NCBI GenBank assembly: GCA_947505035.1
Contig: CANNIS010000005.1
Coordinates: 1 to 42,335 of the forward strand
Origin: Sphingobacteriales bacterium
GTDB taxonomy: Bacteria > Bacteroidota > Bacteroidia > Sphingobacteriales > Sphingobacteriaceae
Direction: 5' to 3'
Length of the DNA stretch: 42,335 bases
Of the stretch, positions 1 to 42,335 are shown one piece after another (position 1 is the first letter of the stretch; each line of letters opens with the position of its first letter). The notes below the pieces were generated by a model. That model searched no databases and was not told where the DNA came from. It saw nothing but the letters and a program-made list of their open reading frames with translations. A program made the position numbers and the translations under genes.

Positions 1-98
1 AAGGGTAAAATATCTAAGAATGCAATAAACTGATCGGTCTCTGCTACTTTATAAGCAGGAATTTCGCCAGCAATAATTTTAGAAAAGATACTCAACAT
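1..98 (-). CDS. HIT family protein (N-terminal fragment, runs off the window start)
   Basis: Reverse complement of 1-98 translates [33 protein letters not shown], typical HIT protein N-terminus; ATG overlaps the greA stop (TAATG). Confidence 0.85.
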
Positions 99-571
99 TA
101 TCTTGAAATTTCGATGATTTCAAAATCAACATTACCACTTGGAACAGTAATAGTTACTTTGTCACCTACTGATTTGCCTAATAAGCCTTGAGCGATAGGA
201 GATTTAATGGAGATTTTTCCAGACTTCAAATCAGCTTCTTTTTCGGCAACTAATTGATAAGTCATTTCGGCTCCATTCTTCGTATTTTTTATTTTCACTT
301 TAGACAAAGCCAATACCTTAGACGCATCTAATTTTGATTCGTCAATAACACGAGCACTTCCTAAAACTTGCTCTAGTTTAGAAATTTTTAGCTCTAACAA
401 GCCTTGCGCTTCTTTAGCGGCATCGTATTCGGCGTTTTCGGACAAATCTCCTTTGTCTCTAGCTTCTGCGATTTGCTTAGAAATATTTATACGCTCTACC
501 GCTTTTAAATGCGCTACTTCTTCTTTTAATTTCTCTAATCCCTCTTGCGTAAAATAAGTTACTTCTGACAT
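98..571 (-). CDS. greA: Transcription elongation factor GreA
   Basis: 157 aa; N-terminal coiled coil with [27 protein letters not shown] and C-terminal [23 protein letters not shown]. Confidence 0.97.
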
Positions 572-610
572 AATAAAAATTGTATTAATGAAAATCTTGT
601 TGGTGCTGAT

Positions 611-650
611 AAAATAAAAGAAGACCGCATATCAATACGGCCTTCTTTTA
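611..650 (-). terminator. Rho-independent terminator downstream of the PorV/PorQ-family gene
   Basis: Minus-strand RNA TAAAAGAAGGCCG-(10-nt loop)-CGGTCTTCTTTTA followed by TTTTATC; 13-bp stem with one G.U pair (A.C on the plus strand), located 21 nt past the stop codon at 671. Confidence 0.8.
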
Positions 651-670
651 TAAAAAAATAAATTATAATG

Positions 671-1717
671 TTATAATGTTATACGCGCAGAAATTGCATG
701 CGTTCCATCATATACATGTGTTACTCTGTATGAATAATCAATGGCAAACGAAGCACCTTTATCATTTAAAGGCAATTCAATGGTACTACCAAAAGTCAAG
801 CCATTATAAACACTTGGAGAAGTTGACGCAAGTTCAATATTTTTCTCGCTGTTATATGCTCCTCTAAACATTAAATAATTTTTGTAACTATACTCTAATC
901 CTAAACCAATTAAATCGTTAGAAAATGAGTTAGATGTAAAATTAAACATGGGTGTTACACGATGGTCTTTTTCAAAATACAAATCGTAAGATAAGCCCAT
1001 GTTTAATAAAGAAGGAATTTGATAAGCTTGTGATTTACGGTATCCTTCTACTGCGAATGGCAAAGTAGGATCTGTAAACGTTGCCATCAAACCATCACCT
1101 TGCATTACCATGTCTGGACCAATGTTACGCAATGCAATTCCGAATTTTAATTCGTCGTTATCACCGCCGGTATATTGAATACCTGCATCTAAAGAAAATC
1201 CTGAAGAATTTAAATCTGCAATTGATTGCTGAATGCCTCTCACCAAAATACCCCCGTGAATACTGTTGGAGAATTCTTTTGAATACGCTAAAGCGAAATT
1301 CACTAATTTAGGAGAGAATTTTCCAATATTTCCTTCTGGTCTATCGTTGGTCGTTACATCGATATCACCAAAATCCATTGACATGATACTGATACCTAAT
1401 ACGCCGGATGTTCCTACTTTTTGACTCAATCCAAATGCGCTGATGTTTACATCAGAACCTTTTAACCAAGTTGTTCTAGAGAAAACTACTTCGGTGTTTT
1501 TAGTATAAGCTAATCCGCCAACGTTGACATTCATGGCTTCTACACCTTTTGCCATTGCCGTATTGATACCACCAAATCCGGCACTACGCGCCCAAGGGTT
1601 AATTAATAATTCTGTTGCGCCGCCAGTACCTGCGCGCTCGCCATTACCTGCAATTAAAATTGCAGGTAATAAAGCGCCTAATAATGTAGTACTTACTATT
1701 TTAAAAATATTTTTCAT
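671..1717 (-). CDS. PorV/PorQ family outer-membrane protein
   Basis: 348 aa with signal peptide, GGATELLINPWARSAGFGGINTAMAKGVEAMNVNVGGLAY N-terminal signature and beta-barrel-like alternation to the C-terminus (ISARITL). Confidence 0.85.
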   Translation of the reverse strand: MKNIFKIVSTTLLGALLPAILIAGNGERAGTGGATELLINPWARSAGFGGINTAMAKGVEAMNVNVGGLAYTKNTEVVFSRTTWLKGSDVNISAFGLSQKVGTSGVLGISIMSMDFGDIDVTTNDRPEGNIGKFSPKLVNFALAYSKEFSNSIHGGILVRGIQQSIADLNSSGFSLDAGIQYTGGDNDELKFGIALRNIGPDMVMQGDGLMATFTDPTLPFAVEGYRKSQAYQIPSLLNMGLSYDLYFEKDHRVTPMFNFTSNSFSNDLIGLGLEYSYKNYLMFRGAYNSEKNIELASTSPSVYNGLTFGSTIELPLNDKGASFAIDYSYRVTHVYDGTHAISARITL

Positions 1718-1742
1718 ATCTGATTTTTAATTCGTTCAACAA

Positions 1743-4700
1743 TTAAAAGTTTGTAAAATCAACAGGTCTCATTACACCTAACCATTTCAGCGTTTTCTCG
1801 CCAATGTCGTCGCAATAAATGTGAATAATATACACACCAGTTGCAATTGGGATTCTATTTGAATTTCTTAAATCCCATTCAATACTAGTGGTAGCCGCAT
1901 CAGATTTTGTAATTCTGCGCACTAACATACCATTGGTTGTATATACTGTTACTGTTGCTTTTGCAGGTAAATTAGTAAACCTAACTTTGTTAATGTTTTT
2001 GTCTGTTTCGTAAGTTGAATATGCATAGTATGGATTAGGCACCACATTAATTAATGATAATGCATTTTTATTATCCTCTGCCTTGTTGTCGAATGCAGAT
2101 CTTACAGAATTTTGTGTATTGAACTTGTAAACTGGCACACCTGTTCCTGTTGCCTCTGTTGCGAATTTTACATATGGTTTAGAAACGCGCAACCTTACTT
2201 TTACATCTGTTGATAATAATTGCTTACCCGCTGTTAATACTGGAACCGTAACCCAATCAACCATATAGTATGCTGTTTTTTGATCTGCATAAGCTGGATT
2301 GTTCAAATCTGTTCCGTTTTTACTTAACAAATTCCACAATTGATTACAGCCATCATATGGACGACGTGTTACATATATATGGTGACGACCTCCACGATTC
2401 AAGAAACTAGTATTTGAGGTTGGATTCCATTTCATATCGGCGCCATTTTCGTCTGCTAAAGCCGAAGCTTCTGCAAAGAAAATATTTACGCGTTCTCCGT
2501 TTTCTAAGTTAATTGCATAACCAGGGAATTTACTTTTACCAATACCGTAACCAATATTGTCCTGTCTCAAATTCATTCTCTTTTCATTGTTTTTAGAAGG
2601 CTCAATGGTTCCACCAACAGATGATTCTACTACAATACATTCTGACCATTTGGTGGTATCACTGGTAAACACGATATCGTAACTTCCGATTGAATCAAAT
2701 TTATAAGCCGTACCTTTTGTTACTTGATCGAATAAAGGACTTGTTTTCTTTAAATCTGTTGAAGTTGGATTTCTTAGTAATTTATAAGGCGCCCAAGTAC
2801 CACTTAATACATTGCTGTATACTTCGTCAGGGTCTACGGTTGCATTATTTTCTATCCAACCAGCAACGGCAGGTGTTGCATTACTTGCTAATCCGCTGTA
2901 ACCTGATAGCCAATTTTTAGATTTATCTGCATAAACAATAGAGGCTTCTAAGAAGTTATTATTGTTTTCAATGGCAGTAGCTGTACCCGGAGCACTTAAA
3001 GTATTGTTTACTCTAATAGAAAAACCAAGTGGTTTTGCATTCACTAAACGAGGCAAACCGTTCGAACCTATATCGTATGTACGAATTTGTGCTGCTTGCT
3101 CATTTTCATTTAAAGTAGTACTGGTATTATAGGTAGTATCCGAAACCATTAAAGTGTCATTGGTATCATCGTTTAATAATACATAACTCTTCATGTCTGC
3201 GGTAAATTCTAAGCGGTAATTTGCTTTTTCTAAAATGGTAGGATTGTAAACATTTATAGTTACTGGTCCTTTACTTACCGCATACTTTGCTTTGGGTTTT
3301 GTTGCACCTTTTAATACACCAGAAATAATATCTGATTCTGATGTTGGATCTAAATCTAACACTGCACCGCCATTACCTGCTCCAGCAAATCTAGTCACTG
3401 CTAAGCCGTCGTCTGCGATTCCATTAATTTTTCCGTTTAAAACTTGGCGGTTAGGAATTACTTTCACCACTTTAGTACTTGTTCTAGATGGTAAATATTT
3501 GGTGAACACTGCAGAATCTGCAACTGCATATGGAATACAAATAAAGTAATAATCTTTTCCGTTAATAAATTTACCATCAAAGCTGGTCGCGAATTGATCA
3601 GTAGCTACCTCAAAGTAATGTGCCACTCCTTTGTTTTCTCCGTCAATTTCAATTTTCGCTTGCGTGCTTTGTGTATTTGAATCAAAAGATTTATTGATTA
3701 CTCTTGAAATTTTATCTTTAATATCTACTTGTAAAATTTCAATTGCTTTAGAAATATCATTTAAGTTACTTACTGAAACTGTTTGATCTTTTACTTGATA
3801 GATTCTATAACCTTGGAATTTGTAATTGTATAATTTCAAATCTTCGTTATCTAATTCTCTTGCATTGTATCTTTCGCATTTAGTAGCTCCCTCTAACATG
3901 ATTTTAATTTTCTTGTCGCCTGGAACCACTACCATATTTACTGGCTCTGGACCATTCGCTAATTTAAATGCATTGTCAAATAAAACTTGTGCTTTATCAT
4001 CGCCTACTAATACAGCCGTTACAGATGATTTATTATCGCCATTATCTGCACGACCATAAACTGCACCAATAATTACTTCATTGACTGCGCCCGGTTGTAA
4101 AGTAAATGGCCCTGAAGATTGAACCATACGTCTATCTCCTGGTGTACTCGTTTCGTCCCATGGTGCACGGCCATCTGGATCTGTTGAGCCAGGGAATGCA
4201 TATAAACAAGTATCTGTTCCACCTCTACCTGTTGCTTGGCCATAAGTTAACGGTTGCCCATCTGCCCAAAAGCCTCTTAAGTAGCGGTATAATTGATTTG
4301 CGTTTGATGGATCGGAGTTGATACCCGCTTGACCTGCATTGGTAAAGAACATAAAAGTAGACATTGGTAATTCATTTCCGTTTTCATCTTTAGGACCACG
4401 GAAATAATCGATACCAAAACATGGAGGCGTTGCACCATAACCTAAAGCACCTACTCCTCCATCTTCATCATCATTATCTGCATTGTAAGTATAACCCAAA
4501 CTTCTTCTTTTAGGAGGAAGTGGGCCCGATGGGCCGTCACTATCTACTAATGCCATGTTGCAACCTACAAAGTCATCTGATGCATTACCTAAATCTGAAT
4601 CGGTAAATACACCAAAGTAGGTTTTAAATAATGGGGTGCTTGAACGGTTATATACGGAATACTTATAGAAAGTCATATTATTTAATTCGTTCGAAGTTTT

Positions 4701-5486
4701 GAACGCAAATGCTAAAGCGTGTACTTCTAATCCAATGGGCTCGCCACCTGGATAAGCGGTATGCACGCCACCTTTATCATTGTAAACCCACCAAATCATT
4801 TGATCTGGTTTAGCACCCAATTCATTAGGATCTAAAGTTGGGTAGTCACCACTCGCTGTATTGTAAATACCGTCGCCGTCTGCATCAAAGAATGGCGCCA
4901 TAAATTGAGCTTGTCCTTTACTTGCGTCTCCGTTACCTGGCCATTTTGCAATGTTTTCTGAAACAACTCCGCTTGATACATATTCTGTAATTTCTGGACG
5001 CAATACACTGTATTGTTTATCCCATGCTTTACAATCATCTTTAGTAACCGTAGCGGTTAAAGTATCTAAGGGGCCTGGCCAAAAATCTAAACCTGTTTGA
5101 CGATAGGTTTGACCAGCGGTTTTTAATTGTTCACCACCGTCAACACCACCAAACCACAAACCTGATGCAAAAGAAGCATGAATACTTCTTACTCCTGGAT
5201 CTACTTTTGGTACTTCATATCTTGCATTTTTAGTTGCAAAAATATCCCACCACATATCTCCGCCGTTTAACAATCTACAACGCACATTGTTAACATCTAA
5301 ATCAATTTGTGAGGATGCTGGGTCGCAAATATTTGCAGCCCTCATTTGTGTGCGAGGATAAGTTGGTGTCCCCGCTCCTGGGCCTTTGTATACATCGGCC
5401 TTTACTTGTCCTACTCCTAATGCAAGTGTCAAAAAACTTGCACCAACAAAAGCAGATAGTTTATATGATATATTTTTCATTTTCAT
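1743..5486 (-). CDS. Large secreted protein with T9SS-like C-terminal domain
   Basis: 1247 aa; signal peptide; C-terminal NVVPNPYYAYSTYETDKNINKVRFTNLPAKATVTVYTTNGMLVRRI...WDLRNSNRIPIATGVYIIHI resembling type A sorting domains. Confidence 0.8.
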   Translation of the reverse strand: MKMKNISYKLSAFVGASFLTLALGVGQVKADVYKGPGAGTPTYPRTQMRAANICDPASSQIDLDVNNVRCRLLNGGDMWWDIFATKNARYEVPKVDPGVRSIHASFASGLWFGGVDGGEQLKTAGQTYRQTGLDFWPGPLDTLTATVTKDDCKAWDKQYSVLRPEITEYVSSGVVSENIAKWPGNGDASKGQAQFMAPFFDADGDGIYNTASGDYPTLDPNELGAKPDQMIWWVYNDKGGVHTAYPGGEPIGLEVHALAFAFKTSNELNNMTFYKYSVYNRSSTPLFKTYFGVFTDSDLGNASDDFVGCNMALVDSDGPSGPLPPKRRSLGYTYNADNDDEDGGVGALGYGATPPCFGIDYFRGPKDENGNELPMSTFMFFTNAGQAGINSDPSNANQLYRYLRGFWADGQPLTYGQATGRGGTDTCLYAFPGSTDPDGRAPWDETSTPGDRRMVQSSGPFTLQPGAVNEVIIGAVYGRADNGDNKSSVTAVLVGDDKAQVLFDNAFKLANGPEPVNMVVVPGDKKIKIMLEGATKCERYNARELDNEDLKLYNYKFQGYRIYQVKDQTVSVSNLNDISKAIEILQVDIKDKISRVINKSFDSNTQSTQAKIEIDGENKGVAHYFEVATDQFATSFDGKFINGKDYYFICIPYAVADSAVFTKYLPSRTSTKVVKVIPNRQVLNGKINGIADDGLAVTRFAGAGNGGAVLDLDPTSESDIISGVLKGATKPKAKYAVSKGPVTINVYNPTILEKANYRLEFTADMKSYVLLNDDTNDTLMVSDTTYNTSTTLNENEQAAQIRTYDIGSNGLPRLVNAKPLGFSIRVNNTLSAPGTATAIENNNNFLEASIVYADKSKNWLSGYSGLASNATPAVAGWIENNATVDPDEVYSNVLSGTWAPYKLLRNPTSTDLKKTSPLFDQVTKGTAYKFDSIGSYDIVFTSDTTKWSECIVVESSVGGTIEPSKNNEKRMNLRQDNIGYGIGKSKFPGYAINLENGERVNIFFAEASALADENGADMKWNPTSNTSFLNRGGRHHIYVTRRPYDGCNQLWNLLSKNGTDLNNPAYADQKTAYYMVDWVTVPVLTAGKQLLSTDVKVRLRVSKPYVKFATEATGTGVPVYKFNTQNSVRSAFDNKAEDNKNALSLINVVPNPYYAYSTYETDKNINKVRFTNLPAKATVTVYTTNGMLVRRITKSDAATTSIEWDLRNSNRIPIATGVYIIHIYCDDIGEKTLKWLGVMRPVDFTNF

Positions 5487-5491
5487 TTATC

Positions 5492-8400
5492 TTAGAAGTT
5501 ATAGATTGCACCAATTCTAATTACTCTTGGTAATTTAAAGTTATCAGGATTATTCACTGCAATATGATACATGTCCATGTAAGCTTGTGGATCTTGGAAT
5601 TCAGTTAATGGTTGAACCGCTTGCGGTGAAGTTAAATAACCATCATCATCAGGTAAACCTGTAGCTGGATATAAACTTGCAATTCGTTTTGCGTTCAGAA
5701 CATTTTGAACCAACACATATAAATTTAAAGATGAACTTCTTCCTTTTCCATCGGCTGCTTTAGCAGTTAATTGAAAGTCTTTATCCATTCTTAAATCCAT
5801 ATTAATTTGCCAAGGTAAACGAGAACCATTGATCTCCCCAATTAACCTTCTGAAACGCGTATCGCCTGCAGAAAGAATATTCTGTACAATGTCTTGTGAA
5901 ATTCTTGAATATGGTGTTCCAGAACCAGCTCTAATGATAAAGTTAGAACCGAAACCTTCTAATAAACCTTTCAAAGCAGCAGGGCCATTGTAATCTGTAC
6001 CCATACCATAACGGTAATCAAGTGAAGCTACAATAGTATGTCTTTGGTCGTAATCTAATGGCAATGGAATTCTGATTGGCTCAGACTCCCCACTCGAAAT
6101 TAAATTTCCAGAAGAGGATGCATTAGAACCCGTTCCATTTGCAAACTGTAAAGTATAGGCAATGTTTGCAGATAAGTTATTGGTTCTTCTTAAATCATAC
6201 TGTAAAGTAAATCCTTTAATAGTACCAAAATCTTGGTTTTTAAAAGTAATATAAGAAGCAGGATAAGCTGTTGTAATTTGTACTTGTTGGAAGTTATCTT
6301 TTAACTCTTTATAGAAAGCGGTTAAAGTTAAGGCCGAAGTATTTCCAATTTTTTGTTTAAAACCTAACTGGTAGTTGATGGTTTTTTCTGGCGAAATATC
6401 CGGACTAACTATAGTTACATTTTGTGCACTCTTCGAATATAAATAGTAATTGATTGGATTACTGAATACGTTTGAACGAGGACGTTGTGTTAAGATGTCG
6501 TAGTTCGCAAAGAAATTTGCTTCGTCCGAAATAGGGAAAGAGAAAGCAACACGCGGCATGATTTGCGTTTGTGGCGCATAATCTTTAAAGCTATCTTTGG
6601 TTATTCTTGTATCGCCTTTATCGTTGAATGATTCTGATGTTAACCATGGCGTAACTTTACCGTCTTGTGTGCTTTTAATCGCAGTTACATCTGTAATCAT
6701 GTTACCTGCTGCATCATAGAAAACATCGCCCATTCTATAACCTCTAACACCACCGAATTGTTTATCGTTAACGTAAACCACTGCATCATCAGAAATATTA
6801 TCAGGTTTGCCGGTGATTTCTTTTGCTTTTCTAGTATCATATAAAGAGTATCTGTCTTTCAATACTTGTTGGTTGGCATCGAAACGATCGATACGCACCC
6901 CTAAACTAAAGATGACATCTTTATAAGTAAATTTATCTTGGATATAACCAGCAATGTACACTGGTCTGAATGCTCCAACCGAATTAAGTTGAGGTGTATC
7001 TGTTGTAAAGATTTCTGAGAAAGTAGGATTCTCTGTGCTTTTCAATTTCTTTCCATCATAAGAATATCCAGAATATGTAGTAAGCCGATTTTGCAATAAA
7101 AGTTCTGATCCAATGTCTGATAATTGGAAGGTAGATGGATCGTAAGCATCCACATCTAAATAGTCTCCCGCTTTTAAGCCTAATCTTTCTCTGACTATTT
7201 GTGCAAAACCAGGATCACCCACTGGAAAATCATTTGCTCTGCTCCAAGTTACGGTATCGCCCGAAACAGAAACGCCAGCAGCGTTTAAGTCGATGATTGA
7301 ATATCCTGTAGTCGCATCAACACTCAAAGCCGATTTGTCTAAAGATAAATAGCCATTAGCTTGTTGACGCATAAGAGACCATAAACCTATAGGGTTAATT
7401 CTAAATCTGCTTTCGATCCTTTGCTCGTACTCTAAACCAACTTGTATAGAGTGATTTTTAATGTCGGCAGAGGCCATCGCAGAAATTCTATATTGATCTC
7501 TTAAATTTTCTTCATAAGCATTTGCAACCGCACCTGGTTGGTTAAATAAACCACCATAAATACTTGGTGCACTGTTTCCATTTACAATACCACCTAAGCC
7601 CTGAAAGGTAGTTAAACTATTAATAGTACCCTCGCCAATTTCGCTATTGATAAATGAGTATAATGAGGAAACATAATTTGCTAAATATGGATTGGCAGAA
7701 CCTGCATTAAATAAAAATGCAGTGTCTCTAGTACCTGCATTTGTACCTGTTCCTACACTTTGGAAACGCACAGTATCTCCGTTAGAAGTTAGGACGGTAT
7801 CTGAAGAGGCAATAGCGCCGTATCTGTTTGTACGAAGTGTTTCGAATTTGCCGATATGACCATAGTTAAATAAATTTGCTTTATGGTTTGGATCTTGTTG
7901 TACACTTTGATCTCTAGAGAAATCTGCTTGTATGGTATAATATGCATTTTTCAATAAGTTTTTGCTTTCATCTTCGCCATTACTAGAGAATTTTTGAGTA
8001 TAACGACCATACACACGATAAGTATTTCTAGAAAATTCTTGGTTGTTATCAGAATTAAATAACATGTTAGTCCTGTTATATAATTTTTGATAACGGCTCG
8101 TACCAGAGAAACCAAATTTGAAAGTGTTATTTAAACTTGGTTGAAAATCTAAACTTGCATTAAAATTGATGTTACGAATTTCGTTACCATCTTGCACTTT
8201 TGATTTGTGGTCTATTTGTCCATTTTGTGTATAGTTACCATTTGGCACAGCCACAATTGGATTCGCAGATCCGGGAGTAAAATTAAAAGTTGCTGGATTT
8301 TTTCTAACAGATTCTAACCATGCAGAGTTTGCTTTCCAAGCGCCAACATAAGATGGGTTTTGATCTCTCTTACTTTCTAACTCGCCCGATAAAAAGAATC

Positions 8401-9229
8401 CTAAAATCGGTCTTTCTCCTTCTTGTCCTTTATTATGAATTAATAATGGGCCACTCAAATTTCCACTTACTAAATTATATCCGTAAGAATCTAAAAATTC
8501 AGAAGTAGCAGCTTCTACACCACCACCTAATTTTCTTGATGGCCCTTTTGTGGTGATAGTAATAATACCACCCGTTGCATCTCCGTATTGAGCAGGTACA
8601 CCACCAGTAATTACTGAAATTTGCTCTATTGCACCTTGAGGCACGCCGGTAATTCCCCTCACTTTTACACCATCAATATAATAATCGTTTGCATCATCTC
8701 TCGAACCCTTCACGATTAGGCCATCTCCTTCATCTGCTTGGTAAACACCTGCAGTTGTTGACACTAAAGAGTTAATATTTCTGGTAGGAAGTTTTACAAT
8801 TTCTTCCGCTGTTAAAGTTCCTCCTGCAGTATTGTTGTCTCTTTCAATCAAAGGTTTCGCGTAATCTGTTACGGTTACTGTTTGAATGTTAGTTACACTA
8901 GCAGCAATATCCGGATTGACATAGGTTTGTCTGTTAGCGTTAATTAAAACTCCGCTAATGATCCTTTTACTGTAGCCTATGATTTCCACGCGGACATCAT
9001 ACTTTCCTGGAGAGATTGGTTTGATAACATAGTTGCCATCAAAGTCTGTTTGTTGCGCAGCAACCTGAGTTCCATTTAACTCTACGATTACTCCTGCAAA
9101 CGGCACTCCCTCTTTAGTCTTAGCGTCTACAACCTTTCCTCTTAGTTCACCTGCACCGCTTTGCGCGACTGCCGATTGGCCAATTGTGATGGTTAACAAG
9201 ACTAAGAATGCGTAAAACTTTCTTATCAT
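5492..9229 (-). CDS. TonB-dependent receptor with N-terminal carboxypeptidase-regulatory-like domain
   Basis: 1245 aa; signal peptide, GELRGKVVDAKTKEGVPFAGVIVELNG regulatory-like domain, plug YYIDGVKVRG...AIEQISVITGGVPAQYGDATGGIITITTKGPSRK, beta-barrel ending RVIRIGAIYNF. Confidence 0.92.
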   Translation of the reverse strand: MIRKFYAFLVLLTITIGQSAVAQSGAGELRGKVVDAKTKEGVPFAGVIVELNGTQVAAQQTDFDGNYVIKPISPGKYDVRVEIIGYSKRIISGVLINANRQTYVNPDIAASVTNIQTVTVTDYAKPLIERDNNTAGGTLTAEEIVKLPTRNINSLVSTTAGVYQADEGDGLIVKGSRDDANDYYIDGVKVRGITGVPQGAIEQISVITGGVPAQYGDATGGIITITTKGPSRKLGGGVEAATSEFLDSYGYNLVSGNLSGPLLIHNKGQEGERPILGFFLSGELESKRDQNPSYVGAWKANSAWLESVRKNPATFNFTPGSANPIVAVPNGNYTQNGQIDHKSKVQDGNEIRNINFNASLDFQPSLNNTFKFGFSGTSRYQKLYNRTNMLFNSDNNQEFSRNTYRVYGRYTQKFSSNGEDESKNLLKNAYYTIQADFSRDQSVQQDPNHKANLFNYGHIGKFETLRTNRYGAIASSDTVLTSNGDTVRFQSVGTGTNAGTRDTAFLFNAGSANPYLANYVSSLYSFINSEIGEGTINSLTTFQGLGGIVNGNSAPSIYGGLFNQPGAVANAYEENLRDQYRISAMASADIKNHSIQVGLEYEQRIESRFRINPIGLWSLMRQQANGYLSLDKSALSVDATTGYSIIDLNAAGVSVSGDTVTWSRANDFPVGDPGFAQIVRERLGLKAGDYLDVDAYDPSTFQLSDIGSELLLQNRLTTYSGYSYDGKKLKSTENPTFSEIFTTDTPQLNSVGAFRPVYIAGYIQDKFTYKDVIFSLGVRIDRFDANQQVLKDRYSLYDTRKAKEITGKPDNISDDAVVYVNDKQFGGVRGYRMGDVFYDAAGNMITDVTAIKSTQDGKVTPWLTSESFNDKGDTRITKDSFKDYAPQTQIMPRVAFSFPISDEANFFANYDILTQRPRSNVFSNPINYYLYSKSAQNVTIVSPDISPEKTINYQLGFKQKIGNTSALTLTAFYKELKDNFQQVQITTAYPASYITFKNQDFGTIKGFTLQYDLRRTNNLSANIAYTLQFANGTGSNASSSGNLISSGESEPIRIPLPLDYDQRHTIVASLDYRYGMGTDYNGPAALKGLLEGFGSNFIIRAGSGTPYSRISQDIVQNILSAGDTRFRRLIGEINGSRLPWQINMDLRMDKDFQLTAKAADGKGRSSSLNLYVLVQNVLNAKRIASLYPATGLPDDDGYLTSPQAVQPLTEFQDPQAYMDMYHIAVNNPDNFKLPRVIRIGAIYNF

Positions 9230-9268
9230 AATGTTGATCTTAAGGTTTATTGATTTTTTAATATAAAA

Positions 9269-9301
9269 TAAATATAATGTTATTATAATTTAAAAAACAA
9301 A
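9269..9301 (-). promoter_or_regulatory. Candidate Bacteroidota promoter for the TonB receptor operon
   Basis: Minus strand TTTG-N21-TATATTTA, close to TTTG-N19-TAnnTTTG, about 40 nt upstream of the start at 9229. Confidence 0.35.
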
Positions 9302-9391
9302 TTTTAGTAAGAGAAATGTTACAATAAAAATGCAACCTTTTGAAAGTGAATTCAAATGGCATTAAAAATCAATTATTTAGCTGAATTTTAG

Positions 9392-10354
9392 CTAATTTAT
9401 TGCTTGCTGAAGAAACTGAATGGTTTTTTGGGCTAAAATCGATGCAATTTTATAATAGGAAGCATCTGTCCAACCTGCTATATGACTGGTTAACAACACT
9501 TTGCTTTCTTTACACAATTGATCGAATTCCCGTTGCTGAGCTGCATCTAATTGATCAATTTTCTCATTTTCAAGCACATCTAGTGCTGCATAGGCTACTT
9601 TTCCGCTGTTAATATATTGAATCAAAGCGGCAGTTTGTAAAATTGGCCCACGCGAGGCATTTAAAATCACGACGCCATTTTTTAGATTAGCTATAAAAGC
9701 ATCATTAATTAAATATTTTGTTTCAGCAGTTAAGGGTACATGTATAGAAATAATATCTGCGCTGTTTTGTAATTCGTTTAGACTTACTTCTTGGGCAAAT
9801 TGATCGGAATAATTTACAAGGTATTTATCATAAGCAATACAACTTACGCCAAAGCCGCTGAGTTTTTTTGCAAGTGCTTTTCCGGTATTTCCATAACCAA
9901 TGATGCCGATTTTTTTTCCGCCAATTTCAATGCCCCTATTTTCTTCTCTTAACCAAATTCCATTTTTAATTTCTGCATTAGATTTAGAAATATTGCGCAT
10001 TAAATTTAACAACATGCCAATAACATGTTCGGCAACCGCATCTCTATTTCCTTCGGGTGCATTTATTAAAGTAATGCCATTTGCTTGACAATAAACCTCG
10101 TCGATGTTGTCCATACCTGCACCTGCTCTGGCAATCATTTTTAAATTTTTAGCGCCAGCAATTAAATCCTCATCAACAAAAAACTTAGACCGAACTAACA
10201 TTCCATCATACATTGGTAATAATGCTTTCAACTCATCTCTACTATTAACATTTGATCGATCATCGACTAAAATATTAGCAGAAGCCAATTCATCAAAATA
10301 TATTTGATGAATATCCTCTGTTACTAAAATTTTAAAATTATTTTTTTTCATCAA
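9392..10354 (-). CDS. D-isomer-specific 2-hydroxyacid dehydrogenase (phosphoglycerate dehydrogenase-like)
   Basis: 320 aa; IARAGAGMDNID, AVAEHVIGMLLNLMRNI, KIGIIGYGNTGKALAKKL, SIHVPLTAETKYLIN, LNASRGPI and TSHIAGWT motifs. Confidence 0.9.
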   Translation of the reverse strand: MMKKNNFKILVTEDIHQIYFDELASANILVDDRSNVNSRDELKALLPMYDGMLVRSKFFVDEDLIAGAKNLKMIARAGAGMDNIDEVYCQANGITLINAPEGNRDAVAEHVIGMLLNLMRNISKSNAEIKNGIWLREENRGIEIGGKKIGIIGYGNTGKALAKKLSGFGVSCIAYDKYLVNYSDQFAQEVSLNELQNSADIISIHVPLTAETKYLINDAFIANLKNGVVILNASRGPILQTAALIQYINSGKVAYAALDVLENEKIDQLDAAQQREFDQLCKESKVLLTSHIAGWTDASYYKIASILAQKTIQFLQQAIN

Positions 10355-11135
10355 TTGCTTTTGAAATTAATTTTGTTAGCCAAACAAAGTCGTTTACGCT
10401 TAATCTTTCGGCTCTTAAATCAAACATTTTTTCGTCTTGAATGGTTGGTGTTAAATATTTTCGCAAGGCATTTCTTAATGTTTTTCTGCGTTGGTTAAAC
10501 GCTGCTTTTACAATTTCTCTGAATAAATTTTCGTTCGCGCCATCGTAAACATTTATAGTGTTTCGTAAAGCAGAAATTACCGCAGATTTTACTTTGGGTG
10601 GCGGATTAAAAACACCTGGGTTTACGGTAAATAAATATTCAATTTCGTAATCAGCTTGCATTAACACACTTAAAATTCCGTATGCTTTTGTTCCAGCTTT
10701 GGCCACAATTCTTTCGGCCACTTCTTTTTGAAACATGCCCACCATTTGGCTAACTTTTTCTTTATTATCTAGCACCTTAAATAAAATCTGAGAAGAAATA
10801 TTATAAGGGAAATTACCAATGATGGCAAAATCCTTGCCTGGTTCCACAAATTTCTCAAAAGCTAAGTTCAAAAAATCGCCAGAAATAATTCGATCACCTA
10901 ACGTAGGATATTTTTTTTCTAGAAAAGCAATCGACTCTCTGTCTATATCAATTACACTCAAAGATATGGCTTGGTCTGTAACCATGAAATCGGTTAAAAC
11001 CCCCATGCCTGGGCCCACTTCCAACACATTCAACACTGCGCCTTCTTTGGTTTGGAGTGCCTTTACAATTTTATGGGCAATGTTTTTATCCGTTAAAAAA
11101 TGCTGTCCTAAAAACTTTTTTGCCCTAACTTGCAT
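10338..11135 (-). CDS. rsmA: 16S rRNA (adenine(1518)-N(6)/adenine(1519)-N(6))-dimethyltransferase
   Basis: 265 aa; KKFLGQHFLTDKNIAHKIV, LEVGPGMGVLTDFM, IIGNFPYNISSQILFKVL, FNQRRKTLRNAL. Confidence 0.97.
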   Translation of the reverse strand: MQVRAKKFLGQHFLTDKNIAHKIVKALQTKEGAVLNVLEVGPGMGVLTDFMVTDQAISLSVIDIDRESIAFLEKKYPTLGDRIISGDFLNLAFEKFVEPGKDFAIIGNFPYNISSQILFKVLDNKEKVSQMVGMFQKEVAERIVAKAGTKAYGILSVLMQADYEIEYLFTVNPGVFNPPPKVKSAVISALRNTINVYDGANENLFREIVKAAFNQRRKTLRNALRKYLTPTIQDEKMFDLRAERLSVNDFVWLTKLISKAIDEKK

Positions 11136-11234
11136 GAAATTGGTTTTATTAATCCTGACAATTTTAATTAATTTGCGCTGAACTAGGAAATCAATTAAAA
11201 TTGAGCTCCGAAATTCATCCTCAAAATATAGATT

Positions 11235-12299
11235 ATGAACGATTCAGATAAAATAAAAATAGGTATAAGTATTGGTGATATTAACGGCATAGGCATAGAG
11301 GTAATGCTTAAAACCTTTTTAGATGCTCGTGTTTTTGACCTGTGCACGCCCATTGTTTATGGCTCTTCTAAAGCCACTTCTTTTCATCGTAAACTCTTAG
11401 GCATCCAAGATTTTAGTTTCAATATTATTAATGAAGCGCATCAAGCAAATGCTAAAAGAGCAAATTTAATTAATGTTTGGCCCGAAGAAGGAAAAATTGA
11501 CATAGGTACCGGCACTGCCATTGCTGGTAAATACGCTTTTGATGCACTCGAAAAAGCAACCGAAGACTTAAAGGCCGGTAAAATTGATGCTTTGGTAACT
11601 TTACCTATCAACAAACACAGCATTCAAGAAGCAGGCTTCGCATTTCCTGGTCATACAGAATATTTGCAAGACAAAGCAGAACAAAAAGATTCGTTGATGT
11701 TAATGGTGAGCCAAGAATTAAAAATTGGTGTTGCTACAGGGCATATTCCATTAAAAGACGTTTCTTCGCATTTACATATCGAAAAACTTCACCATAAAAT
11801 TACTTTATTAGCCAATAGCTTAAAATCAGATTTTGGGATCAGGAAACCCAAAATAGCAGTTTTGGGGCTTAATCCACATGCAGGCGATAATGGTGCATTG
11901 GGTAAAGAAGAAGAAACGGTTATTATTCCTGCAATTCAAAAAGCAAACAATCATCATTTAACTGTTTTTGGTCCTTATCCAGCAGATGGTTTTTTTGGAA
12001 AGCATAGCTACAGAGAATTCGACGCGGTATTAGCCATGTACCACGATCAAGGTTTGATTCCTTTTAAGAGCCTCTCATTTGATAATGGGACCAATTTTAC
12101 GGCAGGCTTGCCATTTGTAAGAACTTCTCCAGCACACGGAACGGGTTACGACATTGCTGGTAAAAACCTAGCCGACGAAAGCTCTTTTAGAGAAGCACTT
12201 TACTTAGCGATTGATATTGTGAGAAATCGTAAAATTCAAGAAGAATTAAGCGAAAATCCGTTAAAAATCCACCGATTAACGAAAGATAAGGGCGAATAA
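11235..12299 (+). CDS. pdxA: 4-hydroxythreonine-4-phosphate dehydrogenase PdxA
   Basis: 354 aa; IGISIGDINGIGIEV, LVTLPINKHSIQEAGFAFPGHTEYL, LGLNPHAGDNG, FGPYPADGFF, AMYHDQGLIPFK. Confidence 0.97.
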   Translation: MNDSDKIKIGISIGDINGIGIEVMLKTFLDARVFDLCTPIVYGSSKATSFHRKLLGIQDFSFNIINEAHQANAKRANLINVWPEEGKIDIGTGTAIAGKYAFDALEKATEDLKAGKIDALVTLPINKHSIQEAGFAFPGHTEYLQDKAEQKDSLMLMVSQELKIGVATGHIPLKDVSSHLHIEKLHHKITLLANSLKSDFGIRKPKIAVLGLNPHAGDNGALGKEEETVIIPAIQKANNHHLTVFGPYPADGFFGKHSYREFDAVLAMYHDQGLIPFKSLSFDNGTNFTAGLPFVRTSPAHGTGYDIAGKNLADESSFREALYLAIDIVRNRKIQEELSENPLKIHRLTKDKGE

Positions 12300-12321
12300 T
12301 TGAAAATTGACGACAATCTCC

Positions 12322-12352
12322 TTTCGTAATCCAATTAGTTTTCATACATTTG
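12322..12352 (+). promoter_or_regulatory. Candidate promoter of the yceD-rpmF-plsX-fabH-accBC operon
   Basis: TTTC-N19-TACATTTG: exact TAnnTTTG -7 element at 12345-12352 with a one-mismatch -33 element. Confidence 0.55.
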
Positions 12353-12367
12353 CAGGCTAATTAAAAT

Positions 12368-12913
12368 TTGAAATTGAACAAGTTAAAACCTTTTTCTATT
12401 GTTTTCACAAGCCTAAAACTAGGGAAACATGATTTCGAATATAATATAGATAAATCGTTCTTTGACGAGTTTGATTATTCGCCAGTAAAATTGGGAGCAT
12501 TAAAGGTAAACCTCTCGTTTAATAAACAAGAGGTGCTATTTGTGCTCGATTTCAAAATAACAGGCACCGTAAGTTTAACTTGCGATAGGTGTACCGACGA
12601 TTTTGATTACCCAATGGAAACGGAAGAAAGACTGATTTTTAAGTTAGGGGAAGAGGAGTTTGAGCAATCAGATGAGGTAGTGGTTTTAGCCATTCACGAA
12701 CATCAAATAAATGTAGCGAACTACATTTATGAGTTTATCATACTTTCTGTGCCATTTGTGCACATCCATGCAGATTTGCCAAACGGCCAAGCAGGGTGTA
12801 ACAAAGAAACAATTGCCATACTTAATAAATTGTCTGTAGAAAAATCAGCAGACCAACCAAATGAGGCCATAGACCCCAGATGGGAGGCGTTAAAAAAATT
12901 AACAGGAAAATAA
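12368..12913 (+). CDS. DUF177 / YceD family protein
   Basis: 181 aa; VSLTCDRCTDDFDYPMETEERLIFKLGE motif; immediately upstream of rpmF as usual. Starts at TTG; an in-frame stop lies two codons upstream. Confidence 0.88.
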   Translation: MKLNKLKPFSIVFTSLKLGKHDFEYNIDKSFFDEFDYSPVKLGALKVNLSFNKQEVLFVLDFKITGTVSLTCDRCTDDFDYPMETEERLIFKLGEEEFEQSDEVVVLAIHEHQINVANYIYEFIILSVPFVHIHADLPNGQAGCNKETIAILNKLSVEKSADQPNEAIDPRWEALKKLTGK

Positions 12914-12939
12914 TTATTACCCTTTAAATTTGTAGCAAA

Positions 12940-13128
12940 ATGCCACATCCAAAACGCAAAATCTCGAAATCGAGAAGAGACAAAAGAAGAACACATTACA
13001 AAGCAGAAGCACCTGCATTGGTAGTTTGTCAAACTACTGGTACAGTACACATGCCTCATAGAGCCTATAAAGTAGAAGGAAACTTATACTACAAAGGCAA
13101 AATGATCATAGAAAACGCTGCTAACTAA
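12940..13128 (+). CDS. rpmF: 50S ribosomal protein L32
   Basis: 62 aa; [30 protein letters not shown]...HRAYK. Confidence 0.97.
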
Positions 13129-13145
13129 CATTAATCACTCTCCTA

Positions 13146-14087
13146 ATGAGAATAGGAATTGATATTATGGGTGGAGATTTTGCTCCTAAGGCTACAACCT
13201 TGGGAGCAATTTTAGCTTTAAATGAAGTCCCATCCGACTGTAGAATTGTCTTAATTGGCGACGAGCCAATGACTAAATCCATTCTTGCCGAAAACGGGGT
13301 GGACGCTAGTTTGTTCGACTTTATTCATGCAGATCAAGTAATCGAAATGGGTGAACACCCCACTCGCGCACTTTCTCAAAAACCAAATTCAAGTTTAAGT
13401 ATTGGATTCCAAATGCTAAAAGAGGGCAACATTGATGCCTTTGCAAGTGCTGGAAATTCTGGCGCTATGTTAGTAGGTTCTATGTTTAGCGTAAAAACAA
13501 TTCCAGGAATGAACAGACCTGCCATTTGCTCTTATTTACCAAAAGAGAATGGCGGATTTGGAGTAATCTTAGACGTTGGCGCTAATGCCGATTGCAAACC
13601 AGAACTCTTAGTGCAATTTGCAATTTTAGGTTCTTTAGTCGCCGAAATTTTATTTGGAATTAAAAATCCAAAAGTAGGTTTGCTAAATATTGGTGAAGAA
13701 GCCGAAAAAGGAAACCTACTCACACAAGCCACTTATCCGCTTTTAAAAGAAACAGCAAATATTAATTTTATTGGGAATATCGAAGGTCGTGATTTATTCA
13801 ACGACAAAGCAGATGTAATTGTTTGCGATGGATTCACCGGTAACATTGTATTAAAACTATCAGAAACATTTCATGATATGACTGCTGGAAAAGGAATGGA
13901 TGCGCCATTTTTTGCTCGTTTAAATTACGAGAATTATGGAGGCAGCCCTGTACTTGGTGTCAACGCTCCTGTAGTGGTTGGCCATGGTATATCAAACGAT
14001 ATTGCAATTAAAAATTTGATTTTACTTGCCAAAGAAATGGTGAGTACAAATTTGACAGAAAAAATTAAAGCGGCATTCAAGGAATAA
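13146..14087 (+). CDS. plsX: Phosphate acyltransferase PlsX
   Basis: 313 aa; MRIGIDIMGGDFAPKATTLGA, FASAGNSGAMLVGS, DVGANADCKPELLVQFA, DGFTGNIVLKLSE. Confidence 0.97.
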   Translation: MRIGIDIMGGDFAPKATTLGAILALNEVPSDCRIVLIGDEPMTKSILAENGVDASLFDFIHADQVIEMGEHPTRALSQKPNSSLSIGFQMLKEGNIDAFASAGNSGAMLVGSMFSVKTIPGMNRPAICSYLPKENGGFGVILDVGANADCKPELLVQFAILGSLVAEILFGIKNPKVGLLNIGEEAEKGNLLTQATYPLLKETANINFIGNIEGRDLFNDKADVIVCDGFTGNIVLKLSETFHDMTAGKGMDAPFFARLNYENYGGSPVLGVNAPVVVGHGISNDIAIKNLILLAKEMVSTNLTEKIKAAFKE

Positions 14088-14092
14088 ACTAA

Positions 14093-15091
14093 ATGAATAA
14101 AACTCGCGCAGCCATTACCGGAGTATTTGGATATGTTCCAGACTATGTTCTTACGAATAAAGAATTAGAAGTAATGGTAGATACCACCGACGAGTGGATT
14201 CAAACTAGAACTGGCATTCAAGAAAGAAGAATTTTAAAAGGGGAAGGCAAAGGCACCTCAGATATGGGCGCAGCAGCGGTGCTAGGTCTACTTGCAAAAA
14301 AAGGAATCGATGCATCTGAAATTGATTTACTGATTTGTGCGACTACCACACCCGATATGCAATTTCCGGCAACTGCGAATATTATTACCGATAAAATTGG
14401 TGCTAAAAACGCTTTTGGTTTCGATATTAATGCGGCTTGTTCTGGTTTTATTTACGCACTTACCACCGCTACAAAATTTATTGAAGCGGGTAGTTATAAA
14501 AAAATAGTAGTAGTAGGTGGCGATAAAATGTCGTCGATCATTAATTACGAAGACCGTACTACTTGTATTATTTTTGGCGATGGCGCTGGTGCAGTTTTAT
14601 TAGAACCTTCGACAGATGAAAATGGAATAGTTGATTCGATTTTAAAAAGCGATGGTTCCGGCAGAATACATTTACATCAAAAAGCAGGTGGATCGTCAAA
14701 GCCGGCATCGCACGAAACAGTAGATGCCAAAGAACATTACGTTTACCAAGAAGGTCAATCTGTTTATAAATTTGCGGTTACCAACATGGCAGAAGTTTCG
14801 GCAGAAATTATGGAGAAAAATCATTTAGTTGCCGACGATATTGCTTGGCTTGTGCCGCATCAAGCAAATAAAAGAATCATCGATGCAACTGCTAGCAGAA
14901 TGGGTATTGGTAGCGAGAAAGTAATGCTCAATATTCATAAATATGGAAATACAACGAACGGTACTATTCCATTGTGTTTATGGGAATGGGAAAGTCAATT
15001 AAAAAAAGGAGACAATATTGTTTTGGCTGCTTTTGGTGGAGGATTTACTTGGGGTGCTGTTTATATTAAATGGGCCTACGATACTAAATAG
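14093..15091 (+). CDS. fabH: Beta-ketoacyl-ACP synthase III
   Basis: 332 aa; [73 protein letters not shown]. Confidence 0.97.
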
Positions 15092-15120
15092 TTTTTAAAA
15101 ATAAATTTAAAATAATCGAT

Positions 15121-15579
15121 ATGGATATTAAAGAAATACAAGAGCTCATCAAATTTGTTGCGAAATCTGGTGTAAGCGAAGTGTCTATTGACAGAAAAGA
15201 TTTTAAAATAACGATTAAAGCGCAAGGTAATGCGCCTACTGTTGTAAACATGCAAGCAGCACCTATGCCAATTGCAGCTCCGCCTGTTGCGGCAGCAGCT
15301 CCTGCGCCAGTGGCTCCAGTAGTAAATGAAAACGCAAATTTAATTACCATTAAATCGCCAATGATTGGAACTTTTTACCGTTCAGCAACACCAGACAAAC
15401 CTTCGTTTGTAAATGTTGGTGATAAAATTGGACCAGGAAATGTGTTATGCGTAATTGAAGCAATGAAATTATTTAACGAAATCGAATCAGAAGTGTCGGG
15501 TAAAATTGTGAAAATTTTAATTGACAATGCTTCTCCGATTGAATACGATCAACCATTATTCTTAGTAGAGCCAATGTAA
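15121..15579 (+). CDS. accB: Acetyl-CoA carboxylase biotin carboxyl carrier protein
   Basis: 152 aa; Ala/Pro-rich linker and biotinylation motif [18 protein letters not shown]. Confidence 0.97.
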
Positions 15580-15631
15580 TTTTTACATTGAAAATTTTAC
15601 TACAATCGTTATTAAAAATTCAAAAGCTATT

Positions 15632-16972
15632 ATGTTCAAAAAAATATTAATTGCAAATAGAGGTGAAATTGCCTTACGAATTATTCGCACCTGTAAAGAA
15701 ATGGGCATCAAAACCGTTGCTGTTTATTCTACTGCAGACCGCGATAGTTTACATGTTCGATTTGCTGATGAGGCTGTTTGTATTGGCCCTGCGCCGAGCA
15801 AAGATTCTTATTTAAGTATTCCGCATTTAATTTCTGCAGCCGAAATTACCAATGCCGATGCCATTCATCCTGGTTATGGCTTTCTTTCAGAGAACGCCAA
15901 ATTCTCTCAGATTTGCCGTGATTATGGTATTAAATTTATTGGCGCTACTCCAGAACAAATTAATGGAATGGGCGACAAGGCTTCTGCAAAAAATACGATG
16001 ATTGCAGCAGGCGTTCCTACCATACCAGGCTCGGCAGGTTTATTGACAGATGTTAAACAAGGTATAAGCGTAGCAAATGAAATTGGTTATCCAATTATTT
16101 TAAAAGCAACTGCAGGTGGTGGTGGAAGAGGCATGCGAATTGTTTGGAAAGACGAAGAGTTTGAAGGCGCATGGGATTCGGCTAGACAAGAAGCAGGAGC
16201 GGCATTTGGGAACGACGGTATTTATTTAGAAAAATTTATCGAAGATCCAAGACACATCGAAATTCAAGTGATCGGCGACCAGTTTGGAAAAGTTTGTCAT
16301 TTATCAGAAAGAGATTGCTCTATTCAAAGACGTCATCAAAAATTAGTAGAAGAATCTCCTTCGCCATTTATGACCGCGGAATTGCGTCAAAAAATGGGTG
16401 AAGCAGCTATCAAGGGAGCAAGAGCAGTTAATTACGAAGGTGCTGGTACGGTTGAATTTCTAGTAGATAAACACCGTAACTTCTATTTCATGGAAATGAA
16501 TACTCGTATTCAGGTAGAGCACCCAGTTACCGAAGAGGTAATTAATTTCGATTTAATTAAAGAACAAATTAAAGTGGCTGCAGGCATTGCTATTTCTGGC
16601 AAAAACTACGAGCCAACCATGCACGCGATTGAATGCAGAATTAATGCAGAAGATCCATGGAATAATTTCAGACCCTCACCAGGTAAGATTACCAATTTTC
16701 ATAGTCCAGGAGGTCACGGAGTGCGCGTAGACACCCATGTTTACGCCGGCTATGTAATTCCTTCAAATTATGACTCTATGATTGCAAAACTGATTACTGT
16801 TGCGCAAACTAGAGAAGAAGCTATTTCTACCATGGAAAGAGCCTTGAGCGAATTCGTGATCGAAGGCGTAAAAACAACCATTCCATTTCACTTGAAATTA
16901 TTAAAAGACCCCGAATTTAGAGCGGGGAACTTTACTACAAAGTTCTTAGAGAGTTTCGACTTTTCGGAATAA
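15632..16972 (+). CDS. accC: Acetyl-CoA carboxylase biotin carboxylase subunit
   Basis: 446 aa; [74 protein letters not shown]. Confidence 0.98.
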
Positions 16973-16973
16973 T

Positions 16974-17003
16974 AAAAAAAGCGAGTTTAAGCTCGCTTTT
17001 TTT
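16974..17003 (+). terminator. Rho-independent terminator of the accBC operon
   Basis: A7-GCGAG-TTTAAG-CTCGC-T7; immediately follows the accC stop. Confidence 0.85.
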
Positions 17004-17015
17004 ATTGATAATTAA

Positions 17016-17047
17016 TTGAGCTCATCTGAAATACTTTCCTAAATTTG
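17016..17047 (+). promoter_or_regulatory. Candidate tatC promoter
   Basis: TTG-N21-TAAATTTG, exact TAnnTTTG -7 element at 17040-17047. Confidence 0.5.
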
Positions 17048-17056
17048 ATATTCAAT

Positions 17057-17920
17057 ATGTCCGACTTTTTTAAAAAAATACGCAGCGCAACTAATCCAAA
17101 TGCAGAGATGTCTTTCGTAGATCATCTGGAAGCATTGCGCTGGCATTTAGTAAGGTCCTCAGCAGTAATCATTACTTTGGCGCTAACTGCTTTTATGTAT
17201 AAAGATATTTTATTCGATGTCATTATATTTGGACCAAAGAAAACTGATTTTTGGACCTACAGGAAATTGTGTGAAATTTCGAATTACTATAATTTAGACG
17301 CCGGATTGTGCATCGATAAAATAAATTTCAGCATCATGAACAACACGATGGCTGGACAATTTAATTTACACTTAACTGCTGCATTTTATGCAGGCTTTAT
17401 TATGGGCTTCCCTTATTTGCTGTTCGAGCTTTGGAGTTTCATCAAACCAGGTTTAAGTAAAAAAGAAAGGGGGAATGCAAGAGGATTAATTTTTTATGGC
17501 TCTTTTTTATTTTTAACAGGCATTATATTTGGCTATTTTATTATTACGCCAATGTCTATTAACTTTTTAGGGAGCTACGAAATTAGTTCAGAAATTATTA
17601 ACCAGATTACCCTAGATAGCTACCTCTCAACGGTGGCAATACTTACCATGGCAACTGGTTTGGTTTTTGAATTGCCAATTGTGATTTATTTCTTGTCAAA
17701 GATTGGTATCATGACCCCAAAATTTATGCGCAGCAACAGAAGAATTGCTTTCTTTTTAATTATTTTAATTGCAGCGTTTATTACACCAACACCAGATGCA
17801 CCTACCTTGTTGCTAGTGGCAGCCCCTTTATACTTATTATACGAGATCAGTATTTTTGTATCGGCTCGCGTAGTAAAAAGAAAAAAAATAGTAGAGGATT
17901 TATTTTATCAAAACAACTAA
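17057..17920 (+). CDS. tatC: Sec-independent protein translocase TatC
   Basis: MSDFFKKIRS...MSFVDHLEALRWHLVRSS and six hydrophobic segments. The supplied ORF begins at a TTG at 17045 inside the -7 box; ATG at 17057 is preferred. Confidence 0.95.
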   Translation: MSDFFKKIRSATNPNAEMSFVDHLEALRWHLVRSSAVIITLALTAFMYKDILFDVIIFGPKKTDFWTYRKLCEISNYYNLDAGLCIDKINFSIMNNTMAGQFNLHLTAAFYAGFIMGFPYLLFELWSFIKPGLSKKERGNARGLIFYGSFLFLTGIIFGYFIITPMSINFLGSYEISSEIINQITLDSYLSTVAILTMATGLVFELPIVIYFLSKIGIMTPKFMRSNRRIAFFLIILIAAFITPTPDAPTLLLVAAPLYLLYEISIFVSARVVKRKKIVEDLFYQNN

Positions 17921-17921
17921 T

Positions 17922-18350
17922 ATGAAAATTGCAATTGGAGGAGACCACGCTGGTTTCGAATACAAAGAAGTTTTAATTGAAATGCTAAAAGCTGATGGTC
18001 ACGAAGTGAAAGACTTTGGTCCTTATAATTTAGACTCTGTAGACTATCCAGACTTTGTACATCCTGTGGCAAATGCAATTAACAACAATGAATTTGAAAT
18101 GGGAATTCTTATTTGCGGAAGCGCAAATGGTGTTGCTATTACCGCCAATAAACACAAAGATATTAGAGCGGCTATTTGCTGGGATAGCACATTAGCTAGC
18201 CTTGCGCGCTCGCATAACGATGCCAATATATTATGTATTCCAGCTCGTTTTGTAAGCATTGCAAAAGCAAAAGAAATTACCACGTTATTTATAAATACTG
18301 CTTTCGAAGGCGGTAGACATGCTAATAGAGTAAATAAAATTAATTGCTAA
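17922..18350 (+). CDS. rpiB: Ribose-5-phosphate isomerase B
   Basis: 142 aa; MKIAIGGDHAGFEYKE, DYPDFVHPVA, GILICGSANGVAITANKHKDIRAA, RSHNDANILCIPARF. Confidence 0.96.
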   Translation: MKIAIGGDHAGFEYKEVLIEMLKADGHEVKDFGPYNLDSVDYPDFVHPVANAINNNEFEMGILICGSANGVAITANKHKDIRAAICWDSTLASLARSHNDANILCIPARFVSIAKAKEITTLFINTAFEGGRHANRVNKINC

Positions 18351-18368
18351 TCCATTCGAATCAATCAA

Positions 18369-19970
18369 ATGAAAAAAAATATTTTCTTAGGCATTGCCTT
18401 TAGCATGAGCAGCATCGCATTTGCACAGAAACCCATTAGCCCAACAGATTTTGGGGAAAGTATCAATCCAAAAGATTTATACAAACACCTTTCGGTATTG
18501 GCTTCTGACGAATACCAAGGAAGAGAAACCGGACAAAAAGGACAAAAGGTAGCAGCCATTTATATTGCAAATGAATTTGACAGATTAAGATTAACACCTG
18601 CTGGCGATGATCGTTTTTTTCAAACCTTCAACTTAGTCAAAAAAACATTAGCCGCTCGAAAATTCATAGTTAACCAGCAACAATTTAATTTTGGCGACGA
18701 TTTTTTCTGTGCAAAAAATATTAGTAATGTAAATTTTCAAAGCAACGAAATAATCTTTGCTGGATATGGGATTATAGATAAAAAAAGGAATGACTTTAAA
18801 GACTATTATGTTGAAGGAAAAGTGGTCGTGATTTTAGCTGGGGAGCCTAAAAATAAAAAAGGTCTTTACCTGCTGAGTAATAGTAAAGAAAAAAGTGAAT
18901 GGTCTAATAAAAACAAAAAGATTGCTGCTATTCAAAAACTAAAGCCAAAAGCAATTTTAATTGTCGATGCCGACTACGCAAAGTTTGCGAAAAACTATAA
19001 ACACCAAATGGAAACGCCAAGTATGCAATTGGCAGAAAACCAAAAAAAAGGACTAGAAGCTGAAAGCAAAGAAAAGGTGCTGCAAGCTTGCCCTGTCATT
19101 ACTATCAACGACAGCCTTGCAACTGCATTACTTGCGCCTAACAATAAAAACATAAATAAGCTTAGAAAAAAATACAGTAAGCGCAGAAGCATTGATCCAT
19201 TCGTACTTAAAAGCACGATTGCTGCAAATATTGTTTTTCTCGAAGAATCACTCAATGCCGAAAATGTAATTGGCTATATTCCAGGAACAGAAAGGCCAAA
19301 CGAATATATTTATATTACTGCACACTACGACCACATCGGTGTAATTGATAATGAAGTTTACAATGGTGCCGATGATGATGGCTCTGGTACTGTTGGCGTG
19401 ATTGAAATTGCGGAAGCCTTCGCTTTAGCAAGAGCGCAAGGTCAAGGACCAAAACGCAGCATCGTATTTATGACGGTAGCCGGAGAAGAAAAAGGTTTGT
19501 TGGGTTCACAATTCTATACAAGCAACCCTATCTTCCCAATAAATAATAGCGTTTGCGATTTAAACATCGACATGATTGGTAGAGTAGATGAGGCACATAA
19601 AAAAGATTCTAATTATATTTATGTAATTGGTTCGGATAAAATTAGTTCGGATTTACATGAAATAAATGAAAAAATGAATAGTGCTTATACTCATATGAAT
19701 TTAGACTATACATTCAATAGCCCAAGCGATCCAAATCGGTTTTACTACAGAAGCGATCATTATAATTTTGCGAAATACAATATTCCAATTATTTTTTATT
19801 TCAATGGTGTACACGAAGACTATCACAAAGCAACAGACGAAATTTCTAAAATAAATTTTCCGATGCTTAGCAATAGAACAAAACTTGTTTTTTATACTGC
19901 ATGGGAGATTGCCAATCGCGAAGAACCCTTAAATAAAGACAAGAAAAACGATTTTGAAAATAACCGTTAA
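18369..19970 (+). CDS. M28 family zinc peptidase with PA-like insert, secreted
   Basis: 533 aa; signal peptide, SDEYQGRETGQKGQKVAAIYIANEF, YITAHYDHIGV...NGADDDGSGTVGVIEIAEAF, AGEEKGLLGSQFY. Confidence 0.92.
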   Translation: MKKNIFLGIAFSMSSIAFAQKPISPTDFGESINPKDLYKHLSVLASDEYQGRETGQKGQKVAAIYIANEFDRLRLTPAGDDRFFQTFNLVKKTLAARKFIVNQQQFNFGDDFFCAKNISNVNFQSNEIIFAGYGIIDKKRNDFKDYYVEGKVVVILAGEPKNKKGLYLLSNSKEKSEWSNKNKKIAAIQKLKPKAILIVDADYAKFAKNYKHQMETPSMQLAENQKKGLEAESKEKVLQACPVITINDSLATALLAPNNKNINKLRKKYSKRRSIDPFVLKSTIAANIVFLEESLNAENVIGYIPGTERPNEYIYITAHYDHIGVIDNEVYNGADDDGSGTVGVIEIAEAFALARAQGQGPKRSIVFMTVAGEEKGLLGSQFYTSNPIFPINNSVCDLNIDMIGRVDEAHKKDSNYIYVIGSDKISSDLHEINEKMNSAYTHMNLDYTFNSPSDPNRFYYRSDHYNFAKYNIPIIFYFNGVHEDYHKATDEISKINFPMLSNRTKLVFYTAWEIANREEPLNKDKKNDFENNR

Positions 19971-19988
19971 AAGCTATATAAATTTATA

Positions 19989-21377
19989 ATGAGTACGACT
20001 GCATCACAATTTCAATCAAAAACAGAAGAGAAATCTTTTGATGCGTCGCATCGACAAAAAATTAAATTTAATATTGGCAAATACGATATCGCTGTTGCAA
20101 AAGGTCTTCCCCAATTTGCTAACCTAGAAGCTGCCCGAAAAAAAGCACACCTTATTAAATGGAAAACAATTGAAAACCTTGATCGCTATCTTTTAGAGTT
20201 TGAGAGTAACTTCATCAGAAAAGGCGGAAAAGTTATTTGGGCAAACACGGTAGAAGAAGCGCAAAAAGAAATTCTTGCTATTCTTAAAAAACACGAAACA
20301 AAAATGCTGGTCAAATCGAAGTCGATGGCTTGCGAAGAAATTGAGCTAAACGAATTTCTAGCAGCACACAAAATAGATTCGATAGAAACCGACTTAGGTG
20401 AATATATTGTCCAACTACTTGGCCAAAAGCCTTACCACATTGTAACTCCAGCGATGCATTTATCTAAAGAAGATATTGCGAAACTGTTTCACGAAAAATT
20501 CGGGACTCCTTTAGATGCAAGCCCCGAAGCACTCACACTCAAAGCAAGAGAATTGCTTCGCGCAAAATATACCACAGCAACAGCCGGCATAACTGGAGCT
20601 AATTTTTTAATAGCCGACACAGGTAGTATTTCCATTACCGAAAACGAGGGCAATGCTAGACTCAGTACCACTTTTCCAAAAGTGCATATTGCTGTTGTTG
20701 GTATAGAAAAAATCATTCCCTCTATAAAAGATTTAGATTTATTTTGGCCACTATTAAGTACCCGAGGTACAGGACAACAAATGACCGTTTACAATTCTAT
20801 TTTAAATGGGCCAAAAAAATTAGGAGAAAGTGATGGTCCAGAAGAAATGTATGTGGTGCTAATAGATAATGGTCGCAGTAATTTATTAGCGCAAAAAGAC
20901 CAACGCCAAGCCTTGTATTGCATTCGATGTGGTGCATGCTTAAATGCCTGTCCTGTATATAAAAATATTGGTGGGCACAGCTACGACACAACCTACAGTG
21001 GCCCTATTGGTAGTATCATCACGCCTCACCTAAAAGGCATGGAAGAATTTAAGCATTTGAGTTATGCCTCTACTTTATGTGGTAATTGCTCCGAAGTGTG
21101 CCCAGTAAAAATTGATATTCATAAAGTGTTATTGTATAACAGAAGAGATGCTGTAGCACAACAAATTTATCCTAAAAGCGAAAAAATAGCTTGGTTTTTT
21201 TGGAAGCAATCTATGCTACACCGAAAATTAATTGATTTGTTTACTGGTAAATGGAAAAGCTATTTTGTGCGTAAATTATTTGCGCAATCTTGGGGAAAAA
21301 GAAGAGCATTGCCACTTTTTGAAGAGCAATCATTTGCACAACTTTGGAGAGCTAAAACAAATCCAAAGAAAAAATAA
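19989..21377 (+). CDS. LutB-like LUD-domain iron-sulfur protein
   Basis: 462 aa; ITGANFLIADTGSISITENEGNARL, 4Fe-4S motifs CIRCGACLNACPVY and CGNCSEVCPVKIDI. Confidence 0.92.
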   Translation: MSTTASQFQSKTEEKSFDASHRQKIKFNIGKYDIAVAKGLPQFANLEAARKKAHLIKWKTIENLDRYLLEFESNFIRKGGKVIWANTVEEAQKEILAILKKHETKMLVKSKSMACEEIELNEFLAAHKIDSIETDLGEYIVQLLGQKPYHIVTPAMHLSKEDIAKLFHEKFGTPLDASPEALTLKARELLRAKYTTATAGITGANFLIADTGSISITENEGNARLSTTFPKVHIAVVGIEKIIPSIKDLDLFWPLLSTRGTGQQMTVYNSILNGPKKLGESDGPEEMYVVLIDNGRSNLLAQKDQRQALYCIRCGACLNACPVYKNIGGHSYDTTYSGPIGSIITPHLKGMEEFKHLSYASTLCGNCSEVCPVKIDIHKVLLYNRRDAVAQQIYPKSEKIAWFFWKQSMLHRKLIDLFTGKWKSYFVRKLFAQSWGKRRALPLFEEQSFAQLWRAKTNPKKK

Positions 21378-21395
21378 AATAAAATTACGCTTAAC

Positions 21396-23372
21396 ATGAA
21401 ATTCGACCGCAACAACTGTTCCGATGAATTATTAATTGCGCTTTATCAGCAAATTTTAAAGCCAAGAATGATCGAAGAAAAAATGTTGATTTTACTTAGA
21501 CAAGGTAAAATTGGCAAATGGTTTTCGGGTATTGGCCAAGAGGCTATATCTGTTGGATCTACTATGGCTTTAGATGCTTCTTCTTATATTTTACCCATGC
21601 ACCGAAACCTTGGTGTATTTACCTCAAGAAATATTCCATTGGCCAAATTAATTGCACAGTTTCAAGGTAAATCGACTGGCTTTACTAAAGGCCGTGATCG
21701 TTCTTTTCATTTTGGCACACAAGATTATAAAATTATAGGCATGATCTCGCACTTGGGCCCTCAATTGGCCTTAGCAGACGGGATTGCCCTTGCAGACAAA
21801 TTAACAAATACTGCAAAAGCAACGCTTGTATTTACTGGCGACGGCGCAACAAGTGAAGGTGATTTTCATGAAGCACTTAACGTGGCAGCGGTTTGGAATT
21901 TGCCGGTTATTTTTGTGATTGAAAATAATGGTTATGGTCTTTCTACTCCGGTATCGGAACAATATAAATGCGAAAATCTTGCCGACAAAGGCATAGGTTA
22001 TGGAATAGAAGCCATTCAAATTGATGGCAATAATATTTTAGAAGTTTACCATACGATCAAAAAATACGCAGATGAAATTAGCATTGATCCGCGACCCATA
22101 TTAATTGAATGTAAAACTTTTAGGATGCGTGGCCACGAAGAAGCTTCTGGTATAAAGTATGTGCCTAAAGATTTATTGGAATTTTGGGCAGCAAAAGATC
22201 CAGTAGAAAACTATGAACAATTTCTATTAGCAGAAAAAATTATTGACGAAGCATTTATTTCGAATTTAAAGTTAAATTATAAAGAGGAAATTGATGCAGC
22301 TGTTATTCAAGCATTCAACGACCCATCGGTTAGCATATCTTCGGAAACAGAGTTGCAGGACATGTATGCACCTGCTGCAAAACAAATTGTTACAACATCA
22401 GATAACAAAACAAATAAAAGATTTTTAGACGCTATTTCGGATGCCATGAAACAAGCCATGCGTAAACATTCGAATTTAGTGATCATGGGGCAAGACGTAG
22501 CAGAATATGGTGGCGCGTTTAAAATTACGGAAGGCTTTGTGGAAGAGTTTGGAAAAGAAAGAGTGCGCAACACTCCACTTTGCGAATCTGCAATTGTAGG
22601 TGCAGCAATGGGTTTGGCCATTAACCACCACAAAGCAATTATGGAAATGCAATTCGCAGATTTTGCTACGGTTGGCTTCAATCAAATAATCAATAACCTT
22701 GCTAAAACTTATTACAGATGGGGACAAGCGGTTGATGTGGTAATTCGTATGCCAACAGGCGCGGGCACAGGTGCTGGACCATTCCATTCGCAAAGTAATG
22801 AAGCTTGGTTTACAAAAACACCAGGATTAAAAGTTGTTTACCCTGCATTCCCATCCGATGCAAAAGGTTTGCTTGCCAGCGCCATAGAAGATCCAAATCC
22901 GGTTATGTATTTTGAACATAAATTTTTATATCGCGGTATTTCAGAAGAAATATTAGACGATTACTATACCACACCTATTGGAGAAGCTAAATTAATTAAA
23001 TCTGGAAATAAAGTTTCTATTATTACCTATGGATTAGGTGTGCATTGGGCATTAGACTATCTAAATGAAAACACAAACATCGATGCAGATTTAATTGACC
23101 TAAGAAGTTTGCAACCTTGGGATAAAAATGCCGTTGAACAATCTGTGCGAAAAACGGGCCGTGCATTTATTTTACACGAAGATACCCTAACGAATGGATT
23201 TGGCGCAGAACTAGCGGCTCATATAGCAGAACATTGTTTTAGCTTTTTAGACGCACCAGTGGTTCGCTGTGCAAGCTTAGATACCGCCATTCCAATGGAT
23301 AAAGGCTTAGAAGATAATTTTTTAGCAAAATCAAGGATTGCAGAAAAACTCAGTGCGCTTTTAAATTATTAA
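21396..23372 (+). CDS. Fused alpha/beta E1 of a thiamine-diphosphate-dependent 2-oxoacid dehydrogenase
   Basis: 658 aa; alpha part with GDGATSEGDFHEALNVAAVWNLPVIFVIENNGYG, beta part with MGQDVAEYGGAFKITEGFVEEFGKERVRNTPLCESAIVG. Confidence 0.93.
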   Translation: MKFDRNNCSDELLIALYQQILKPRMIEEKMLILLRQGKIGKWFSGIGQEAISVGSTMALDASSYILPMHRNLGVFTSRNIPLAKLIAQFQGKSTGFTKGRDRSFHFGTQDYKIIGMISHLGPQLALADGIALADKLTNTAKATLVFTGDGATSEGDFHEALNVAAVWNLPVIFVIENNGYGLSTPVSEQYKCENLADKGIGYGIEAIQIDGNNILEVYHTIKKYADEISIDPRPILIECKTFRMRGHEEASGIKYVPKDLLEFWAAKDPVENYEQFLLAEKIIDEAFISNLKLNYKEEIDAAVIQAFNDPSVSISSETELQDMYAPAAKQIVTTSDNKTNKRFLDAISDAMKQAMRKHSNLVIMGQDVAEYGGAFKITEGFVEEFGKERVRNTPLCESAIVGAAMGLAINHHKAIMEMQFADFATVGFNQIINNLAKTYYRWGQAVDVVIRMPTGAGTGAGPFHSQSNEAWFTKTPGLKVVYPAFPSDAKGLLASAIEDPNPVMYFEHKFLYRGISEEILDDYYTTPIGEAKLIKSGNKVSIITYGLGVHWALDYLNENTNIDADLIDLRSLQPWDKNAVEQSVRKTGRAFILHEDTLTNGFGAELAAHIAEHCFSFLDAPVVRCASLDTAIPMDKGLEDNFLAKSRIAEKLSALLNY

Positions 23373-23375
23373 AAA

Positions 23376-25457
23376 TTATTTTTGAATCGCTTGTACAAAA
23401 TCGCCAACAATTATACAAGACTCTTCGAGCATAAAATCAAACGCTTTCTCGGCTTTAGGCTTAGGGTCGCCTTTTTTAATTGGAGCAAGTCCTCTGGCAA
23501 TTCTTTTTTCATTATCTCTACCCAAACTTTCCGCTTCTTTTTCATCTCTTTCTTTTTTGGCTACCCCTTCATTTAATGTCGCAGATGTTTCTGCATCGCG
23601 CAATTTTAATTCTTTGATGTCTGCTAGTAAATGTTCGAAATCTTTATTCCCTTTCATTCTTTTATCATGCTTTTCTATTAATACTCTTTTAATAGGCGCA
23701 ATGTTTGCTAAAGTTTTGTAATTACTTCGCTTAATCTCATCCCATGGTAAAGCAGCAGGTTCGGCACTTTCACCATATTTGTCGGCAGCAAAAACCATTG
23801 GAAATGCAATGTCGGGGCTTACGCCTTTATGCTGAGTTGAACTGCCATTGATGCGATAAAACTTGGCGATAGTTAAATTTATTTGTCCGAATTTATTGGT
23901 ATTACCAATTACCTTAGAGGCACCTTCGCCCATCATTTGATCTAAATCGATCGAATTTTGTACTGTGCCTTTGCCATAACTTTGTGTACCTATAATAATT
24001 CCTCTGCCATAATCTTGAATAGCTGCAGCAAAAATTTCGGATGCAGATGCACTGAATCGATCGATTAATACTGCTATTGGACCATCCCACAAAATACTTG
24101 GATCATCATCTTCGCCTATTTCAATTTTGTTTTTAGTATCGCGCACTTGTACAACAGGGCCTTGCTCTAAAAATAATCCAGTTAAATCAATGGCTTCCAT
24201 CAAAGAGCCACCGCCATTGCTTCTTAGGTCAACAACAATAGCATCTACTTTTTCAGATTTTAAAGAATCAATAATCAATTTAACATCACGAGTAGTGCTT
24301 TTATAATTTAAATCGCCTGCTTGATAAGCTTTAAAATCAGCGTAAAATGCAGGAATATCAATAATGCCAATTTTTATCTCCTTACCATTTGATTGTATGG
24401 TTTTGATTTCTTTTTTAACGGATTGATCTTGTAATACGATTTTTTCTCTTACAATAGAAATGATTTTTGGACTGGCAATGCCTTGTCCTTTTGAAACAAT
24501 TTTTAGCCTAACTGTTGTTCCTTTAGCTCCTCTAATTAATTGAATTGCGTTATCTAATCTCCAGCCTACAATGTCTACAAACTCTCCATCCCCTTGTGCA
24601 ACGGCTACAAATTTATCATCAATTGCAATTTGTCCAGATTTATCTGCAGGACCTCCGGGTACAACGGCAGCAACCATTACAAAATCGTTTTCAAATTTTA
24701 AGGTTGCACCAATTCCTTCCAATGACCTTGCCATATCAATGTTAAATTTTGCGGCATTATTTGGATTGAAATAATTTGTGTGCGGATCTATAGATTCGGT
24801 ATAGGCGGTCATTAAAGATTGGAAGGCATCGTAACTCTCTATCTTAGCAATTTGCGAAAGTAAATTTTCGTAGCGTTTTTTTAAAGTCTCTTTGCTTTTT
24901 GCTTCGTCTGTGCCAGCTAATTTTAAATTCAGTAAATCATATTTTAATCTTTGCATCCAGTAGGCATCCATCTCTACTTGAGTTTGCATGAATGGTAGTT
25001 TTTCTCTATTGTACACTAAAGATTCGTTTTTTGTAAAATTAAATGCAATTGTTGGCAATTGCGCAATCATGAATTGTATTCTATTGACATACCTTTCCAA
25101 GTAAACATTAAACATATGGTATGCGGGTTCTAAATCGCCCATCACCATTTGGTCATCCATTAAATCTCTATTTTCTTTAAATTCAATTACCTCTTTTTCG
25201 AAAAAATATACTCGGTTATCATCTAAAGATTTTAAATAATTATCAAAAATTAATCGTGATAAAGAATCGCCGATTGGCACTTTTTTGTAATTATAATTTG
25301 CAATCAAACTCGCTACTTGTCTGCTCACTTCTATTTGTTTTTCCTCTGGATGTAAAACCTTAATAGTGGTATCTGGAGCGCAATAAGAAAATGCGGTTAG
25401 GCTCAAAATAGCCAATACGCTGGTAATGCTAAATAACTTCATAGATTTGCTGAACAT
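23376..25457 (-). CDS. Carboxy-terminal processing peptidase (S41, Prc/Tsp-type)
   Basis: 693 aa; signal peptide, tail-specific protease N-domain, PDZ segment, AIVVDLRSNGGGSLMEAIDLTGLF, DRFSASASEIFAAAIQDYGRGIIIGTQSYGKGTVQ. Confidence 0.94.
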   Translation of the reverse strand: MFSKSMKLFSITSVLAILSLTAFSYCAPDTTIKVLHPEEKQIEVSRQVASLIANYNYKKVPIGDSLSRLIFDNYLKSLDDNRVYFFEKEVIEFKENRDLMDDQMVMGDLEPAYHMFNVYLERYVNRIQFMIAQLPTIAFNFTKNESLVYNREKLPFMQTQVEMDAYWMQRLKYDLLNLKLAGTDEAKSKETLKKRYENLLSQIAKIESYDAFQSLMTAYTESIDPHTNYFNPNNAAKFNIDMARSLEGIGATLKFENDFVMVAAVVPGGPADKSGQIAIDDKFVAVAQGDGEFVDIVGWRLDNAIQLIRGAKGTTVRLKIVSKGQGIASPKIISIVREKIVLQDQSVKKEIKTIQSNGKEIKIGIIDIPAFYADFKAYQAGDLNYKSTTRDVKLIIDSLKSEKVDAIVVDLRSNGGGSLMEAIDLTGLFLEQGPVVQVRDTKNKIEIGEDDDPSILWDGPIAVLIDRFSASASEIFAAAIQDYGRGIIIGTQSYGKGTVQNSIDLDQMMGEGASKVIGNTNKFGQINLTIAKFYRINGSSTQHKGVSPDIAFPMVFAADKYGESAEPAALPWDEIKRSNYKTLANIAPIKRVLIEKHDKRMKGNKDFEHLLADIKELKLRDAETSATLNEGVAKKERDEKEAESLGRDNEKRIARGLAPIKKGDPKPKAEKAFDFMLEESCIIVGDFVQAIQK

Positions 25458-25551
25458 CTTGCAAATTAAAAAAATAATTAAAGTAATTTTAAGAAAAATA
25501 TGCTTTGTGCTAAAATTTCTGTTACAATCGAATTATTTTTAATTTAGCAAG

Positions 25552-26916
25552 ATGACCATGCTCCCAGCAGATTTTATTAAAAAAATCGAACAGCAGTTTC
25601 CCGAGCAAGCAAGCGCAATAATAACTGCACTAGATGATGCTACTTATACTTCTGTTAGACTAAATCCGAGCAAATCTACTTCGAACCCTTTTATCAATAC
25701 TAGCCCAATTGCGTGGGCTGATAAGGCTTTCTTTTTAGCAGAAAGACCTTCTTTTACTTTCGACCCGCTGTTTCACGCTGGCGCATATTATGTTCAAGAA
25801 GCAAGCTCTATGTTTATTGCAGAAATATTTAAGCAACATGTTGATACCAATAATGCCCTAAGGGTATTGGACTTGTGTGCAGCACCAGGTGGGAAAAGCA
25901 CCCATATTTTATCTTTAATTTCTGACGATAGTTTTTTAATTGCTAACGAAACCATTGCGCAACGTGCAAATATATTAGCCGAAAATTGTACCCGTTGGGG
26001 AAATGCAAATGTGATTGTTTGCGATAACGACCCAGCACATTTTACCGATTTCGAAAATTGTTTTGATGTAGTGGTAATAGATGCACCTTGTTCTGGCGAG
26101 GGCATGTTTAGAAAAGACCCTACTGCAAGATTAGAATGGAATGAAGGGAATGTAAAGCTCTGTAGCGCAAGACAGCAAAGAATCCTAGAAGAAGCGACAA
26201 AATTAGTGAAGCCTAGAGGAATACTGATTTATAGCACTTGTACTTTTTCGGAAGAAGAAGACGAAATGCAAATCTTACCACTGATTACTAGTGGCGACTG
26301 GGAATCATTAGCAATGAATTGCAATGCTTTTCCAGAAATTACCATTAGTAAACATAACAATATACACGCCTATAAATTTTTACCCCATCAAAATAAAGGT
26401 GAAGGTTTTTTTGTAACTGCAATTAGAAAATCGAATAACTTTTCGGAAGGTAATTGGCCTAGACTTTCCAAGAAAATTAATTTCGCAGATAAAAAATCAA
26501 AGGCCATTGCTGCACAATTCCTTACGGCTACTGATCCAGAATTTATTGTACACCAAGATCAATTGCTTTTTATTCCAAAAGAAATTAGCGCACAAATGCT
26601 AGGCGTATTGAATACGAAATTACATATTAAAAAATTTGGGACTGAAATTGGCCAATTAATTCGAGAAGAGCTGATTCCCTCGCAGGCATTGGCGATGAGC
26701 AATTATCGCTCCGATCTGCTACCAAGTATTGAATTGAGTTATGATGATGCCATTTTATATTTACAAAAAAATGATATGCCATCTCAAGGAAACGCGAAAG
26801 GATGGCATTTAATGAAATACAAAAATTACGCTTTAGGTTGGGCGAAATTATTGGGTAATAGGATCAATAATGCTTATCCGAAAGAATGGAGAATCAGAAA
26901 ACAAGAAAATATTTAA
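25552..26916 (+). CDS. RsmB/NOP-type (RsmF-like) rRNA m5C methyltransferase
   Basis: 454 aa; YVQEASSMFIAEIF, LDLCAAPGGKSTHILSL, IDAPCSGEGMFRKD, YSTCTFSEEEDE. Confidence 0.93.
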   Translation: MTMLPADFIKKIEQQFPEQASAIITALDDATYTSVRLNPSKSTSNPFINTSPIAWADKAFFLAERPSFTFDPLFHAGAYYVQEASSMFIAEIFKQHVDTNNALRVLDLCAAPGGKSTHILSLISDDSFLIANETIAQRANILAENCTRWGNANVIVCDNDPAHFTDFENCFDVVVIDAPCSGEGMFRKDPTARLEWNEGNVKLCSARQQRILEEATKLVKPRGILIYSTCTFSEEEDEMQILPLITSGDWESLAMNCNAFPEITISKHNNIHAYKFLPHQNKGEGFFVTAIRKSNNFSEGNWPRLSKKINFADKKSKAIAAQFLTATDPEFIVHQDQLLFIPKEISAQMLGVLNTKLHIKKFGTEIGQLIREELIPSQALAMSNYRSDLLPSIELSYDDAILYLQKNDMPSQGNAKGWHLMKYKNYALGWAKLLGNRINNAYPKEWRIRKQENI

Positions 26917-27872
26917 AGTAATTTTTCGATAATCGCTTCTACACTGATACCCTCTGCCTCTGCTTTATAATTTCGCACAATTCTATGACGGAGCACGGCA
27001 GTTGCTACTGCTTTTACGTCTTCTATATCTGGTGAAAATTTTTGATGAATGGCCGCATGACATTTAGCTCCCAAAACTAAAAACTGACTTGCTCTTGGAC
27101 CAGCACCCCAAGATAAATATTTGTCTGCCTCTGGGCTAGCGCCCACTCTTCCAGGTCTTGTTTTGGCTACTAATGAAACTGCATAGGCAATAACATTATC
27201 TGCTACGGGTATACTTCTAACTAATTTTTGAAAATATAAGATTTGTGCAGCATTGATAATTTTTTTCAAATCAACTACCTTGTTGCTTGTCGTGTTTTTA
27301 ACAATATTTAATTCTTGTTCGAAACTTGGATAATCTAACCAAACATTAAACATAAATCGATCGAGCTGTGCTTCGGGCAATGGATAAGTTCCTTCTTGTT
27401 CTATGGGATTTTGTGTAGCTAAAACAAAAAATGGGGAAGGCAAGCTATGGTGAACACCTGCTGCAGTTACCCCACGTTCTTGCATAGACTCTAATAATGC
27501 AGCCTGCGTTTTAGGCGGCGTTCTATTTATTTCGTCTGCTAAAATAATATTTGAAAAAATTGGGCCTTTGATAAATTTAAAAGTTCTGTTTTCGTCCAAA
27601 ATTTCTGCACCGGTAATATCCGATGGCATTAAGTCGGGTGTAAATTGAATCCTATTATAACTTAAATCTAGTACTTGTGCAATGGTTTGCACCAATAATG
27701 TTTTTGCTAAACCGGGAACACCAACTAATAAACAATGCCCATTGCTAAAAATAGAAATTAAGACTGCTTTTAAAACTTCGTCTTGGCCAACAATTACTTT
27801 TCCAACTTCTTTGGTTATCTCTTGATAGCTTGCCGCTAATGCTGCTACCGCTTCTACTTCCGACTTATACAT
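26913..27872 (-). CDS. MoxR-family AAA+ ATPase
   Basis: Start taken as MYKSEVEAV (27872) rather than 27911; GVPGLAKTLLVQTIA, LADEINRTPPKTQAALLESMQER, ATQNPIEQEGTYPLPEAQLDRFMF. Confidence 0.94.
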   Translation of the reverse strand: MYKSEVEAVAALAASYQEITKEVGKVIVGQDEVLKAVLISIFSNGHCLLVGVPGLAKTLLVQTIAQVLDLSYNRIQFTPDLMPSDITGAEILDENRTFKFIKGPIFSNIILADEINRTPPKTQAALLESMQERGVTAAGVHHSLPSPFFVLATQNPIEQEGTYPLPEAQLDRFMFNVWLDYPSFEQELNIVKNTTSNKVVDLKKIINAAQILYFQKLVRSIPVADNVIAYAVSLVAKTRPGRVGASPEADKYLSWGAGPRASQFLVLGAKCHAAIHQKFSPDIEDVKAVATAVLRHRIVRNYKAEAEGISVEAIIEKLL

Positions 27873-27873
27873 A

Positions 27874-29262
27874 TTATTTATCGACTTGTTTCCCTTTTGA
27901 TGATGCTGCAAACCATTTATCTAATGTAGTGCAATAATTAAAATCTTCTGAAATTTTTATAAAAGTACTGGCTCTTTTTTTATCGAACCAATCTTCCATT
28001 GTTTTGTTTTGCTTACTACTCAAAGCAGCTTGTTGAATTTTTTGATAATCATCTTTTAAATTTGCACGATGGGGTTCTGTTTTAGAAATAAATTGCACCA
28101 TACGATAAGCCTGCTCGCCACTTGGCAAGGTGAATAAGGTAGGCTGTGCGATTTCGCCCACTTTCAAATTATCTATTGCAAAAAATAAATTAGGATCTAA
28201 TTGGTCTGTAGGGATTTTGGTGCTGCCGTCTTGCGCGTTTTGCATCATTCCTCCGTTTCTTTTAGTAGCATCGTCATCAGAATGTATTGCCGCTGCATCT
28301 GTAAATTTAAGCTCGTTGGCAATAAGTAAAATATATAAACTATCTAAATCCGATTTGGCTTTTTTTAAGTCCGAAGATTTGGTGCTTGGCTTAATTAAAA
28401 TATGACGTACATTTACTTGTTCGCCTCTTCGCTCCACTAATTGTACAATATGAAATCCAAATTCAGTTTCTACTATATTAGACAACTCTCCTGGTTTTAA
28501 TTTAAAAGCGACCGCTTCGAATGCTTTCACCAAAGCCCCTCTGCCTACAAAGCCAAGCTCTCCGCCACTTTTAGCAGAGCCGTCTTGTGAATATAAAATA
28601 GCAAGTGTTGCGAAGTCTTCTCCTTTAGCAACGCGTGCTCTTAGTTCTTCTAATTTATCTTTAGCCTCTGTTTTAGATGCTAAACTTATTTCGGGCTTTT
28701 TTACGATTACCGCAAGCTGCACTTCCTTATTAAAATACGGTAAGCTATCTACAGGAATTTTATCATAAAAAGTTTTGATTTCGTTCGGGGTTATTGTTAC
28801 TCCCCTGGTAATTTGCGACTGCATATTTTGAGCCATAATCACCGATCGAACGTCGTCTCTTAAATCTGATTTAAATTCAATTACCGACTTGCCTAAAAAT
28901 TGTTCTAGTTTTTCTTGAGATCCAATTTGCGAAATAAAATAGTTTAATCTTCTATTTAGCTCATCTTCTACCTGCCCTTCACTTACTTCAATACTGTCTA
29001 ATTGCGCTTGGTTTTGTAATAATTTTTGAGTGATCAAGGACTCTAAAATTTGACATTTCAATTCGGGTTTATTGGCATAGCCTTGTGCAATGTATTGCGC
29101 AAACTGACCATCAATATCGGATTGTAAAACAATATTCTCTCCTAGCACCGCAATAATTTTATCGGCAATTTTATCTTGTGCATTTGCAGCAAAATTGATT
29201 ACCAACAGAAGGACAAAAAAGATAATCCTTTTTCTTGTGTTCATTTGTTTATTATTTTTCAT
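27874..29262 (-). CDS. SurA-like periplasmic peptidylprolyl isomerase (parvulin domains)
   Basis: 462 aa; signal peptide, DKIIAVLGENIVLQSDIDGQFAQYI SurA_N, parvulin motifs LYSQDGSAKSGGELGFVGRGALVKAFE and VNVRHILIKP. Confidence 0.92.
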   Translation of the reverse strand: MKNNKQMNTRKRIIFFVLLLVINFAANAQDKIADKIIAVLGENIVLQSDIDGQFAQYIAQGYANKPELKCQILESLITQKLLQNQAQLDSIEVSEGQVEDELNRRLNYFISQIGSQEKLEQFLGKSVIEFKSDLRDDVRSVIMAQNMQSQITRGVTITPNEIKTFYDKIPVDSLPYFNKEVQLAVIVKKPEISLASKTEAKDKLEELRARVAKGEDFATLAILYSQDGSAKSGGELGFVGRGALVKAFEAVAFKLKPGELSNIVETEFGFHIVQLVERRGEQVNVRHILIKPSTKSSDLKKAKSDLDSLYILLIANELKFTDAAAIHSDDDATKRNGGMMQNAQDGSTKIPTDQLDPNLFFAIDNLKVGEIAQPTLFTLPSGEQAYRMVQFISKTEPHRANLKDDYQKIQQAALSSKQNKTMEDWFDKKRASTFIKISEDFNYCTTLDKWFAASSKGKQVDK

Positions 29263-30109
29263 CCAAATTAATTTCTATGTCTTTGTCTGCAATAGCCTTT
29301 TGATAAACACCTTGTTCCATGCTATTGATTAAGACTAACTTTCTTTTATTGATAATACTATTTCGAATATTATCGATTTCGAATGACAATGGAGAGGTTT
29401 CTTCTCTGTACATGAAATCTTTTATAAAAACCAGATAAATAAAGTTAGCATCAGTGAATTCTAAGCGTTTCCCGTTTTGTAAAATGGCGTCCTCTGAAAA
29501 CTTACCCAATGGAATTTTTGATTGTAAATCATCTAGGTATTGCCAAGCGGTGTCTGCAAAAAGATAATCACTAGCAAATTGCATACAATAAGTTTCTAAG
29601 TCTGCTTTATCTCTTGGCCTAGCAGAATTAAACCATTTCTTTACCAAATTTAATTGAGCAGCATTTTTGGGTAGCTTAATAAAGGATGCCTTAACAATAC
29701 TCTTCTTTAACTCAAAATTATCTTTATTGGTATTATAAAAATTGAGCAATTCTTTTTCTGAAACCGTTGTGTCTAGTTTTTGTGCAACCAACTGCTCTTC
29801 GTAGGCATAAATAACCAAAGAGTTTTTATAGTTTGCTAATTGCAATTCGATGACAGCTTGGTCTAAATTAGCGTTATCCATAGCCTGTTTTAAAATCACT
29901 TCTTGTTTTACCCAATTTTCAACATAGGCATTTACAATCTCGATACTATCATTTTTAGAAGTACCATTCGGCACAATATTAATTAAATCTGAAGGCAGTA
30001 ATTCTTTATCGAAAACGCGTGCAATTGGCTTTTCTTTAGCACCGATAAAACTTGCGACATAATTGCACGCACTCAAGCTCAACAAAAGTAAAAATCCAAT
30101 TACACGCAT
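29252..30109 (-). CDS. SurA-N-like lipoprotein without a recognisable parvulin domain
   Basis: Start taken as MRVIGFLLLLSLSAC (30109); lipobox LSAC; PIARVFDKELLPSDLINIV...YVENWVKQEVILKQAMDNA resembles the SurA/PpiC N-terminal chaperone module. Confidence 0.75.
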   Translation of the reverse strand: MRVIGFLLLLSLSACNYVASFIGAKEKPIARVFDKELLPSDLINIVPNGTSKNDSIEIVNAYVENWVKQEVILKQAMDNANLDQAVIELQLANYKNSLVIYAYEEQLVAQKLDTTVSEKELLNFYNTNKDNFELKKSIVKASFIKLPKNAAQLNLVKKWFNSARPRDKADLETYCMQFASDYLFADTAWQYLDDLQSKIPLGKFSEDAILQNGKRLEFTDANFIYLVFIKDFMYREETSPLSFEIDNIRNSIINKRKLVLINSMEQGVYQKAIADKDIEINLDEK

Positions 30110-30116
30110 TATTAAT

Positions 30117-32087
30117 TTATTTAGCAAACAAGGTACGGAACACTGCATCGTCTACTTGTACCGGATATTTTTGTTTTAAAACACCAATCCATTCTTTCTC
30201 TAACTTATTCTGATAGTCTGCTGTAACGGTTCCTCTTACTTCGTTTAAGGCTTTTGTTTGAGCATTTAATTTAGCCTTCACCTTTACAAATACAACCGTG
30301 TTGTTTGCAATAATATTTGGGCTTACGCTCTTTTTCCAAACGATACCATCAATAATTGCGTTTTCCCCTTTTTCAAACTTATCTGATTTGATAGCTAAGT
30401 TAAGAGGGTTGCTTTTATTTATTCTTCTTAATAATGAATCTTCGGTAATTTTTTTATTCTTGATAATTTGACGAACATCATTTGCGATTGCTTCGTTTGC
30501 ACAGGTATAAATTTTTGCATCTAAACGATCTGACCATTGGTAGTTTACTTTATTTTGTTCGAAAAATAATTCTAATCCTGTGGTATCTTTTACGGCAGCA
30601 GACCAAACCTTTTGATCTGTTAATTCGAACAGCAGAATTCCATCTCTATATTCTTCCATCAAGGTTTTAAATTCTGGATATTTTTGATCTAACCTGTTTT
30701 CTTCGTAATCTAATAATGTTTTATTCACAAAATTATCATAGGCATCTTTTTTAGCCTTCGACATATTGTCTTTTAACATATTAAACTGATACTGCGTCAA
30801 ATAATCTGCGTAATCAGCCACTGTATAAACAGTTGTACCTATTGTAAAAATTGGGTCTTTAGGGTTAATTGTTTCTTGCTTTTTGAAAGCACTAATAGCT
30901 AAATTAGAATCTGCTTTTGAATAGAATTTCTTGAGTGAGGCTAGTGTCTCGATAAATTTATATTCCTTTTTTAACTTAACAATAAATGATTGCTTGTTAA
31001 TATCTGCTCTAGAATCACGACTGATTTTTGCTTTGATGTCTGCTTTCGCCGCATCAAATGTTGGCAACGATTTGCGTTCTACTAATTTTACAATATGCCA
31101 TCCGTAAGAAGTAGTAAAAGGTTTGCTATAATCATTTACATTTTTAAGTGCAAAAGCTTCTGATTCAAATTCGGGTACCATTTTGCCTGTTCCAAAAACG
31201 GGTAATACGCCGCCATTTTTCGCGGATCCTTTATCTTCCGAATATTGCTTTGCGAGCTCTTCGAATTTTTGTCCACTGGTAAGCATATTATAAACTTCGG
31301 CAATTTTATTTTGGTTTCTTACCGAATCTTCTTTGCTAAGTTTAGCTGTTGCTCTCAACATAATATGCGCAACTTTTACTTCGCCTTGGGCAGGTCTAGC
31401 ATCAACCACTTTTACAATATGGTAACCATATTTTGTTCTAAATGGCAAGGTTACTATTCCTTGCTTTGCTTTGTAGCAAGCATTTTCGAAGGAGTACACC
31501 ATGGCAAAAACACTGAAAAATCCTAAATCCCCTTTATTAGTTTTTGCGCTAGGGTCTTCTGAAGATTCCATTGCAACTTTCGCAAAGTCTTCTTTTTTCT
31601 CTAAGATTTTTTTGCGAATAGCCATAATCTTATTGTAAGCTGCAAGGGTATCTTTTGCACTGGCATCTTCTTTACAATTAACTAAAATATGACTTGCCCT
31701 AATTTCTTTTTTAGAACGATCGTATGCTTCGTTAATTAATTGCTCTGTAACTTCTTTATCTGTTAAGTAAGGCGCGGCTAATTGTTTACGATAACCCGCT
31801 AGTTCTTTTTTAAAGGAAGCCGCTGTGTCCATCCCGAAACTTTTCGCTTCTAGTACTTTTAATTTAAAGTTGATATACAAATCTAAATACTCCCTTAATG
31901 TCTTCTCATCTGGATTAGCCGCTAATTTTGAATTGTTCTTTTTGAAAACATTTTCAAATTCTTGCTTACCTACTTTGTCGCTACCTACCGTCATTAAGGT
32001 ATTGGCATTTTGCGCAAATGCACCGAATCCAAAAAGCATTGTAGCTGCTGAAAAATAAATTTTCTTTGACCAAGTTAAATTCTTCAT
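30117..32087 (-). CDS. Peptidylprolyl isomerase, PpiC/SurA type, two parvulin domains
   Basis: 656 aa; signal peptide; RASHILVNCKEDASAKD...SSEDPSAKTNKGDLGFFSVFAMVYSFE and KVAHIMLRA...YSEDKGSAKNGGVLPVFGTGKMVPEFE. Confidence 0.93.
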   Translation of the reverse strand: MKNLTWSKKIYFSAATMLFGFGAFAQNANTLMTVGSDKVGKQEFENVFKKNNSKLAANPDEKTLREYLDLYINFKLKVLEAKSFGMDTAASFKKELAGYRKQLAAPYLTDKEVTEQLINEAYDRSKKEIRASHILVNCKEDASAKDTLAAYNKIMAIRKKILEKKEDFAKVAMESSEDPSAKTNKGDLGFFSVFAMVYSFENACYKAKQGIVTLPFRTKYGYHIVKVVDARPAQGEVKVAHIMLRATAKLSKEDSVRNQNKIAEVYNMLTSGQKFEELAKQYSEDKGSAKNGGVLPVFGTGKMVPEFESEAFALKNVNDYSKPFTTSYGWHIVKLVERKSLPTFDAAKADIKAKISRDSRADINKQSFIVKLKKEYKFIETLASLKKFYSKADSNLAISAFKKQETINPKDPIFTIGTTVYTVADYADYLTQYQFNMLKDNMSKAKKDAYDNFVNKTLLDYEENRLDQKYPEFKTLMEEYRDGILLFELTDQKVWSAAVKDTTGLELFFEQNKVNYQWSDRLDAKIYTCANEAIANDVRQIIKNKKITEDSLLRRINKSNPLNLAIKSDKFEKGENAIIDGIVWKKSVSPNIIANNTVVFVKVKAKLNAQTKALNEVRGTVTADYQNKLEKEWIGVLKQKYPVQVDDAVFRTLFAK

Positions 32088-32134
32088 AAAAAATATAATA
32101 TTAAAATTTTTGATTTAGGTTTGTTTTAGGTTCG

Positions 32135-32164
32135 CTAATTTAGGACAATTTTCAATTGTTTCAA
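32135..32164 (-). promoter_or_regulatory. Candidate promoter of the SurA-like/MoxR operon
   Basis: Minus strand TTG-N19-TAAATTAG (one mismatch to TAnnTTTG), about 47 nt upstream of the start at 32087. Confidence 0.35.
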
Positions 32165-32224
32165 CGAATTTAGGGCAGCAATTGGTATGTAAATTAAAAA
32201 AATGATACTTTTACAGCTCAAGCT

Positions 32225-32749
32225 ATGCAAAATCCACTTCTTTCCACTAATTCAGCCGTTTTGGCCGCCCTTTTAGGCTCGGACGTTTATCTTATATCCG
32301 AACCATCTATATCTTCAGAACAAGAAGCGATAATCTCTTCTGATCAAACCCCTGCTAGTGTACATTACAATTACCTTGGAGAGAACAACAAATACATTTT
32401 AATATTGATAGATCAGCCATTAAAAAGTGAAATTATTGCCGCAAAAGATCTGCTGCTGTTGGAGAAAACTTTGGCTGCGCTCAAACTAGAATTAAGAGAT
32501 GTTGCCATTGTCAATTTACAACAATGCGAAGAACTTCATTTTAAATCCTTAAAAGAATTTTTTAGTTGTAACAATGTACTGGGTTTTGGGATCGAATTAG
32601 CTAAAATCGGCATCGAAAAAGAAGTCGCTGTTAATACTGTATTTCGAATCGAAGACTGTCCGTTTTTATTGGCAAGCTCTTTAGAAGAACTAAGCAACAA
32701 CCAAGCACAAAAAGTAATTTGGTGGTCGGCTATGAAATCTATTTTTTAA
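32225..32749 (+). CDS. Uncharacterised 174-aa protein, possibly DNA polymerase III psi-like
   Basis: Intact ORF; central KYILILIDQPL...LLLEKTLAALKLELRDVAIVNL and C-terminal FLLASSLEELSNNQAQKVIWWSAMKSIF reminiscent of psi subunits. Function is an inference. Confidence 0.8.
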   Translation: MQNPLLSTNSAVLAALLGSDVYLISEPSISSEQEAIISSDQTPASVHYNYLGENNKYILILIDQPLKSEIIAAKDLLLLEKTLAALKLELRDVAIVNLQQCEELHFKSLKEFFSCNNVLGFGIELAKIGIEKEVAVNTVFRIEDCPFLLASSLEELSNNQAQKVIWWSAMKSIF

Positions 32750-33525
32750 TTTCGTAATTTATTGACAAGCAATCGTGCAATCATTTTTAAATGATTGAAC
32801 CCGTTTTTCAAATAGCCAAAATGAAAATTTAAAATTTCGTAGCGTTCTTGCAAACCCTTTCGCTGATTGGTTTGTGACATGCCTCCATCCAAAAATTTTG
32901 AAATTACTAGGTCAGTATTACAAACCGTTTTGGCTTGTTTTAAACAGCGAATAAGCCAATCAATATCTGCCGAAATACGATACTTTGTTTGATAAGGTAC
33001 TGCAATTGTTTTTTTTACAAAAATAGATTGGTGACAAACAATCATTCCCATTTGCATGCTTTGCCAAGAGAGATTTGTAGGTGGTCGCAATCTTCTGTTT
33101 CTTAATGCCTCTCCTTGTTCGTTGGTAATAATGGTATCGCCATAATACACATCTGCATTTGCATTATTTTGAAATACTTTTTCAATGGTATCGTCTGCAA
33201 AAAACTCATCACCCGAATTTAAAAAAATAAGATACACACCATTTGCTTTTTCGATCCCTTTATTCATAGCATCATAAATTCCGTTATCCTTCTCCGAAAG
33301 CCAATAAGCAACTCCGTTTGGAAAAGATTTTACAATAGCGAGTGTTTGATCTTTAGAGGCACCATCGATGATCAGGTGCTCTATATTTTTGGCGGTTTGA
33401 TTTGCAACCGAACACAAAGTGCGTTCAATAAGCTGTTCGCTATTGTATACGACCGTAATAACAGACACCAATGGATGGCTTGCTATACTTGAATTTTCTG
33501 AGAATCTTAAACCGCCTTCTTGCAT
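32746..33525 (-). CDS. Glycosyltransferase family 2
   Basis: PLVSVITVVYNSEQLIERTLCSVANQTAKNIEHLIIDGASKDQT, YWLSEKDNGIYDAMNKGIEKANGVYLIFLNSGDEF. Start moved to M9 (33525) because the upstream codons lie in a terminator. Confidence 0.93.
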   Translation of the reverse strand: MQEGGLRFSENSSIASHPLVSVITVVYNSEQLIERTLCSVANQTAKNIEHLIIDGASKDQTLAIVKSFPNGVAYWLSEKDNGIYDAMNKGIEKANGVYLIFLNSGDEFFADDTIEKVFQNNANADVYYGDTIITNEQGEALRNRRLRPPTNLSWQSMQMGMIVCHQSIFVKKTIAVPYQTKYRISADIDWLIRCLKQAKTVCNTDLVISKFLDGGMSQTNQRKGLQERYEILNFHFGYLKNGFNHLKMIARLLVNKLRN

Positions 33526-33528
33526 ATC

Positions 33529-33557
33529 AAAAAAAACCCCCGGATGCAATCCGAGGG
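33529..33557 (-). terminator. Rho-independent terminator downstream of gldJ
   Basis: Minus strand CCCTCGGAT-TGC-ATCCGGGGG-TTTTTTTT; 9-bp stem with one U.G pair and an 8-T tract, 22 nt after the gldJ stop. Confidence 0.88.
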
Positions 33558-33579
33558 TGTAAAGGTTATATTGCTAAAA

Positions 33580-34995
33580 TTATTTATTAGGTTTTCTAGC
33601 TTTAAATTTCTTTGCGTCTTGCGATCCTAATCTAACCATAGCACAACGGAATCCTATGTCTGAAGCAGTTGCGTCTTCATCCATAAATCTACGAACACCA
33701 GGATTCAAGAAATAAGCGCGATCGTTCCAAGATCCACCTTTGTATACTCTTGCTTTGTTATTAATCATACTGGTTACACCATAAGCATACATAGACTCAT
33801 CGTCAATGTCACCGCGTTTATCAGGACTTGCATAAGCATCGTAATCAACCACTCTTTTTACATTTCCTAAACTATCTTTCTCTGCAATGTTTCCATCGGC
33901 ATCTGTAGCAGGTTTAGTATATACGTTTCCACGGAATGGATTGAAATCGCTTTTGTCTTCTGGAGATAAAGGACGGTAAACATCCATCACCCACTCACTC
34001 ACATTTCCTGCCATATTATATAAACCAAAATCGTTAGGAACAAAAGCTCTTACCGGACCAGTTATATCGTAACTGTCATTTAAATTGCCAGCAACACCCA
34101 TATTATCTCCACGACCTCTTTTGTAATTGGCATACATAATACCTTTTCCTTTTCCCTCTGGATCACGAGTGGTTAAACCATTCCAAGCATAAAGTCTTTT
34201 TTGATTTACATTTTCGAATTGCGAATTTCCTTTCAATGCTTTGGCTGCATATTCCCATTCTGCCTCTGTTGGTAAACGGTAATTAGGTAATAAAATGCCG
34301 TCTTCTAAACGCACACGACGAGTTGGCTCGCCATTTGGATCTAAGTTTTTCAAATTCTTTTTAACCATGCCTTCGTATTGGCCAGAAAGATAAGCTTGTG
34401 TACTGAAGTTGTCTTCGTTGACTTGATTAGGATTGTCTTTTAATATTCCTTTGTCAATTAAAATTCTTTCATTTACGCGATCTGTTCTCCATGCGCAATA
34501 TTCATTTGCTTGGGTCCAAGAAACGCCTACTACTGGATAGTTTTTGTATGCTGGGTGACGTAAATAATTATCTACATAAGGCTCATTAAATCCGAGTGGA
34601 TTTCTCCAAGCTAAGGTGTCTGGTAACGCTTTTTCATATGCTTCTGGATAATCTGCACCATAAACACGCTTTAACCAATATAAATACTCACAATAGTCAA
34701 CGTTAGTAACTTCGGTTTCATCCATATAAAAAGAAGAAACAGAAACTCTTCTTTCGTAATTGTCATTATCGAAAGCTAAATCTTGCTCCATAGAACCCAT
34801 TACAAAAGTTCCGCCTTCTAAGAAGATTAAACCTGGCCCTGTTGCCTGTTCTGCGTCTTTGTATACTTGAAAGCCACCGTTCTTTTTGTCGTTGTATTTC
34901 CAGCCTGTTCTAGCTGATTTCTCAGAACATGAAGAAACAGTAACTAGCATGCCTGCCATCAAAAAGTAAACAGAAAAATTGATTAATTTTTTCAT
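33580..34995 (-). CDS. gldJ: Gliding motility/T9SS lipoprotein GldJ (SUMF1/FGE-like)
   Basis: 471 aa; MKKLINF...VSSCS lipobox; GPGLIFLEGGTFVMGS, SFYMDETEVTNVDYCEYLYWLKRVY, NYLRHPAYKNYPVVGVSWTQANEYCAWRTDRVNE; adjacent to porU/porV. Confidence 0.9.
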   Translation of the reverse strand: MKKLINFSVYFLMAGMLVTVSSCSEKSARTGWKYNDKKNGGFQVYKDAEQATGPGLIFLEGGTFVMGSMEQDLAFDNDNYERRVSVSSFYMDETEVTNVDYCEYLYWLKRVYGADYPEAYEKALPDTLAWRNPLGFNEPYVDNYLRHPAYKNYPVVGVSWTQANEYCAWRTDRVNERILIDKGILKDNPNQVNEDNFSTQAYLSGQYEGMVKKNLKNLDPNGEPTRRVRLEDGILLPNYRLPTEAEWEYAAKALKGNSQFENVNQKRLYAWNGLTTRDPEGKGKGIMYANYKRGRGDNMGVAGNLNDSYDITGPVRAFVPNDFGLYNMAGNVSEWVMDVYRPLSPEDKSDFNPFRGNVYTKPATDADGNIAEKDSLGNVKRVVDYDAYASPDKRGDIDDESMYAYGVTSMINNKARVYKGGSWNDRAYFLNPGVRRFMDEDATASDIGFRCAMVRLGSQDAKKFKARKPNK

Positions 34996-35098
34996 CTGTA
35001 TGTTATTTTATTTGTTTTGCCTTCTTTGGCATATTACCAAATAAGCGATGTTGAATTAAGATTTAACGAAGTAAATATATTTATTATTATTCAAATAC

Positions 35099-36070
35099 TT
35101 AGAAAGAAGGGCAATTTACACGCTTGTAATTTTTACCCTTAGCCTTCGAAGGCGGTTGTTGCAATTGGATTGACAATGAAAATTCATGTGCCCCAGATGC
35201 GGAAGCCCTTAACTCTGAAGTAATGATATCATAGCTATAGCCAAACTTGTAAATGTCATATTTAAAGCCCACCAAGCCAATAAATGAATCGCCATTTACA
35301 AAACTAGAACGATACCAAGAACCTGCTACAATTGGCCCTCTATTGTAATACATACCAATATTTAACTGACTATTAGACCCTTGTTGTTGGTATAATATGT
35401 TAGGCGAAATAGACGCATTATATTGCCTTTTACCTACTGGAATAAAGCCTCCAGCATGAATAGTGTATTTGCGAGGTAATGGTGAATTTCCACCATCAAA
35501 AGACTGATTAGGTTCGGTTAAATGATCGATCGAGAAACCTCCAAAAAAGTTCTCAGAAAATAAGATAGCGCCAGTTCCAAAATCTAAATAGCTGGCATTT
35601 AAATTGCCTGCTGAAGGGTCGTTAGTGGTGTAAATTGGCGTGCCTTGTGCATCGTAACCCCAAATTAAATTATTAGTATTCACCGAATTAGAAGAATATG
35701 AAGTTGAAATTGCAGGCTTAATCATTATTTTTCTGTTTACTTTTAGGTTGTAAGAGTAAACTGCAGTGATTCGCGTGGCTTTGAAAACACCATTTGCTTG
35801 GTTATCATTTGCAACCATTATGCCAATTCCACCATTTAAATTTGGCATATATTGATCATAAGAGAAAGCGGTGTTTCGGTAAGCTTTATTAATTCCTGGC
35901 CATTGATTACGGTGATTTAAAATAACCCTAGGGCCATCTGCAGTACCAGCAAACGCAGGGTTTAAGTAAAGAGGCGCTGCGTAAAACTGCGAATAATGAG
36001 CGTCTTGCGCTTTAACTGCTGTTAAGGCTAATAAACCAAAAAATAATAATCCTAATTTCTTTTTTAACAT
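35099..36070 (-). CDS. PorP/SprF family type IX secretion membrane protein
   Basis: QDAHYSQFYAAPLYLNPAFAGTADGPRVILNHRNQWPGINKAYRNTAFSYDQYMPNLNGGIGIMVANDNQA is the PorP/SprF signature. Start chosen at MLKKKLGLL (36070); 36082 is also possible. Confidence 0.94.
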   Translation of the reverse strand: MLKKKLGLLFFGLLALTAVKAQDAHYSQFYAAPLYLNPAFAGTADGPRVILNHRNQWPGINKAYRNTAFSYDQYMPNLNGGIGIMVANDNQANGVFKATRITAVYSYNLKVNRKIMIKPAISTSYSSNSVNTNNLIWGYDAQGTPIYTTNDPSAGNLNASYLDFGTGAILFSENFFGGFSIDHLTEPNQSFDGGNSPLPRKYTIHAGGFIPVGKRQYNASISPNILYQQQGSNSQLNIGMYYNRGPIVAGSWYRSSFVNGDSFIGLVGFKYDIYKFGYSYDIITSELRASASGAHEFSLSIQLQQPPSKAKGKNYKRVNCPSF

Positions 36071-36084
36071 AGGTAAAAACAATT

Positions 36085-36105
36085 TTAGAATATCTGCTAT
36101 TCTAA
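36085..36105. repeat. Perfect inverted repeat upstream of porP
   Basis: TTAGAATA-TCTGC-TATTCTAA: 8-bp arms, 5-nt loop. Confidence 0.75.
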
Positions 36106-36115
36106 GTCAGAACAT

Positions 36116-36143
36116 CAAATATAGATAAAATATTTATTGTATA
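36116..36143 (-). promoter_or_regulatory. Candidate porP/sprF promoter
   Basis: Minus strand TATATTTG (exact TAnnTTTG) at 36116-36123, preceded by a T-rich -33 candidate (TTTT) about 19 nt upstream. Confidence 0.45.
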
Positions 36144-36244
36144 AAAATAGGCAATTTTATACACTAATATCCGTTTAAACAGGAATTTTAATGAAATTTG
36201 GGGCATTTGTAAGAATTAGCCTTATTTTTAAGCTTATTGCAATT

Positions 36245-39200
36245 ATGAAAATCAAGAAATACCTCTTTTTTTGCCTTTTTTTTGGCTTTTCTGCGCATTC
36301 GGGCTTAACAATGGCTCAACAGTTAAACTCCTATAAGCTAAATTGGAGCGTCAAAGAATTCGCAGACTTTAAAGCGCAGCCCCAAAAAGTAGAGCTATTT
36401 GACGATGCTATTTTTGATGTGCAACTTAAACATTTGCCCATTTGGAATAAAAAGTTTGCAGGCAATTTTACCGATGCTGTTTTAGTGAATCCCATTTACG
36501 AGCCTGCCGCCATTGCATACGAAAACATGATTAGTGCGCAATTAAATGCAGCAGCAAGTATTCATGCTGCAGTTGTTTTTGAAAAGAAAATTCCTTCTTT
36601 GCTTGTTTCTATTGTACCCTTCAGAAAAAATACCGAAACCGGAAAAATGGAAAGATTAGTTTCCTTTGAAGTAAAATTACTTGCTACCAGAGTAAGGGAA
36701 AATGTTTTAAATACTAGGAATTATGCTGCTCATTCTGTTTTAAATAATGGCACCTGGACTAAACTTGGCATTGCAAATGATGGTGTTTATAAGATTGGTT
36801 TTGCTGAATTAAAAAAGATGGGCATCAACCCAGAATCGATTGACCCAAGAAATATTCGTATTTATGGAAATGGGGGTGGCATACTTCCAGAAATCAACAG
36901 AGCAAGCCGATACGACGACTTAACAGAAAATCCGATTTTGGTTTTCGGAGAAGCCGATGGTAAATTTAATGAATCAGACTACCTATTATTTTATGCATTT
37001 GGACCAAATAATATTTATCCAGATACCATTCAAAATACCTTTTCGCATACTACCAATTCATACACTTTAAAAAGTAATTATTTTATCACGGCAGACATAG
37101 GCCCCGGCAAAAGAATTACAAATCAAGAAAACCTAAACGAAGTGCCCAATAAAATTATAGACACCTATAATTACTTTGAATTACATGAATTAAATAATTC
37201 GACAGGCGTTAATTTAACTATTAAAAGCGGCAGAGAAAGATGGGGAGAAGAATTTGGTAATTTACTTTCTTATGATTTTAATTTTAGGCTTCCGACATTG
37301 GCTAACGGAAAACCTGTGAAATTTAGGGCAGATTTAATTGGTCGGTCGCAAAATCCAGCCAATAGCTCTTTTGTGATTAAAGCAAATGGCGCAACAACCA
37401 ATACCTTAACTTGTTCTGGTGTAGAGTTTAGTTATGATGCTGCCTACGGATCGATTGTAAGTACAGGCTACACCACAGTTCCCAATCCATCTGAAAACCT
37501 GCTCATCAATATTACTTATAACAAACCAGATTTAACCGCAACCGGTTATTTAAATTTCATTCAAATTAATGCCATTAGTAAATTAAAATTAAATGATAAT
37601 TTTTTGAAGTTTAGTAGTATAGAAAGTTATGGCAAAGGTAAAATTAGTCAGTTTATTATTGATGCCCTTAACCCGAGCGAAATAATAATTTGGGATATTA
37701 CAAACAGAACAAATCCAGTAAACCAATTATTTACGATCAATAATAACATTGCACAATTTACTAACAAAACTGAGGTATTAAAAGAGTATGCGGTATTTAA
37801 AGGAACAGATTTCCCTAAGCCCGAAATACTAGAAAAAATAGCCAACCAAGATTTACATGCACTCGATTTTGTAGATCTTATAATTGTTTCTGCCGCAGAT
37901 TTTTTGTCTGAAGCAGAGCGTTTAGCTGCCTTTCGAAGAACGAATAATAATTTGCGTGTATTGGTAATTACAGAAGATAAAATTTTCAATGAATTTAGTG
38001 CAGGGGTTAAAGATGCAAGTGCTATTAGGGATTTTGTAAAAATGTTTTATGATAGAGCTGGCGCAAATGAAGCAAACATGCCAAAATATTTATTGCTGTT
38101 TGGCGATGGCTCTTACGATAATATTGGCTTTGTAAAAAACAACACCAATTTTGTTACAAGCTTTGAAAGCAGGAATTCACACTCTCCTTTTGGCTCCTAT
38201 GTGAGTGATGATTTTTTTGGTTTGCTCGACGAAACTGAAGGTGATTTTGACTACAACGGAAATCCCGTATATGGCGCAGCTGCATTAGACGTAGCAGTTG
38301 GTAGAATGCCGATTCAATCAGCTTTAGAAGCAAGGCAAATGGTCGACAAACTAATTTCTTACAGCAGCTTAAGAGGCGATTGGAAAAATAAATATGTCTT
38401 AGTGGCCGACGACCAAGATGGAAACTTGCATTTAAATCATGCCGAAAATCATTACCGAACCATCAGAAAACTAACCAATAATTATAATGTTGATAAGATT
38501 TATTTAGACGCTTATCCTCAAATTAGCACACCCGCTGGAAGCCGATACCCAGAAGTAAACAATGCCATTAACCAAGCTATGGCTGCAGGCGCATTAGTGA
38601 TTAATTATATTGGGCATGGTGGAGAGGTTGGTCTTGCACACGAAAAAGTTGTTACCCTTGATGACATCCGTTCTTGGAAAAACAAATCGAGCATGCCACT
38701 GCTTTTTACCGCAACTTGTTCGGTCAGTAGATGGGATGACCCTGCATTTCAATCGGCAGGAGAACAATGTTTATTAAATGCCGAAGGTGGCGCTATTGCT
38801 ATGTTTACAACCACCCGCGTGGTTTTTGCAAACGAAAACGAAGCAATTAACCAAAGTTTTATCAAAGCACTGTTTGATTCTACAAATATAGGTAGCAATA
38901 ATACGCTTGGCGATTTATTTAGACAAAGCAAAAACTTAAATGGTTTAGGCTTGACTATTAATCAAAGAAATTTTTCTTTACTAGGTGATCCTTCTTTGCC
39001 ATTTGCTATTCCGCAATACCGTATCGTTACAGAAAAAGTAAATGAAAAATTAATCAGTGCTAAAAATTTAGATACTTTAAAAGCGCAGAGTTTAGTCAAT
39101 ATCAAAGGATATATTACAGATCAAAATGGAAACAAGCTTAATAATGTTTCGGGTGTTTTGTATCCAAGTATTTTTGATAAAAAAACTACCCTTAAAACGC

Positions 39201-40111
39201 TTGGGCAAGATATTGGCGTGAATGGAAGTAAGGTGCAAAATTTCGATATTCAAAAAAATATTATTTACAAAGGGAAAGTAAGCGTAACAAATGGTTCGTT
39301 TGATTTTAGTTTTGTGGTACCAAAAGATATTTCGTATCAAGCAGGCGCTGGCAGACTCAGCTATTACGCACATGTAGGCCCACAAGAGGCCATCGGATCT
39401 TTTGATAGCATTGTTATTGGCGGATCTGCTAATACAAGTAATTCGGATAAAATTGGACCAGAAATTAAAACTTATTTGAATTCCGAAAATTTTGTAATGG
39501 GCGGCATCACCAACGAAAATCCTAATTTAATTGTGAAGTTAAAAGACGCCAACGGCATCAACACTGTCGGCAATGGTATTGGGCATAATTTAACTGCCAC
39601 TATTACCAAAGATGCTAAGTCGGAAACAATCGATTTAAATCAATATTACGAATCCAAATTAGATAGCTATCAAGAAGGAGAAATCAATTATCCTTTCAAT
39701 AAATTAGCTGCTGGAAATTATACAATAAAAATTAAGGCCTGGGATGTTTTCAATAATTCGGCAGAAAGTAATACTGCATTTACAGTTGTATCGTCTGAAG
39801 GATTGCAATTGCAACATGTGTTAAATTACCCAAATCCTTTTACCACGCAAACAGATTTTCAGTTTGAACACAATGGTGGAAGCGAAAACTTACAAGTACA
39901 AGTGCAAATATTTACTGTTTCTGGTAAACTGGTTAAAACAATCAACCAAAACACAAGCGGCAATGGCGCAAGAGTAACCGGCATTTTATGGGACGGTAAA
40001 GATGATTTTGGCGATAAAATAGGCAGAGGGGTTTATGTATACCGATTAAAAATTCGCACAGCGAATGGGCAAAGTGCCGAAAAAACAGAAAAGCTCGTAT
40101 TGTTAAATTAA
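36245..40111 (+). CDS. porU: Type IX secretion system sortase PorU (C25 gingipain-like)
   Basis: NYIGHGGEVGLAHEKVVTLDDI and LLFTATCSVSRWDDPAFQSAGEQCLLN carry the catalytic His/Cys; C-terminal T9SS domain. Start placed at MKIKKYLFFCLFFGFSAHSGLTMAQQ (36245), a classical signal peptide, rather than 36191. Confidence 0.95.
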   Translation: MKIKKYLFFCLFFGFSAHSGLTMAQQLNSYKLNWSVKEFADFKAQPQKVELFDDAIFDVQLKHLPIWNKKFAGNFTDAVLVNPIYEPAAIAYENMISAQLNAAASIHAAVVFEKKIPSLLVSIVPFRKNTETGKMERLVSFEVKLLATRVRENVLNTRNYAAHSVLNNGTWTKLGIANDGVYKIGFAELKKMGINPESIDPRNIRIYGNGGGILPEINRASRYDDLTENPILVFGEADGKFNESDYLLFYAFGPNNIYPDTIQNTFSHTTNSYTLKSNYFITADIGPGKRITNQENLNEVPNKIIDTYNYFELHELNNSTGVNLTIKSGRERWGEEFGNLLSYDFNFRLPTLANGKPVKFRADLIGRSQNPANSSFVIKANGATTNTLTCSGVEFSYDAAYGSIVSTGYTTVPNPSENLLINITYNKPDLTATGYLNFIQINAISKLKLNDNFLKFSSIESYGKGKISQFIIDALNPSEIIIWDITNRTNPVNQLFTINNNIAQFTNKTEVLKEYAVFKGTDFPKPEILEKIANQDLHALDFVDLIIVSAADFLSEAERLAAFRRTNNNLRVLVITEDKIFNEFSAGVKDASAIRDFVKMFYDRAGANEANMPKYLLLFGDGSYDNIGFVKNNTNFVTSFESRNSHSPFGSYVSDDFFGLLDETEGDFDYNGNPVYGAAALDVAVGRMPIQSALEARQMVDKLISYSSLRGDWKNKYVLVADDQDGNLHLNHAENHYRTIRKLTNNYNVDKIYLDAYPQISTPAGSRYPEVNNAINQAMAAGALVINYIGHGGEVGLAHEKVVTLDDIRSWKNKSSMPLLFTATCSVSRWDDPAFQSAGEQCLLNAEGGAIAMFTTTRVVFANENEAINQSFIKALFDSTNIGSNNTLGDLFRQSKNLNGLGLTINQRNFSLLGDPSLPFAIPQYRIVTEKVNEKLISAKNLDTLKAQSLVNIKGYITDQNGNKLNNVSGVLYPSIFDKKTTLKTLGQDIGVNGSKVQNFDIQKNIIYKGKVSVTNGSFDFSFVVPKDISYQAGAGRLSYYAHVGPQEAIGSFDSIVIGGSANTSNSDKIGPEIKTYLNSENFVMGGITNENPNLIVKLKDANGINTVGNGIGHNLTATITKDAKSETIDLNQYYESKLDSYQEGEINYPFNKLAAGNYTIKIKAWDVFNNSAESNTAFTVVSSEGLQLQHVLNYPNPFTTQTDFQFEHNGGSENLQVQVQIFTVSGKLVKTINQNTSGNGARVTGILWDGKDDFGDKIGRGVYVYRLKIRTANGQSAEKTEKLVLLN

Positions 40112-40129
40112 GCTTTTGCCTTATTTTTC

Positions 40130-40137
40130 TATCTTTG
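40130..40137 (+). promoter_or_regulatory. Candidate -7 element upstream of porV
   Basis: TATCTTTG, exact TAnnTTTG, 33 nt before the porV ATG; no well-spaced -33 TTTG seen. Confidence 0.35.
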
Positions 40138-40170
40138 AAAATATAGGCAATCGCATACAAATTATTTTAG

Positions 40171-41418
40171 ATGAAATTAAAAAGTAAAAATTCAGTTGTT
40201 GTTGGCAAAACTATTTTTTTCGCTGCCTTGTTTTGCAGTATGATGCAAAGTGCTTCGGCGCAAATTAGCACGCAAAACTTAAATGGAAATGGCGATGCGG
40301 TAAATGCCATTACCACTGCGGTGCCATTTTTATTAATTGGCCCAGATTCTAGAGCAGGTGCAATGGGCGATGGCGGCGTAGCAAGCAGCGCAGATGTTAA
40401 TTCAAATCATTGGAATCCTTCTAAATTTGCTTTTGTTGATAGACCTTATGCAATTGGTATTTCTTATACCCCATGGTTACAAAAATTAGTTCCAGATATT
40501 AACCTTGCTTATTTATCGGGCTATTATAAATTAGACAACAAGCAAGTGTTTGGCGCATCTTTAAGATACTTTTCTTTAGGTGATATTACCTTTACAGACA
40601 ATGCCGGAAATGTAACCGGGCAAGGTAATCCAAACGAATTTGCACTTGACTTATCTTATACCAGAAAACTTTCGGACAGGCTAGGTTTAGGAACAGCATT
40701 TCGATTTATTAATTCCGATTTAGCACAAGGACAATTAGCCGCATCGGGCCAAGATATTATGCCAGGAAGAAGTGTGGCGGTAGACGTATCTACCTATTAT
40801 CAAAATCCGGATTTAATTGTTGATGGTAAAAGAACAACCTTCTCTTTTGGCGCATGTGTTTCGAATGTAGGTGCTAAAATGAATTATACAAATTCTACCG
40901 ATCGATTTTTTATTCCAACTAATTTAAAAATTGGTATTGGTGGAAAAATGAAATTAGATGACTATAACGAAATTTCTGCCTTTGTGGAAGCGAATAAGTT
41001 ATTAGTGCCCACACCTCCTATTTACGCATACGATACTTTAAATAATCCGATTTATAATTTAGACGGCACTCGAAAAATTATTTCGGGCAAAGATCCGAAC
41101 GTTTCTGTTCCCACTGGAATCTTGCAATCGTTTAACGATGCACCGGGTGGTATGAAAGAAGAGTTTAGAGAGATCTATTATTCGGCTGGTTTTGAATATT
41201 GGTACGATAAACAATTTGCCTTAAGAGCAGGTTACTTTTACGAGCATCCAACTAAAGGCGATAGACAATACTTTACCATTGGTGCAGGTATTAAATACAA
41301 TATTTTTGGAATCGATCTTTCCTATTTAATTCCAACTAAACAACAAAATCCATTAGAGAATACTTTAAGATTCTCGCTTACCTTTAACTTCGAAGACATA
41401 AAAACTGATGAAAATTAA
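40171..41418 (+). CDS. porV: Type IX secretion system outer membrane protein PorV (LptO)
   Basis: 415 aa; AVNAITTAVPFLLIGPDSRAGAMGDGGVASSADVNSNHWNPSKFAF signature; directly downstream of porU. Confidence 0.95.
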   Translation: MKLKSKNSVVVGKTIFFAALFCSMMQSASAQISTQNLNGNGDAVNAITTAVPFLLIGPDSRAGAMGDGGVASSADVNSNHWNPSKFAFVDRPYAIGISYTPWLQKLVPDINLAYLSGYYKLDNKQVFGASLRYFSLGDITFTDNAGNVTGQGNPNEFALDLSYTRKLSDRLGLGTAFRFINSDLAQGQLAASGQDIMPGRSVAVDVSTYYQNPDLIVDGKRTTFSFGACVSNVGAKMNYTNSTDRFFIPTNLKIGIGGKMKLDDYNEISAFVEANKLLVPTPPIYAYDTLNNPIYNLDGTRKIISGKDPNVSVPTGILQSFNDAPGGMKEEFREIYYSAGFEYWYDKQFALRAGYFYEHPTKGDRQYFTIGAGIKYNIFGIDLSYLIPTKQQNPLENTLRFSLTFNFEDIKTDEN

Positions 41419-41890
41419 AATAGGATTTGGTTTTGATGTTCACCAGTTAAAAATTGGACATCCATTTATTATGGGTGGTGTTAACTTAGGTCACGACCGA
41501 GGTGCCTTTGGGCATTCGGATGCAGATGTTTTACTACATGCAATTTGCGACGCTATATTAGGCGCTGCAAACCTTAGAGATATTGGTTTTCATTTTCCAA
41601 ATACTGATGAAAAATGGAAAGGCGTTTCGAGTATGCTATTACTTCAAGAAGTAATGAAATTAATTGCAGCGAAAAATTTTGCATTGGGTAATATCGATTG
41701 CATGATTTGTTTAGAGGCTCCAAAAATCAATCCACATATTCCTGCAATGAAAACAAATATTGCTACTGCAATTGGCATTTCTGAAGAAGATATTTCGATT
41801 AAAGCAACTACAAATGAACAGATGGGTTTTATTGGTAGAGCAGAAGGCGTTGTTGCTTATGCCGTTGTCTTGCTAGAAAAAACTATTTAA
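41408..41890 (+). CDS. ispF: 2-C-methyl-D-erythritol 2,4-cyclodiphosphate synthase
   Basis: 160 aa; IGFGFDVHQLKIGHPFIMGGV, GHSDADVLLHAICDAILGAA, DIGFHFPNTDEKWKG, KATTNEQMGFIGRAEGV. Confidence 0.97.
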   Translation: MKIKIGFGFDVHQLKIGHPFIMGGVNLGHDRGAFGHSDADVLLHAICDAILGAANLRDIGFHFPNTDEKWKGVSSMLLLQEVMKLIAAKNFALGNIDCMICLEAPKINPHIPAMKTNIATAIGISEEDISIKATTNEQMGFIGRAEGVVAYAVVLLEKTI

Positions 41891-42335
41891 ATCCTCTCTG
41901 TCTTTTTGCTTCGAATGCCAATATAGCTGCAGCATTAGAGACATTCAAAGAATCTATTTTTCCCGACATAGGTATTTTTATTTGGCTCGCGTGTTCGAGC
42001 CAATAATGTGATAAGCCCGTTGCTTCTGTACCTAAAATGATGGCTGCTGGTTTACAGAAATCAACATGGTGGTAGTCGTCTTGAGCCGTTAAGGCAGCAG
42101 CATAAGCTGTAATTTTATTTTTTTGCAACCAATGAAATAATTCTTCCGAACTACACACAACCATTGGAACGGTAAACACACAACCCACACTAGAACGAAT
42201 TACATTTGGATTAAATAGATCTGTTTTTAAATCACAAACAATTAAGGCATCTATTTTTGCAGCATCTGCCGTTCGCAAAACAGCTCCTAAATTACCTGGT
42301 TTTTCTACTGCTTCGAGTACCATTAACAATGGATT
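41883..42335 (-). CDS. TrmH/SpoU family RNA methyltransferase (5' end outside the window)
   Basis: Reading frame is open to the window edge (NPLLMVLEAVEKPGNLGAVLRTADAAKIDALIVCD...IILGTEATGLSHYWLEHASQIKIPMSGKIDSLNVSNAAAILAFEA). Confidence 0.93.
   Translation of the reverse strand, partial: NPLLMVLEAVEKPGNLGAVLRTADAAKIDALIVCDLKTDLFNPNVIRSSVGCVFTVPMVVCSSEELFHWLQKNKITAYAAALTAQDDYHHVDFCKPAAIILGTEATGLSHYWLEHASQIKIPMSGKIDSLNVSNAAAILAFEAKRQRGFK

Follow-up and report, generated by a model that had tools for sequence, protein, structure and literature searches.

A three-gene unit kept together across Bacteroidota encodes a large protein with a T9SS-like C-terminal domain between a TonB-dependent receptor and a PorV-family barrel

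Proteins with a type A C-terminal domain (CTD) leave the SprA translocon of the T9SS on PorV (PMC10994853), and type B proteins have cognate PorP/SprF barrels, the gene for which often lies directly downstream (PMC9143113, PMC12618676). In the P. gingivalis T9SS attachment complex, PorU and PorZ retain their CTDs, which are reported to be unprocessed, and have PorV and PorQ, respectively, as their anchors (PMC5562754, PMC10202324). A FadL/PorV-fold barrel whose loops hold a large extracellular protein has also been described in BamG-BamH of the Bacteroidota BAM (PMC12611786, PMC12578637). The locus described here lies in a window of 42,335 nucleotides (the whole stretch of DNA that was analysed) from a Sphingobacteriales bacterium, and combines a PorV-family gene with those of a large protein, MID, and a TonB-dependent receptor (TBDR). 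No description of this trio unit was found in the open-licence literature. Its features are as follows.

5492..9229, minus strand: TBDR, TonB-dependent receptor of 1245 aa that passes Pfam cut-offs
1743..5486, minus strand: MID, large protein of 1247 aa with a signal peptide and a CTD-like Ig domain at its end
1746..2060, minus strand: type A/PorZ-like CTD of MID, from about residue 1143 to residue 1247, in which the conserved C-terminal Lys is K1234
1746..1769, minus strand: private 8-residue tail of MID past the usual CTD end (RPVDFTNF), strongly conserved, with low model confidence
671..1717, minus strand: PVL, PorV/PorQ-family FadL-like barrel of 348 aa that belongs to a clade apart and is proposed as the dedicated carrier/anchor for MID
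614..651, minus strand: intrinsic terminator at the end of the trio unit, with a 17-bp stem and a 4-nt loop followed by a T-rich stretch
9269..9301, minus strand: Bacteroidota-type promoter-like element 5' of TBDR, plausible only
98..571, minus strand: greA, the next gene downstream of the trio, behind the terminator

The trio resembles PorZ-PorQ and PorU-PorV, in which a CTD-bearing surface protein sits on a PorV-family barrel, as far as gene pairing and CTD similarity go, the CTD of MID being nearest to that of PorZ. It differs from them in that PVL is a barrel distinct from both PorV and PorQ, the body of MID is not that of PorZ or PorU, and a fixed TBDR and the extra 8-residue MID tail are added. 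With the type B adhesin/shuttle pairs (SprB-SprF and PG1035-PorP; PMC9143113, PMC12618676) the trio shares a barrel gene directly 3' of the substrate gene, and the use of one common shuttle by orphan substrates and anchoring by the shuttle are likewise proposed for it; however, the trio combines a type A/PorZ-like CTD with a PorV-family barrel and includes a TBDR. PorV, the general type A carrier (PMC10994853), belongs to the same family as PVL and is its best fold match, and MID retains, as K1234, the CTD Lys through which PorV is contacted, whereas PVL falls into a different clade, scores below the PorV equivalog cut-off and is proposed to serve one private substrate family. As in the SusCD/RagAB TBDR-lid transporters, a CarboxypepD_reg-like TBDR is encoded beside a large partner with a predicted surface location, but MID is no SusD lipoprotein (it lacks both a Pfam domain and a lipobox) and would be exported by the T9SS and anchored by a barrel; a profile search of the three genes gave no match to TIGR04056 (SusC family), including for the TBDR, or to SusD. 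BamH, in contrast to MID, is a surface lipoprotein bound to BamA, and BamG-BamH includes no CTD and no TBDR.

The three genes are read from the same strand in the order TBDR, MID, PVL, with intergenic gaps of 5 bp and then 25 bp between the ORFs of the window, and the first-pass annotation was correct in coordinates, order and strand. The strong terminator that it had placed downstream was confirmed by a stem that is perfect over 17 bp (-22.2 kcal/mol, z = -7.25). Because this terminator intervenes and greA is not beside the trio outside class Bacteroidia, greA was placed outside the unit. The promoter-like element reported upstream was found to be an exact match to TTTG-N21-TAnnTTTR (9269-9301), but the window holds 16 such matches against 10.6 +/- 3 expected, not a clear excess over chance, and its role as the trio promoter is plausible.

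The predicted TonB-dependent receptor with a CarboxypepD_reg-like domain passed the Pfam cut-offs for all three domains (TonB_dep_Rec, Plug and CarboxypepD_reg), with 36.6 bits against 23.9 for the plug (PF07715) and 51.1 against 27 for the barrel (PF00593), and can be classed as a TonB-dependent receptor as annotated. Its layout comprises a signal peptide, the CarboxypepD_reg-like domain, a TonB-box-like segment kept in the family (consensus L.EV.VV.Y..PLI), the plug and the barrel. No sequence match to the TBDR was found in the PDB.

The assignment of PVL to the PorV/PorQ family was supported by a score of 137 bits against a cut-off of 90 for NF033709, covering residues 34-345. PVL was far under the equivalog cut-offs of PorV (61/250 bits), PorQ (74/220) and PorV2 (35/325), and a score of 13.7 against 90.55 bits for PorP_fam sets the unit apart from the type B CTD/SprF pairs. 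The AF2 model of PVL (pLDDT 86.7) showed a predicted FadL-like barrel with PorV nearest; the PDB fold matches began with 8gl6_F (PorV, E 1.4e-13, TM 0.70) and 6h3i_F (PorV), followed by FadL proteins and BamG. By sequence, PorV (6h3i) was merely a weak PDB match. In a tree of 57 PorV-family proteins, 27 of the 28 trio PVLs formed one clade (support 100/99) apart from PorV, PorQ and PorV2, and by this phylogeny PVL is an ancient, distinct branch of the PorV family. The one PVL outside the clade (L208, family f86) falls into another CTD-linked group, and the CTD of its unit is without the tail. The genome carries five PorV-family genes, namely PorV (in the window), PorQ, PorV2, PVL and one beside another TBDR. 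The canonical porU-porV pair noted in the window was verified, as porU (36191-40111) and porV (40171-41418) both scored far above their cut-offs. That PVL is probably not the general shuttle, as had been proposed, is supported by the presence of this canonical PorV, the separate PVL clade and a neighbouring CTD tail that is private to the MID family.

The C-terminus of MID had been described as T9SS-like. It scored just below the cut-offs for the T9SS type A CTD (TIGR04183; 19.8 against 23 bits) and FlgD_ig (20.6 against 27), and thus is not a type A CTD by score; the resemblance itself held, in that the domain could be aligned over its full length with two CTDs from the same genome, those of PorU and an ExeM/NucH-like protein, with the strand pattern and the near-invariant C-terminal Lys (K1234) preserved, and it can be called type A-like. 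Its nearest named relatives were type A and PorZ CTDs (PDB 5m11; NF052228 for the out-of-class MID of L190, a CTD-only match at 34.5 against 260 bits), and the profile search gave no type B CTD match for MID.

The CTD of MID extends 8 residues past the ends of the PorU and ExeM-like CTDs. Across the class, MIDs end in K-W-F-G-x-M-R-P-x-D-L-x-x-F, the family form of the tail being R-P-x-D-L-x-x-F, and K-x4/5-[RH]-x2-[DE] was kept, and the tail present, in every intact MID from the named loci (79/79), 10 of which are orphan paralogues. In 60 related genomes, the CTD matches that reached the tail were only MID frames or contig-cut MID pieces, usually 1-2 per genome, and the other CTDs stopped short of the tail position. 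The aligned trio MIDs from outside the class have a different tail sequence but keep the extra length, and most of them end in F, Y, L or I. When orphan and trio MIDs were compared in two genomes, identity was 99% and 82% in the CTD and 84% and 65% in the rest of the protein. The tail was lost in some extra MID copies (L058 and the second MID of L135). The last ten residues of the MID model had a mean confidence of 51, and such a segment, conserved yet poorly ordered on its own, is what a partner-binding segment would be expected to look like. A second MID copy, possibly a duplicated subunit, was seen directly 3' of PVL in L135:9908-19561 and in L136; the tailless copy of L135 ends in GEKVLKWFGSRYQE.

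The signal peptide of MID is followed by about 1090 residues without a Pfam domain, and the lipobox Cys is absent. No Pfam domain above threshold was present in any of 18 MID homologues, searches of Pfam, PHROGs and the PDB by sequence gave no match beyond the CTD, and the protein has no family name. The whole-length PorZ equivalog (NF052228) gave no listed match for MID, and no sequence match to PorZ was seen outside the CTD. A fold search with the MID model (pLDDT 84.3) returned partial matches only, with a query TM of 0.17 or less, to the beta-supersandwich of GH116/GH94 enzymes; PorZ (5m11) was among the matches, and the remaining weak ones share the beta-supersandwich known from carbohydrate enzymes. 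This weak likeness lies in the N-terminal part of the model and hints at a carbohydrate-related fold; with matches as partial as these, MID is not claimed as an enzyme. Three invariant cysteines, Cys54, Cys152 and Cys309, may be engaged in disulfide bonds.

Homologues were searched in the 60 related genomes and in a collection of named genomes. They were not scattered away from the TBDR and PorV-family neighbours: at the 76 named loci readable on both sides, both neighbours were present in 66, neither in 10, and a single neighbour in none. The orphan MIDs, where checked, share their genome with a complete unit (L113 with L121, and L083 with L086). Recurrence in other Bacteroidota, which had been suggested as a possibility, was confirmed outside class Bacteroidia, where a set of 18 loci from 13 families showed the order TBDR-MID-PVL in 17, each locus being the best MID match of its genome and not a random pick; the 18th is cut off by a contig end. 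The trio at L050, L189, L194 and L195 was recovered by six-frame profile search. Within the class, the trio is followed by greA in 61/64 loci and by a HIT-family gene in 55/61, and both were absent beside the trio in all 18 out-of-class loci. Since the flanks changed outside the class and the order of the trio did not, shared genomic background was ruled out as the cause of the linkage. The partial correlations of pairwise distances beyond the greA/HIT controls were 0.69 for TBDR-MID, 0.70 for TBDR-PVL and 0.53 for MID-PVL. The synteny counts show that the arrangement is far beyond chance and that the trio is kept together phylum-wide in Bacteroidota. In the class loci L079-L158, greA and the HIT-family gene track the trio despite the terminator that stands between greA and the unit in the window.

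Of 296 genomes in an even sample of class Bacteroidia, 246 gave a MID-profile match, which in about ten was weak and limited to the CTD, and 289 had SprA. MID was present in 245 of the 289 SprA-positive genomes and in 1 of the 7 SprA-negative ones (Fisher p 1e-4, a weak test with kinship ignored, only seven negative genomes and the weak CTD-only matches counted as MID). In most of the window's own family, SprA is present and the unit absent. Because SprA-bearing lineages exist without MID, the unit is neither part of nor essential to the T9SS machine.

The pairing of CTD and PorV-family genes extends beyond the trio. In four out-of-class genomes (G353, G340, G344 and G395), 28 of the 43 listed PorV-family genes lie directly 3' of a CTD gene against about 0.08 expected (12/16, 6/10, 4/6 and 6/11 in each), where a pair was defined by a start within 500 bp downstream of the CTD gene on the same strand and PorU-PorV pairs were included. 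In G353, 16 PorV-family genes were over the family cut-off. Cognate pairs of type A-like CTDs and PorV-family carriers may thus be a general system.

TBDR, MID and PVL probably build one outer-membrane complex. The main inference of the first-pass annotation, a dedicated surface complex in which the PorV paralogue receives or anchors the large protein, is supported in part, with strong backing from the comparative data. We consider it fairly probable that MID is a T9SS substrate that is collected by PVL through its CTD and tail, left uncleaved, and held as the extracellular part of the TBDR complex. MID would enter the periplasm via Sec, and the CTD would then take it through the T9SS translocon and across the outer membrane, a step suggested by the CTD resemblance. 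PVL, and not PorV, would collect MID, the loops of PVL binding the CTD and the 8-residue tail. The CTD would stay uncut, as proposed for PorZ on PorQ, and MID would remain on PVL as a non-covalent surface subunit, beside or over the TBDR. There it might bind the ligand of a transporter powered by TonB, or form its surface lid, in place of a SusD-type lipoprotein. Synteny, co-evolution, fold and the precedents of PorZ-PorQ and type B-SprF (PMC5562754, PMC9143113, PMC12618676) argue for such a three-protein complex; gene clustering can also reflect co-regulation without contact.

The latter is part of a reading that we regard as rather unlikely, in which MID is ordinary type A cargo, collected by PorV and relieved of its CTD by PorU, and PVL is a FadL-like channel for hydrophobic nutrients beside the TBDR. 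MID does keep the overall CTD fold and the Lys that is invariant in type A, the canonical PorU and PorV are present, and the fold of PVL is FadL-like as well as PorV-like; however, its top match is PorV and not FadL, the private tail is confined to the CTD family adjoining PVL, and in four other genomes PorV-family genes follow immediately on CTD genes far more often than expected by chance. It is highly improbable that MID is periplasmic or otherwise independent of the T9SS, with an FlgD-like Ig domain that is no sorting signal. Although the domain scores below the cut-off of the curated type A model, its alignment with genuine CTDs covers the full length, and MID is depleted in SprA-negative genomes. 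The one genome that keeps MID without a detected SprA (G090) is 95% complete, but the listed genomes of the same genus have SprA, and the gap is probably one of assembly.

An envelope-maintenance module like PorZ-PorQ, in which the TBDR would act in signalling or assembly and not in nutrient import, and MID would handle a surface glycan such as LPS, is also improbable. The PorZ-like CTD, the PorZ and beta-supersandwich fold matches and the near-universal presence of the trio in the class (246/296 genomes), unlike most nutrient loci, speak for it. MID shows no PorZ likeness in sequence beyond the CTD, however, its fold matches are weak, the TBDR retains a TonB-box-like segment, and closely related lineages lost the trio and kept the T9SS. 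The complex of a TBDR with a PVL-held MID is the reading that we favour.

The trio can be described as an unnamed, phylum-wide PorV-family/CTD pair joined by a TBDR. If the model is true, a unit carried by most sampled genomes of class Bacteroidia and represented in no fewer than 13 families beyond the class would be an unrecognised core surface complex of Bacteroidota. Specialised T9SS shuttles, so far those of type B CTDs with PorP/SprF, would extend to the PorV family, and the model suggests that TonB receptors can have T9SS-delivered partners. More tentatively, and with less confidence than in the complex itself, the trio might represent a phylum-wide class of TonB-dependent transporters with a T9SS-exported lid on a dedicated PorV-family carrier through an uncleaved, tailed CTD, and PorV-family barrels in general might be one-substrate carriers for type A-like CTDs, in parallel to SprF and type B. 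It has been proposed that cognate PorV-like barrels might shield CTDs such as that of PorZ from sortase cleavage (PMC10202324). The PorV-family/CTD pairs make this idea testable well beyond PorZ, with the trio as a clean case. In the open-licence literature, no papers on cognate PorV-family/CTD pairs and no relevant papers on PorV paralogues or PorV2/PorU2 were found.

A second TBDR-containing locus with a PorV-like barrel was observed on another contig of the same genome (L076:3521-14412, contig C11). It encodes CTD proteins of 704 aa and 710 aa, a probable lipoprotein of 505 aa, a TBDR of 942 aa, a PorV-like barrel of 343 aa and a probable lipoprotein of 400 aa. The barrel is found together with the last gene in 8 of 10 loci, and the CTD protein of about 700 aa co-occurs with this type of barrel in the sampled genomes. 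The TBDR lies 5' of the barrel in only 2 of the 10 loci, and the locus was rejected as an equal example of the trio.

The window also carries a T9SS/gliding cluster (33580-41418), which consists of a gldJ-like gene (447 against 458 bits), a PorP/SprF-family barrel, porU and porV. This PorP/SprF-family barrel has a single Cys near its C-terminus (NCPSF), which recalls the C-tail cysteines by which SprF binds GldK (PMC12635249).
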